This document shows positions 1 to 64,000 of a stretch of DNA of 64,000 nt, in pieces. This DNA comes from Lumbricus terrestris (Eukaryota > Annelida > Clitellata > Crassiclitellata > Lumbricidae), in contig OX457038.1 of the NCBI GenBank assembly GCA_949752735.1, positions 21,884,655-21,948,654 of the forward strand, written 5' to 3'. The stretch's first letter is position 1. The number at the start of each line of letters is the position of its first letter. The notes beneath the pieces are model-generated. The model was not told the origin of the DNA, did no database searches, and was given only the letters and a program-made list of their open reading frames with translations. Position numbers and translations under genes: made by a program.

Positions 1-363
1 CAACAGGCGGCTTGGATGGATATCGGCATTTTTCTTCTTCGCCCAGACGCGGTTGTTTTGAGTATTAATGGGTGGATTGATGTAAAAGATCTTTTTATCG
101 GTGAAGAAAACCTTATTATGGCACAATGCAGGCTACTTTATGTAAAATTATGATTTCCTATTTCGTGAATGCCGTGCTAAATTGAAAAAATGCAGTTCTT
201 CTGCCTGATGTCATGATCACAAATATAAAGATACTGACAAAATTTTCAAATAATATGCAGAAATATGTTACGAATAAGAATGAAAATATTTGTAAGAAAA
301 TATTCAGCGGTTTTCGAGAAATCGCAATTTTCGTAATGGGTTTTTTTTTTGGGCCGCACCCTG
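1..363 (-). mobile_element. Tc1/mariner-like transposon fragment (truncated by window edge)
   Basis: The right end reads CCGCACCCTG followed by TA, a mariner-type terminus. The last 180 bp are an inverted copy of 5352-5545. Positions 117 down to 1 translate on the minus strand as a transposase piece containing FFTDKKIF, the region around the first catalytic aspartate of IS630/Tc1/mariner enzymes. Only about 250 bp lie between that motif and the terminus, too little for the usual N-terminal DNA-binding domain, so the copy is internally deleted and inactive. The rest lies outside the window. Assignment to Tc1/mariner is fairly secure; the subfamily is not. Confidence 0.6.
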
Positions 364-365
364 TA

Positions 366-768
366 GACCCAACTCTGGTGCCTCTTCCTCGAAGATTGTA
401 AGGGTTGATGCCAGCAAATCATAAATTCGGGCCAGTAGAGATACATCATTGGCAAATTCGAAGTCAGTAAATGCAACTTCGCCGATATCAGCTCCGTGGC
501 ATAGCCCTGGCAACTGTCCTTCCCACAACTCTTTCCACGGCCACGTCAAACATGTCCGGAGCTAGGATACAGCCTTGTCGAACCCCCGACCTAATCCGAA
601 ACCAGCCACTGGTATCTCCCTCACAGCGAGCACAGCTTAGGGTGTCCGTATAGAGACCACGGAAGAGAAGGACCAGCTTATCAGGGATCCCGGCGATCTT
701 CAAAAGCTTGTAGAGTGCGTCACGGTTGAATGCTGCTTTCAGGTCAACGTAAGCAGCATAGAGAAGCT
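366..768 (-). pseudogene. LINE reverse transcriptase fragment
   Basis: Minus-strand translation, in more than one frame, gives RT landmarks in order: motif A-like AYVDLKAAFN near 750, motif B GVRQGCILAP near 570, and a motif C-like DFEFANDVSLLA near 450 in which the usual ADD is AND. The frame changes between motifs B and C, and the 3' side is cut off by the mariner-like terminus at 363. It is a dead fragment of an APE-type non-LTR retrotransposon; the clade cannot be named safely. Confidence 0.75.
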
Positions 769-1487
769 TTTTTTAAAATAGAATTTGTTCGAGTAGGCCT
801 ATTAATACTAAATCATATTCATTATAATAATTATGATTGTGTCATTTATTAAAATAGTGAATAATATTATTATAATCACATAGAGTCTAATCACGGTATA
901 TTATAACAGTTCATGTGATGCAAAAATGTAGATTGTATAGCTAAAAAACTATTACCATTCTGTCAAAACTTTCTGTGAGGGGAAGTAATTTCTGGGGAAC
1001 TTCCCTAGCGATGCATATAGATTGAACACTGTCTCCATGGCCGGCTTTCCCCCCACCGACGTGAGTTTTGGCTCTTTTCTGATTCCCCCTATTTTTCACT
1101 GGTCTCAAACTGTGCCCACCATGGATAGAAGCCCCTGTGCATGTGGGGGAGGGGCGCCTCGGCAGAACGTACACACGCAGATTAAATTCTAATTTTGGCG
1201 TCCACATTAGCCTTGTCGAACCCCCCACATTTATAACTCTCAATTATCCTATAGTCGTCCGATGGCATTTGACTACACAATTAAAGTTATATTCTGTTCA
1301 GATCTAAACTGTAAACCATATACCAGTTAACATATTTTAGCTAGCAAATATGATGTTTAACAAAAAATAAGTAGTAGCGTACATATGGTAAGATACATGT
1401 TTCATAGATGACTTTAGCTAAATAGCCTAAGTTGTGAGGGGGAAGCTTGTTTGTGCTCATAGGGGAGGGGAAATGTCATTCGGACAT
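769..1487. other. Unassigned AT-rich stretch
   Basis: No coding region is supported. Short AT-rich tracts and a G-rich patch near 1435-1470 are all I see. Frames open here look like chance. Confidence 0.4.
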
Positions 1488-1912
1488 GCACTAGATTGCA
1501 AACTGATTATCACGGTAGCAACCATTATTACTTTCACGACCTCACCAACCATCGACGTATATTGAGTGGACAATGGACATAGCATGCGCCAATATCGTCG
1601 ATGAATAAAACTGAAGCCTATGCTCAATATGCTAATGAGGGCTGTCTGACAGAAACACAGGGAGCAAGAACGCTCCCTTGCCATTCCCAAGCGTCTTGAG
1701 ATCTCCGGGGTGCTGCGACAGGACTCATGGGTGGGCATGCCCAAATAGTTAGGCAGAAAGCTCAGTATCTATCATGGACGTATACGTCTGATAGAACTTC
1801 TAGTGAGATTAAACTTAAACTCTAAAGGTTTAAAGCTATATAAGGCACTGCTAAAGAGAAGCGCGTGGGACACCAGCTTATTCGGATGAGAAGGGTTGTC
1901 CAGAGACAATGT
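1488..1912 (+). repeat. Left arm of 425-bp inverted repeat
   Basis: This block is the reverse complement of 4830-5254, with equal length and, by eye, about one mismatch in the stretch checked. A 95-codon open frame occurs in both arms only because the arms are near-identical; it resembles nothing I know. The arms bound a 2.9-kb loop of TTCC-rich low-complexity DNA interrupted by a hAT-like insertion. No target duplication is visible outside the arms. It could be a foldback-type element or a recent inverted duplication. Confidence 0.85.
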
Positions 1913-1959
1913 ACTGTAGTTTTAAGGCCTACTTTTGTTTGCCATTCACGTGCTACGTT

Positions 1960-2451
1960 CTGTGCCTAAGTTCTCTGATGTTCTGTGCCTATGTCCTACT
2001 TTTTAGCTACCTCTGTTCTCTGTAATGTTCCCTGCTTTTCATTGTGTTTCCTATAAACTGTTTTATTGTCCCTTGTTCCATGTGTTCCTTGTCCTCTATG
2101 TCATCTGTTCCATTGTGTTCCTGTTCCTTGTTTCTATCTTCCCTCGGTTCCCTGTATCTTGTTCCATGTGCTAATTGTTCATTGTTCTCTGTGGTGTTCT
2201 GTCTCCTTGTTCCCAGTGTCTTCTGGTCCTTGTGTTCCTTGTTCCTTTTTTCTTTGTTCCCTGCTTTCTTGCTCCCTGTGTTTCTTATCCGTTGTCTCTA
2301 TGTTTCCTGTGATGCTACACATTCCGCACTCCCTATGCTCCATGTTACTTATGTTCTCTGCATTCCCTTGTGTTCCCTGTTCCTTGTCCTCTGTTTCTTT
2401 CATCCATGTTCCCTGTGTTTCTTGATCTTGTTTCCTATTTTCAATGTTTCC
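1960..2451 (+). repeat. TTCC/TGTTCC-rich low-complexity array, left part
   Basis: Degenerate repeats of GTTCCTTGT and GTTCCCTGT run to the left target duplication of the hAT-like insertion and resume at 4454 in the same orientation. The long Cys/Leu/Ser-rich frames here come from the repeat and are not genes. Confidence 0.75.
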
Positions 2452-2459
2452 CTGTGTAC

Positions 2460-4445
2460 TAGGGTGGTCGTTAAAAATGAAAGTTGGAATTGAATGTTCT
2501 CCAAGGCGCCATTTGGTGCCATTCTCCTCAGAAACATCACACAAAAAGTTGTAAGAGAAAATATTAATATTTAGGACTAGCACAACATCATCAAAGTTTT
2601 ACCCTTATAATAGCAAGTGTCTTCTAATGCTAAAAAGTAGCTATATGGTTGTAATCAACCAGGAATCTTCAAACCAGGAATCAATTCAGCTACTTGTAGT
2701 TGTCCACACTTAAACGTAATGATGCTACTGTTATCATAATCATAATCATCCATTTATATAGCGCCACTTCAAGAGAAATTCCTCAACGGCAAGAAAACCT
2801 GTATAACACAACGCATCAGTAATAACCTCTATCCTATAATAATTATGTATTGGCAAATGCTACCTGTTTTACCTTGTTGTCTTGATTGATAATAATAGCT
2901 TGTTTTTCTTGGACTGTAAGGGAACAGTAATGGCATATAATAGAGATAAATATACAAGTTTGTGGTTTCATCTGTGTCTTACGTAATTAATTTATTCTGC
3001 AAAATCACCAATATTCTTAATGAGGTCTGATTTCTCTGAAATATTTATTTTTCTACCGTCATTGTTCATGGGGTTACTGGGCACAAGGAAATGGTGTAAT
3101 ATTGAACAGTAGCAATCCATTTTAGATGCGAATTTTTATCTCAGATTTAGGCCAATATGTTTTCAACCTGCGGCACTATTACCCTATCTCACAATCAAAT
3201 TGCATTTGGTCTTTGCACGGGTTTGAGGTATGGTGTAGTTTTCACAATACACTTCCCTCAAAGTGAAATCTCTGGCATGTTGCCCAAAGAAGGTGTTCAT
3301 CTGCCACCAAGAGTGTAGCAATGGGTGTTGTCCTGAGGGTGCTATACCGATACCTATTCTCTTGGATTGGTTGATCGTCTGAGATGTCCTGGTGGCTACT
3401 GTGATTTCAGCTGAATCCATTGCCGAGCATGATGTAGAGATTTTGAGTTGCTCATAGCTTACGTGTTTGACACCATCGCCTTTCATACTAATTTATAATA
3501 GGTAGTAGGTAGTTAGATAGTTAATTTACAATAGTTAATAAAGGCAGTGTAATTTGTATCCACTCTTGACAGCACTTTCTGTGTCAATTGTTTGACTCTG
3601 TGTTCATTCTTTCAACTCTAAAAGTATTCTTTTAATGGGATAAATTCCATATTATGAAATAGACAACAATGTGAGTAGGTTGCACAAGGCACTCAATTAC
3701 GATGCTCTCTTTGGAAGTTGTTTAAAAACTGCTCTTTGACTCCCATGTGGCAATAAGTAATTTCATAGATCTATAAAAATTATGACCTCAATAATTTCAA
3801 CACCTATTTTAATTAATTTTTTTACAGAAGCTCTTGATAAATTTTATCTGTGATGCGCTGTATCATTCTGCTCTGATTGCCACAATAAACGAAAATATCA
3901 TCAGTATTTTCCTCTAGTTCAACTACTATTTGGGTCCTTGTCCGTGTTATATCAGAATTTGTGTTAAAGTTAAGCATGTAATAAAGAGCCTCTAGTGTAA
4001 CAAAGGATTGCTGTAGATAGAAATCAGGCCTATCAAAAAGAACATAGCAATGTGCTGGCTTACTAGTATAGGTTTATGGTCATCGATCTCAGGGACTCAA
4101 ATACTTTTGCAATGGTCAATTATTGTTCATAAAATATATAATAAACCTTTATCATCATTGTAGAAGTCAGGCATACTTGTCAGTTGAACTTGAGTAATCG
4201 AGTGTAGTATTTCTGTTAAAACTAGTCATAGGTCCAAAAATGTGACTAAATTATCCTTATACTCAAAAAGACGATGATGTTTCGTAAAATGCAAAACTTC
4301 AAACACGTTGTGCTAGTCCTAAATATTTCTCAATCGGGATAATTTTTGGGCTACATCAGTCTTTTACCAAGTGGCACCAAATGGTGGGTTGGAGAAAGAA
4401 TGAAACTGAAGTTGAAAATTTTCCATTACAGATACGACCACCCTA
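2460..4445. mobile_element. hAT-like non-autonomous transposon with 8-bp TSD
   Basis: The left end TAGGGTGGTCGT and right end ACGACCACCCTA are inverted, and subterminal sequence up to a shared CATTTGGTGCC also matches. The 8-bp direct repeat CTGTGTAC lies at 2452-2459 and 4446-4453, as expected for hAT insertions. The 1,986-bp body has no recognisable transposase. A short piece near 2749-2800 matches the 3' tail of the LINE family at 18.0 kb. It inserted into the TTCC-rich array. Confidence 0.8.
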
Positions 4446-4453
4446 CTGTGTAC

Positions 4454-4829
4454 CCTTGTGTTCGTGTCACTTGTTCCCTAATGCTCCTCTATGCTCCATG
4501 ATGTTCCCATGATGTTCCACATTTCTCTATGTTCCATGTTTCTGTTCCTCATGTTCCATGTTATGTGTTCCTTTGTTTCATATTCTCTGTTCTGCGTTCC
4601 ATTTGTTCTATGACCCATGTTTCGTGATATCCCTTATGATGTTATTTGTTCCGTGTTCCTGTTCCTTGTGTTCTCTGTTCTGTGTTTCCTTTGTTCTATG
4701 GTCCATGTTCTGTGATATTCTCTATGGTGTTTTCTTGTCCCTGTTCCTTGTTCTATAAGCTCTCTGTTATGTGTCTTCGGTGTCTAATAATGTGTTACAT
4801 TGTGTTCCATGATATTCCTATGATTTTCC
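4454..4829 (+). repeat. TTCC/TGTTCC-rich low-complexity array, right part
   Basis: Continuation of the array at 1960-2451 after the hAT-like insertion, with the same orientation and motifs such as GTTCCATGTT. It ends at the right arm of the inverted repeat. Confidence 0.7.
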
Positions 4830-5254
4830 ACATTGTCTCTGGACAACCCTTCTCATCCGAATAAGCTGGTGTCCCACGCGCTTCTCTTTAGCAGTGCCTT
4901 ATATAGCTTTAAACCTTTAGAGTTTAAGTTTAATCTCACTAGAAGTTCTATCAGACGTATACGTCCATGATAGATACTGAGCTTTCTGCCTAACTATTTG
5001 GGCATGCCCACCCATGAGTCCTGTCGCAGCACCCCGGAGATCTCAAGACGCTTGGGAATGGCAAGGGAGCGTTCTTGCTCCCTGTGTTTCTGTCAGACAG
5101 CCCTCATTAGCATATTGAGCATAGGCTTCAGTTTTATTCATCGACGATATTGGCGCATGCTATGTCCATTGTCCACTCAATATACGTCGATGGTTGGTGA
5201 GGTTGTGAAAGTAATAATGGTTGCTACCGTGATAATCAGTTTGCAATCTAGTGC
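4830..5254 (-). repeat. Right arm of 425-bp inverted repeat
   Basis: Reverse complement of 1488-1912. It is followed after about 100 bp by a mariner-like terminus at 5352. Confidence 0.85.
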
Positions 5255-5351
5255 GTCGCCTCCTGTATCGTCATTCCCATTGCTTCGCAGTCATCTCTTT
5301 TCGTGTCGATCCATCTTTTCTTTGATCTCCCCTTTGATTTTTTCCCATGTA

Positions 5352-5545
5352 CAGGGTGCGGCCAAAAAACTGACCCATTACGAAAATTGCGATTTCTCGA
5401 AAACCGCTGAATATTTTCTTACAAATATTTTCATTTTTATTCGTAACATATTTCTGCATATTAGTTGAAAATTTTATGTCAGTATCTTTATATTTGTGAT
5501 CATGACACCAGGCAGAAGAAAGAACTGCAATTTTCAATACCGGTC
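5352..5545 (+). mobile_element. Tc1/mariner-like terminal fragment
   Basis: Begins TA|CAGGGTGCGGCC and is an inverted copy of 183-363 over roughly 190 bp. No transposase or opposite terminus is recognisable downstream, so this is a decayed end or a short non-autonomous copy. Confidence 0.6.
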
Positions 5546-6340
5546 CCACATCTAGTTTGTATATAATCTTGTATTTCTTTATTTATTGAAATACAGTTGA
5601 CATCTTGATTTTATTTAGAAAGATGGTGTTTGGAGTTTGTGGGTGCTTATGTCAATTCATAACATAGCTGTTAAAATTTCCGATGCACATTTTACGAGAT
5701 TCCTATAAAAACTCTCGAAAACTGGTACCTTTAAACATGTTCAGATCTCTTCAATTTTTTCAGCACAAAGTCTTCTAGTCAAGTGAAACAAGAGCAGCCT
5801 TGTGGTGCTGCATATTTAAAAAAATTCCCTTGTAAGTTTGGACCACACTAATATAAAGTATATAATGATTCAAGACAGGTCTATCATTTGATAGACCTGT
5901 CTTGAATCAGGAGCTGCTTCTTATTAAACTTGTGTGTCTGTTTTAGCTGCCAATTCTGTTTAAAAGTCTGGGCAAGCAGCCTTTGAAGTTGTATGTTGAA
6001 ATTTTCTTCGACGTTATTTTTGGTGCTGTGGTATGTTTGATATTTTACCTCTAGTATTGACTGTTCTTCTTTACTCTGAGTTTTGCTCAATACGAAATGC
6101 GTTATGGAAGTTATACTAGGCCTACTACCTTGTTTTTTGACAGGTCATGCATGTGACCCATCTGGCCATAACCAAGTTTATGTTGCAAAACGTGCTGGCA
6201 AGCTAATGGCCAAAATGTGACACAAACTCAGGTTTTTCTATTTTTTTAGACAGAAATTAGTTATAAAAACAGTAAAACTACATTTGTTAAAAAATTAATT
6301 TTTAACTTTTTAATTGCATTATAGATCATTTCGTAGTGTC
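5546..6340. other. Unassigned stretch with a perfect hairpin
   Basis: No gene is supported. The one structured item is the palindrome at 5867-5908. Confidence 0.4.
5867..5908. repeat. Perfect 20-bp inverted repeat with 2-nt loop
   Basis: Positions 5867-5886 are exactly complementary to 5889-5908 with TT between. The transcript of either strand would form a 20-bp perfect stem. No transposon end or gene is recognised next to it. Confidence 0.95.
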
Positions 6341-6344
6341 TTGT

Positions 6345-6700
6345 CTTGTCTTTAGCTGCGAGCCGAAGGTTGGTTGCACCATGAGCCGTCTGTCTCCAAA
6401 TCTATCTTTCGCCTGTCATCCTCGGTAGTTCAATTTTAGTCAAGCCTGTCCAAGACCCTGCATTATCTCTTTTTCCAAACAGTTTCCACTTTTTCTCAAA
6501 ATGTGATCAAAGTATTTCATCTTCCTTGTTTTAATGTTGCTTAAAAGCTGACGTTCTGTTCCAACTTGTCCCAGTACCCATTCATTGGATTTCTTTGGCA
6601 TTCATGAAATTCTTAGTATCTGCCTCAGTCCTTTCATTTCATTTTGTAGTAGCCATTGTTGTATCAGAGCAATTGATGCGTAACCAACAACTACCGTGTA
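6345..6700 (-). pseudogene. LINE ORF2 C-terminal fragment
   Basis: Minus-strand frames contain a stretch of the KTRKMKYFDHILRK type followed by NCLEKEIMQG, the conserved tail of endonuclease-bearing LINE proteins that end with a short Arg/Lys-rich module. Stops and shifts interrupt it. It is a 5'-truncated dead copy. Confidence 0.6.
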
Positions 6701-6954
6701 CAGGTGTAATGTTTTGAACTTTTTATGCAAAGACCAATCTATAGCCATAAATTTTGTAAACTATTTATTTTGTAAACTATTTCACTTGTTGTTAATGAAT
6801 TTCATTGCTAAGGTGTGCTCTCTTTTATAGGCTTCAGATAAACAACCGGTCTCAACAGCAGCCACTGAGTGTATTGCTCATCTGAGTGAGCTACTTGGTC
6901 CAAGAATATTTCGTGCTCGAGTTGAAGGCTATAACTCCAGGTAAAAGCTAGTGA

Positions 6955-7669
6955 TAGTGATGTAGCTTTTCTGGAAAAGTATTTTGTCGAAGACTTTCCG
7001 GAAACTTTGCGAAGAACCGGAAAAATACATTTCACTCAGAAAATATCAGAATTTCACTCTCATAAATTTTTATTATTGTTTAAACTCCTTTTATTTACAG
7101 TACTTCTGTCGATGCAAACTATGTTGAACTTAAAAATAACAAATATTAGCATTTAACACTATTTGTAGCTTGAAACTTTCCGGAGTCTGCAGTCAGCCCT
7201 GTTGCAGGAAACGTAAAAAACTGTTATAAACGTGAAACAATCTTACAATCTATCAATACTTAAAGTTAAAACAATACTGTCTTATATTTTCATAACTCAC
7301 AAATATGAAGGTGACTGAATGATAAAAAATATTTTCTCTAAATTTACAGTGAAGTTTAATTGCATTTAATTACTAATGTATTTTTTTGTGAACAATCTGA
7401 GCAATGATCACTAGCACCAGCAGTGAATAAACTATTGAAACTATTGAATAAACTATCAGTTATAACCACCTAAGACTACCTATAGTGATTGATGTGTAAC
7501 AATGTATTGAAAGAAAATTTCGGACTCATCAGAATTGAGTATGTATTTAATAATATTTTATTGCGGAAAAATATGTCGGAAAGTTTCCGGTAAGATACGT
7601 CGGAAAGTTTCCGAAACTTTCCGGAAAGATATGAAACTTTCCGGAGAAAGTTTCCGCCTCACAACACTA
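6955..7669. mobile_element. hAT MITE, copy 1 (8-bp TSD GCTAGTGA)
   Basis: Starts TAGTGATGTAGC and ends CACAACACTA, with direct 8-bp repeats GCTAGTGA at 6947-6954 and 7670-7677. Both ends are rich in TTCCGGAAA motifs. It is the same family as 61686-62605, which has a different target duplication, proving independent transposition. No coding capacity; 715 bp. Confidence 0.9.
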
Positions 7670-7677
7670 GCTAGTGA

Positions 7678-8549
7678 TGTAGTCAAATCCATCTGAGTCA
7701 AGTCCATGTAGGCTGAGTCAAACCCGAGCCAAGTCACTAACAATCGAGTCCGAGCCCAGGTCCATCCACATCGAAATGCACTGAAACACGGAACTTAATG
7801 GCATAGAAGAAAAATAACAGTGTATTTATGCAGATACAATTGATCATGTAATGTTTGCAAATTACATTTTATAAACACTAAATTGTGTGAACTTTTGTTC
7901 TATAATCTTGCACGATGAGGATTTGTGAAAATTCCTCACTGCTGAGCACATGTTCAACTGGTGCACTTGTGACAGGGAGCTACTAGAACTGTAGTTGCCT
8001 GTAACTCTTATCGTGGCAATACAGTTGTCTGTTCTGCCCAGAATCCAGGCAGTCAGCTTATCTATGATGTGCAGTGAACATGGCACATTTCTATATATAG
8101 CACCTCTTGCAGAGAGGTATGTAGTATGTGCTGTAGCATGTGCTGTGCCTAAGAGCTGTTTGTTGTTTTCTATACATACTCAGATCTAATTTTAATATTA
8201 CACTTTCAAAAACCCATTTGAAAACGACCACAGTTTCAAGGACTTTCAAAGAAGGGGTCAGCAACCCATCTGAGGATGAGAGACAGGAAGTTGTTGCATA
8301 AGTTGGTATTTAATACACTCATATTATGTCTGACAGCACTTTGGCATAAGTTTTCAGTTCATGTGAGAGGATAGATTTGTCCTAGCGAGTACTAGACTGC
8401 AGTAATTCACGAAGCTGCATAAGTTCTGGATTGTTCTGCTCTGCCGCTCTGAACACAATGAGCAATTGGTTGCTAATCCATGCACTGTGTAGCAGGGTAT
8501 GTACGGTCACTTCAATATCATCACTAAGCTCATGATCCAAGGCTGACGG
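7678..8549. other. Unassigned stretch
   Basis: No gene, element end or tandem repeat could be supported here. Confidence 0.4.
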
Positions 8550-8843
8550 TTACTGCAGGGAGGTACACCCGTGATAAGGTGTGTGGAACATGCATGTTCT
8601 TGCCTGGCACATACTCCATCTGGAGCTGAGCTGATACTTGAGCAACATGCGTTGGAGACAAGGAGACGTGGTGCTGATGGATTTGCGAAATATTGATTCG
8701 AGTGGCTTATGGTCACTTTGAACGATTGTTGTCTGGCCATAGATGTACTGTGACAATTTTTCGCATGCAGAGACAATGACCAACAGTTCCTGTTCAATTT
8801 GCACATAGCGGGTTTCTGCATCAGTTAGGGCAGTATTTCCCAA
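8550..8843 (-). pseudogene. Gypsy RNase H fragment
   Basis: The frame contains ALTDAETRYVQIEQELLVIV followed by a YIYGQT and SDHKPLE segment, the RNase H signature of Ty3/Gypsy pol around the catalytic Glu and second Asp. Downstream homology (LQRMLLKYQ) shifts frame and decays. A Gypsy gag zinc-knuckle remnant on the same strand lies upstream at 12464-12787, so both may be remains of one element split by the LINE insertion between them. That link is inference. Confidence 0.8.
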
Positions 8844-8869
8844 ACTTTAGTGGCTGCGGAACCATTCTT

Positions 8870-10560
8870 ATCTTATCTTATCTGACCATTTATAATCTGG
8901 ATTGAGCCATGGCAATCCTGACTCGGGGGACAAAGAGGTCAAGGCGATCAGAGGACCTAAGACCTAAGTGGCAGAAAGGGGGCGAAGTATCTGATCACAC
9001 AGATACTTCGGAGCAAGACCCATTTGAGACTTAAGGACCAAAATCAGGACTTTAAATTGTATACGGGCCGAGAGTGGAAGCCAGTGAAGTTGTTCAGTCA
9101 TGAATGTAGAAATGTGGGAGAATCAAGGAAGACGGGCAATGAGCCTAGCAGCGGCATTGAGTACAGATTGCAGAGGAGCTAGGACAGAATTGCAATAGTC
9201 AATCCGAGAACATACAAAAGCATGCACAATTGAGGTAAAGATCGATGATGAGACAGATTTGCGAATAGCCCTGAGACACCTTAGTTGGAAGTAGGAAGAG
9301 CGAGTAAGATTGGCAATGTTATCAGTGAAGTTAAGAGAACTATCAAGGGTGACACCTAGGTCTCGAACACTGGAGGAGAAGTTAAAGTGAGGAAATGTTT
9401 TAGAGAGCAGTGTGTAGTCAAGTTTTTGAAGCTGCTTAGGTGTGCCAAACCAAATCAACTGGGTTTTGGAAGAGTTCAAAGAAAGATGATTAGATGACAT
9501 CCACAGATGAAGATCTTGAGATAGAGCATCTATTCGACTTGCAAGAAGGAGTTGAGCAGAAGGGGGTCCATGGACATAGGCTTGGACATCATCAGCGAAA
9601 AGGTGGCCAGTAGCAGAGTAACTAGGGAAAAGAGAGGTAATACCAGACGTGTAAAGGGTGAATAGGAGTGGGCCTAGGACAGAACCCTGAGAAACACTCA
9701 AGACAACAGGGACCCACTGAGTCCTAGAGTCGCCAGAGATGATCATTTGGGTGCGATCAGACAGGTAGGACCGAAACCAAAGGAGAGGAGAACCCTTGAG
9801 TCCGCAGGAGGTTTCAAGTCGTTGCAATAGAATCTCATGATCAACCATGTCAAAGGCTGCAGAGATGTCAAAAAGAGCCAAAAGAGTCACTTGAGACTTG
9901 TCAACAGCAGAGTAATATATCAGAAAGAATGGAGAGGAGGTCTGTTTCCGTGGAGTGGTTAGCCCTATAGCCAGACTGGTGGGATGGAGGAGTCCCAATT
10001 GCTCAAGATAGGGAAGAAGTTGCATTGACACAAGTCTTTCAAGAGTCTTAGACAGAAAAGATAGGTTTGAAATTGGTCGATAGTTTTGACTGAGACTAGG
10101 GTCAAGATTGGGCTTCTTGAGTGCAGGAAAAACTCAGGCCCATTTTTGTGAGGCAGGAATGCAGCCCACAGCAAGTGACCTGTTGAAAAGATACACAAAG
10201 AAAACAGCAATGTCATCAAGAATGTCACTAATAATAAAAGGAGGTAGAGGATCTAATTTGCATGATTTTAAATTGACAGATGAAAAAACTGAACGAAGAT
10301 CAGAATCCAAGATAGGTCGAAAGCCGTCAACGACAGATGTTGTCGAGGAGAACGTAGGAGGAGGAGCGTTGGCAGTAGATGCACGAAGACGGTCGGTCTT
10401 GGCTGCAAACACGTCGAGGAAGTCGTTGGCGGAAAAAGCAGGTGTCTCCGCTGGCCTCGATGGTCGACCGAGAAGTCCTGAGATGGAGGTCCAAAGGCGC
10501 ATCTTAATATTTTCTTGCCCAAAAACCCCATTCTAGAAAGTTGAATTCTTATGTCAGATA
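8870..10560 (-). pseudogene. CR1-like LINE reverse transcriptase, frameshifted
   Basis: Read from 10502 downward: an RT N-terminal region with a KSCKLDPLPPFI segment; then, after frame shifts near 10130 and 10000, a 302-codon frame (10031-9123) with motif A ALFDISAAFDMVDHEILL, motif B QGSVLGPLLF, motif C FADDVQAY and C-terminal SRIDYCNSVLAPLQ and NAAARL. The tail towards 8870 is homologous to the plus-strand LINE piece at 20.0-20.46 kb. Catalytic residues are intact but the N-terminal part is in pieces, so the copy cannot be active. Family: CR1/Rex1/Crack-like by motif style. Confidence 0.85.
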
Positions 10561-10612
10561 TACGATACTTCATTTAGTCGATTTCTATATTCTGTTTCTG
10601 CTGCGGAATAAT

Positions 10613-10969
10613 CAGGGCTGTAGGCTACTGGTAAATTTTTGAGGAGAGTACATGCTGACCGGAAGAAAGATCGACTTTTTTGGGTGCAAAATTTATCATG
10701 ACTTTTTTAGTCATCATCCCCTAAAAAATTTCCCCATTTTTCCGGTCCAAAAACTCTGATGACCTTTTTTAAGTCTTTTGCTTCGAATTACGTGAAAAAT
10801 ACAGCTAAATATCCTTTGCCTTTTTTGTGCATATACCCACACGCTCTTTGTGAGGTGAGTATGATGTATATACGTATACCATGGTTTTCGGTGGTGAGTA
10901 TACGATGCCGTTTTTCCCCGGAGGTAAGTATACGTCGTATACCCATGTATACCCTTGATTACAGCCCTG
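10613..10969. mobile_element. hAT-type MITE with 8-bp TSD
   Basis: Terminal inverted repeat CAGGGCTGTA / TACAGCCCTG; flanks GGAATAAT and GAAATAAT differ by one base. 357 bp, no coding capacity. The interior has repeated TATACGT-like motifs. Confidence 0.7.
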
Positions 10970-11204
10970 GAAATAATGATGTAATGAGACTGCAGCTTCA
11001 TTTAGGCCTAAATACGTGGCACATAGCAAGATCATGCTAAGTGCAATTTTGTGACAGTGGGGGTAAGACTATTCTTTAATTAGCCCATTCCGGACATCGA
11101 TCAGTGAAGGTTCACTGACTTTTCATTTTTGCGTTATGTCAATGAGAATTTTGTTATCTTTATTAGAAACATTTGCTGGTTCTTACAATACAATATAATA
11201 CAAC

Positions 11205-11600
11205 TGAAATTTCATAATGCCCTCCTTACAAGCTCAGAAGTGCACATTGAAGTTCGACAACCATTAAAACTATGTATAGGTAGACTGGAAAGGAAAGTTT
11301 TCAGTTTATAGCGAAAGACAGTCTCTCTAAGAGAGTTACGAACTTGAGGAGGGAGAGGATTCCATATGAAGGGGCCAGCAAATGTGAAAGAAAGCCGGCC
11401 AAAGACAAGACGTGTACCAGGAACTACATACTTTCCAGTGGAAGAGTGACCTTTAACAGAGTTACAAGGTGTGATCATAGAAGATAAGTAGGATGGCAGG
11501 TGATCAGCGCATACTTTGTACATTAGGAGTGCTAGCTTGAAGCGAATACGTTCACATACAGGAAGCCAGTGTAAAGAGCGACGAGCTGGTGTGATACATT
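11205..11600 (-). pseudogene. LINE C-terminal fragment
   Basis: The minus-strand frame contains VVPGTRLVFGRLSFTFAGPF and WNPLPPQVR, the conserved C-terminal block of CR1-like LINE proteins, preceded by a SLHWLPV-type segment in another frame. Detached from any RT domain; a 5'-truncated insertion. Confidence 0.8.
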
Positions 11601-11974
11601 ATCGCCTTCGTGTTAGAAATGTATTTAATCAAGTTCACTTCTAGGTTGGGAATTTAAAATGCACTTTCTGAATGAATATTTTAATCGAAAGCACAATCCA
11701 TATCCATAAAAGCATCGTATGAGTTTGCAACTCACTCCACGGAACTATATAGATTTAACAAAGAGGCGCATAGCCTCAACTGACGTTGCAATTACTCAAT
11801 ATTGGTGAATTTCTACATCAGCATATTCAAATATAGAGTGACACAAAAGTTCGTTCACTGTTTTCAAAATGCGTTGTCTCAGTAACGGCTTCATATTTCT
11901 TTATAATATTTTGTCAGTGTACATAAGTCAAATGTATGTCGAACTCTGTACCAACAGGTGTCTTCTATAGCTCA

Positions 11975-12435
11975 GGGCCCATATGCATGTGACCAGGCAT
12001 AGGCTATTCCAGGTGTAAGGGCTACTCTAGACATAACTATTCCCGACATAGCCGTTGGTCTTCCGTGGTATGCATGGAGGCCGAATAGTAAGCGGCATAG
12101 TTAATATGGACATAACTTGCGCCCGACGATGCATGACGCTGACTTTTCCCTAAATTTAAGTTTCTAAGGTGAGCGCGCATGCATAAAAGATATTTATATG
12201 CAATAGTTACCAGCCTGGAGTAAGCAGACGGCCGCGTATTGTTAACGCTGTCCAGCAAAAAACGGCCACCTATTGTTCAGGCTGTAGCTGGCTACTCCTA
12301 CCTCTGACTTGGAGTAGCGTTATGCCTAACATAACTCGCTAATCTCGACCCATGCATACGGAATTAACCAACTATTCCAGCATAGACCAGATTAAGATAG
12401 GAGTAAGAGATACACCGTCTCATACATACGGGCCC
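11975..12435. mobile_element. Putative MITE with GGGCCC-ATATGCATG ends
   Basis: Left end GGGCCCATATGCATG and right end CATACATACGGGCCC are imperfectly inverted, and the flanking interior has TACTC motifs on both sides. No target duplication is clear, so the family is unknown and the boundaries are approximate. Confidence 0.4.
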
Positions 12436-12463
12436 AGATTGCATGAAGATATGAACAGATGCT

Positions 12464-12787
12464 TCATTTTTGGTGTTTCCACTGAGACGTCATGGGTGGA
12501 GGAGGAAGAGGAGGTGTGCCTGTGAGATTTCTTACTGCATGAGTTGAGCGACACTGTGCCATGAAGTGATTTGGTTTAGAGCAAGCGTTGCATTGCCTCT
12601 CAAAGGCTGGACAGGACTTAGAAGGGTGGATTCCACAGCTTGTGTTATGATTGTTAAATGGAGGATGGGGTTGGACAGTTGGCTTCTGTGTTAGCTGCCA
12701 GAACTGGAATCGCTCGTACATGACATTTTTTGCGGGATGCATTATGCTTGAAATTTGCTGACAACAGTCTCGTGTTCTTTTCATCAC
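12464..12787 (-). pseudogene. Gypsy gag zinc-knuckle fragment
   Basis: The 107-codon frame has a Cys/His segment CGIHPSKSCPAF followed by a canonical CCHC knuckle (C-x2-C-x4-H-x4-C in QCNACSKPNHFMAQC). This arrangement is typical of gag nucleocapsids of Mag/SURL-like Gypsy elements. No capsid or protease continues from it. It shares strand with the RNase H remnant at 8.55 kb. Confidence 0.7.
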
Positions 12788-13223
12788 CTGGGTTATCGTA
12801 TGTCAGCTGCGCCATATCAGAATTGTACTGATTGTTTTGTACTAGTTTATTCAGACTAAAAAATAATCAAAAATAAGCTAGGATCAAGGGTTCTATTGCG
12901 GTATGTTTTTGCTCTGTAGTAGTCAGATTACGCATTAGCATTGCTATAGATAGTATAGAGTCTCTCTGGTGTGACGTCATATGTGACAGACAGGATAATA
13001 ATAATAATCTGGTAACCTAGTGTCTTTGAGACTTGATTGAAAAGTGTTTTATAAATTTCTACAGACTCAATAATTAAATTGTGCTTTTTCTTCAGGTATT
13101 TACAACATTTGGATAGATCGATGCTGATGGTGCTTCATGAAGACAATTTTCAAGTGCTTAACTAAGCCACTTAGAGGGAACCAGACTGAATAGCAGATTT
13201 TTCTGTTTATCATTAAAGCATGT

Positions 13224-14166
13224 GGGGTCATTGCATAATTACGTAACACCGAAAATGACCATTTTCGACCCACCCACCCTATAACGCTTCGTAACATTTC
13301 CTCTCACCCACCCTCCCCAGCGTTACGCAACGATTGTTACGAAAAATCAGTTGAGATTTAGGTCTATTATTGGCTTATGTGAGCACGTAATTCTAATTCA
13401 TATTTTCTTAGTTAATTTAATATAGTATGTAAATTATAATTTGACAGTAGACTAGACTTAAAATATAGGCCCTACAGAATTTTTTTATTTATATAAATGA
13501 CAGTCGTGCTTGAACTGCAATTTTCTAAAAATTTTGCCTCAATTAGAATAAAATTTTACACACTGCTGAAAATTTTCATGGACTAAAAATTCCCCAGTAG
13601 ACCTAATAATTAATCAAAATTAAGATGAAATAATTATTTGCTTAGTCTGGGTGCTTCGATAATTAGTAATAGAAATATTGCCGAGTTTTGTTGAGCATCA
13701 ATCTTGAATGTTTGATATTCGTTTAAACTAAGTAAAATATTTTTCAAAGTGGTTATTCGATGTCAGGAATCTAAGGGGAATTAGGCCTGCCACGTTGTTT
13801 TGTTGGTAAACTATTACAGATCCATACAATTCGAAAGCGGTTTCCGGTTAGAACAAATGGGAGAACAGATAATATTAGGCTTGTTGGCCTTGCATGTTTA
13901 ATGATGTCTGCTGCGGGATCAACTTAAGATATATAGACGTAGACCTACGTACTTCCGTTACCATTTAGTTTTAGATCAATGTCACGAAGTTTAAACTTCG
14001 ATCACATCATGTCTGAAGTGTCATTCGATGGCAATTCAATTTTCATTAATAATTTTTTCAAGGCGTTATGTAACGTTCAGTTCTCTACACCCACCCACGT
14101 AATGTTTCGTAACGTTTTCAATGACCCCACCCACCCTCAAGCGTTACGTAATTATGCAATGACCCC
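13224..14166. mobile_element. TIR element with GGGGTCATTGCATAATTACGTAA ends (non-autonomous)
   Basis: The left end GGGGTCATTGCATAATTACG and the right end CGTAATTATGCAATGACCCC are inverted for more than 20 bp. Subterminal CACCCACCC and CGTAACGTT-like motifs occur inside both ends. Target duplication is uncertain. The body is AT-rich and non-coding. Confidence 0.75.
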
Positions 14167-14340
14167 TGTGGGACATTGTAGGTTGACTGATTTTGCCTGC
14201 TGTACAGAGTTCATTGTCACAGTGTTATTGTTCTTTCTGCAAAAACAGTAAAGCTGTACAATCTCCAAAAGTGAGAAATCGTATTAGAAGTTCTAGAAAC
14301 ATTATAAATTTCGCTGTCTGTTCATGTAACTGATTAATGT

Positions 14341-16335
14341 TGGAGACTCATATAACAATAATAGTAGTAGTAGCAGTAGCAGCAGTAGTAGCAGTAATAA
14401 TGTGAAGTTCTACCCCTTTTTGGACGACTCGTTCGCCTCGGGTCTGGCACTACCGGGAGGGAGCCCCCTTGCCCCCGTTTCTGTCGTTTCCGGTCGCCCG
14501 ACCTTCCGCTTACGGTCAAAGGGGTTGGCCCGCGTTGAACTTCGTTGTAGTCCCAGAGATGGCCAACGGGGGTGCTAAGTCCCGCTGTTTGGTGTACCAC
14601 CCCTAGTCCTACGGTAAGGGCCCCTACTACTCTCCTCTTCCTACTCATTGACAAGGTGCCACCGAGCTTGGCGCGGAAGGACAGGGTCCTTCGATTGTTT
14701 TCTTTCACAACTTGGTCCGTTTAACCTCCTCCTCCTTTGTCCTCGTCGTCTTACCCTAACGTCCTCTACAGTCCTTCGCCTCGCAACCTGTCTTCGCTCC
14801 TCCTTTTCCTGTCGAACTGTCTGTCGTCTAGTCTAGTAGTCAAAGTCGCACACTGGTCTCTTCCGTCTCTCACGTCGTCCTAAAGTCATCTCCGTCATTA
14901 AACTACTCAGTCACTAAATACAGAATTAACAGACATCGTATTTGAATAGCTTTCGCTATGTATCTTCAACATAATTATACAATGATAACACAAAATACTA
15001 TATAGCGCTAGAACAATCGTAAAGCTAAAAATACACACTCGCTCATTCATTCATACAGCTTAACTAAGGCAGCAACTGATAAAGGGGGAATTTCAGGTAC
15101 GGGTTTTCCCCCATTATAATCAACCCACTATTAGGCCTCGTTGCTAATAGACACATACCCTGCTGCATTCCCGTTCCACTGTCTTCCACGTATCTCGATT
15201 TCAATGTCCTCGTTCTTCAGTTGACTCGCAGAAGTTTCCTTCCTTTGTTTCATCGCTTCCCGCTGCGACGCAATTCCGCTCCATTCCGTTTCCGATTCTT
15301 TTGCAGCTTCGTCAGTTCGTTTCCTCGCTCGTCTTCACTGGACTTCCTCGTCGTAGCCAGGAGCACAGTCTTCAACGTCACTCTGCTCCATAATCATCGC
15401 AGACGATCCCGATCCGTTTGATCCAAGAATAATCTGCTTCACTTCTCTCGTGGACTGTCTTTCCACGAAATCCTCTAATCTCTCGTCCTCACTGGACCTC
15501 TAAATCCTCGTGGAATGTCTCCTCACGGTATCCTCAAATCCCTAAATACACAAATCTCAATCATCGTGGCATTTCTCTTCACGAACTCCAAATCTTCTGT
15601 TTCCAGTAACGCTTCCGATCCTGATCCGTTTGATCCAAGGTCGACGTCGTCACTGCTTCCTTAACTTCGCGGCAACTTCCTCTCACGAAATCCCGAAGTC
15701 CTCATCGTCGTGGAATGTCCCTTCACGAAATCCTCAGCTCCTCATCGTCGTGGAATGTCCCTTCACGAAATCCTCAGCTCCTCATAGAATCTTTAACGCC
15801 TCCCTGGTCCATCGATCGCCAGGGGCACGGCGGGCCGCAATTCACACCATCTCTTCGAACGAGCACAACGTAAAAGGCATTCGTTTGGTAGCGTCACTCC
15901 CTTTTATACATTTCCAGACTTGCATCAGCAGAAACGGCTATTTCTGCCTGCTCTCTCCCTTTGTCCGTCTGCCACCGTCCAAAGTGAGTGCCGCAGTCCC
16001 TGTCCGTATGCCACGCCATCGACGTGCAAAGACGCCTCGAAGTAGGTCAAAGTTCTGCCCGCGTCAGCGTGGTCCAGATTATCAGTCGGGAGTTTCTGCA
16101 ACTGTCAGCGTGGTCTAGATTATCAGGTCTAAGTTCTCCCACATATTACCACACACACACACATTCGTCCATAATATATACACACGGTTGACTATAATTG
16201 GGGTTAAACTGGCGCTATATGAGTAGAAACCTCGTTTCTCACAATAATAATAAATATTAATAAAATAATATAATAAAAGCTTTTCAGTTATTATTATTAT
16301 TGTCATAATAATAATAATAATAATAATAATTCTTT
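14341..16335. other. C/T-rich non-coding block with trinucleotide repeats
   Basis: Starts with a (TAG/CAG)n tract at about 14358-14400 and ends with (AAT)n tracts at 16228-16330. Between them the plus strand is strongly C/T-rich with recurring TCGTGGAATGTC and CACGAAATCCTC motifs. Several 60-160-codon frames exist but show no domain and are probably composition artefacts. It could be a leader or LTR of an unrecognised retroelement; no paired LTR was found. Confidence 0.4.
15701..15785 (+). repeat. 40-bp tandem duplication
   Basis: 15701-15740 and 15741-15780 are identical (unit starts CTCATCGTCGTGGAATGTCC), and degraded relatives occur upstream at about 15450-15700. Confidence 0.9.
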
Positions 16336-17305
16336 TCCAGCGCCTGTCTGTCAACATTCAGCGCTATAACTTGGTCACTTTTAAAGGAACTTTCTCTTCA
16401 AACCCTCAAGACGAGGCCTGACAATTCCAGACTAGTTTTTAAACATTAGTTAACAATGAAGTCCCTGAGGGATCCTAAATACCTCGGGGCAAAAAAATAA
16501 TAATATAACCGAAGCCGGGAGAGTGGCGGAGAAAGCCGCCACAAGGAAACCTACGAAATATTTGGACCTCCAAAGGACATAGGCCTACGTTTTCGTCCCG
16601 TTAGCCGTGGAAACAACGAAACAATGGGCCCATCAACAACGAGGGTCTTGCCTTTGTGTCCAAGATCAGTCGCCGGCTGTCGAGGATCTCTGGAAATTTG
16701 CACGAAACAGGATATCTGTTTCAGAGCATTTCAGTTACGATCCAATGCTTCAACGCAGTTGCCTACCAGGGCACCTTATCTGGATTGTCTGGTTCCATGA
16801 TCCGGCCGCCATAAGAAAACTAAAATTGATCTGTGAAAAATACATCGAAAACTAAAATAATAATAATAATAATTTTTAAAAAGATAGCGTAGCGCAACAA
16901 ATCAGTTGCTGGTTTTGGCTCTCTTGGGATTTGGTGTTTTTTGCAGTAAAACGATATCGTCAGAATTTGTGTTTTGTACCGTTGCTTTTCTCCTGATGCC
17001 AGGACATGGAATATTTAGATATTTTATTAAGTTGCACTCGGAATTTTGAAGGGCTGTAAGTGAAGTTTTGGGACTTTGAGCCGGAGACCGGATTATATCT
17101 TAATTTTATAAACGGGTAAAACAGTTATTACTTCTTACGCTGTCATAATGCATGTTGCTTAACAACACATCAAAGTCGCTTGCTTACGGAGTTTGAAACG
17201 CAATTTCTTTACACCTGGCCTAATTCCTCTTGCGCCAAATATGTTATTTTCTCATCATCATAGGGATTTATTGCATTGCAATAACACAACCTGGTTTGAC
17301 CTATA
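16336..17305. other. Unassigned stretch
   Basis: An 82-codon plus-strand frame at 16607-16855 ends in an AAT-rich tail at 16856, which would fit a retrogene or SINE-like insertion, but I recognise neither product nor RNA. Otherwise nothing supported. Confidence 0.3.
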
Positions 17306-17313
17306 GGCAGGGG

Positions 17314-17603
17314 CAGGGGCGGATCCAGGGGGGGCCAATCCGGCCATGGCCCCCCATTTAAAAATTGCATGGAACGTGGCCCCCCCCCCATTTGGTTTAA
17401 AAAACATGTAGTGGGAGGGAAAAACAGGACATCTGGCCCCCCCTATTAAAAAAATCGTACGGGACGTGGCCCCCCCGTTCGGAAATGACATCTCCTTTTC
17501 CCGAAAAAATTGGTTGATGACTAAAAAAAAAAAAAAAAAAAAAAGGTCATCAACTTTTTTGGCGGATAAGTTGGTATCTTTTTCCCGGAAAATTGGTCGA
17601 TGA

Positions 17604-17642
<39 letters not shown>

Positions 17643-17772
17643 ATCAACTTTTTTGGCGGATAAGTTGGTATCTTTTTCCCGGAAAATTTGGTCGATGACT
17701 AAAATTTTTTCTATTGTCTCACAATACAAAAAATTTTGGCCCCCCCTTCGAAAATTCCTGTATCCGCCCTTG
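17314..17772. mobile_element. hAT-type MITE with 8-bp TSD and poly-A tracts
   Basis: Ends CAGGGGCGGATCCAGG and CCTGTATCCGCCCTTG are inverted; the 8-bp direct repeat GGCAGGGG lies at 17306-17313 and 17773-17780. Inside are C-runs and a roughly 100-bp unit repeated in tandem (containing CATCAACTTTTTTGGCGG), each copy separated by long A-tracts at 17523-17543 and 17605-17639. Non-coding. Confidence 0.85.
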
Positions 17773-17999
17773 GGCAGGGGCATCTTCATCCACCTCCACC
17801 GCATGCAATAATGAGCCAAAAGTCTTCGAAAGACGTTGGTGTGTGTTCAGTCTGCTTTATGGAGTTCAAACTACATCGCTACACTCCCACGGTCTGCGTT
17901 GGAACCCATATCCCGGATCGGACCAGATGCCTATTAATGCTGTGCCAACAGATGCGGATAGTTCTTCACACTCAACGCAGTCTGATGAAAGCCATTAAT

Positions 18000-18626
18000 T
18001 GTAATTGTAATCGTACATTTATATAGCGCCCCTTCAAGAGAACTCCTCAGAGGTGCTCCCGACCTGACACCAAACCACAATCAAAGAGAATGGTTTTCAA
18101 ACGCTTGCGGAAAAGCGGCAAAGAAAGACAAAAAAGTTCAATACGGAGACTAATAGGTAACTTACTCCAGAAAGTCCTTGTTCAGCCAACAATAATTATA
18201 ATGTAGGCCTATAGTTCTGATAGAGAGCAGAACGAAAAAAATCATCGTACAAATGGCTGAGTTTAGTAAGCAAAAATTAATGGGAACAATAATTGTGCTA
18301 AGTGGGTCTCTGGACCAAATTCCGGGAGAATTTGAGATCAATCCGGGACACGGGGCGCACAGGGTCGATTCCGGGACTGTCCCGGCGAATCCGGGACGGT
18401 TGGCAGCCCTACTGAGAAAGACCATAACAAAGCGTCTGTGCAGCAATGTGGAAGATCGAGCCATAGGGACAACCAGGTCACCATGCGTAGCAGAGCGAAG
18501 GAATCTACGGCCTGGAATGGATAGCACAGGTACACAGAGTTCCATAAGATAGATGGGAGCTTGGCCTGCTAGGCAATTACACATGAACATTAGAATCTTA
18601 AATTCAATACGTTTTTGCATAGGCAA
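18000..18626 (-). pseudogene. LINE C-terminal fragment with 3' tail
   Basis: Minus-strand frame contains MPMQKRIEFKILMFMCNCL, the LxxRIxFKxLxL segment found near the C terminus of CR1-like LINEs, then decays. The downstream minus-strand tail near 18000-18060 reads GGCGCTATATAAATGTACG, the same tail seen at 2.75 kb and, diverged, at 20.03 kb. 5'-truncated dead insertion. Confidence 0.75.
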
Positions 18627-18850
18627 CCAGCGCAGTTCTTCCCGTATTTATCATAAAACTTGATATATGCCCAAACTTTGGTATGCCTCCAATCAGGCGA
18701 GCCGCAACATCAACCCTCAGGCTACCAAGCCTTTTTTGTAACGCGGACTACCTGGATTTTGGCTTTGGTTTGAGATATCCTAACTTATAATATACCAATG
18801 GATTCAGCATTCATTTCTGCACAAAATGGTATATTCAAGTTTATAAAATA

Positions 18851-19480
18851 CTAGCTGGAGTACCCGGCGTTGCCCCGGAAATTTAGGATTCGACCCGCTC
18901 CGGTCACAACCACACCACACCCACCACCACACTCTGACATCCACCGGAATGCCACCCGAGAAATTTGAGTTTTCGGGGGAAAAAATCCCCCCAAATGTCC
19001 CCCCCACCTTCCTCACCTCCCCCTCCACAACACGCCACCACTATAACTCCGACCTCCACCGGCACACCACCCATGAAATTTTGGTTTTTGGTTAAATTTA
19101 CCCCCCCCCCAAAAAACGCCCGCCTATGGCCCCCGCTCCACAATACGCCACCACTAACTCCGATCTCCACCGGTACGCCACCCGTGAAATTTTGTCTTTC
19201 GGGGAAAAAATTTCCCCCAAATTTTCCCCAACCCCTCCACAACACGCCATCACTAACTCCGACCTCCACCGGTGCGCCACCCGTGAAATTTTGGTTTTCG
19301 GGGGAGAAATCTTCCTCCGAAATTTCTCCCCTCACCCCCCCCACCTTCCACCCCCACCCACAACACGCCACCACTAACTCTGACCTTCACCGCTACGCCA
19401 CCCGTGAAATTTTGGTTTTCTGGGACGAAGAGTCAAAATACATCCGGACACACAAACATTTGGAAGGACAAACTTTCAGA
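18851..19480 (+). repeat. Minisatellite headed by TACCCGGCGTTGCCC
   Basis: A header of the ACTAGCTGGAGTACCCGGCG type is followed by about five copies of a roughly 100-bp unit containing ACTCCGACCTCCACCGG and CGCCACCCGTGAAATTTTG, with C-rich spacers of varying length. The same header and unit recur at 41411-41910, and the header alone at 27252. Long Pro/Thr-rich frames on both strands are repeat artefacts. Confidence 0.85.
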
Positions 19481-19576
19481 CTTATAATATAGATGAATGC
19501 ACCCCGAAATTATGAATTTTTACCATGGGTACCCGTCGATTCCACAAAACATATACTTACGCATAATAGTAGAAGA

Positions 19577-20165
19577 ATTTTAGCTGGAAAATCATCAATC
19601 GACTCAATAAATTATTACAAGTTAGAGACTTGGCATAGTTGTTAAGTACACCCCACTGACGAAAATACCAAAAGTCCCCATAAATCCAAGTTGTGCTCGA
19701 GCCGCCATCTTGGAAAATGGCGACCTAAATTCGGTATTTTGACTATAACTCCGGAACCATCACAGCTACAAAGAAATGTAAAATAGCAAAATTGATCCTC
19801 ATTAAAAGACAAAGAAGTTCTATGTATAACATTTCTTTCTAGGAATACAACTAAAAATGTTACATGGGATAAGCTAGTCATTATAATTGTATTTCGATGC
19901 GATGTACTAATTTTATGGCAAGAAAAGCAAATTCTGTGCTGCGAATGATAATTTAAGATCAAATTTATATCAGTGTCTATGCTAGGCTGATGTAACTTAG
20001 TTCTCAGTCATCTTGTATTGTATCTGACCATTTATAAAGCGCTTCTCGCAGCAAGAGCCTTTCAGAGGCGCTCCCAGTGCGTTCAACCCAGTGAAAAGGG
20101 CAAGTTTTCAGATGAGAGAAAGACGAGGATACACTACCAGAGAGGATGGCAGAGCGAACTGATGG
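19577..20165 (+). repeat. Left arm of a 1.3-kb imperfect palindrome
   Basis: Inverted, roughly 90%+ similar copy of 20402-20912. The arm contains a unique-looking AT-rich segment and, nearest the centre, a piece of the LINE tail. A 106-codon frame is present in both arms only because of the duplication. Confidence 0.85.
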
Positions 20166-20460
20166 CAGATGTATACCGTATACAATTTAAAGTCCTGATT
20201 TTGGTCCTTAAGTCTCAATTAGATCTTGCTCCGAAGTACATGTATCTGTGTGATCATGTACTTCGCTCCCTTTCTGCCACTTCGCTGCGTCCTCTTAGGT
20301 CCTCTGATCGGCATGACCCCTTTGTCCCCCGAGTCAGGACCGCCATGGCTCAATCCAGATCATTTGCCTGCATTGGTCTCTCCCTATGGAATGGGCTTCC
20401 CCATCAGTTCGCTCTGCCATCCTCTCTGGTAGTGTGTCCTCGTCTTTCTCTCATCTGAAA
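20018..20460 (+). pseudogene. LINE C-terminal fragment inside the palindrome
   Basis: The plus-strand frame has RIQFKVLILVLKSQ, a DLAPKYMYLCDHV segment and SLWNGLPHQFALPSSL, the same C-terminal block as the minus-strand LINE ending at 8870. Its 3' end also appears inverted in the left arm, so the palindrome formed after, or together with, this LINE insertion. Confidence 0.75.
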
Positions 20461-20912
20461 ACCTGATACAATACAAGATGACTAAGAACTAAGTTACATC
20501 AGCCTAGCATAGACACTGATATAAATTTGATCTTAAATTATCATTTGCAGCACAGCATTTGCTTTTCCCGCCATAAAATTAGTACATCGCATCGAAATAC
20601 AATTATAATGACTAGTTTATCCCATGTAACATTTTTAGTTGTATTCCTAGAAAGAAATGTTATACATAAAACTTCTTTGTCTTTTAATGAGGATCAATTT
20701 TGCTATTTTACATTTCTTTGTAGCTGTGATGGTTCCGGAGTTATTGTCAAAATACCGAATTTAGGTCGCCATTTTTTAAGATGGCGGCTCGAGCACAACT
20801 CGGATTTTTGGGGACTTTTGGTATTTTCGTCAGTGGGGTGTACTTAACAACTATGCCAAGTCTCTAACTTGTAATAATTTATTGAGTCAATTTTCCTAAA
20901 ATTCTTCCACTA
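20402..20912 (-). repeat. Right arm of the 1.3-kb imperfect palindrome
   Basis: Inverted copy of 19577-20165; the spacer 20166-20401 is single copy. Confidence 0.85.
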
Positions 20913-22204
20913 TAAGCAAAATATTAGATTCTGTGTGTTTTAAACATGATTTATATATACAAGAATAGTTTACATATAATAAAGTCCAATGTTCAACTAT
21001 AAAAACTAGTAATAAGTCTATTTTATGTACAATCAAAACCAAAAAACATGTAGCTGCTGAAAAACGTTTACGCATTGCGTTGTAAAAAACCAACATTTTC
21101 ACACATTTTAATTTATTTTGAGCACTTTCGGTCATCATAAACAAAATTATTTAGTATTAGAAAATAGCCCTAAATGCCCTCTACAGAATGGCATAATTTA
21201 TTTCTATTAAAAAATAAATTATAGATAAGTTATAATAGAAAAAACTTGAACATTTCATGAAAATAAAACACCTTTATATACATTTTAATTTATTTAGAGC
21301 ACTTCCGGTTGTCAAAAGACACAATTAATGAGCATGGAAATGTAGCCCCACATTCCCTCTATAGAAAGGTATAATTTGTGTCTCTTCATATTAAAGGGCG
21401 CAAAAGTTATAGCCGATAATCTAGGGGGGGTGGTATCCACCCTTCTGGTACCTTGGGTATATCGGGTATAACTTCTGAACGGTAGGCGGCATCATGAAAT
21501 TTTTTAGCTCAAAATGTGGTCCAATGAAACCTCTACAGCTACCTAAAACGCCAAAATTTTATTCCAAACGGAACACATTTGATTTGGGAAAAACCTAGGG
21601 GGTTCTATTACAGTAATAGAAGGCTCTGGGTCGTACAGGTGATCTTCCCACTCACATGTGTCTTCACCTCAGCCTTAACTTGTAACAACGCTCATTAGAA
21701 AGTATGTGTGCCTGTGACACGAAACGGAGTATCCCCTCTGAAAGCTATCCGGGGGGATGAATTAGTCTATCCCCCCGGATGGAATTAACCGGTCTATACT
21801 ATCCCGGGGGATAAACAATTCTATCCCATTTTTTGAAAAATGCGCATAATAAATTTTTTTATGGTGTAATCAATATTTAAAGTGACTAATTGTTTTAAGT
21901 GTCCTAAGCAATGCTCATATAAATGCAACTCGAATTTATTTAATGACTCTGAGTGGTCTTAAGTGTTTTAAATGTTTTAAGTGCTCTAAAAACAGGGCAA
22001 AACAAGTTATATAGTAGGAGCAAACATACCTGTTAGTGTCATTGTTCAAAACAAAGCAGACGAAAATTAATTTGCAAAAAAAATACACGCGGAAGCGGTT
22101 TTTTCGACTTTTTTAATTTGGGGAGATACAATTAATACGGGGTATACTCTATTTCGTGACACCTGCACACGTGTATATGTATCGTCTCGATTCGTCTGCT
22201 TCGA
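20913..22204. other. AT-rich stretch with a diverged duplication
   Basis: Two diverged direct repeats, about 21105-21235 and 21283-21415, share CATTTTAATTTATTT and GAGCACTT. A short G/C hairpin lies at 21747-21780. No gene supported. Confidence 0.5.
21747..21780. repeat. 12-bp perfect hairpin (ATCCGGGGGGAT)
   Basis: ATCCGGGGGGAT at 21747-21758 is the exact inverse of 21769-21780, with a 10-nt loop. A related ATCCCGGGGGAT follows at about 21801. Confidence 0.9.
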
Positions 22205-22345
22205 GTGCGATGGTTCCGGTGTGGCATGAAATCTTGTCCGGCATGAAATTGTGTCCGGCTCCGCCCACTTCCGTTGTCAGGACAGTATTTCATACGGCAT
22301 ACGCATGAGATCTTGTCCGGCATGAAATCTTGTCCGGCATGAAAT
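22205..22345 (+). repeat. TTGTCCGGCATGAAAT short repeat cluster
   Basis: The motif TTGTCCGGCATGAAAT occurs three times, next to two copies of a GACTCCGCC/GGCTCCGCC segment. The first 40 bp are an inverted match to 26326-26367. Confidence 0.8.
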
Positions 22346-24191
22346 GGACACGACTCCGCCTACTTTCTTTGTCGAAACAGTATTTCCTACTATTATTATA
22401 TAAATTATCCGCGTAAAAGTATCTTACTAGCATAAAATCAATAATATAATGTTATATATGGAACGAGAAATCAAGATGTAAACAGTTGAAATATTGTTTT
22501 AATGTGCGATGCTTGTTGTTGCGACCACGATGACGCTAGTTCTATATTTAGAAGGAAATTCCCATCGCTGAACGTGACGAACTGGCGATGAGTCGAGGCC
22601 TGTGTAAATGAGTAAGATCGCTTTCAGAGCATAGAAAGGAGTTCTAAAACCTTTAAAAATTAGACTTTCCATTTATCCCTTGGTTTTCAGTTCTATTTGT
22701 TTGCACCTAGTTGTTACAGCTGTAAACTTCTATGTGTGTATGTATAGTTTGCACGCTGTTGATCAATTGGGCTGCTGATACTTGAAATATGTATTCCAAA
22801 TATCAAGTAGGCCTACTGATATTAGGCATATGCTTGATTAGCTTGAAATTCTACACTGCATGGCTACCTATCGCTACACGCATCCACTGCCTATAATCTT
22901 TACAAGATCGATCGTCTTTCAGATTTCCAAAGCAATGGTGGGATCGAAAAGCCTCTATAAAGACTCTAAAACTATGCGTAAAAGCCGTTAACCGCATCCT
23001 CATATTGATGATTAGGCCTATAATGTTCTGCTGATTTCTTCATCTTTAAATTGTTCCCAGAATAAGGGCCCCTAGGGGAGGCTACTGCTCTTGCCCAACA
23101 TCGGACGTTTGCTGTGGTTGGCCCTTCCATATGAAATGATTTTTCCGCACTAACCATCGTTGAAAGAGCCATCATCCAGCTTCCATTTCTTAAACATTAT
23201 TTTCGTCAATCCATGTTCTATTTCGTAAGCATTATTTTCATCAATCCAACTCATATTTCAGCAATAAAAGAACCTTCATCCAGTTTCCATTTCTTAAACA
23301 TTATTTTCGTCAATCCAGCTTCTATTTCACATGTAAGAGAACCTTCATCCAGCCTTAATTTCATAATCGTTCTTTTCTTACTGATCTGTTAAATTCGTCT
23401 TTTAATCATTTCGTTTCAATCCAGTGGGCTTCGATTTCTCGTCGCCTTATTAGCACACTATTTATTTACCCTTTTCGGTTTCCTTCGGTCTTTTAAAACG
23501 CGCCCTTTGACTGCCTTTTCATTGTATTCGTTTACGCTTCGTTGATTGCGCCCTTTTGATCACTCTTACAATATTTGTCTTTTCGCCCTATTGATCGTGC
23601 GATCTAAAAGCAAAGCGCTCGCTTGATTTTCGTCCATTTGACTGCGCCCTTTGATTGCGCCCTTTTGAAATTCGCCCTGTTGATAGGATACCACGTATAA
23701 CAGATCTCGAGATAGGCCCTGTTAGCCTAGGCTATCTTTTTGAAGTGTGATTATAGCCCACTCATTTTCTAACTTCATCCACAATCACTTTCAATTAGCC
23801 GTTAAAGTAGGATCTATTTCTTCCAATTTTAGGAAAAGCTAATTTTACTTATAACCCATAAGTTTGGATGATACAGGATTTCGACACGTAGGCCTTAGTT
23901 TTAATAATATTATAGTTAGGCCAGCTAGGCTGTGCCTCGTATCATTGGTCTTGGTAGGCTGAATAATTATCTTGTCTATTTTGTGTCTTCCCCGGACAAG
24001 ATCTCATGGTGCTATTAATACTGCAGCTTGACAGTTGCTATCTGATGTCATCGGTCACGTGAACCAATGACAAGGCTTTCCGGACATTATTTTGAAACGC
24101 CTGCATATAATTTGGGTTTCGGTTTCCGGGCGCCGCCATTTTGCGCTTCGGGCGACTGAGATATATTGGCGCGTGGCCATTGGTATCTCTA
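22346..24191. other. Unassigned stretch with TCCAGCTTCCATTTC repeats
   Basis: From about 23170 to 23370 the phrase ATCCAGCTTCCATTTCTTAAACATTATTTTCGTCA recurs in variants (longest exact run shorter). The same phrase family appears at 49320-49890. From 23430 to 23690 CGCCCTTTTGAT-type motifs repeat irregularly. No coding region supported. Confidence 0.5.
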
Positions 24192-24555
24192 CCTTTGTCG
24201 CGTTTTAATTGCCTTCGCGACGAGATAAGCCTTTGTCGCGTTTTAATTGCCTTCGCGACGAGATAAGCCTTTGTCGCATTTTAATTGCCTTCGCGACGAG
24301 ATAAGCCTTTGTCGCGTTTTAATTGCCTTCGCGACGAGATAAGCCTTTGTCGCGTTTTAATTGCCTTCGCGACGAGATAAGCCTTTGTCGCGTTTTAATT
24401 GCCTTCGCGACGAGATAAGCCTTTGTCGCGTTTTAATTGCCTTCGCGACGAGATAAGCCTTTGTCGCGTTTTAATTGCCTTCGCGACGAGATAAGCCTTT
24501 GTCGCGTTTTAATTGCCTTCGCGACGAGATCAGCCTTCGTCGCGTTTTAATTGCT
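24192..24555 (+). repeat. 38-bp satellite array, nine full units
   Basis: Units begin at 24192 and recur every 38 bp to 24533, followed by a diverged partial copy. Each unit carries TCGCG ... CGCGA, so it is partly self-complementary. Units are almost identical; one differs by TCGCA for TCGCG. No spacers, so it is not a CRISPR array. It lies just upstream of the probable retroelement leader. Confidence 0.95.
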
Positions 24556-24559
24556 TGCG

Positions 24560-25633
24560 TGGCAGTCGGCGGTTGAGACGGAGTCGGTGGTGCAGGCAGA
24601 CATACCGAGAAGGATAGAAAGAAGGACACGCTGTCGTCAGAGGGCGCGGTTTAAGAGGCAGAGAGAGAGACCGATACTATCAGACAGACCAGAATGGTAG
24701 ATAGGGGGCATGGCTGGGACTGACTTTGGCAAATTTTCTACTGCGCAATAATATCTACGACGTTGGCAGCTTTTCTGCGACGCAGTAGCACCTGGTGGGA
24801 AGTGACGTCAGTAGCGTTGGCGCCAAGGAAAGCGCTATATTAGGGAGGCCCACTGGAATTGCGAGGTGCAGAAGACCACCCTGGATTATGAACGAGTGAA
24901 GACGCGTCCGAGTTAAGGAGCAGAAGGCTGTGCCGGATCCTAAGGCGCAGAAGACGATGCCGGATCCTGAACGAGTGAAGACGCGTCCGAGTTAAGGCGC
25001 AGAAGACAATGTGGATCCTGGAAGAGTGAAGACGTGTACTGGCGAGGAATTGCTTAAATTTTGGCGTTCAGGTTAATGCGCAGTTGCATTTCGTATCGAA
25101 AGTTCTCGGATTATGCTCGGCAGTTCTCTCTTCGACAGGAGTGGATTATAAGTTTCAATGTATACTTCGGAGTCGAAACTTCAGTTCGGTTTCGCGTCAA
25201 TTCGTTTCTGCTGAGTTAATCTCTACCGGATTACTTTCGGCGCTAATCATCGACGCGTGTCTCGAAACTCCGTACGTCCCCGGATTTCTTGCATCCTCTC
25301 CCAGTCTCAGCCAGTCAGCCTTATTCCCCTGCGACAGAATTTGAGGTACGTCAAGATTGCAAGCGACTGGTGTTAGTAGATTTGGGCTATTTAAATTGGC
25401 CTGTGCCTTTAGAGATAAACGGGGAACATTAATGAAGAATACTCTGGTCTATTTGCTGGTTGCATAAGTTGTATTTGCTGGTTGCATAAGTTGTATTATT
25501 TTGATTGTATTGAATGTAACTGTTGTTGAGTGAAGAGTTAATTGATTGACAATAATACGAAATATTTCTGAATCTACTGACTTTGTTCCCTGCTAGTGAT
25601 AGAAATACAAGTAGGCCTAATTTAAACAGCACC
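24560..25633 (+). other. Probable LTR/leader region of a retroelement
   Basis: GC-rich sequence between the 38-bp array and the coiled-coil ORF. It contains a roughly 65-bp unit repeated about three times at 24885-25050 (GAGTGAAGACGCGTCCGAG) and a PBS-like TGGTGTTAGTAG near 25359. The arrangement looks like an LTR plus leader, but no partner LTR lies in the window, so this is inference. Confidence 0.35.
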
Positions 25634-26422
25634 ATGGAGGATTCCAGAGCTGCGACCCCTGCTCAACCTTCAAGGCCCCCGTCCTCGATGGAAATTGTTT
25701 TAGAGGCAATCCAGGTCAATGCTAGGTCTACACATGAAGCAATGACTTCTATGCACTCGTCTATACAAGAAAATGCCAGAGATACGCAAGAGGCGATTGC
25801 CTTGGTAGAATTTAATGTCTTGGCAGTGCAATCAAATGTCAGAGAGGAAATCTCTACTGTAAGGTCGGACATAAGGGAAGAAATCTCGGCTGTACAGTCT
25901 AATGTGAGGGAAGCGCTGACAGAAGTGGTTTTCCGCTTGGAAAGATTAGAGGCATCGCCGGTACCAAGATCTGCTGTGGATCTGAACTCTGGACCTATGT
26001 CCACCACCATTACCACTGTGGACGCGCCTTACCATTCGACCATCGGCCTGGCAGAAAGTTTGGGCGCTAGGCCTAAAGATTTCGCCCACCCGGGTATACT
26101 GCGCAGAAGTGAGCGATTGTCCAACAAGGCTCCAATTTCATATAGGGAGTTGGGCAGCCGAGATATTTGGCCGCCATTTCATCGGTTGCATTCGAACCCG
26201 GAGGTCACCTCCTCCTGTCCTCCCTCTATCTCTAAGAACTATCATCCACAGCAGCACGCGGCCTCCTTATCGTACGATGATCCGGAAGTGGCGACTCCGG
26301 GGATGACGGTGGGGGCGGGCGTTACAATTTCATGCCGGACAAGATTTCATGCCACACCGGCTCCAGCGCTCAATGCGGTGGAGCTGGAGCCGTTGCGCTT
26401 GGCGGACGATATGTACCATTGA
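25634..26422 (+). CDS. Coiled-coil gag-like protein (partial/chimeric)
   Basis: I chose the ATG at 25634, which sits in a good context (ACCATGG), over the in-frame upstream ATG at 25583. The protein has a Pro/Ser/Ala-rich N terminus, then a coiled coil of about 100 residues built from repeated VQSNVREEIS and VRSDIREEIS heptad-like units, then a linker and a basic ILRRSERLSNKAP segment. There is no zinc knuckle, protease or RT. From about 26326 the frame runs into a repeat also found inverted at 22.2 kb, so the last 30 or so residues are probably foreign and the true ORF is truncated. The unit-repeat coiled coil plus upstream leader suggests an LTR-retrotransposon gag; a host coiled-coil protein is possible. 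Confidence 0.45.
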   Translation: MEDSRAATPAQPSRPPSSMEIVLEAIQVNARSTHEAMTSMHSSIQENARDTQEAIALVEFNVLAVQSNVREEISTVRSDIREEISAVQSNVREALTEVVFRLERLEASPVPRSAVDLNSGPMSTTITTVDAPYHSTIGLAESLGARPKDFAHPGILRRSERLSNKAPISYRELGSRDIWPPFHRLHSNPEVTSSCPPSISKNYHPQQHAASLSYDDPEVATPGMTVGAGVTISCRTRFHATPAPALNAVELEPLRLADDMYH

Positions 26423-26599
26423 CAATGCTTCTTGCCCTTTCGCTAGACACCGCCACTCGACGGTCAACACTCAACAGTATTACTAATAATATTCGTTTTA
26501 TTGAAAAACCAGTCGACATAACGCGACAGTTAACAAGCACACAGGAGCAGCAAATAAAGTCTAGTAAACGTTTTTATACAGCATCCGTGTTATGAAATT

Positions 26600-27140
26600 T
26601 TGATCAGACCAATGCTATCTAGAGGCCTATGCAAGTGGAAAGGGAGGCAAAGCTCGCACAGATGGGAGGGTGCCCAGCGTGATAAGGATCACCAACCCAA
26701 AGATGCAATCCTAAATGAGATGCACTGCGGGAAAGGAAGCCAGAACAAGACCTCACGCATATAGGCCTATTGGGATACACGGTCGTACTTGGTGAACCCC
26801 CCCCAATAAGTCGTGCGGCAGCACGGTGGACCCTCTCCAACCTCTCAATCCGAACCCGCGGGAGACCAGCAAAGATGGAGGCGCAGTAGTCGAGGCGGCT
26901 CAGCACAAATGACAAGAGAAGCTGCAGCTTTAGAAGTCAGAGAGCGAGCAATGACCCTGATCGAGCGTTCGCAGTTGGTAGTAGCAGCTGCGGCACACCT
27001 GATCTATATGAGATGCAAGGGTGAGTTCAGAGTCCAGGAACACACCAAGGTCACGCACCACCGAAGAAAAAGTCATAGATGGGAATTGGGAAGAGAGAAC
27101 GCTCAGGTCGAGCTTACCCTGCCAACACGCCCATTAGGGA
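26600..27140 (-). pseudogene. LINE RT C-terminal fragment
   Basis: The minus-strand frame has SFVLSRLDYCASIFAGLPRV followed by LERVHRAAARLIGG, the RT thumb/C-terminal motif of CR1-like LINEs. Homology continues in another frame towards 27140 and decays towards 26600. Confidence 0.8.
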
Positions 27141-27905
27141 ACCATAGGGTCCCATAGGACTGACTCACGGGACCCGTACGGTTTTCGGTCGAGGTTTCCT
27201 GACGGGACCCATACGGGTTAGCCCGGCCAGTTTACCAAGATCATCTTGAAAACTAGCTGGGGTACCCGGTGTTGCCCGGGAATGTTAGGATTTGGGCCGG
27301 TCCCCGCCAATTCTTCACTTCGTCCCTCCCTCCATCCCTCCTTCCATCTTTCCCACCCTCCCACCCACCATCCCTACCTCCCTCCTACTACCTACCCTGC
27401 CTCCACCCTCCCTCCCGCCCTCCCACCATCCCCTTCCTTCCACCCTCCCTCCCATCCTCCTTCCCTCCATCCCACACCCCTTCCCACCCTAGGCCCTCCA
27501 TCCCTCCCTCCTACCTTCCCTCCCACCGTCCCTCCCTCCATTCCCCTTCGTTCCACCGTCCCTCCCACCCACCATCTCTCTCACCCTCCCGCCTTTCGAC
27601 CCCCACCCTTCCATCCCTCCCTCCTACCTTTCCTCACTCCACCCTCCCTCCTTCCATTCCTCCCTCCCATCCTCCCTCCCACCTTTCCATCCTACCCTCC
27701 CACTCACCCTCCCGCCCTCCCTCTCTCCCTCCTACCTTCCCTCTATTACGCCATCCCTAACGTTTTGAAACGAATATCGGTAGAGGCGCTACAACTCATG
27801 GTGTGCACCGTACGGGACCCGCCAAAAAACCGCTGTCAAAAACCGTCAGAAAACCGCACCGGATACCCGGCGTGAGAAATCGATACGGGTCCCGTGGCTT
27901 CATGT
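27120..27905. repeat. GGGACCCGTACGG repeat flanking a (CCCTCC)n tract
   Basis: GGGACCCGTACGG-like motifs lie at 27170-27220 and, inverted, at 27810-27890. Between them are a TACCCGGTGTTGCCCGGG header (27262) and about 450 bp of CCCTCC/CCTCCATC microsatellite (27300-27745). Pro/Ser-rich frames here are artefacts. The outer motifs may be ends of a DNA transposon, but TIR and TSD are not clear. Confidence 0.5.
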
Positions 27906-28235
27906 TCGCTGGGTAGCCAGCTGTTGTCTAGTGCCCAACCAAATGAAATGGATTTTTGGGGCGTTGAGGCGGTAACAGTCATCATGTAATGTAATGTAAA
28001 TCTTCGAGAATTTCTATGTGCCCACAAAAGCCACGTCAGGGAGACCAGCATAGCACCGGCGCTATATCAAATCAAGTCCGCAATAGCCAGAACTGCCGTT
28101 TTCGTTCCGGCCCCAAGTCAAAATCCGAGGCGGTCAAGTCGAGGAGACAGCGTGGTGCTACGGTGGTTGTCGGTGATGGTGGTAGTTGGGTGATGGAACC
28201 TGATTGGAATATATATATATATATACATATATATA
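27906..28235. other. Unassigned stretch ending in (TA)n
   Basis: Nothing supported until the (TA)n tract at about 28208-28236, which is the target of the mariner-derived insertion. Confidence 0.4.
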
Positions 28236-28805
28236 TACAGGGTGCGGCAAAATAAAGTAATCCCCTACGGATATTTGTCAATATCTTGGCCAAAAATAGG
28301 AATTTTTCAAATCCAGTTTTACGGGTTTGAAGGTAATTCATATTTACGTACAATAGCCAAATTTGATCGCAATATGTGAAACAAAACAAAAGTTATATCA
28401 CTTCTAGTGAGGCCATCCACCGTTTTTTGACGATTCAAAAACGTCACGCAACAAAAAGCAACATAAAACGGATTTTATTATTCTGGCCAATATCTTGGCC
28501 AAAAGTAAGAATATCGAAATGAAATTTTAGAGGCTTAAAGACAATTCATATCTGCACATGATGGCCAGATTTCAGCAAAATATTTCGAACAGAACAAAAG
28601 TTATGGCACTTTTAAGGAGGCCACCCACCGTTTTTGGACGATTCAAAGACGTAACGCAGCAAAAAAGTAGCAAAAACACGAGTCTCATCTCAAAAAATTG
28701 TTATCAAATAGGCTTTGATAATGCCATATGATTATTATTATTACTATTTAAAAAAGGAACAGGGTACCAGTGTAGCTGCATGTCAATGAGAAGTCACTTA
28801 GCAAG

Positions 28806-28928
28806 ATGACAATCAAATTGGTAAATAGGAAATCTGTCAGATTAGTCAACAGGTCCATCAAGAACTTTGCAAAGAGACTCAAAAGAAGTTTTGGCACTGG
28901 TGGTGGGCACATTGAACACAAGTTGTGA
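28806..28928 (+). pseudogene. Tc1/mariner transposase C-terminal remnant (copy A)
   Basis: The last 40 codons read to a stop with NRSIKNFAKRLKRSF and GTGGGHIEHKL, the usual C-terminal end of Tc1/mariner-superfamily transposases. The catalytic region is deleted. The same remnant is in copy B at 54336-54458. Confidence 0.7.
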
Positions 28929-29287
28929 ATCACTATCAAGTTCAGTTCCAAACAGTTATTTGAGATATGACTTGATAAAATCACTTTTTTAAACTTTTTG
29001 TTGAGTTACGTTTTTTAATCATCAAAAACGGTGGGTGGCCTCACTAAAAGTGGTATAACTTTTGCTGTGTTTGAAATATTTTGATGAAATCTGGCCATCA
29101 TGTGTAAATATGAATTGTTTTTAAACCTGTAAAGATTCACTTTGAAATTCTTACTTCTGGCCATGATATTAGCAAAAAACCTTTAAAAAACTGCGTTTCG
29201 TTTTTGAATCGTCAAAAAGCGGTGGGTGGCCTCACTAAAAGTGATATAACTTTTGTTTTGTTTGAAATATTTTTTTGTAATTTGACC

Positions 29288-29835
29288 TGTGATCTTCCAC
29301 AATCACCCACGATTTTCCAGTCTCTTCTTCAGTTCTGCAGCGCAGCCTAGGCCTAACCTATTCACTGTACTGCGGTAGCTATGGCTAGGTTATAAGTGTC
29401 TAAAGTTCTTAAACTTGTTCACTTACAACAAAGATCAGTTTCTTGTATTTTCTTCTTCGATTTCCAACATTCGCAAACAACACAACAATGCATCAACGAC
29501 GACAAACAATTCAATTGCACTACAGAAACGCCATCTTATTATATTATTACTCTAACGTCTTCTACACACGCCTAGCACTCCTTCTACAACTTATCTCACT
29601 CTCAGCGTACACTCTCTCTTCGGTCGCACTGTCCTTCTCTCTGTCTCTCTCTGTCCTTCTCGCTGTCTGTCTGTCTCTCTCTCTCTCTCCGGCGACGACG
29701 CGCCGCGGCAATTTCCCGCCACTCAGTCAGCTGGCCTGTCTGTCTGTACACTCAACAATTAGCTGACCTTGAGCTGGCCTATCCGTACGCTCAACAATTA
29801 GCTGATCACTATACGTTATACAAAATTAGCTCACA
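29288..29835 (-). repeat. 3' LTR of the Gmr1-like element
   Basis: Starts TGTGATCTTCC and ends AGCTCACA on the plus strand; 548 bp. The reverse-complement polypurine run AAGCAAGGAAAGAGGTAA lies immediately inside at 29836-29855, as expected for the PPT. Confidence 0.95.
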
Positions 29836-29948
29836 TTACCTCTTTCCTTGCTTTTAAAGAGAGCTAATTATCTATAAAAATTAGCGAAAGTACCTTAACT
29901 AAACAATGCAAACAGTTCAATATATATAACATCATAAAATATCTTACG
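29836..29948 (-). promoter_or_regulatory. Polypurine tract and 3' UTR of the Gmr1-like element
   Basis: About 110 bp separate the RNase H stop (29949-29951) from the 3' LTR; the last 20 nt on the coding strand are almost pure purine, the expected plus-strand primer site. Confidence 0.75.
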
Positions 29949-30077
29949 CTACAATCTAGATAAACAATCAGCTACTACATTCAATTTACCTTTCTTATAG
30001 TTCAACAGAATGTCAAAATTTTGTAATGATAATGACCATCTGACTAACTTAGCAGATTTCGACATTGATTCAGTCAA
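29949..30077 (-). pseudogene. RNase H C-terminal piece of the Gmr1-like pol
   Basis: Minus-strand codons give KSAKLVRWSLSLQNFDILL and end VVADCLSRL plus stop, the C-terminal RNase H segment with the final catalytic Asp. It belongs with the frame ending at 31337; a solo-LTR-like insertion at 30078-31331 separates them. The 5-bp duplication at the junction shows the split is an insertion and not a separate gene. Confidence 0.85.
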
Positions 30078-31331
30078 TGTAATGTTTTAATGCTGATTGT
30101 CGTACGCTTCTTATTAATTTCGCCAATCAACTAATTAAAACTATCCTTGGTGGCAGCGGTGTGGTCTCCAGTCTCCTCCAGTCTCCTCGGGTATCGATAG
30201 CGTGGTTCTTTTGACGACTATAATTATGATGAGTGGAATAACACACAGTTGATTTTCCTTTCTTGTATTATTGATTTCTTATCGTACAGTGTTTTATTTA
30301 CAGATTTATTATCGGTTTTTCATAGCGAGTTGTTTAAGTCGTCGTATACAGTCTGTTTCCTATACTTTCGTTCCTATGATCCTATCCTTTATTCCTGCAC
30401 TTCACTCCTACACTTCTAGATTGTAGACCTAACGTGCTGATTTCTTCTCAGTCGCATTGATCTATTTTCTCAATCTTTTTCCTCGGGAGCGATTTCTTTT
30501 CTGAATCGTTCTCTCCCTAACGCCTTCTAAGAGTTAATCCCTTTTCGAGTGGATTTCTCCTTCCGTTCGTTTCCTCCGGCCGCATTCTCAGAGTGAACCC
30601 CTTTTTGAGTGGATTCCTCCTTCCGTTCGTTTCCTCCGGCCGCATTCTCGGAGTGAACCCCTTTTCGAGTGGATTCCTCCTCCCGTTCGTTTCCTCCAGC
30701 CGCTTTCTTAGAGTGAACCCCTTTTTGAGTGGATTCCTCCTTCCGTTCGTTTCCTCCGGCCGCATTCTCGGAGTGAACCCCTTTTCGAGTGGATTCCTCC
30801 TTCCGTTCGTTTCCTCCGGCCGCATTCTCGGAGTGAACCCCGACTCAATATTTCGTCCCCTATTTATCCATTCCTTCCATTGCCTGCCTCAGCCCCTTTC
30901 TATCCATCCATTTTTCTGTCCTTATATGGTCATCTTCACTCCTTTTATGGTCATAATTCATACCTCCGTTTCTTCTACCCTAGGCTATCTCTGCACAGTC
31001 CCCTTGCTATTGCCTTTCCGCCTGCAGTGTACTACTGTCTGCCTGCTCTGAGTCAGTCTGCGTCTTCCAGTCTGCGTCTCTATGTATATATATCTATATA
31101 ATATTTATATTACCCTAGAGTCCTTTACGTTTCTAGTTGTCGGTATTCTATATTTATAATGTTCATTCTCATGCCTACAGTGTTCAATCTAATCCACTTA
31201 GGCCTAATCGTCTTTACGTATTTTAACTATACTGTTCAGTTTCATACATATTAAAATTCTCTACGCAGTGTTCGGTTGCCTATACATTATTCGCATCAGT
31301 CCCTCATAACCCAGCCCCCTCTTCCATTACA
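30078..31331 (+). mobile_element. Solo-LTR-like insertion inside RNase H
   Basis: Begins TGTAATG and ends CATTACA, with 5-bp direct repeats GTCAA at 30073-30077 and 31332-31336. This is the form of a solo LTR or a very short LTR element. It contains a 60-bp tandem array, TATA-rich sequence near 31080-31105, and at 30147-30161 a TTGGTGGCAGCGGTG block matching the host element's primer-binding site. No direct-repeat LTR pair was found within it. Confidence 0.8.
30541..30840 (+). repeat. 60-bp tandem array, five units
   Basis: Units contain GAGTGGATTCCTCC, CCGTTCGTTTCCTCC and GCATTCTCGGAGTGAACCCC, repeated every 60 bp with a few substitutions. Because 60 is a multiple of three, open 20-residue-periodic frames appear on both strands (30517-30825 minus, 30593-31051 plus); I do not regard either as a proven gene. 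Confidence 0.95.
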
Positions 31332-31336
31332 GTCAA

Positions 31337-33217
31337 GTAAACTAAAGGATTATGGTCTGTAAGCACATTAATCTTAGAACCAATAAGAATTTCTTTCAAC
31401 TTATTTAAAGCCCATATGATTGCATAGGCTTCCTTCTCAATCGTCGCCCATCTCCTCTGGGTATCTGTCAGTTTCTGACTTATAAAGGAAACGGGACGTT
31501 CTATCCCTTCATTGTCCACCTGTGATAGGACAGCTCCCACAGCAAAATCACTGCTATCACTGTACAAATTAAAAGGTTTACCAACCTCAAACATATATAA
31601 AACCACATTTGACAAGACAATCTGTTTAAGTGAATCAAAGGATTTCTGATGTGCATCAGTCCAAACAATGTTCTCAGGTACTTTCTTGCTGGTTAAGTCT
31701 GTCAATGGTTTAGCAATTTCAGCAAAATTACAAATAAACTGTCTGTAAAACCCAAAAAATCCTAAGACCTGTTTCACTTCCTTCCTGGTTTCAGGTTTCT
31801 TCAAATTAATCAAACTGTCAATCCTATCTGGATTCATCATCTTCTTCCCTGATCCTATAAGGTGACCGATGAACTTCACCTCACTCTTACCAAACACACA
31901 TTTCTTCAAGTTCAACGTTACATTATGCAGTCTAATTTGTTTCAAAAATAATTCCAAATGCCTTAAATGAATGTCCCAATCATTAGAATGCACTGCAATG
32001 TCATCAACATAAGGTTCAGTGAAATCATGTATCGGTTGCAAAATCATATTTATCGCTTTTACAAAAGTCCGTCCAGAGTTAATCATTCCAAAAGGAACAC
32101 GCGTAAATTCGTACAGTCCATTATGTGTAACAAACGCAGTCTTCCATTGATCACTCTTTTTCACAGGACAAGTCCAATAGGCACTGCGACAGTCCATAAC
32201 AGAAATAAACTTGGATTTTCCGACTTTGCTCAAAACATCATTGACGATTGGCATAGGATATCTGCAGTTCTCAGTAAAAGAGTTAACGTATCTGTAGTCA
32301 CAAGCCAATCTCAAGGATCCGTCCTTCTTTTTGACAATGACAAGTGGACTTGCCATTCTGCTTGACGATGGTTGAATGATGTTTTCTTTCAGCATCTCTT
32401 GTATTTGTCTTTCCACTTCTGCCCGGTATATTAGTGGTATTCGATATGCCATGAATTCTTTTTCTCGAAAGTCTGGTTTCAACACCACTTCATGTTCTAC
32501 TAATGTACAAAGTCCCGGTTTGTCCGAAAATCTGTCTGCATAACGATTCAGTACATCCAGTAATTGTTTCTGCTGTTCGCTCGTAAGATGTCCAATTTGT
32601 TCATAATCCAATTGGAGTGATTTCTGTTTTGTCTCTGAATAGTCTTCTTTCAGCGGTATTTCTACCACTGATCCAAATTCGTCATCCTCTTCCACGATCA
32701 GACCACAAGACAATGTTCTCGTAATGAACTTCCTCATCTTGTTGGCATGCATAATCCGTCGACCGTTTTCATTCATGTCCACGAAATACGAATATTTGGA
32801 TCTTCTTTGCAAGACAGTGCATGGACCATGCCATCGTGAGATTAATTTATTGGTTGACGTTGGATACAGCACGATGACGTTTTCTCCTGGTTCGAATTCT
32901 TTATCTTTTGCTCTTTTGTTATATTGACTGGCGTATTGTTTTTGCTTTTCTTCAGCACAGCTCTCGGCGAATGTCAAGGCCTTTTCCATGTCTGCTCTTA
33001 AATTCTTCAAGTATTTTGCCGGTTGAACTCCAATGTTCGGTGGTAAATTTATCTCTTTGGTCCAGCTTTCTTTAAGAATGGTTAGTGGCCCTCTCGGCAA
33101 CTTTCCATAGACCAGCAGATACGGTGCCACTCCTGTAGTTGCATTAGGCACTTCTCTCAATGCCCAGACTAAATGGTATGATTTTATGCCACTGTCTCGG
33201 ATTTTCCACAATGACAT
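31337..33217 (-). CDS. Gmr1-like pol, downstream frame: integrase C-terminus, RT, RNase H (interrupted)
   Basis: The opening residues complete the integrase core (LREVPN, YLLVYGKLPRG), followed by a GPY/F-like RWHGPCTVL around residue 130. RT follows from about residue 280, with motif A FISVMDCRSAYW, VPFGMINSG, and catalytic YVDD. The RNase H part has NLYSDSSDFAVGAV, ATIEKEAYAI and VLTDHNPL, i.e. the first three catalytic acids, before the insertion at 31331 ends it; the remainder is at 29949-30077. It overlaps the upstream frame by about 75 nt. The first methionine is not a natural start. Either one polyprotein was broken by a small indel, or a frameshift site exists; the integrase motif spacing favours an indel. 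RT domain residues are intact. Confidence 0.9.
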
Positions 33218-36200
33218 GATGAACCATCTTCTTGAACGTTTGATTCCATCTCTCCACTAATCCGGCCGCTTCTGGATGTCCTGGCGAATCGAATCGAGGA
33301 CAACACCCCATCAATTTCAGAAATTCTCTCGTTAGACTGGCTGTAAAATTCGTTCCTCTATCACTCGTTATCACTGACGGAACTCCCACATCCATGAACA
33401 ACTTCATCAGAGCTTCGCATACAGCCTTAGCAGTCAATGACTTCATCAAAAAGATTGTCGGCCATCTTGTACATGAGTCTACGATGCACAAGCAATACTT
33501 ATGCCCTGCTGCTGATGTCGGTTCGATTGGTCCTACGACGTCCATTGTCATTCTTCTGAACGGCACATCCTCCCTTGGTATTGGCGTAATCGGTACTCGA
33601 TCCATCACCAAACTTCGTGCTTTCAACTGACACTTCTCACAAGACTTGCAGAACTTCACCACATCTCTACGCATCCTTGGCCACACAAAGGACAATTTGA
33701 TACGTTCTCTTGTCTTCTCTTCTCCCAAGTGTCCGCCAAATACTGACTCGTGCGCCAATTCCATCACCTGAATTCTTCTTTCCTTCGGCAACACCAACTG
33801 ATACACCAACTGGTCCAACATTTGATGTTTCTTATACATCAACCCATTCACCACACTAAACTCAGATCCTTTGTCTTCAGCTGTCTTCCACCACGACTTC
33901 AGTGACTCGTCATTTCTCTGCTGCTCTTCAAATTTCTTTGCGTCTGCCAATTGTCTTTCATCACTCGTATTCTCGGCAAACAAATCTCTCATACTCGTGT
34001 CCATTTCACTATCACTTCCAGAATCATCATAATCATCACGTTCACATGCAACCATCTCTTCTTCAATTTCATTGCTCCCGGATGTTACTCCTTCTTCTTC
34101 TTCTTGAACGCTTTGTTCATCATCGCTTTCTGTGTCCTCATCTAGCAAACTTTCATTTAGCTGTTCCTCTTCTCCTTCTTCCACTTCTCTTCTCCGACTT
34201 TGTGCTCTCGTAGTCACATTCGCTTGCAATTCTCCTTGCAATACACTCACTGGTGGAACCTCTTTCAGTTCTGCAATTATTTCTGGATGCAGCAAGAACT
34301 TTTCTTTGTTATCTTTGCACAAGACTGCTGGAATGCTGGCACATACCAAGGTTAAATATGGCGCGATATTTACTCCCTTGTCCTTCAAATCTCCTCCTTC
34401 GTGTACGTTATGACCACTCATCCGCACTTCTATTTTCACCAACTTAGCTGGAATGGGTTCTCCAGCCACACATTGCAAATGTACTCTGCCAATTTCTTCT
34501 ACTGTCGCTCCTTTCAATAATTCTTCATTGATTACTGGAATCTCAGTACCAGAGTCAATCAGCGCTTTGACTTGCACGGGATGACACCTGTCATCATTTC
34601 CACGTATCTCTACATCTACATGCTGTAGTAAGGACTTCTTCGTACGTTGACACTGATCTTTACTTTCTGTTTCTCGACAAGTATCCGTAATGGGAGCAGA
34701 TTTTACTACTTCTCTCTGTATAGTAAACTGAGGCGTACACTTCATTACTGACTTCACTTCCGTTTCGCGGTTGTCTTGTCCTTCCAGCTGATTAGGTGCA
34801 TTCATTACTTGGATCTGATTTACTCTGAGATTTTCTGCACTTCGAGTAAATCTATTTCTCAGATTTGTCATTCTTGGTGGTGCTTGACAATCCTTTATCA
34901 AATGTCGGTCTGACTGACAATTATGGCAACGTTTCCTCACAATACCTCTCTGTTCAGTGCTCTCCCGTCTGTAATTGTACGGAGTATATGCTGCATTGCT
35001 TTCTCTTTGGCGTCCCATCACTGGAATTCGACTATATATTTGTCTGTCACCCGTTGCTTCTCTTCTATCTTGACCAAACTGTCTTCCAGGAGCACTATCT
35101 TTCCTTACTTCATTACTTCTGGCTTGGCTTCCCGTTTCTTTGTTATTATTATTCCACCTGGTTTGCTTCGAACTATTACCCCATGCTTCATATTTTGGTT
35201 TGTCTTGAAACATTAGACCAATTCGATTGTTCACATGTATGTCTGCGAGATCTGCAACATTACTAGCTTCCAAGCATTCAGTACCCTCCTTTGCTAGTAC
35301 AAACTGTAGTGGACCCGGTGGTAGACATTCTTTCAACTTATCCGCCACCAACAGATCAAATAACTTCTCATAGTCTTTGCCCACTCGCCTACTTCTGACA
35401 TAATAGTTCAACAGATTCTTCAATCTTGCTGTAAACATAGTGTATGTCTCTTCTGCCGTTTTCTTCGCATCTACAAATCGTGATCGATATTCTCTCGCTG
35501 TCAATTTGAATTCTTTCAATAAATGTTCTTTCACTATGTCGTAATTGTCTAGATCATCAAAAGACAATCGGTTTAACACCGTTCTCGCTCTTGGTGTCAT
35601 TAGTGGCAACAGCAATTTGACCCAAAACTGCTTTTCCACCGTAAAACTGTTGAATGCATTCTCAACTGTCTCAAAATATAATGGCACCTCCATCATATCA
35701 TATGGCATCTTAGGTAACACGTGTTTCATTGCATCACCTATCTTTTTAATCTTAGACACCATTGTCTCACTTTCTCGGATCCTATTTTGTTCTAACTCCT
35801 CACGGCTTCTTCTTTCGTCTTCATTTCGTTCCCTCAGTCTATTTTGATCTTCTTCCCTACGCAGTTCTTCTTGTTCTATCTTCTGCTGCAACAATTCTAA
35901 CTGCTTTCTGCGTTCCTCCTTTTCTATAGCCATTTCTCGGAGCTGAGCTTCCTTAAGAGCGAGTTTCTTTTGTTCTAAATGTACTTGTTCTTCCCTTTCT
36001 CGTTCCGCTTTTTCCAAATTTTCTTTCTCCATATTCAATTCTTCCTGTCGAATCTCTTCGGCTCTTTGTAATTCTGCCAAACGCATGGCTTCCTTGGCTT
36101 CCTCGCGAGCCTTTTGCTCTTCAATCTGTTGTTTCCGTATTTCTTCATCACTTTTCCTTGCCCTCTCGTATTCTATCATCAATTCCATTCTTCTTCGTTC

Positions 36201-36809
36201 AGCTTCGTCACGATCTCTTTTCAGTTGTTCTAACTGAAGCTGGAACTGCTGCTTCTGCATCTCTATCTCTTCTTGTCTCATCCTTTCTGCTTGTTCTGCT
36301 CTTACTTTTTCCTCTTGTCTCCGTTCTTTTTCTTCTTGTCTCCTTTGTTCCTCTTTCTCTTTCTCCTCCTGTCTCCGTTTCTCTTCTTTCTCTTTCTCTT
36401 CTTGCTTACGTTGCTCCTCTTTCTCTTTCTCCTCCTGTCTCCGTTGCTCCTCTTTCTCTTTCTCCTCCTGTCTCCGTTTCTCCTCTTTCTCTTTCTCTTC
36501 TTGTTTCCGTTCTTTCTCTTCTTGTCTCCGTTCTTTCTCTTCTTGTCTCCGTTGCTCCTCCCTCATCATCATAAATTGCATCAACGCCTCCATAGACATG
36601 GCCTGTGGTTTCTCCTCAGCCCCACCCACAGCGCCTTTCTCTTCAGCTTCCTTTTTTAGCCAATCCTCTGCTAAAGCTCTCATCAAATTTTCCCTTGACA
36701 TCTCTTCGACTTCTTCCACGTCTAGACCAGCTTCGATTAATAATTTTATTATTCGATCAGAAGACATCTTTTTTATACTAGCTTGTTTTTGTTCTGTAAG
36801 TTTCTCCAT
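33144..36809 (-). CDS. Gmr1-like Gag-protease-integrase frame
   Basis: 1,221 codons. Residues about 70-345 are a very long charged coiled coil built from EEKEKEEQRRQ-type repeats. About 350-520 is the capsid-like region (LLLPLMTPRARTVL, MFTARLKNLLNYYV). A CCHC knuckle, CHNCQSDRHLIKDC, lies near residue 626, protease LIDSGTEIPVI near 750 (DSG in place of DTG), and a Glu/Asp-rich linker near 860-960. The integrase HHCC zinc motif (HESVFGGH, CKSCEKC) is near 1016-1055 and the DDE core near 1089 (MDVVGP), 1148 (SDRGTNF) and 1185 (GLVERWN). The frame leaves the conserved integrase at about 33170 and stops within 10 codons. Placing the integrase before RT is the diagnostic oddity. Start at 36809 is the only early methionine. 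Confidence 0.9.
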   Translation of the reverse strand: MEKLTEQKQASIKKMSSDRIIKLLIEAGLDVEEVEEMSRENLMRALAEDWLKKEAEEKGAVGGAEEKPQAMSMEALMQFMMMREEQRRQEEKERRQEEKERKQEEKEKEEKRRQEEKEKEEQRRQEEKEKEEQRKQEEKEKEEKRRQEEKEKEEQRRQEEKERRQEEKVRAEQAERMRQEEIEMQKQQFQLQLEQLKRDRDEAERRRMELMIEYERARKSDEEIRKQQIEEQKAREEAKEAMRLAELQRAEEIRQEELNMEKENLEKAEREREEQVHLEQKKLALKEAQLREMAIEKEERRKQLELLQQKIEQEELRREEDQNRLRERNEDERRSREELEQNRIRESETMVSKIKKIGDAMKHVLPKMPYDMMEVPLYFETVENAFNSFTVEKQFWVKLLLPLMTPRARTVLNRLSFDDLDNYDIVKEHLLKEFKLTAREYRSRFVDAKKTAEETYTMFTARLKNLLNYYVRSRRVGKDYEKLFDLLVADKLKECLPPGPLQFVLAKEGTECLEASNVADLADIHVNNRIGLMFQDKPKYEAWGNSSKQTRWNNNNKETGSQARSNEVRKDSAPGRQFGQDRREATGDRQIYSRIPVMGRQRESNAAYTPYNYRRESTEQRGIVRKRCHNCQSDRHLIKDCQAPPRMTNLRNRFTRSAENLRVNQIQVMNAPNQLEGQDNRETEVKSVMKCTPQFTIQREVVKSAPITDTCRETESKDQCQRTKKSLLQHVDVEIRGNDDRCHPVQVKALIDSGTEIPVINEELLKGATVEEIGRVHLQCVAGEPIPAKLVKIEVRMSGHNVHEGGDLKDKGVNIAPYLTLVCASIPAVLCKDNKEKFLLHPEIIAELKEVPPVSVLQGELQANVTTRAQSRRREVEEGEEEQLNESLLDEDTESDDEQSVQEEEEGVTSGSNEIEEEMVACERDDYDDSGSDSEMDTSMRDLFAENTSDERQLADAKKFEEQQRNDESLKSWWKTAEDKGSEFSVVNGLMYKKHQMLDQLVYQLVLPKERRIQVMELAHESVFGGHLGEEKTRERIKLSFVWPRMRRDVVKFCKSCEKCQLKARSLVMDRVPITPIPREDVPFRRMTMDVVGPIEPTSAAGHKYCLCIVDSCTRWPTIFLMKSLTAKAVCEALMKLFMDVGVPSVITSDRGTNFTASLTREFLKLMGCCPRFDSPGHPEAAGLVERWNQTFKKMVHHVIVENPRQWHKIIPFSLGIERSA

Positions 36810-37059
36810 CTTACTTCTTTACTTCAAATGATTTCAGTGAAGAAATCGAGGGAGTGGCTATAATTGCCGTGATTGGTTGACTTTAATTCTTATTGCTTGT
36901 TTATTCAAGGAGTGAGTTTTGTATACCTCTCTCTGGCGTTGCGTTGTCGTAATGTCATTCGTATGCCCGTTGTATCTTCTCACCAGTTGTTCGGATGCTC
37001 GGAATGCTTCTCCGGTTGATCAGATGCTCATTCTCCTTCTCCCGTGAGGTCGGCTTCTC

Positions 37060-37231
37060 GTAATGATTTGAAATCCATTGTCCGTAGCTTGGACTAAAAA
37101 TCCACCGTTCGTAAATATCCCTCCGTCCGTAACTTGGATACAAAATCCCACCGTCCGTAACTTGGATTGACAATATCCCAACGTCCGTAACTTGGATTGA
37201 CTATCCCACCGTCCGTAACTTGGATACGATA
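37060..37231 (-). repeat. Leader tandem repeat (CCGTCCGTAACTTGGAT)
   Basis: Six or so diverged copies of a roughly 30-bp unit carrying CGTCCGTAACTTGGAT lie between gag and the primer-binding site, i.e. in the element's 5' untranslated leader. Confidence 0.85.
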
Positions 37232-37250
37232 TCCCACCGCTGCCACCAAA
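37232..37250 (-). promoter_or_regulatory. Primer-binding site region of the Gmr1-like element
   Basis: On the coding strand the bases just inside the 5' LTR read TTTGGTGGCAGCGGTGGG, with TGG near the LTR edge as in tRNA-primed PBSs. The priming tRNA is not identified. Confidence 0.7.
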
Positions 37251-37800
37251 TGTGATCTTCCACAATCACCCACGATTTTCCAGTCTCTTCTTCAGTTCTG
37301 CAGCGCAGCCTAGGCCTAACCTATTCACTGTACTGCGGTAGCTATGGCTAGGTTATAAGTGTCTAAAGTTCTTAAACTTGTTCACTTACAACAAAGATCA
37401 GTTTCTTGTATTTTCTTCTTCGATTTCCAACATTCGCAAACAACACAACAATGCATCAACGACGACAAACAATTCAATTGCACTACAGAAACGCCATCTT
37501 ATTATATTATTACTCTAACGTCTTCTACACACGCCTAGCACTCCTTCTACAACTTATCTCACTCTCAGCGTACACTCTCTCTTCGGTCGCACTGTCCTTC
37601 TCTCTGTCTCTCTCTGTCCTTCTCGCTGTCTGTCTGTCTCTCTCTCTCTCTCTCCGGCGACGACGCGCCGCGGCACTTTCCCGCCACTCAGTCAGCTGGC
37701 CTGTCTGTCTGTACACTCAACAATTAGCTGACCTTGAGCTGGCCTATCCGTACGCTCAACAATTAGCTGATCACTATACGTTATACAAAATTAGCTCACA
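37251..37800 (-). repeat. 5' LTR of the Gmr1-like element
   Basis: 550 bp, TG...CA on the plus strand. On the coding strand it holds a long GA-rich run (about 37560-37665) and probably the promoter; no consensus TATA box is obvious. Confidence 0.95.
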
Positions 37801-38079
37801 TGACCATTGCACGTAAATAAGAATTGCCTTTAAAACTGAAAAGTTTCATTTAGAAATTCATATGTTTGGCCAAGATATGGGCTGATAACCGTAGGGGATT
37901 ACTTTATTTTGCCGCACCCTGTATATATACACAGTGTTTAATCTAGTCCCCCTCCGCTGGGGGGGAATTGAGGTTTCTGGGGGGGAAACAATTGAGCGTC
38001 CAAAGGACGCTCGTGAGGCGCGTAGCACACTGAGAGGGGGGTCATGGGGAGGGGGCAAATCCCCCTCTCCAGTAGAAAT

Positions 38080-38750
38080 TTTTTGAATGTCCACATTGCA
38101 ATGGCAGTATTTTAAGATGTCATCTTAACAAATTAGCTGTACTTTTTTCAGTGATCCATTACAAACTTTTTGAATTTCCAAATTGCAATGGCAGCATTTT
38201 AAGGTGTCATCTTAACAAAATAGCTGTACTTTTTCAGTGACCCATTAGAAACTTTTTGAATTTCCACATTGCAATGACAGTATTTTAAGATGTCATCTTA
38301 ACAAATTAGCTGTACTTTTTTCAGTGATCCATTAGAAACTTTTTGAATTTCCAAATTGCAATGGCAGCATTTTAAGGTGTCATCTTAACAAAATAGCTGT
38401 ATTTTTTCAGTGACCCATTAGAAACTTTTAGAATTTCCAAATTGCAATGGCAGCATTTTAAGGTGTCATCTTAACAAAATAGCTGTACTTTTTTCAGTGA
38501 TCCATTAGAAACTTTTTGAATGTCCACATTGCAATGGCAGCATTTTAAGGTGTCATCTTAACAAAATAGCTGTACTTTTTCAGTGATACATTAGAAACTT
38601 TTTGAATTTCCACATTGCAATGGCAGCATTTTAAGGTGTCGTCTTAACACAATAGCTGTACTTTTTCAGTGACTCATTAGAAACTTCTTGAATTTCCACA
38701 TTGCAATGGTACCCTTTGAAGATGCCATTTTAGCAAAATAACTCCATTAT
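38080..38750 (+). repeat. ~87-bp tandem array, about eight units
   Basis: Each unit has ATTGCAATGGCAGCATTTTA, a GTCATCTTAACAAAATAGC block and CAGTGATCCATTAGAAAC. Units differ by a few substitutions, so homogenisation is incomplete. Related single copies occur near 52720 and 53375. Confidence 0.92.
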
Positions 38751-39719
38751 TTCAGTACTGATAAAAAGTGTTTTAGGATTTCAATATTATATATATATTA
38801 TATAATTACAATAAAAAAACTTTATGTATCGAGTTCAGCAGCTCAGTTCTGCTGTTGCTGGGTTATTCTAATGAATTACTGTTTACATGAGTAAATAAGC
38901 TGACTTTTCAGAACTGTAATCAGAAACTGTCAGCTTATCCCAGTTTCTCCATATGGCCCTGAGTTGCTGACTAGTACACACTTTCCGAAATCATGTTTAA
39001 TGGTACACAAATCTACCAAGAGATAATAAACTACCGGTACCAAAATCAAGAAGCCACTAGTCTTGTAGTAATGATGTGGTTTTACTAGGTGTTCAGATAA
39101 CACTGGTCAACAGTGATTTTGTTTCCTGAACACTTTCAGGTGTTTCTTATGCAGTTTCTGCTGCTGATCACGAAAATGACCTTGAAATTGTCCCAGCACG
39201 TAACGTTTTTGAGAAATCTTCAATTTTCTATTTATTTCCATTTTTCGGATACATCGTTATAATAAGCTTCGTGTAACTGAGGTATGTCCAGGCATGCACT
39301 TAGGACAGTTTACATATATGCTTGTCTTGCATAATAAAATATAAACTTGGGTCTGCATATTCATTAATGCTGGTTAGAATCTTCCTGCAAAAGTTCTAAG
39401 CACTATTAGAGCCGCTTCTCTGCATAGGTCTACATGCAAATCCAACTGAAGAAGTTGGCATCAGTTTGTTTGTAGTTTGATGTCGTATTTCCAAAGTTTA
39501 GTTTTCTATACAGTATGCATGTATTCAAGATGCATAACAAGTTAGCCAGTCTATTTTCAGATAAGCTTAAACTATAATATATATTAAGACGGTTGTTGGC
39601 AGCAGAAAGATCTCGCCAGTGTTGCATGAAATGTGATACATGTACATTTTGCTACAGTTATATGAGTAAGCCTCAGAAACACACAATGACTGGACTTGTC
39701 AAAAGAGCATAGAGATGTA

Positions 39720-39960
39720 CTTTGGTTGCAAGACTGGAGAGAAAGCCAAGGAATGGGTGCCTCTCATTTGCTGTGGAAGATGTGCTGCAGATCTTAGAGT
39801 TTGACTCCGGGGGTCCTGCGAAAGCAATGCTGTTTGCCGTCCCGATGGTCTGGCGAGAACAGAAAGATAATGACTGTGAGGGGCTGCTCAGTTTGTCTCA
39901 CTAATGTTTCTGGTTTCTCGGGCAAGATTAGGAAAGGAAACTAAGTGATACAGTCATCAT
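39720..39960 (+). pseudogene. Decayed Cys-rich coding remnant
   Basis: One frame reads FAVPMVWREQKDN; the next frame then gives LTNVSGFSGK. Together these resemble an uncharacterised Cys-rich domain that occurs in multi-copy invertebrate proteins (PMVWRE followed by C-x2-C-LTN-V-SG). A frameshift separates the parts. Function unknown; it may be what is left of a gene carried by the host transposon. Confidence 0.4.
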
Positions 39961-40040
39961 CAGCACCCAATATTATGAGGAAGAACTGTCATAAAGATTT
40001 TTTGCAATGAAATTAAATTATAGTATATTGAAAATAATAT

Positions 40041-40720
40041 GCAATAAACAAGCATTTCAGTTAAAATCTTTCATGCCCGTTTTCTCAAAAACCTTACGTG
40101 ATACAAAAATTCTGAGAACACCACCGTGTTCAGCACGTCAACTTCTCTAGAAAACAGTCAAATTTTTTCAGAAACAAAAAAGTTTAAATTTGTTGACCAG
40201 TGTAATATGCAATAAACAAGCATTTCAGTTAAAATCTTGCATGCCCGTTTTCTCAAAAACCTGACGTGATACAAAAATTCTGAGAACACCACCGTGTTCA
40301 GCACGTCAAGTTCTCTAGAAAACAGTCAAAGTTTTTTCGGAAACCAAAAAAGGTAAAATTTGTTGACCAGTGTATAATATGCAATAAACAAGCATTTCAG
40401 TTAAAATCTTGCATGCCCGTTTTCTCAAAAACCTGACGTGATACAAAAATTCTGAGAACACCACCGTGTTCAGCACGTCAACTTCTATAGAAAACAGTCA
40501 AAGTGTTTTCGGAAACAAAAAAAGTTTAAATTTGTTGACCAGTGTAATATGCAATAAACAAGCATTTCAGTTAAAATCTTGCATGCCCGTTTTCTCAAAA
40601 ACCTTACGTGATGGAAAAATTCTGAGAACAGCATTGTTTTCAGCATGCCAAATTCTATATAAAACAGTTAAAGATTTTTAGGAAACAAAAAAAAAGTTAA
40701 AATTTGTTGACCAGTGTAAT
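40041..40720 (+). repeat. ~170-bp tandem array, four units
   Basis: Units start GCAATAAACAAGCATTTCAG at 40041, 40209, 40381 and 40551 and end GTTGACCAGTGTAATA. The last unit is most diverged. A 71-codon frame here is a repeat artefact. Confidence 0.92.
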
Positions 40721-41410
40721 AAGACCAAAACATTGTGAAATTTGACAGTTTAAAATGTGAAGGATAGCACTTGATAGCCATTCAGTTGTACGAAGGTAGT
40801 ATTTGTACAAATATTAACAGTAAATTATACTCATTTTTGCTGGATTTTGTCATATAATATAACAGTAAATAATTACTACAACCATGTAGCAGTAAATAAT
40901 ATTATGGTTATAAATATTATTATAACAGTTCATGTAATGCAATGATGTAAACACTAAACAGCAACTAAATACTATTACCATTTTGACAAATTTTCCTGGA
41001 GGAGATGTCATCTCTGTTTTTAGTTAGAAAAAATAGTGTTTATCTAAATATATACAGTAAGTTATATTCATTGCAACATGATAGTATTGTATATTATAGT
41101 AGTAAATAATGTCATTATAGTCATGTAATAGTAAATAATATCACGGTATATTATAACACTTCAAGTAAAACAACGATGAAAAAGTTACTAAAAACCAGAA
41201 ACATTTTGTGAAATTTTCTGGGGGGGGTAATGTCAATCCTGGGGGGGAAGTTCCCCCCAGAGACGTCTAGATTAAACACTGATTTATATATATATACTTT
41301 TAATCAGAAATCAGGTTGACAAGCCGCAACACAGTTACAAGATGAACAGAAAAATAGTTATTAAAAAATTGTAGCATATATATTGTTCAAGAGTTGCTTT
41401 ATTTATTAAC

Positions 41411-41910
41411 TAGCTGGGGTACCCGGCGTTGCCCGTGAAATTTAGGATTTGACCCGATCCGGCCACAGCCCCACCACACCCCACCACCCCGACCTCCACC
41501 GGTACGCCACCCAAGAAATGTTGGTTTTCGGAGAAAAAAATTCCCCAAATTTACCCCTTACCCTCCTCCAACCCCCCCTCCACAACACGCCACCACTAAC
41601 CCCGACCTCGACCGATACGCCACCCTTGAAATTTTGTTTTTTTTGGGGAAAATTTCCCACCCCAAAATTTTCCACACCCCTCCCCACCCCCCACAGCACG
41701 CCACCACTAACTCCGACCTCCACCGGTACGCCACCCGTGAAATTTTTGGGGGGGCAAAAATTCCTCCCCAAATTGCCCCAACCCCTCCTCTACCCCAAAA
41801 CGCGCCACAACTCCGACCTCCACCGGTACGCCACCCTTGAAATTTTGGTTTTCGGCGGAAGATTTCCCTTCCCTCAAATTTCCCCCACCCCTCCCTCTCT
41901 CCACAACACG
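41411..41910 (+). repeat. Minisatellite headed by TACCCGGCGTTGCCC, second locus
   Basis: Header ACTAGCTGGGGTACCCGGCG, then about five roughly 100-bp units with CCGACCTCCACCGGTACG and CGCCACCC...GAAATTTT. Same family as 18851-19480. Confidence 0.85.
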
Positions 41911-42407
41911 AATATATTAGATTTTAAACTAATCGCTCATTTTTTATCATTTGTTTTAAGCTATTGTAAAGTAGTGTAGCGAAATTGGGGAAGGGACCCT
42001 CCCCATTTTCTTTAGCGCTTCCTGTCTCTTCTGCCTTCTCCTGTTGTCCGTTTCCCGCGCTCCAGCCTGCCTCTTTTCGAGGCCACCCGTACTCTGAACG
42101 GCACGTGCTTCATGTTTCCCGCGCTCTAGCCTGCCTCTTTTGAGGCCGCTTGCCTTTTGGCCCTCTAGTGCCTCTAGTTTCCCGCGCTCTAGCCTGCCTC
42201 TTTAAAGGCTGGCCTGCCTCTTTCAGAAGGCTAGCCTGCCTCTTTAAAGGCTGGCCTGCCTCTTTAAAGGCTGGCCTGCCTCTTTAAAGGCTGGCCTGCC
42301 TCTTTCGAAAGGGCTGGCCTGCCTCTTTTGAGGCTAGCCTGCCTCTTTTGAGGCTAGCCTGCCTTTTCGTTCCCGCGTTACTTTAGCCACGCCCACCCCC
42401 GGGTAGT

Positions 42408-42417
42408 GTATATAAGG
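42408..42417 (+). promoter_or_regulatory. TATA box in the 5' LTR
   Basis: GTATATAAGG follows a CACGCCCACCCCC (CACCC/Sp1-like) box at about 42388. The same pair is in the 3' LTR at 47488-47497. Transcription would start near 42440, giving an R region that ends after AATAAA. Confidence 0.7.
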
Positions 42418-42632
42418 GGCTGTGTTTTAGTAAGAGCAGTCATCGAGGGAGTCCATCCGAGAGATACGTAGTGAAGTCAGTCATCGACGAGTCATCGAGG
42501 GAGTCCATCCGAGAGATACGTAGTGAAGTGACTCGTCGACGAGTCAGCGAGGCAGTCAGTCCGTGACGTACAGCAGACGAGTAGTGGACCGACGGACGAT
42601 TTAGCGACCGTGTGACAGTTTGTCGTTGTGAG

Positions 42633-42638
42633 AATAAA
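42633..42638 (+). terminator. LTR polyadenylation signal AATAAA
   Basis: AATAAA lies about 200 bp downstream of the predicted cap site; the copy in the 3' LTR (47713-47718) would be the one used. Confidence 0.6.
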
Positions 42639-42877
42639 GATCGTGTCTTCATTCGGACGTCGGGGTGTTCTCTACGGGCGGAGCGGCCGGAAGTGTCCCA
42701 CCTTTCCTTCGAAATACCCCGGAGGCGAACTCACGTTTCCACCCCCCTGAAACGACACGCGTCCTTCCACTTCCGCTATCCTGGTTACACGGAAGCTTGG
42801 GCGTACGGCTGGGAAAACGGGGCAACCGGGTCCGTTACACTGGTGCCAGAAGAGGAGGCCCCTTAATTCCGTTACAC

Positions 42878-42895
42878 TGGTACCGAACAAGTGGG
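42878..42895 (+). promoter_or_regulatory. Primer-binding site of the pol-deleted Gypsy element
   Basis: TGGTACCGAACAAGTGGG starts one base after the LTR. A related TGGTGCCAGAAGAGG 37 bp upstream, now inside the LTR, looks like an earlier PBS. Confidence 0.7.
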
Positions 42896-42940
42896 GTCTG
42901 GTGGTGGACATTTCCGACCAAGATTCGCAACTGACCGACG

Positions 42941-45900
42941 ATGGAGGAAGACGAAGAAGTCACGGTCGCTTATCCTGCAGGAAGATTCGCCGACCTACGC
43001 CCGAACGTCTCGACGCCATTAGCCGACGGAAGCGCGACGGCCGAGCCACGGACGGATCGAAGTCGATTTACGGAGGAACCCCGACGACCGACGTGGGCGA
43101 GCCATGGAGAAACGTCCTACGAACGCGAGACTACCGGAGGACGGCCGTGGACTCGACCGCCTCCGATGAAACCAGGGAAATTTGACGGCGCGGGATCGCT
43201 GGAGTCGTTCCTGACTCAATTCGAAGTCTGCGCCCGGCACAACCAGTGGACGGCCGCCGACCGAGTCGACTACCTTCGGTGCAGTCTCGAGAAAGCTGCC
43301 ACGCAGCTGCTGTGGGACTTCGGAGCCCGTCCGAACGTCGACTACGATGAGCTGGTCGAACGTCTTCGACAAAGGTACGGAACGGAGGGCCAGGCGGAAA
43401 GTTTCCGCGCGCAACTGTATTACAGACGTCAACGTTCCGAAGAGACCCTGAGCGAGCTACTACATGATATTCGTCGTCTGGTCGTGTTGGCATATCCGGT
43501 GCCATCCAACGATACTACGGAGATTCTTGCCAAGGACGCTTTCCTGGAGGCCCTGCGCGATAGGGACCTGTCGCTCAAAGTACGCGAGCGGGAACCCAAG
43601 AACTTGGACGAGGCCTACAGGACGGCGCTTCGTCTTGATGCTTATCAGCGGACGAACGATACCGAGGATCGACGGAGGCCTTCCAACCGCGTCCGAAGCA
43701 CCCAGGAGATGGACGTGAGTGCCCAGGTCCAGTCCACGCTCGACCGGTTCCTTGAGACGCAGCGTAACGAGCAACGACGCTGGCAGACAGAGATGGAGAG
43801 GCGTCTCGATCGACAGTTCCAGGAGCTACGAGGCCGAGCTCCGACCGACAACGATCTGGGGCATGATGGCCGCCCCGGAAACCGCAGCGCCGACGACCGA
43901 GGCCAGAATAGACGGGGCGTGACCTGCTACAACTGCGGCCGCCCCGGTCACATCAGTCGGAACTGCCGCCAGCCACGACGCCCTTTCAACCGCCAGAACG
44001 ACGCCGAGGAGACCGGAACAGAAGCGACGACGCCGCCGACGTCAGTGGCCATGAACCATACGACGCGTTCCAGATTGCCGGACCGAGCCAGCAGCAACGC
44101 AGTGTACATCCGTGGAACCGTCAATGGACTCCAACAGACGTGCTTGATCGACACCGGATCGGAAGTCAGCTTGATCCCCGCTACAACTGTGGAAGGGTTA
44201 GCACTGCAATCTTGTTCTCGTTTTCTGATGGCTGCAAATGGCACTAACATTAATGTACTAGGGGAGATCCGTTTGCCACTTAAGATACGGAATGGATTTG
44301 AGGTCCCCACTGGATTTTTAGTATCCGACCAAATTGCGGAACCCATGCTAGGGATGGACTGGTTGCGGGAACACCGATGTAGACTAGGCTTCGGGAATGG
44401 TGCCTTATTCTTGGGACGTAGACGCATACCCCTTGTCCGAGGCAATGGCTCAATGTGGTGCCGTAGGGTAATGCTAGCCGAGGAGGTAGTGGTGTCCCCC
44501 AGGTGCCAAACCGAGGTTCCCGTTAAATTGATTTACGGAGATTTGACGTCTAAGGCGCCCGCTTGGATGACCGAGGCGCAGGAAATCCAGCCAGGGGTAC
44601 ATCTCGCCCGCGTGGTGGTGGAAGACCGCGCAGATGTTACGGTGAGGTTGGTAAATCTAAATGAGGAACCAGTGAGAATAGCTAAGGATCGGTTCCTAGG
44701 TGGCTTACACCCCGTGGAAGTTGAACAGGGAACGGAACCGAAGCGGAACGAAGCGTTAGGCGATGAGACCGTGTGGAGAGACACGTTGATGAAGGATTTG
44801 CTGGAAGAGGTTCCCTCCGAGATCCGCCGGCGACTAGACCAGTTACTGCAGGAGTACAAGGATGTGTTTTCGCTTAACGACAGAGATTTGGGTAAGACGT
44901 CGATTACGACCCACAGGATAGAAACAGGTGAAATGCGCCCTGTGAGGCAGCCTTTGAGACGCCACCCCGTACCCCATAGGGAGGTAATGGGTAATGCATT
45001 AGACGCCATGTTAAGCGATGGGGTAGAGGAACCCGCTGTTAGCGAGGGTATGTCCGGGACCGGTTGCAGCGACCATAGGTTAAGCGTTGAGTACGGACGG
45101 ACCGCGGAAGCATCGCAGACCCGGTTATTGGTGCAACGCAGAGCGTTTAAGGTCAATAGGATCACGCACGCTAGGAGTAGGACTAAATTTAGCCCTCCTT
45201 TTAGGCGCCTGTTAGAGGTACTGCCCTATTTTGAGCCATGGGTGACGTCAGAGGTTGCGTATGTGGGTCCATGTCCTTCGGGGTGGAGCCAACAGCAGCC
45301 ATCTGAGAGAACGAGAGGGTGCGTACCTTCGCGCCTACATTGCTCGTCTGTGCAAGAGGGCGGGGCGATCTATCGATCGCTCGATGAGCGCGACCGGGCA
45401 ACGTCACCTGCTGAGACGATTGACTGGATTGGCGGAGGGAGGCGAGCGATCCACCTAGCCTGCCGAGGTAAATTCTGTCGCCGACCCCACATCAGCCTCT
45501 TTCGTCAGGTGAACATGGCCGAGGCACCACTGTTTCGTTGTTCCCTGTGCTCGGCATGTTACTCCGGAGATTACGGATGGCAATCTTTGCTACGCCACGA
45601 GCGAAAGACGCACGGACGCAGCCGACGGAAGAAAGCTTGCGTGCGACGGATCCAAGTAGGCGAATCGCCGTCGACCTCGACGGAGGCGCTCTCTACCGTG
45701 GAAGCGACCTGGTCGACCGAAGCTATGGACGTCCTCCCGGAAGGGGTCGTGCTGGAAGAGTTGATGGAAGGGCCGGAGTTGGACGACCTGCTGGACTACT
45801 TGATGCCGATTGACGTTGCTGCACCGGAGGGACGGGAAGTGATTGGAACGCCGGGGTTGACGGAAGGCGACCCGCCGGCGCCCCCGTCTCTGCTATCGCC

Positions 45901-46456
45901 CGGACCGGAAGCGGAAGCCCTGCTGGCTCTGGTCGACGCCATCCGACCTCCCGACGTCGGGGAAGTCTTGGCGCCCCCTGCTGAACCGTTGGCTGCAGCG
46001 CCCACCGAAGCGGAAGTGCGTGCGGTTTATCGCATGGCCGACAGCCCGGGGTTGTTTCGCGATCTGGAACAATTTCTGACCCGCGTACGACTGACCTATC
46101 CTCAATTTCCGGCTTCTGTCGCGGAGATCGCTTTCCAAACTGGACGCATCGGGACAGTGCGCCCGCGCGGGGTCGCAATGGTGCGCCCCTGCACTCCGCC
46201 TCCTCCTCCCCCCGCACCGGACGTTGACGAGAGGTGGCTTTACTATGATTTGATCAGCAACCCGATCTTCGACCCGATGGATCCTCCGATGGACGATGGA
46301 GAACCCGTCGTCGATCTGACCAGCGAACCCTCCTCCTCATCGGGAAGCGACGACCCCAATGACCCTGACTACGTGCCGTCGGAGTCGGATGATTTCCCTT
46401 TGCCGCCGGGTCAACGCAGTCCCGACGCCATTTCCCTTTCCAGTGAAGACGCTTGA
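42941..46456 (+). CDS. Gag-protease-truncated RT fused to a C2H2 zinc-finger/acidic protein
   Basis: 1,171 codons, uninterrupted. Residues about 75-270 are a Gypsy gag (FDGAGSLESFLTQFEVCARH, then WDFGARPN and LRQRYGTEGQAESF). A CCHC knuckle CYNCGRPGHISRNC lies near 328-341, protease LIDTGSEVSLIPA near 403-415, and flap-side LGMDWL near 468. The linker to RT (EYKDVFSLNDRDLG, HRIETGEMRPVRQPL) ends at about residue 705, and recognisable RT stops there. Residues 708-858 match nothing. From Met859 (45515, AACATGG context) starts a different protein: C2H2 finger C870-C873-H886-H891, Pro/Ala/Glu-rich middle, and an acidic tail with VVDLTSEPSSSSGSDD resembling a SUMO-interacting motif. CTCTTTCGTCAG just upstream of Met859 could be a splice acceptor, so this part may be expressed from a spliced RNA. 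Whether the fusion is translated whole is unknown. Confidence 0.85.
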   Translation: MEEDEEVTVAYPAGRFADLRPNVSTPLADGSATAEPRTDRSRFTEEPRRPTWASHGETSYERETTGGRPWTRPPPMKPGKFDGAGSLESFLTQFEVCARHNQWTAADRVDYLRCSLEKAATQLLWDFGARPNVDYDELVERLRQRYGTEGQAESFRAQLYYRRQRSEETLSELLHDIRRLVVLAYPVPSNDTTEILAKDAFLEALRDRDLSLKVREREPKNLDEAYRTALRLDAYQRTNDTEDRRRPSNRVRSTQEMDVSAQVQSTLDRFLETQRNEQRRWQTEMERRLDRQFQELRGRAPTDNDLGHDGRPGNRSADDRGQNRRGVTCYNCGRPGHISRNCRQPRRPFNRQNDAEETGTEATTPPTSVAMNHTTRSRLPDRASSNAVYIRGTVNGLQQTCLIDTGSEVSLIPATTVEGLALQSCSRFLMAANGTNINVLGEIRLPLKIRNGFEVPTGFLVSDQIAEPMLGMDWLREHRCRLGFGNGALFLGRRRIPLVRGNGSMWCRRVMLAEEVVVSPRCQTEVPVKLIYGDLTSKAPAWMTEAQEIQPGVHLARVVVEDRADVTVRLVNLNEEPVRIAKDRFLGGLHPVEVEQGTEPKRNEALGDETVWRDTLMKDLLEEVPSEIRRRLDQLLQEYKDVFSLNDRDLGKTSITTHRIETGEMRPVRQPLRRHPVPHREVMGNALDAMLSDGVEEPAVSEGMSGTGCSDHRLSVEYGRTAEASQTRLLVQRRAFKVNRITHARSRTKFSPPFRRLLEVLPYFEPWVTSEVAYVGPCPSGWSQQQPSERTRGCVPSRLHCSSVQEGGAIYRSLDERDRATSPAETIDWIGGGRRAIHLACRGKFCRRPHISLFRQVNMAEAPLFRCSLCSACYSGDYGWQSLLRHERKTHGRSRRKKACVRRIQVGESPSTSTEALSTVEATWSTEAMDVLPEGVVLEELMEGPELDDLLDYLMPIDVAAPEGREVIGTPGLTEGDPPAPPSLLSPGPEAEALLALVDAIRPPDVGEVLAPPAEPLAAAPTEAEVRAVYRMADSPGLFRDLEQFLTRVRLTYPQFPASVAEIAFQTGRIGTVRPRGVAMVRPCTPPPPPPAPDVDERWLYYDLISNPIFDPMDPPMDDGEPVVDLTSEPSSSSGSDDPNDPDYVPSESDDFPLPPGQRSPDAISLSSEDA

Positions 46457-47058
46457 ACAGTTCCGAGGTTAGAAACGGTTAACTTCGTTGTTTGAGAGTG
46501 TTCTGTTCAATTGTTGTTCCGACGGAACGAGTTTCTGTAAGCTTAATTGCTGCCTAGTTAGTGTTGCCGGTTTCGGCTTAAGTGTTGTCTTGTATGAGAC
46601 GTGTCGTGTTGTGTTACAGTCTTTCGTTTACGACTGGACTAGTCAAGAAGTAGTTGGCCTGTATGGGTCATGTTTTGTGCCTTAAAGATATTAACTATTG
46701 TCGTCGTAAAATGGAAGACACTGCGTATTGCTGTCGTGCTGAAGAACAGTGCATAACGTTGTCGTGAATTGAGAGACATTGTTTAATTTGCTGCGAAATG
46801 AAAGACATTGAGTATTACGTCGCAAAGGACATTGCATAATTTCTTCGTGAATTGAAGGACATTGTGATTAATTAAGGCGCATCGTTGCCGTGGAACTGAA
46901 GAGACTGTTGTACTAAACGCATAGTTAAGGATCGTTTTGTTGTCCCGTGTGGGACCGATGTTCTTGGATGTGTTACCGACTATGTGGACGTAGGTTGGAC
47001 TGCGAGACCTTGGACTGTCCCCGTGGGAGCGTAACCGAAAAATGAGGGCATTTTTACC
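46457..47058 (+). other. 3' untranslated region with diverged GACATTG repeats
   Basis: About 600 bp. From 46710 to 46880 a roughly 35-45-bp unit with TCGTGAATTGAAGGACATTG recurs about five times, diverged. No coding region. Confidence 0.6.
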
Positions 47059-47073
47059 GGGGAGGGCGAAGGA
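47059..47073 (+). promoter_or_regulatory. Polypurine tract
   Basis: GGGGAGGGCGAAGGA directly precedes the 3' LTR. Confidence 0.85.
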
Positions 47074-47074
47074 T

Positions 47075-47959
47075 TGTAGCGAAATTGGGGAAGGGACCCT
47101 CCCCATTTTCTTTAGCGCTTCCTGCCTCTTCTGCCTTCTCCTGTTGTCCGTTTCCCGCGCTCCAGCCTGCCTCTTTTCGAGGCCACCCGTACTCTGAACG
47201 GCACGTGCTTCATGTTTCCCGCGCTCTAGCCTGCCTCTTTTGAGGCCGCTTGCCTTTTGGCCCTCTAGTGCCTCTAGTTTCCCGCGCTCTAGCCTGCCTC
47301 TTTAAAGGCTGGCCTGCCTCTTTCAGAAGGCTAGCCTGCCTCTTTAAAGGCTGGCCTGCCTCTTTAAAGGCTGGCCTGCCTCTTTCGAAAGGGCTGACCT
47401 GCCTCTTTTGAGGCTAGCCTGCCTCTTTTGAGGCTAGCCTGCCTTTTCGTTCCCGCGTTACTTTAGCCACGCCCACCCCCGGGTAGTGTATATAAGGGGC
47501 TGTGTTTTAGTAAGAGCAGTCATCGAGGGAGTCCATTCGAGAGATACGTAGTGAAGTCAGTCATCGACGAGTCATCGAGGGAGTCCATCCGAGAGATACG
47601 TAGTGAAGTGACTCGTCGACGAGTCAGCGAGGCAGTCAGTCCGTGACGTACAGCAGACGAGTAGTGGACCGACGGACGATTTAGCGACCGTGTGACAGTT
47701 TGTCGTTGTGAGAATAAAGATCGTGTCTTCATTCGGACGTCGGGGTGTTCTCTACGGGCGGAGCGGCCGGAAGTGTCCCATCTTTCCTTCGAAATACCCC
47801 GGAGGCGAACTCACGTTTCCACCCCCCTGAAATGACACGCGTCCTTCCACTTCCGCTATCCTGCATGGTTACACGGAAGCTTGGGCGTACGGCTGGGAAA
47901 TCGGGGCAACCGGGTCCGTTACACTGGTGCCAGAAGAGGAGGCCCCTAATTCCGTTACA
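47075..47959 (+). repeat. 3' LTR of the pol-deleted Gypsy element
   Basis: 885 bp. Compared with the 5' LTR it lacks one 20-bp GGCTGGCCTGCCTCTTTAAA unit, has 4 extra bases near 47864 and one fewer C in a C-run near 47945; this accounts exactly for the 17-bp length difference. Confidence 0.95.
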
Positions 47960-47964
47960 GTAGG

Positions 47965-48420
47965 CTACTCTAGGTATGAAGTTCTTATCGTCTTTAGCCT
48001 AGTTGGCAATTCAAAGTTATGAGATCTCGGGCGCAGATCGCAGCGACGCGTTATTACAGGCGGAAACAAACAACGCAGGACATGGAATGAATTGTAGCTG
48101 TTATCAGCTTCGCGAACCATGTCCGAGACGTCTGGCGTATTGTCTGGTAGCCTGTGGTAGGTAGCCCATTCGCCGAGTTCTTTGTAGAAATTTGTTGAGC
48201 CTTGTCTTGTCCTCAGCTTCACTGAAGCCACACCATGCAGGCACCTGGATAGGATAGCTCGAAGAGTTCGGTTTTCATTCGTGAATGGAAAAGCAGCAGA
48301 GGAGAGTGCAAACTTGGAGGGGAGATTGGAGAGATAGGAGGATGAGCGAACAGGCGGAGGTATGTTGGGAGTCCGTTCCAAAGGGCTGGTGCAGCATAGA
48401 CTAAGGAGCGGTCACAGAAT
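47965..48420 (-). pseudogene. LINE C-terminal fragments, composite
   Basis: From 48420 down: a RSLVYAAPALWNGLPTYLR-like segment typical of CR1-type C termini, then in another frame (48381-47965) HVLRCLFPPVITRRCDLRPR, a different LINE tail module. Two LINE pieces seem to be joined here, or one is frameshifted. Confidence 0.65.
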
Positions 48421-50660
48421 TTCAGAACTTATTGGGGGTTTCAGTAGCATATTTACACATAAAAATAGACATTTTTAGGTTAAATTGCGCAAAAGACGTG
48501 AAAAAAACTCGCAAATTTTGTGAATTTGGACCAATTTTTTTAAATTTTGGACCGAAAAACCAAAAAAAGGTCGTCAGAAATTTCAACCCGGAGAAATGCA
48601 TGCATTTTCGAGAGAAATTGTCAATCTAGCCTTTTCTAGTCTTTTCGACCGGATCGGACCTTTTTACAAAATTCAGAGTGGCATCCCTGTATATGATCAC
48701 GCATTCACGCTGGTTCCGGATGTCACGTGGTTAATTTTCCATTGAACAAAACTGCGTAAAAGTGTTCAAGTTTGTGTTTCGTTGGATTATTTTGAGATGA
48801 GTAAACTTAATCTCAAATCAAATAGTAGTTGATTTAAGTAATGTTGTAAAGTTTTAATCTTTCGGTACCGTAGCAAGTAGCGGACTTGGAGACCTTTGGA
48901 TGTTTCGGGAATAAGTAAGTGAATCTTGTTGGTGAACGATAGACACATGTGCCGAATTATCATAACAGTGTCAGTGATTTAAATTAACTGCGCTTTCAAC
49001 TTAAGAGTGCTGGTAGAGGTTTACGACGGCTCGGTCGCCGATATGCAGCGAGTAATCAATATGGCCGATCCAGAATCGATCAGAATAAAGCCCTAGCGGC
49101 TTACGTCGATCAATAGCTCAATACTTCCACAAAAGAAAGAAGGGTAGATGTTAATGGCGGCTCGGTAGCCGACATGCCGCAAGTAAACTCTATGGCCGTC
49201 ACAGATCGGGGCAGAATAGAGCGCTCTGACGGTAAATTTCTATAATGACTCGGTAGCAAGTAGACAAGGTAATTGGGTAGTTTAGAGTCCCAAATTATTG
49301 AGATTATTGCTGAGGTTTTGAATTTCTCGCCAATCCAGCTTCTATTTCATCAATTCTGCAACCTTCATCCAGCTTTCATTTCTTTATCGTTCTTTTCATA
49401 AATCCAGTTTCGGCGTTCATGTACAATCGGGGGACGTTATTTTTTCGCGTCAGGGTCGATTAGGGTTCAGGTTATGCGTCGTGAGGGTCGGTTAGGCTTA
49501 GTTTTAGGGTTAGTGCAGTCATTCTGCTGAGCGCTTTGCATGTTGCGATGCCGTCGATAGGATAGGTCGCTGCGCTCTAATTTTATTGCATTCGTTGGCA
49601 GACACTGTATGTAAGGTAATATAGACCGTATATGTTGCGTCCCCTCTTAGTACATGAACGCCCCAGTTTCTATTTCGGAAAGACATTCATCCAGCTTTTA
49701 TTTCTTTTTCGTTCTAATCGTGAATCCAGCTTCTATTTGAGATCTATAAAAACTGTTATCCAGCTGCCAGACTCTATTTCAAATTTTCAACTACTATTAC
49801 AGGGCCTTGATCCAGCTTCCATCTCTGAAGCGTTCTTTTCATCAATCCAGCTACCATTTCAGCCATAAGAAATCATCCAGCTTCCATTTCTGAAGCATTT
49901 CTCACTGGCCTACGCGAGAGTTACCCCGTTTGGGACTTCCTTGATTTCCTCAATCAAATTGTGTTATTGTATATATGTCTTTCAGTTAATTATCATTGCA
50001 AAGAAATGGTCAAAATAATTTGGGACCCTAAACTACCCAATTACCGTAAACAATATGGTGGCCACAGATCAGCGCATAATCGAGCGCTGTCACGTGCGGC
50101 GATCAATAGCCCAATAAAGTAGCCCAATAAAGTAGCCCAATGATTCCAGCCGTTTCCGTGAAAGTAAGCACGTCAAAAATAGTTTACGCTCGGTAGCAGA
50201 TCAACAATAAGGCCGCAACAGATAGAGGCAGAATAGAGCGGTCTCACCTACGGTGATTGATAGCCCAATTATTCCGCTTACAAATTAAATCTAATAACAA
50301 GCTAAGACCATAGATGTGTACTAAATTATATATTGTACATTTGTGCTTAAAATTGTTACTTATAAATATTAATTATAGACCCAAGAATTTTATGTCAAAA
50401 TAGCTCTTGCAAATTTCATTTCTTGTAGGGACCTAATACATGTATTTCTCAAATGAGGACTTAAACAATTGCATAATGACACTATAGTTAGCTGAATCCT
50501 TGAGAGTACGGTGAACACGTATGGAATATCAGAAAAAATATGAATAAAGAAAATAGTAATATACAGTAAATAAATAAATAAAAGTTACATAAATAATAAA
50601 AAAACGATAAAAATGATGTTTTTTGGGAGAGAATAAAAAACGAAAAAACGTTTTTTACAT
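48421..50660. repeat. Diverged repeats with GGCTCGGTAGCC and CCAGCTTCTATTTC motifs
   Basis: At 49020-49260 and 50030-50290 a roughly 110-130-bp unit recurs (CGGCTCGGTAGCCGA, then GGCC...CAGATCGG, GAGCGCT and GATCAATAGCCCAAT). Between them at 49320-49890 ATCCAGCTTCCATTTC recurs. GGTAATTGGGTAGTTTAG at 49275 is inverted at 50026-50045. Possibly the decayed relative of the 22-24 kb region. No gene supported; 50290-50660 is AT-rich. Confidence 0.5.
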
Positions 50661-50934
50661 CTATGGTTCAAACCATGTGCTCATTATTCTCATGCTGTTA
50701 CCATCACAGAACTCTACTAGTCTTTCTCCTGCCTTGTTCTTGTCTCCCAATCCATGATTGCCTATCGTGTCCCTTTCTTCTCCGCTGTACTTTCCTACCT
50801 TCGCATTAAAGTCACCAATTGTCATTATTATATCCCCTTTGGGGGTTCTGTCAATTATGCTGGAATGACAATAAACATGAATCATTTTCCTGTCAAGACA
50901 GTCAAATATTCCAATATCACACATCACCTAAGTC
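50661..50934 (-). pseudogene. LINE endonuclease fragment
   Basis: The minus-strand frame carries MTIGDFNAKVGKYSGEE, then GLGDKNKAGERLVEFC and a STWF segment, the GDFNA and following motifs of APE-type LINE endonucleases. Short isolated piece. Confidence 0.8.
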
Positions 50935-51115
50935 GGTCGACTTTATCTTGAGTATGTACAATATGTTAGAAACATGCAATTATTTTGTTTACGCTGTTTC
51001 TCTTGCTTGAGTTAAAAACGAATGTTATTGAGACTAGAGTACCTAAATTAAGCCATATTTTTTTGAAGTTGCTTCAGGTTAAATGTAATTGAAATCCTGT
51101 TTTTCAATGTTTTAG

Positions 51116-51255
51116 TGATGAATGGCACAAATACTGCAAATGATGCAGAAAATGGTCGATGGTGTGACATCTGTGCTCAGAAAGGACACAAAGTCAAACT
51201 ACAGTATTTTCAGATAAATTATGAAGATGCCATTTTGATCTGTCCAGCCAAAGAG
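51116..51255 (+). CDS. USPL1: USPL1-like exon A: first half of N-terminal zinc ribbon
   Basis: The exon follows TTTTCAATGTTTTAG and ends AAAGAG|GTTAGT. Reading from the ATG at 51118 gives 46 codons with C16-x2-C19 (WCDICAQKGHKVKLQYF) and C42 (LICPAKE), ending in phase 0. Joined to exon B, the next residue is C47, completing a C-x2-C ... C-x4-C ribbon followed by YPLDSKPLDKI. This spacing and context match the N-terminal zinc finger of USPL1, a SUMO isopeptidase of Cajal bodies with a cysteine-protease domain further downstream. ATG 51118 may be the start codon or internal to a longer N terminus; TG precedes it in the exon. Intron A-B is 5.3 kb and packed with transposons. Confidence 0.7.
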
Positions 51256-52579
51256 GTTAGTGTCCTATTGCAGGTTGCACTTGTGTCAAGTTGTATTGTC
51301 ATCTCATGCTGCGATACACTTGTGTGTATGCTATTGAAGTCCTCACAATATTCTGATATTGCACATATTCTCTCAGGTCTTCACTGAGCTGTTTAAAGAC
51401 TGCCTATCAGTGTTGTTGATACTTGCTAAATACAAGACAAACATTAATGTAGGAATTTGATTTATAAAGAAGAGGCCAAAGGGCTGTCTCTTGAGTTAGC
51501 ATGAGAGATAATTATGAAGCGATTTCATTTCTTAGCATCTGGTTAATTCCATGTAAAATAAACCAGTAAAACTGCAATTTGCCACCTCACCAGGTTTTTT
51601 TTGCGCAAAATATTTTGTACACAGACTACATGCAAAATGAGCAGAATATCTCAAAATTTGATTAAGATATTAATTTTTGAATTTTTCTAATAAAAACGGA
51701 TCGCTAGAATATGACGTGATCCACCAAGTTTGAACTGTCATATATCTCGGCCATGAAACGAGCTAAAGAGCTGAAAGATTTTTCATGCATTCAGTTTGTA
51801 GTGCTCTTTTCAGATATGCAAGAATCTGTGTGAGGACATAAATGTGGTTTTTTGATATAAAAATTTGCAAATATTTCCCAGAAGCCAATTCTCACTCAAG
51901 TTTCAGTCTGTGGCGGTCCTTACCCCCCCTGCAATCTAATTGCTTAGCAGAGGCAGGTTGCCAGATCTCGGATCTGAGATCATGTTACTTATTTGTTTCT
52001 TTGCCCCCATTTGTGGCTTATATGTCAATGATCTAAATGTCAACCAATCAATAAGACAGTTCAGTTTGAGAAATAAATGAATATAAATCATGTGTGAAGC
52101 AAAACACATTTGCACAATCCATAAATAAATGTCTAGGGGTATCATAATATCTGTGCTTATGAAGACCTACTCGGCTTACCTGGACCAGTACTTTCTTGTC
52201 TAATGGTATTTAACCTATTCTCCCTCCCACGATGGCTCTTTATTTCAGGATGGATCTCACCACTGCGAAGGCTTTTCCTATCGTATTGACTATTGCGACT
52301 TGTAGTTTCTGTATTTGATTCTTCTCTTGTTGAGCTGTCGTTCGTTTCTCTTCAAATGGATGTGATCGTCTGTCACAACCAGCTCCAAGTTGAACAATGA
52401 ATGTTCCTTGTCGTACCCACCGTTCGATCACACCATCCGTTAAGAGTTCCACGTTACTGTCACTAAGTAACCACAACGTAAGACCGCCGAGATGCAATAG
52501 TTCAGAGTTCTTTCGAACGCCCGTTTAGACTAGGTTTCGACACCATCACGGGCTTAAAAGGTCGTTGCAGCGAAAGGGT
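51256..52579. other. Intron A-B, 5' part: unassigned
   Basis: An 85-codon minus-strand frame (52240-52497) is free of stops and looks coding by residue mix, but I do not recognise it. Otherwise nothing supported. Confidence 0.3.
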
Positions 52580-53530
52580 TAAAACTTCAGAGTCTAGCCT
52601 CCCAATTCCTTATAAATGTTTGAATTTGCGCACTATAGCTGTACTCATGATTTCAGTGCTCAGAGACGTGGTTTAAGATTTCACCTCCATTGTTTAAGAT
52701 TTTTTTAATTTGCACACTGTAATTGTAGCATTTTAAGCTGTCATCTTAACACAATTACTCATGATTTCAGTGCTCAGAGAGGTGGTTAAGAACTTAAGAT
52801 TCCAATAAATGTCACTCCCATTGTTTATGATTTTTTTTTATTTACACACTGCTACATATGGTAGTCCTGGGCACAACGTTAAACTGCATCCATCCTCCGC
52901 CACAGGGAACCAACAAAGTCCCTGTGCCGGTCCTAAGCCCGGACAAAAGGAGGAAGGTTTGCCAGATGGGTGGCGATACGCTGGCAGTAAAAGACCAAGA
53001 CGACTGAAATCCGCAAAAACCACGGCACAAGTGACATAGCGACTCAGATGCTTCAAGGTGTCATGATGTGGAGCTGACATGCACAGGCCGGTCAGGACAG
53101 ACCAGTGGAGAGTGTCGGGGGAGAGAGCGTGGGACACATACGGGCATTGACCCAGGTTGTCCTTCATGCCTCTCTCCCAATATTCTCTTCAATCAGACAA
53201 GGTGGTCTAGCTGCTCCAAGATGTTAATGGTATGGAGCAGACCTGCTGACTGGACCGGTTGAAGCTGGGCAACATGACGCGAGACAGACTCAGACAGAGA
53301 GTACAGAGGGTGGCGTCGGGACACCTACGGGTATTTAGCCCATGAATTATGATGATGATGATGACATATGGTAACATTTTAAGCTGTCATCTTAACAAAA
53401 TTGCTCATAATAGATAAACAATGGGTACGCTGTAGAAATTTATAATGATATTCATCAAATATTTCGAAAAAATTGGGGTGGGGTGCAAGCACCTCCATTC
53501 TCCCCCCACAAAAACTTTGAAGGGGACCGC
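52580..53530. repeat. Decayed repeat related to the 37.9-kb element, with insertion
   Basis: AGCATTTTAAGCTGTCATCTTAAC near 52728 and 53375 resembles the 87-bp array unit at 38.1 kb, and CATGATTTCAGTGCTCAGAG recurs at 52650 and 52755. The block is split by the insertion at 52864-53363. Confidence 0.5.
52864..53363 (+). mobile_element. 500-bp retroelement insertion with (ATG)n tail and 10-bp TSD
   Basis: Direct repeats ACATATGGTA at 52854-52863 and 53364-53373 flank a 500-bp unit ending in ATTATGATGATGATGATG. A simple-repeat 3' tail and variable-length TSD indicate target-primed insertion of a LINE end or SINE. No RT domain and no tRNA-like promoter boxes recognised; family unknown. Confidence 0.75.
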
Positions 53531-53766
53531 CCCCGAGTCTCTGCTCATTCTTATACATGAAGATGAAGGGCTACTAATTCTGCACATTGTGCAACTTTAA
53601 TATCAATCATAGGCCTACACTACTTTGAATTGTAGCACAACTTGACTCGCACGTCCTGGTTAGCCTTTTCCCATCGATAATCCATAAGCCTTATAGTCTG
53701 AGACCGAGTGCTCACAACTTTGAACTCCCAATTAAGGATGAAAGAAATTGAATTTCCCAAGTACTA

Positions 53767-54933
53767 CAGGGTGGGCCATAAAAAGTAACCCCCACGGTTT
53801 TTTGCACATATCTTAGCCAGAAGTAAGAATTTCGAAATGAAATTTTACAGGCTTAAAGACAATTCATATTTACACATGATGGCCGGATTTCATCAAAATG
53901 TTTAAAACAGAACAGCAGGTATATCACTTTTAGTGATGCCGCCCACCATTTTTTGACGATTCAAAAATGCGACGCAACAAAACGTTGCAAAAAACCAATT
54001 TAATTATTCTGGCCAATATCTGGTTCAGAAGTAAGAGTATCGACATGAAATTTTACAGGCTTAATGACAATTCATATCTACACACGATGGCCAGATTTCA
54101 TCAAAATATTTCAAACAGAACAAAGGTTGTACCACATTCAGTGAGGCCACCACCGTTTTTTAACGATTCAGTAGGGTAACGCAACAAAAATTAACAAACA
54201 CAATTTTAGTAAGTCTCATCTCAAATATATGTTATCAAATACCCTTGATTTTGTCAGATGATCATTATTATTACTATTTAAAAAGGAAACAGGGTACCAG
54301 CGTAGCTGCACGTCATTGAGAAGTCACTTAGCAAGATGACAATCAAATTGGTAAATAAGGAATCTGTCAGATTAATCAACAGGTCCATCAAGAACTTTGC
54401 AAAGAGACTCGAAAGAAGTTTTGGCACTGGTGGTGGGCACATTGAACACAAGTTGTGAAGCACTACCAAGTTCATTTGACAACAGTTATTTGAGATGAGA
54501 CTTAATAAAATCGTGTTTTTGTTACTTTTTGTTGCGTTTCGTTTTTAAATCGTCAAAAACGGTGGGTGGCCTCACTAAAAGTGGTATAACTTTTGTTGTT
54601 TTTGAAATATTTTTGATGAAATCTGGCCATCATGTGTAAAAATGAATTGCCTTTAAGACTGTAAAATTTCATTTCGAAATTCTTACTTCTGGTCAAGATA
54701 TTAGCAAAAAACTAATTTTGGTTGTGTTTTGTTTTTGAATCGTCAAAACGAGGGGTGGCCTCACTAAAAGTGATATAACTTTTGTTCTGTTTGAAATATT
54801 TTGATGAAAAATGACCATAATGTGTAAATATAAAGTGTCTTTAAGCCTGTAAAATTTCATTTCGAAATTCTTACTTCTGGCCAAGATATGGGCAAAAAAC
54901 CTTAGGGGGGTTACTTTTTTATGGCCCACCCTG
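53767..54933 (+). mobile_element. Mariner-derived element, copy B, intact
   Basis: CAGGGTGGGCCATAAAAAGT at the left and its inverse-like ACTTTTTTATGGCCCACCCTG at the right, flanked by TA. 1,167 bp, the uninterrupted relative of 28238-37921, with the same subterminal units and transposase remnant. TIR bases differ from copy A (GGGCC vs GCGGC), so they are diverged subfamilies. Confidence 0.92.
54336..54458 (+). pseudogene. Tc1/mariner transposase C-terminal remnant (copy B)
   Basis: 40 codons to a stop with NRSIKNFAKRLERSF and GGGHIEHKL; three or so residue differences from copy A. The rest of the enzyme is deleted. Confidence 0.7.
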
Positions 54934-55168
54934 TATACAGACACCCGACCATTGCCCCTCTCTCTATCTGACTTGTTCCGATTTGAGTGAATTATTATAA
55001 TTTTCTTTTATCATGTAGATCTTTCATTGTAACTGGCTGCAAGAATGTGGCAGTGTGCAAATAAAAAAAATTCTTACTTAATCATGTAGGCCTTTCATTG
55101 TAACTGGCTGCTGCATGTTGTCAGCAGGGCTCAATAAAACGAATATGTCATCAACTATCTTCATGTTG

Positions 55169-55872
55169 TATTTGTAATGAGCGTATATTTCGGTGGCGTA
55201 GATTTTTGCAGAAATTTGAAATTTTTGCAAACGTCAAATATATTAGTTTCATGGCTATATAAGAACCTTACAATTGCATTTGTTCCTTGATTACCTAATT
55301 TCTAAGATGCCAAAGCTATGCATTAAAAATTACTTAGATACTTTGGTACACCGATTCTTGCCAAAAATAACTTACATTATTATTATTATTTAGCTTGCAC
55401 AAAATTCACTCAAATTTATTGTTTTTTGGTGCGTAACTGCGCATTAAAAGAACTTTGGCTCAAATTTCTGGTGGGTCTATAGTCTATACATGTTTATGAC
55501 AATATGCATTGTATTATTAAATGGCCTGTTAACTTCTGTGTATTGAGTTGGTGAGCTTAAACTAGGCTCCCAGAAATTTGCGCCCGAAAATTGAAAAAAT
55601 TGCGCACCAACAACAATAAATTTGTGCGAATTTTGCGCAAGTTCAAAAATAATAATGTTCATTATTTTTTCATCGGATCAGTGTACCAAAGTATCTAACA
55701 GTGTTTTTGTCATTTAGTGTAAAGCTTTGCGTTCTAGAAATTAGACAATCAAGCCAAAAATGAAAATGCAGCTATAAAGTTCCTATAACCATGAGATTAA
55801 TGTATTCAGACAATCGCAAATGAATTTAATTTTGCAAAATATGCCCACCGAAATCTACGCTCATTACAAATA
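55169..55872. mobile_element. Foldback-type MITE with TATTTGTAATGAGCGTA ends
   Basis: TATTTGTAATGAGCGTA at the left is exactly inverted at the right, and the next roughly 200 bp on each side are imperfect inverted copies (CTTTGGTACAC, TTCTAGAA/TTCTAAGA, CAAAGC). Left and right halves meet near 55500-55640. TSD not separable from the TIR. One half recurs at 58303-58580. Confidence 0.75.
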
Positions 55873-56598
55873 TAACTTCGAAATAGTATTATACATGCCT
55901 ATATTATAATGAATCACCAAGTTACACAACGTGCTGAGTACTAGCCTTCCGTCTTTGTGTGCACGCCTGACGCCTATAGAGTATAGACTAAATGCATTCG
56001 TTTTGTTATAAGCCGAGACAGCACGCGACACTCCTGTGCGACCTCTTTGAGAAACTTCGTATAACACATTTTATTGTGTGGCTCTGAAGTTCTGGAATTT
56101 TTTATACTTTAAGGTTGTGCATTACTACTAAAAATAACGATCTTTAACTAAACATTCCTCTAATTTCATCCCATTCGGCGGCCCCATTTTGATTATCGCA
56201 CATCGGTCGCCGTTGCTATGTTCAACTGTCCGATTTTTAAGTCAATCAAAGCCCAATTTAGATAACTTGGCACGATTTTGTCAAAATTTGCGCTAAAATC
56301 GCGCGGATTGCCAATTTTTGCGCTGTTGCGCTAAACATGGAAATTTGCGCAAAATTTGCGCTGCGCAAGATCACGAATTTCTGGGGCCCTATTAAATAAT
56401 CGGAATTATTGTCTAGAGGACAGGTTGAGTGAGAGTTCATCTCGACAGGTAATTGGGTCCACCTTCTGAAAAGCTGCATTCCACCAGATTTGTAGTGGAC
56501 TGTGGAGAAGTTTGATCTCTTGAGTGTTTTCATTTGGAGTCTGTCAGTGGTGCTGTATAGTTGTCATTGCATTGTTGGTGATCTACTTTTGTTTGCAG
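55873..56598. other. Intron A-B, 3' part: unassigned
   Basis: A TTTGCGC-rich patch at 56280-56370 resembles the centre of the foldback element. The last bases form the acceptor of exon B (TTTTGTTTGCAG). Confidence 0.4.
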
Positions 56599-56707
56599 TG
56601 CACATATCCACTTGATTCTAAACCATTAGACAAGATTATGGTCAAAAGGAAGCCAGAGGATATAGTCAACTGCATAAAAAGAAAAAGAAGAAAACTTGAT
56701 CACAATC
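56599..56707 (+). CDS. USPL1: USPL1-like exon B: second half of zinc ribbon plus basic segment
   Basis: Bounded by ATCTACTTTTGTTTGCAG and a consensus donor C|GTAAGT. It enters in phase 0 and leaves in phase 1 (36 codons plus one base). The product starts with the fourth zinc-ribbon Cys in CTYPLDSKPLDKIMV and continues to a Lys/Arg-rich KRKRRKLDHN, a likely nuclear localisation signal. The YPL-x-SK-x-L motif after the ribbon is the strongest link to USPL1. The downstream catalytic domain is not in this window. Confidence 0.72.
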
Positions 56708-56750
56708 GTAAGTATTTTAATCTTTGATTTTTGCAATGATCAACAAATCG

Positions 56751-57608
56751 CTCTTCTTCTTCTTCATGTTCTCTGCCCCACGGCAGGTTCGAACTTCCGA
56801 CGGCGCCACTCCTCCCGGTGTTCAGCCTCTACTTTCAGTTTCCCATAACCTTCAACCAACACCCAGTCCAATAGTTTCTGTCTTTGTTTTCCTCTTTTTC
56901 TTTTTCCCTCTGTTCTTCCTTCAATGATCACTTTCAGAAGGGATTCTCCTCTCAGGATGTGGCCTATCCATGTCTTTTGCCTCATCTTTATTGTATCCAA
57001 CATTGCTCTTTCCTCTTCTACTCGTTGTAGCACCTCCTCGTTTGATACATGTTCAGTCCAACTAATCCTCTCCATCTTCCTTCATAACCACATTTCAAAC
57101 GCCTCCAGTCTTCTAGTATCTTCTTTCCTCAGAGTCCACGTTTCTGATCCATATAGTGTTACACTCCATATCAATGTTTTAATCATTCTTTTCTTGAGAT
57201 TCCTACTCAATCCTCCTCTCAGCAATTCTTTCCTCTTCATGAATGCCTCCTTTCCCATTGCTATTCTTCTCCTGATTTCTCTATGACATTTTGCATCTGT
57301 TGTAACCACACTCCCTAAGTAACAGAACTCTCCGACCTGTTCTACCTTCTCTCCATTGATTGTTATCGTTACTGTTGTTTCCTTCTTCCTGCTGATCTTC
57401 ATTACTTTAGTCTTTTTAGTGTTTATTTTCATACCATATTCTTGAGAAGTCCTTTCTAGACGGTCCATCATCTCTTGTAGTCTTTCCTGTGTGCCTGCCA
57501 ACATTGCTTGGTCATCTGCAAACCGAAGTGCCTTTACCAGTGTCCCACCCACTTTTATTCCCACATCCAAGTTTTCCAATGCCTCTCTAATCAGTTCTTC
57601 TATATATA
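56751..57608 (-). pseudogene. 5'-truncated LINE insertion (RT C-terminal half) with 8-bp TSD
   Basis: Flanked by ACAAATCG at 56743-56750 and 57609-57616. Minus-strand reading gives RT motif C LRFADDQAMLA, INTKKTKVM, FCYLGSVV, SETWTLRKED, then a stop in place of one codon at about 57080, then in the same frame MERISWTEHVSNEEVL, KTWIGHILRGESLL and a final VGQRT. The 3' tail reads TGAAGAAGAAGAAGAG. One in-frame stop in about 280 codons means the copy is fairly recent. It sits in intron B-C of the USPL1-like gene, antisense to it. Confidence 0.9.
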
Positions 57609-57789
57609 ACAAATCGTTCAGTGATCAACAAATCGTTCAATGATCAACAAATCGTTTTGTTGCTTTTGCACATTTGTCTATAAAATTGCTGTATTTTTCA
57701 GACTCTAAGTTGGCCTAATGGCATATGCTATGTTATGGCGCCATAGAAAAAACTCCAGCAAAGAAATAAAATATTCTTAAAAAGATCAT

Positions 57790-58200
57790 TGCAAAACTTG
57801 ACTTAGAAGCTTTAAGTCCTGGGGTACATTTGCCTCCTCTGTTTGGGACCTTGGTTTCACATTGGACAGGGAGAGCTTTGACTTCTCGAAACACATCAAT
57901 CTACTTTGTCGTGATTGCTACTACCAGCTATGTCAGCTAAGTGTGATATCTAGACCTCTGACCCCTTCTGCTGCTGCCACTCTTGTCAATGCTTGTGGTC
58001 TCTCGCCTAGACTTTTGTATGTTGTGCTCCCGGCGATCAAGATTTGGTGTCTTGACCGGTTCTGCGCACAGCAGCACATCTCATTGGTCACATCCCTAAA
58101 TTTGACCAAGTCACAGAGTACATGCGGAATGTGCTCCACTGGCTCCCAGTTCCACAGCAGAACACTTATAGGGTTTCTGCACTAGTCTGGTGCTGCATGT
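57790..58200 (+). pseudogene. LINE RT C-terminal fragment
   Basis: Plus-strand frame: FDFSKHINLLCRDCYYQLCQ, SRPLTPSAAATLVNA, then frameshifted pieces through an HWLPV-like segment. CR1/Rex-like C terminus, decayed; ends near a (GTAA)n tract at 58198. Confidence 0.8.
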
Positions 58201-58302
58201 AAGTAAGTAAGTATAGCCTTTATTACTCCATTTGCAAACACACAATTGTGTAACTTGGTGATTGATCATAGGCCCACAGTATCTTGAAGGTGTGCTTGTG
58301 AT

Positions 58303-58580
58303 GAATGTAGATTTCAGTAGACATAGTTTTCAATATTTGAACATCTTGCAATATTCTGAATATATTAAATTCATGATTATAAGAACCTTATGACTGCATT
58401 TGTTGCTTGATTGCCAACATTCTTAGACATCAAAGCTATGCGCTAGATAACAAAAGCACTTTTAGTTACTTTGGTACACGTATTGATGCAAAAAATATGT
58501 ATTGTATTCTAATTTTCACAATTTTTTCGGTTTTGATGAGCTTTTTTTCAATTTTTGGGCAAACTTTTTTGGGGCCTAAC
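58303..58580 (+). mobile_element. Half copy of the foldback MITE
   Basis: Resembles 55177-55440 (GTAGATTTC, ATAAGAACCTTA, TTTGGTACAC) followed by central-type T-rich sequence. It supplies the polypyrimidine run just before exon C. Confidence 0.6.
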
Positions 58581-58590
58581 CAGTAAATAG

Positions 58591-58782
58591 CGAAAAAAAA
58601 AGTATTGATGAAGAGAGCTGATAACAGTGAAAGCAAAAAGTTGAGTTTTGGTCATTGTAGTCTTTGCTCGAGGGACAAAGAGATTATGCCTATAAGCATT
58701 ATTGACGAAAAGATGTGGCTGATGTCAGCAGGTGGATGTGCTCATGAAGATATTTGGGCACTAAGCCAGAGGAGTCTGGCCA
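58591..58782 (+). CDS. Candidate exon C of the USPL1-like gene
   Basis: Acceptor CCAGTAAATAG|CG and donor CCA|GTAAGT bound a 192-bp open frame. It enters in phase 1 exactly as exon B leaves (the split codon gives Pro) and exits in phase 1. The product begins with a Lys-rich segment and contains CSLCSRDKEIMPISIIDEK and a later GGCAHEDIW, possibly a second small Cys-based motif. I do not recognise it in known USPL1 proteins. Because the acceptor side derives from a MITE, this may be an exonised or lineage-specific exon, or not used at all. Confidence 0.45.
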
Positions 58783-58799
58783 GTAAGTTAGAGTATACA

Positions 58800-59190
58800 T
58801 GAGTTTTAAGCTGAATTTGAGCAACATGAGGCTTCACGTGGAGTGAACCGGTGATATTTTCATTAACGTTAAGTAAAATTATAACTGAAAATATTGATTT
58901 CCGTTGAGTATAACTGTAATTGAAATTATTTTGAGAACAAAAGCTGAAATAGAATCGTGATTAAGCACACTTAACAAAAAGTGGAATAAAAATGAAATTA
59001 ATTTTCGAACGTAGATTAATTTAAAGAAATGGAAATTTTTGTTGTTAGTCTTTCCGATACATTTAAAACATGAACATACTTTCTGACTCTTAAACCTTTG
59101 GCATCTTTGGCTTAGCATGTGATTTAATGTACAATTTATTATGGTCATTAGCATTTTTACTTTTCCTGTAAGTTAACTAAGTTCTTATTA
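58800..59190. other. Unassigned AT-rich stretch
   Basis: No coding region supported; ends in a (TAA)n tract at 59190-59218 which is probably the 3' tail of the minus-strand LINE that follows. Confidence 0.4.
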
Positions 59191-59199
59191 ATAATAATA

Positions 59200-59800
59200 A
59201 TGATAATAATAATAATAGCAATGACGAATTCTATTGCGCCGTAACACAGCCATGCCGTTACAAGGGGTCCTCACATACTAAACTAACAGCAGGATGGGCC
59301 TAGAGGAATAAATGAGTCTTAAGTCCAGATTTGAAGGAGTCAAATGAGCCAGCCACTCCCAGGGCGGGAGGAAGACTGTTCCAGCATCTGGTGCCGGCCA
59401 TTGAGAAAGTGCGGTCACCGAAACGGGTTTTTGTCTGCCGTACGCGAGGATTGCTTTTGTCGAGCAATCTAAGTCGCAACCCGGAGGGGGAGGAGTGCAT
59501 CACGATGCAGTAATCACGCATAAGCAGGCGCAGGTCCGTTGATGAACTTGTAAACAAGTAGACAGATCTTAAATTCAATCCAGTGTAGAACTTCGCGAAG
59601 TAACGGCATCATGTGATCATATTTCGACCGGTTGCACATCAGTCTTGCAGCAGCATTGAGGACTGACTGTCGATGTCGCCCTGCACATCTTGACAGCACA
59701 TGCATGTCTCGCACGATCAAAGCTTCACGATGTTGTGAGAATGACAACTGTGACTCGTTTGCTATATGCATCACCAGCATGGTGGGGTTTTGTGGGGTAG
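59200..59800 (-). pseudogene. LINE C-terminal fragment with (ATT)n tail
   Basis: From 59780 down: QSVLNAAARLMCNRSKYDHM, VLHWIEFKICLLVYKFING, then in another frame KTRFGDRTFSMAGTRCWNSL and FKSGLKTHLFL. These are consecutive CR1-like C-terminal motifs separated by one frameshift. The coding strand ends in (ATT)n, the 3' tail of a 5'-truncated insertion. Confidence 0.88.
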
Positions 59801-59824
59801 CAGGAGTGCAATAGACTGCAGTGC

Positions 59825-60140
59825 TTGATGGTCTGTCTAGTTAGACATCGCTACATTCCAAAGGCTAGCCCAACATTGGAACAGCTGTGTGAAAAGGCAG
59901 ATAGGAGCCTCTTCACTGATGCATTGATGGACTCTGGACATATTCTAAACCCGCTCCTCCCTCCTATAAGGACATTCCCCTATTTCATGCATCCAAAACC
60001 ACATGACCGAATTGTCCCACTGGCAGACAACTTAATGAGAAAATCGTTTTTAATAAGAATGCTTTATGATGCCCAATTTCGTGTAAACCAAAGTGCGGGT
60101 ATGCAGTTGGATTAATAAAGATTATACTTACTTACTTACT
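59825..60140 (+). pseudogene. LINE 3' end with (ACTT)n tail
   Basis: Frame contains LRxRY-like text decayed to VRHRYIPKASPTLEQL, then HILNPLLPPIRTFPYFMHPK, RIVPLADNLMRKSFLIRML, the extreme C-terminal module of some LINE proteins, stop, AATAAA and TTACTTACTTAC tail. Confidence 0.75.
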
Positions 60141-60297
60141 TGTTAGTGGTATGTTTATATGTTGTCAAGTATTGCTGGCAATGACCATTGTTAGGAAGTG
60201 CATAATGTAAGTCACTATTTCCTATATAAAAAGTAGCAACTTTGAGCCGAAAAAATGTGATAATCCCTTGCAGAAATAGAATTGGTTTTATTAAGGG

Positions 60298-60531
60298 ATG
60301 TGTGATCAGTTTTCTGTTAACAGTTTTGGCAATAGCAACTATTACTTTGAGAGTCAATTAAAAAGTTTATTTAATTTCTTAGTGAATGATGAATATTTGA
60401 CATGTCAGTCATTTGAATTTGGTGATTTGTGGCCTATGTGCACACTCCACCAGTTGTCAATTCACTTAAAACAGTTCCACAACAGGTGTTGTGAAGTTCG
60501 TGTTCTTTCGCTGTTTTTCTGTATTCTTTGA
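60298..60531 (+). other. Open stretch, possible exon D
   Basis: A 77-codon frame is preceded internally at 60382 by TTTAATTTCTTAG. From 60383 it could join exon C in phase (1), giving NDEYLTCQSFEFGDLWPMC onwards, but no good donor follows (GTGTTG at 60483). I do not recognise the sequence, and it may belong to the LINE that begins next. Confidence 0.25.
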
Positions 60532-60552
60532 TTGTATTTAGTTTTATTGATG

Positions 60553-60828
60553 AACAATGCTTGGCAAACAGCCGTATTTAATTACTGTAGTGTATGCATG
60601 GACATAATTAAGCCAGAAGATGACTTTATCTGCATTTTATGTGCCATTTCTTGCCATGAATATTGTATTGTTAACAACAACACTAAATCGAATGAGGACT
60701 CTTGGACATGCAAAGATTGTGTGGAAAATTCCCAACTACCCAATGAGGAACTACACCCAGCACCTGATATCTTAAATTTTGATAAACTTCCTAAATTTAA
60801 TATCTTGCAAATATCAGACAATGACTAT
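60553..60828 (+). pseudogene. PHD-finger region of a LINE (interrupted)
   Basis: The frame has a PHD finger: YCSVCMDIIKPEDDF with C-x2-C, ICILCAISCHEYC with C-x2-C-x4-H-x2-C, then WTCKDC. PHD fingers are known in ORF1/N-terminal regions of CR1/L2-group LINEs. Conserved coding ends near DNDYG where the long-TIR element begins; the downstream endonuclease part is at 63777-64000 on the same strand. A host PHD protein is the alternative, but the endonuclease beyond the insertion argues for a LINE. Confidence 0.7.
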
Positions 60829-61685
60829 GGGGCATTCCATGCCAAATCAACACATTTGAAGAAAAAAATGAACATCATCATTTCCAATTTTGTTGAAATT
60901 TGGTATGGTGATAAGTCACCGTGAAAAACTTTCAAAACCAGAATTTTAGATTTTTGGGTCAACCGGTGTCCGAGATATGAGTCAGTGAACTTGACCAAAA
61001 TTGACCGATTTCTGCTGACCGGCCGATGTTCAAACTGCTGTATCTCAGCTTCTACTGCACCTAGAGACACAATTAAGATATCAAATTGAAGGTAATAAAT
61101 AGTTCTATCTGGGTAAAGCATTCACAAGCATTCATAATAAGTGACAAAAAATTTCTGAGCAACTGTAACCTAGTGATACTGACCTAGGTCAGTTTGTAAA
61201 ATCAGAATATTATCAAATAATTCCCATTCAAAGCTTTCATTGTTCCTAACAATTGGTGAAAATTTCAGAGTGGGCGCTTTTATAGTCTATTTACAGTGAT
61301 TTTTTAAAGGTACAGTCATTGTTGTAATTCGCGACCGGCGATATGACATGACTATTTAACTGCTGAATCCCAGCAGTTAACACCAATGCATTTTTACACA
61401 TTTATTGTTTTAAGTTCTAGCATTATCTTTCACAGCATGGAGTAGAAGAATTAGGCTTATTTGCATGCTCACTGGTTCTTATTTACACATGTAAAGGAAT
61501 TGTTTAGGTCCTCAATTTTATAGTCTTTCCTGCTGTCTTAAATTAAAAGGATAATATATTATGACATCGGTTGCAATTTTAAATAGCCTTTTTGTGTTGT
61601 TATAAGTGGAGTTGTGATAAAATACCTCAAATAGACATACTGCTCCAATAGAATCTTAAAATAAGTCTCCAAGTATATCTGACAT

Positions 61686-62605
61686 TAGTGATGTAGCTTT
61701 TCCGGAAATTTATTTTGACGGAAACTTTCCGGAAACTTTCCGAAAAACCGGAAAATACATTAAACTCAGAATAGATCAGAATTTCACTCTCATAAAGTTT
61801 TTTATGGTTTAAACTCCTTTTATTTACAGTACTTCTGTCGATGCAAACAATGTTGAACTTTAAAATAATTAATATGAGCAATAAACACTGTTCATTAGTA
61901 AAACTTCAGACTAGAGTAGCCTATAGAAAACTAGTTGCTTGCATGTCTGCAATGACTGCAGACATGCAAGCAACTAGTTTCCTCTGTTGCAGGAAATGGG
62001 TAAAAAACTGATATAAACATGAAATAATACAGCATCATTTTCTGTTTCTGTCTTATATTTTCATAACTCACAAATATGAAGGTGATTGAATGATAAAAAA
62101 ATATTTTCTCTAAATTTACAGCAAAGTTTAATTGCATTTAATTCCTAAATGTACGGGTATTTTTGGGCTGTGTGAGCAATTATCACTAACACTTGCAGTG
62201 CCATCTATTGAATAAACTATTACTTATAACCACCTAAGACTGCTTATAGTGATGGATGTATTTAGTAACATTACATTGAAAAAAATTCGGACTCCTTAGA
62301 ATTGAGTATGTATTTAATAATATTTTATTGGTGAAAAAATACGTCAGAAAGTTTCCGGAAAAATATGAAACTTTAAGGACAATTTTTCCACCTCACAACA
62401 CTAACTTCTGATAGTGATTGATGTATTTAGTAGCATTATATTGAAAGAAAACTTCGGACTCCTTAGAATTGAGTATGTATTTAATAATATTTTTATTGGT
62501 GGAAAAATATGTCGGAAAGTTTCCGGAAAGATTCGTCGGAAAGTTTCCGAAACTTTCCGGAAAGATATGAAACTTTCCGAGGAAAGTTTCCGCCTCACAA
62601 CACTA
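61686..62605. mobile_element. hAT MITE, copy 2 (8-bp TSD TCTGACAT)
   Basis: TAGTGATGTAGC ... CACAACACTA with TCTGACAT at 61678-61685 and 62606-62613. Same family as 6955-7669, but longer: its right end is duplicated in tandem (62285-62403 and 62430-62605) and a perfect hairpin has been added at 61928-61980. Confidence 0.92.
61928..61980. repeat. Perfect 24-bp inverted repeat, 5-nt loop
   Basis: 61928-61951 is exactly complementary to 61957-61980, loop ATGAC. Absent from copy 1 of the same MITE, so it arose or inserted after the two diverged. Confidence 0.95.
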
Positions 62606-62639
62606 TCTGACATAGTCTTACAGATCATGTTGTGATCCA

Positions 62640-63277
62640 TTCAAATATCATAAACAGCAGTTAAAGGTGACTGGATTACAAGCTACCACATCAGCTACAA
62701 TTCAGCTGCATCTTTCTATAAAGGTCGTGGATAAGCTGTGTGCTCCATGTAGCAAAGATATTTCAATTGTTTAACAAACCCAGGATAAACATAATAACTC
62801 ATCATCAGGAGACCCTGAACCCATGACCATTGACCACTGATTTAGTCAACGATGTCTCCAACTGATGCACTGTCTATACTAAATTCATCACTGTCGGGAC
62901 TCAGTGAGTCCCCTGTTGCGAAAAGAAAACTATATGCCAAGTACTATGCAAAGAAAAAGCTTTTGAATATACACCAATCTGTTAAGAAGTAACTAACTAT
63001 GATAAGAGGAAGTGATGTTGTTGATAGTGATGAATCAAAAACCGAACAAGAGACAGAACATGAAATTATCTGACAACTGACAAAAAAGTTCAACATGTGC
63101 ACATTAATAGCAAGTGGACAACTAGAATGCATCAGGAAAAATAACTTTAATTTTATGTGACATAAATTTGTTGCATTTGGATACTATAATATTCTCTCTT
63201 TAGATTCAATAAATTGATATGCTGCAGATTTGTGGATGTGGCAGGGATATCAAAGATCTATTTGGCAAGGTACAATA
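62640..63277. other. Loop sequence of the long-TIR element
   Basis: Contains a 47-codon open frame starting at 62851 (MSPTDALSILNSSLSGLSES), with a Lys-rich end and a stop. Too short and unrecognised to call a gene; possibly a relic of the element's own coding region. Confidence 0.3.
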
Positions 63278-63776
63278 GTCGCGAATCTTGACCATGATGC
63301 TACCTTTAAAAAATCACTGTAAATAAGCTATAAGAGCGCCCACTCTGAAATTTTAACCAATTGTTAGGAACAATGAAGGCTTTGAATGGGAATTATTTGA
63401 TAATATTCTGATTTTACAAACTGACCTAGGTCAGTATCACTAGGTTACAGTTGTTCAGAAATTTTTTGTCACTAAATATGAATGCCTGTGAATGCTTTAC
63501 CCAGATAGAACTATTTAATACCTTCTATTTGATATCTTAATTGTGTCTCTAGGTGCAGTAGAAGCTGAGATACAGCAGTTTGAACATCGGCCGGTCAGCA
63601 GAAATCGGTCAATTTTGGTCAAGTTCACTGACCCATATCTCGGACACCGGTTGACCCAAAAATCTAAAATTCTGGTTTCACAAGTTTTTTGTAGTGGCTT
63701 TTCACCATACCAAATTTCAACTAAATCGGAGATGGTGATGTTTGATGACTGTGTTGATTTGGTGTGGAATGCCCCC

Positions 63777-64000
63777 AATCTTGGTAAACCCTGCTTTAAT
63801 AATAATGACTTAGATTCTTATTCTAATTACTTTGTGAATCTTGTAAGAGAATGCAAGTACTTGACTCCCACGCAGGCTGCTAATAGATTCCATAATGACA
63901 TACCATCCTTCACTGTCATGCATCTTAACATTAGAAGCATAAATTTCAAATTGAACCAGGCTCAATCTTTACTGCAACAATTACCTGCCTCGATTTTTGC
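63777..64000 (+). CDS. LINE endonuclease N-terminus (runs off the window)
   Basis: The plus-strand frame is open to the window end: CFNNNDLDSYSNYFVN, TPTQAANRFHNDIPSF, then TVMHLNIRSINFKLNQ. HLNIRS is the first motif (with catalytic Asn) of the APE-type endonuclease of CR1/L2-group LINEs. This is the continuation of the PHD region at 60.6 kb across the long-TIR element. Confidence 0.8.

Follow-up and report, generated by a model that had tools for sequence, protein, structure and literature searches.

A zinc-finger and acidic-tail protein gene in place of most of pol in Gypsy-type retrotransposons of Lumbricus terrestris

Introduction

Loss of pol from a retrotransposon is usually interpreted as decay. 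The window analyzed here, a stretch of 64,000 nucleotides of the Lumbricus terrestris genome (GenBank assembly GCA_949752735.1, contig OX457038.1, positions 21,884,655 to 21,948,654, forward strand), contains an LTR element in which a single frame runs from Gag and protease, past the point where most of pol is missing, into a protein with a zinc finger and an acidic tail. Is this element a deletion derivative that picked up a foreign piece, or does it belong to a lineage with a gene of its own? A sequence-only reading of the locus had pointed to a single new joining in a non-autonomous element, and its claims are taken up below where our results bear on them.

The element and its open reading frame

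A young Ty3/Gypsy-type LTR element occupies positions 41975-47959 of the window. Its 5′ LTR (902 nt, 41975..42876, + strand, TGTAG...TTACA) and 3′ LTR (885 nt, 47075..47959, +) are 99.3% identical over 881 aligned bases, with six substitutions and gaps of 20, 4 and 1, and the 4-bp target-site duplication GTAG (41971..41974) pairs with a copy at 47960-47963. The 5′ LTR contains a TATA-like box, TATATAAGG (42409..42417, +), and is followed by a putative primer-binding site (PBS), CTGGTACCGAACAAGTGGGG (42877..42896, +), assigned by position and appearance, while a polypurine tract (PPT), GGGGAGGGCGAAGGAT, precedes the 3′ LTR (47059..47074, +); all these signals, and LTRs about 99% alike, had been anticipated from the sequence. 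Sites of the PBS type also occur in the copies and autonomous partners described below. The TG...CA LTR pair, short target duplication, PBS and PPT, together with a Gag with a CCHC knuckle and an aspartic protease (PR), are those of a Ty3/Gypsy-type element, but the RT-RNase H-integrase of this type is found only in relatives of the window element.

The frame of 1,171 codons (42941..46456, +) is uninterrupted, as first described, and intact at 8 of 18 other loci that were fetched; it reads as Gag, PR, an RT stub, a linker and a third part, which we call ORF3. Gag carries a CCHC zinc knuckle (residues 328-344, 43922..43972, +; PF00098, E 3.3e-7), and a retroviral-type aspartic protease follows at residues 390-476 (44108..44368, +; PF13975, E 1.7e-6). 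Comparison with autonomous gag-pol elements identifies the next stretch (44369..45052, +) as the PR-RT spacer and the first RT residues; a spumavirus protease model matches residues 623-670 in this stretch, below the Pfam cut-off. Homology to most full-length gag-pol relatives ends at about residue 701-705, and Pfam finds no RT, RNase H or integrase domain in the 1,171-codon protein, in agreement with the earlier placement of the end of Gypsy coding near residue 705. With a Gag-PR frame kept and RT and integrase absent, the window element is semi-autonomous in the sense of keeping a Gag or Gag-PR frame only.

ORF3 and the linker

ORF3 (45515..46456, +) encodes 313 amino acids, which comparison among four subfamilies divides into a C2H2 finger, a conserved middle segment and an acidic tail; the conserved parts occur in the same order in all four, with 62 invariant columns, and the ATG is invariant and in strong context (purine at -3, G at +4). 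The C2H2-like finger (45539..45613, +) has conserved ligands C867, C870, H886 and H891, although Pfam C2H2 models match it weakly, below cut-off. The sequence-only reading had recognized the finger and three of these ligands, but named C873 as the fourth, a residue that the other three subfamilies do not conserve, whereas they do conserve C867. The best conserved segment of ORF3 (PTEAEVRAVYRMADSPGLF...FPASVAEIAFQTGR, 46001..46144, +) forms helices in a structure model of low confidence, the single-sequence fold having a mean pLDDT of 45. The acidic tail begins with VVDLT (46307..46321, +), a SUMO-interaction-like motif. From the finger and the acidic, SUMO-binding-like tail, we favor ORF3 as a putative chromatin or transcription effector in place of Pol. 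An env or errantivirus-like third frame was considered and rejected: the peak 19-residue hydropathy in the four ORF3s is 0.87-1.28, with no membrane-spanning stretch, for which the usual threshold is 1.6.

Nine intact copies of the window family served as the sample for selection tests. ORF3 carries 33 silent and 33 replacement changes among them, a ratio of 0.34 (p 1.7e-5 against neutrality), compared with 0.17 for gag and 0.65 for the linker (p 0.057); the difference between ORF3 and linker gives p 0.058 in a Fisher test, and the middle of ORF3 (frame residues 906-1028) is itself near neutral at 0.75. Between subfamilies, pN is likewise lower than pS in ORF3. ORF3 is thus under purifying selection, and the linker is nearly neutral.

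The linker (45053..45514, +) had been regarded as 150 unmatched residues. This no longer holds, as it resembles the linkers of other subfamilies (similarity is found in four of six subfamily pairs and does not exceed that of shuffles in the other two), and one stretch has weak similarity to the zinc-binding region of integrase in relatives (E about 0.01), possibly a remnant. Copies that lack ORF3 match the window linker only up to 45394. Although the linkers have drifted to 18-27% identity between subfamilies, they are open in the Gag frame in all four, and the two alternative frames of each linker contain 5-15 stops, so the open frame is unlikely to be due to chance; dinucleotide shuffles of the four linkers left the frame open in just 3, 3, 3 and 28 of 2,000 cases. 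A pyrimidine-rich stretch lies upstream of the ORF3 ATG in the window.

Searches for relatives gave no host gene for ORF3 among 7,981 and 7,995 scored protein candidates and no recognizable host source among the matches in its own genome, not every one of which was checked for lying inside an element; close relatives in viral contigs were not confirmed. An accessory gene, as had been proposed, stands, but a captured one found no source in these searches. The best match among solved structures, a KDM2A chain (E 0.0075), was judged a match of cysteine composition and rejected as a structural relative. No relatives of the ORF3 protein family emerged from these searches, and the family is maintained by selection on a selfish element.

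Copies, subfamilies and autonomous partners

A search of the same genome with ORF3 gave 125 matches, and 23 close copies of 96-100% identity lie on 11 contigs, nine of them retaining the whole frame. Stop-to-stop frames of 1,236 aa at 9 places and of 955 aa at 23 occur among the matches listed; there are also weak matches (E 0.2-0.3) with frames of 220-223 aa. The 18 fetched loci have LTR sequence on either side of ORF3, with 4-bp target duplications at the intact ends. At one locus, L024, only 114 nt of the 5′ LTR were matched, and a run of N extends into that LTR. A query across the junction (44960-45515) is present whole, at 92-100%, in 23 of 40 scored places, and the picture of a multiplied, pol-deleted, non-autonomous element with an accessory gene is supported. 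The other 17 places hold sister elements without ORF3 that have also multiplied, and ORF3 is thus not required in cis for mobility. In one such sister, L044, the last bases are those that also end ORF3.

Diverged subfamilies are represented by three fetched elements, L050, L051 and L049, which have ORF3s of 35-53% identity, each in one frame with Gag, PR and linker (1,228, 1,141 and 950 aa, respectively), and LTR pairs that are 99.8-100% identical. Autonomous gag-pol relatives with Gag DNA 97-99% identical were found in the same genome for three of the four subfamilies, bearing out the expectation of RT-bearing relatives; for L051, no partner was identified there. The autonomous family A matches L050 at 98.7% over 2,112 nt of the gag-PR-RT stub to the left of the cassette and at 99.0% over 581 nt to its right, beginning in the last pol codons, and its LTR is 98% identical over 336 nt and 91% over 740 nt. 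Family C matches the cassette flanks of L049 at 98.7% over 1,580 nt on the left and 95% over 776 nt on the right. Shared LTR ends and PBS make family A a partner of L050, and family C a probable one of L049 on the sequence compared downstream of its 5′ end. As both flanks of the cassette match an autonomous element in these two subfamilies, the linker and ORF3 replace most of pol. For the window family, the partner was compared over gag, RT and pol tail: gag matches of 99% at C11:39805347 and 97% at C4:72382974 each have a pol tail downstream, at a distance of 4,377 and 4,365 nt, respectively, with an open RT piece containing YLDD in between at C11.

Between subfamilies, ORF3 has diverged far more than the Gag attached to it; for example, the silent difference between L050 and L051, 0.297 for gag-PR, reaches 0.751 for ORF3, a saturated value. 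The elements are thus mosaics, in which an old cassette was re-paired with different autonomous families. By sequence comparison, at least four subfamilies contain related cassettes, and three of these each carry the Gag of a different autonomous gag-pol family of the same genome. A single gene capture into one element had seemed attractive at first, because the sisters without ORF3 continue, at the position of ORF3 in the window, into a pol C-terminal tail, but it was rejected given the presence of ORF3 in diverged subfamilies. Rather than a single new joining, the window element belongs to an old group of ORF3 elements that are joined to at least three different autonomous families.

Proposed mechanism and alternative explanations

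We consider it probable that the window element is a semi-autonomous Gypsy-type retrotransposon whose pol half was replaced by a linker and ORF3 cassette, with enzymes supplied in trans, exchange of partners and ORF3 as an effector. Copies with young LTRs and no RT suggest that RT, RNase H and integrase would come from an autonomous partner, recognition presumably relying on shared LTR ends, PBS, PPT and packaging signals, and the cassette may re-pair with new partners by template switching when both RNAs are in one particle. Because Gag and Pol share one frame in these elements, ORF3 would occupy the polyprotein position of Pol; a Gag-PR-ORF3 fusion might then enter the particle and PR might free ORF3, these steps being among the least certain. 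The freed ORF3 could, with as little certainty, act in the nucleus on the chromatin or transcription of the element, for example by activating its own LTR or counteracting silencing. The full proposal, in which ORF3 is a portable retroelement gene that persists over long periods because it moves among autonomous families, each time replaces pol and is a nuclear effector borne by the particle through Gag-PR fusion, is doubtful when taken as a whole.

The conserved ORF3 ATG in strong context is as compatible with separate translation as with fusion, and we see a substantial, though lesser, chance that ORF3 is an env- or accessory-like protein made separately from a subgenomic or spliced RNA or by re-initiation, the open linker being an in-frame relic of pol deletion. 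The pyrimidine-rich stretch would suit such a start, but the splice acceptor formerly predicted near 45508 has no conserved AG between subfamilies on inspection, and separate translation does not readily account for a linker kept open in the Gag frame in every subfamily despite its drift, when so few shuffled linkers are open. Was ORF3 instead an ancestral third gene after pol in an autonomous lineage, with separate losses of pol and recent exchange making Gag identical to that of the partners? Left breakpoints do differ, lying at the RT start in L050 and where PR ends in L049, the subfamilies fall in the same order by gag distance as by ORF3 distance, and an ORF3 fragment at C1:69492553-69492779 is directly followed by the pol C-terminal tail. 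However, the 80 autonomous places scored, of 8,242 and 10,828 candidates, are all more than 29 kb away from the nearest of the 125 ORF3 matches, the interval from pol to the LTR proved free of ORF3 in the single copies of families A and B that were inspected, and the linker similarity in four of six pairs fits a single ancestral loss of pol, which leaves this origin unlikely.

That ORF3 is a functionless captured fragment in a deletion derivative, carried along by intact LTRs, PBS and packaging signals, has parallels in plant elements with captured pieces, such as Bs1 (PMC7264820, PMC13317346), and the sisters without ORF3 spread too. We regard such passive carriage as improbable because of the purifying selection on ORF3 in the window family, to which the lower pN between subfamilies and the shared order and invariant columns of four subfamilies add. 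An assembly error or chimera near 45050, named earlier as one way in which the reading could fail, along with a lack of other copies, is scarcely credible given the 23 places with the whole junction query and the frame kept at eight other loci, and nothing was seen in its favor.

Comparison with known systems

Under the semi-autonomous reading, loss of pol looks like a stable lifestyle, in which several subfamilies traded their enzymes for one protein and kept multiplying. The elements would be an animal counterpart of semi-autonomous plant elements, and with partners at hand in the same genome, trans-complementation, partner exchange and delivery by Gag fusion are directly testable. A partial literature search gave no description of an animal Gag-PR element in which a shared C2H2/acidic gene stands in for pol.

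Among more distant parallels, Bs1 of maize is an LTR element with foreign pieces from known host genes (PMC7264820, PMC13317346); it resembles the ORF3 elements in bearing added coding sequence and differs in that ORF3 has no host relative in the searches made. In the grass non-autonomous endogenous pararetroviruses, region-specific recombination is described as keeping likeness to autonomous partners (PMC5491270); what is shared there is noncoding regulatory sequence, whereas here it includes gag and PR, with a new gene in addition.

The nearest known systems are the wheat elements termed semi-autonomous, RLG_Quinta and RLG_Sabrina_SA. RLG_Sabrina_SA, described together with RLG_Wilma, keeps Gag-protease as the ORF3 elements do; its NA variants have coding segments of their own where Gag-Pro would be, and switching between autonomous partners was proposed for RLC_Angela (PMC9744471). 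One conserved protein joined to the end of Gag-Pro across several subfamilies, as in the ORF3 elements, does not figure in the accessible portion of the Sabrina account (PMC9744471). RLG_Quinta resembles the ORF3 elements in having a Gag, no RT or integrase, an extra domain (DUF1) and an autonomous partner, RLG_Cereba, with which it is paired by LTR ends, PBS and PPT and for which template-switching recombination was proposed (PMC11302176). As far as the available text goes, this plant element has GAG and DUF1 without protease, and its GAG is barely like that of its partner at the DNA level (PMC11302176), whereas the animal elements described here carry Gag-PR and ORF3 in one frame, have Gag 97-99% identical to that of their partners, and share one ORF3 family among several partner families.

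Structure of the window element

The Ty3/Gypsy-type LTR element at 41975-47959 looks complete, with two LTRs of 902 and 885 nt that differ by 6 substitutions over 881 aligned positions and by three gaps, and GTAG flanks it on either side. A single frame of 1,171 codons (42941-46456) lies inside the LTR pair, in which Pfam identifies a CCHC knuckle plus an aspartic protease (PR) but none of RT, RNase H and integrase. A search with residues 60-860 scored 7,993 candidate proteins, of which 50 were related. Alignments of the window protein with relatives that have a complete pol (for example, P0005 and P0007) end near residue 702, at the first RT residues, beyond which the frame continues through a linker of about 154 residues into ORF3, of 313 residues. 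Several other public relatives (among them P0002, P0003, P0009, P0011, P0017, P0018 and P0023) also have open Gag-PR frames with a shortened pol and no ORF3-like motif, and in-frame loss of pol may thus be common in this clade.

A second retroelement is seen at 31304-36818 on the reverse strand, with a Gag-like coiled sequence (read by eye) and an integrase (H2C2, rve) in one frame and RT and RNase H in the next, overlapping frame. Integrase therefore lies ahead of RT, which is the order of Gmr1-like Gypsy elements. The window also harbors four copies of a 172-nt tandem repeat unit (40032-40713; 81-100% alike), and LINE-type reverse transcriptase-like pieces at 9123-10133 and 57082-57624, both on the reverse strand, with frames read by eye. 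Alike C-rich repeats at 18904-19492 and 41439-41979 code for PTSTGTPP-like strings by eye, and the latter ends at the edge of the window element.

Copies and ORF3-less sisters

ORF3 DNA is matched 24 times in the genome of the same worm (331 contigs, 1.06 Gb), 23 times at 96-100% identity and once at 71%. The sequence-only reading had proposed looking for further copies with the same junction, and these were found: the junction query (44960-45515) matched over its whole length at 23 of 40 scored places (52 candidates), which are the ORF3 copies. The window-type structure is thus a family and not an accident. The 1,171-codon frame is kept in eight of the 18 loci fetched around ORF3 copies and lost in ten; by place, 9/23 have it, the window included. 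LTR sequence flanks both sides in the fetched loci, though not every pair is whole (damaged or unreadable in L024, L030 and L040), and intact ends show 4-bp duplications (for example, GTAC in L026, GTAG in L038, ATAA in L035). Head-to-tail arrays of ORF3 elements, apparently sharing LTRs, occur in L029, L036 and L037, with spacings of 5,183, 3,611 and 5,038 bases. Primer sites differ among the window-type copies L023-L040 (GGTACCGAACAAGTGG, GGTACCAGAAGTGG, GGTACCGAGCAAGTGG), a variation that would fit an exchange of primers or 5' ends.

At the remaining 17 of the 40 places the match ends at query position 430-435, near 45394. The three such loci that were read (L042-L044) match the window in frame and linker up to 45394 and resume the match at 46434-46456, in the 3' untranslated part; past 45394, two of the three (L043 and L044) carry a tail resembling the pol C-terminus of relatives (RPKRTxRRPxRY) and L042 is shortened. 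The pol-deleted frame hence exists both with and without ORF3, and the ORF3-less form has multiplied too.

ORF3 subfamilies and selection

Searching the same genome with the ORF3 protein yielded 125 matches up to E 1 (114 at 0.001 or better), many of which are fragments of one copy, and merging within 1.5 kb left 94 places. Besides the 23 close copies, stop-to-stop frames of 1,236 codons were found at nine places, of 955 at 23 and of 1,149 at one. One locus of each class was fetched (L050, L049 and L051, respectively), and each is a single Gag-PR-linker-ORF3 frame without RT or integrase, with LTR pairs 99.86%, 100% and 99.8% identical, the matching part in L050 ending before the LTR end is reached. 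Gag is 85% (L050), 84% (L051) and 62% (L049) identical to that of the window element, and ORF3 53%, 50% and 35%. L041 is a further, decayed copy of equal layout, and L052 lacks the front of ORF3. ORF3 is thus wider in distribution and older than the window family. An ORF3 fragment (residues 188-241) lies directly before a pol C-terminal tail at G000:C1:69492553-69492779, and so further ORF3/pol joints exist.

Across the four subfamilies 62 columns of ORF3 are invariant, including the finger ligands (C867, C870, H886 and H891), the middle segment, and DDP-DPDY and GQRSP in the acidic tail. The four proteins have 11-12 basic residues in the first 50, 12-16 acidic residues in the last 50 and no membrane stretch. 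In the tail of the window ORF3, VVDLT precedes serines and acidic residues, a SUMO-interaction-like pattern. Pfam finds the C2H2 finger weakly, by one model, under the cut-off, in the window protein; the fold model of ORF3 was too poor for use, and no ORF3-related protein was found among the scored protein candidates.

Silent and replacement changes among nine intact window-type copies number 46/24 in gag and 42/22 in PR plus the RT stub (per-site ratio 0.17 in each), 24/48 in the linker (0.65) and 33/33 in ORF3 (0.34). ORF3 departs from neutrality (p 1.7e-5), neutrality is not rejected for the linker (p 0.057), and the direct contrast of the two lies at the border of significance (Fisher p 0.058). 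By region of ORF3 the counts are 7/2 in the finger region, 8/16 in the next part (ratio 0.75), 9/7 in the helical segment and 9/8 in the tail. Linker identity between subfamilies drops to 18-27%. The linker is open in the Gag frame in all four, with 5 to 15 stops in the other two frames, and of 2,000 shuffles of each linker, 3, 3, 3 and 28 are open. For four of the six pairs at most one of 500 shuffles reaches the observed linker similarity; for window-L049 (22/500 reach it) and L051-L049 (29/500) the similarity does not go beyond shuffles.

Autonomous partners and mosaic structure

Full-length relatives with pol, for which the sequence-only reading had proposed a search, are numerous in the same genome: P0036 and P0001 as queries gave 38 (of 8,242 candidates) and 42 (of 10,828) scored places, mostly open gag-pol frames near 1,600 codons in length, of which some are shorter or interrupted by stops. 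L050 and family A (C6:11339350) share 98.7% identity across 2,112 nt of gag-PR-RT stub and 99.0% over 581 nt to the right of the cassette, from the last pol codons onward, and their LTRs match. For L049 the counterpart is family C (C1:11745864), at 98.7% identity across 1,580 nt and 95% to the right, from 23 nt past the pol stop. Between A and C identity is only 68.7%. The window gag recurs at 99% identity at C11:39805347 and 97% at C4:72382974, with a pol tail 4,377 and 4,365 nt beyond, respectively; a 501-base piece on C11 encodes RT in an open frame, has a YLDD motif and is 90% identical to P0001. No partner of L051 was found. ORF3 is absent between pol and the 3' LTR in the family A and B copies read, and none of the 80 scored autonomous places has an ORF3 match within 29 kb.

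The gag tree pairs L050 with A and L049 with C, and silent differences in gag-PR are 0.029 and 0.050 for these pairs. Between L050 and L051 the silent difference is 0.297 in gag-PR and 0.751 (saturated) in ORF3, a far greater value, and the halves of ORF3 elements thus differ in age. Judged from these differences, the ORF3 lineages split long before their present Gags. The simplest route of exchange would be template switching between co-packaged RNAs.

Proposed mechanism and known systems

Gag and Pol share one frame in the autonomous families. ORF3, standing in Pol's place of the frame, would be loaded into particles and freed from the fusion by the element's own protease, with RT and integrase supplied by partner molecules; this is probably how the element works. 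Given the basic finger region and acidic tail, ORF3 may then act on chromatin or transcription. The ORF3 ATG is conserved in a strong context, and separate expression from this ATG may be an alternative to release from the Gag-PR fusion.

By structure, the window element belongs with the semi-autonomous LTR elements. In wheat, RLG_Quinta is described as semi-autonomous with GAG and a domain of unknown function (PMC11302176), and RLG_Sabrina_SA as semi-autonomous with GAG-Pro (PMC9744471). Compared with these two, as outlined in those accounts, the window-type elements are animal, the in-frame Gag-PR-ORF3 layout is peculiar to them, and one ORF3 family is common to several partner families.
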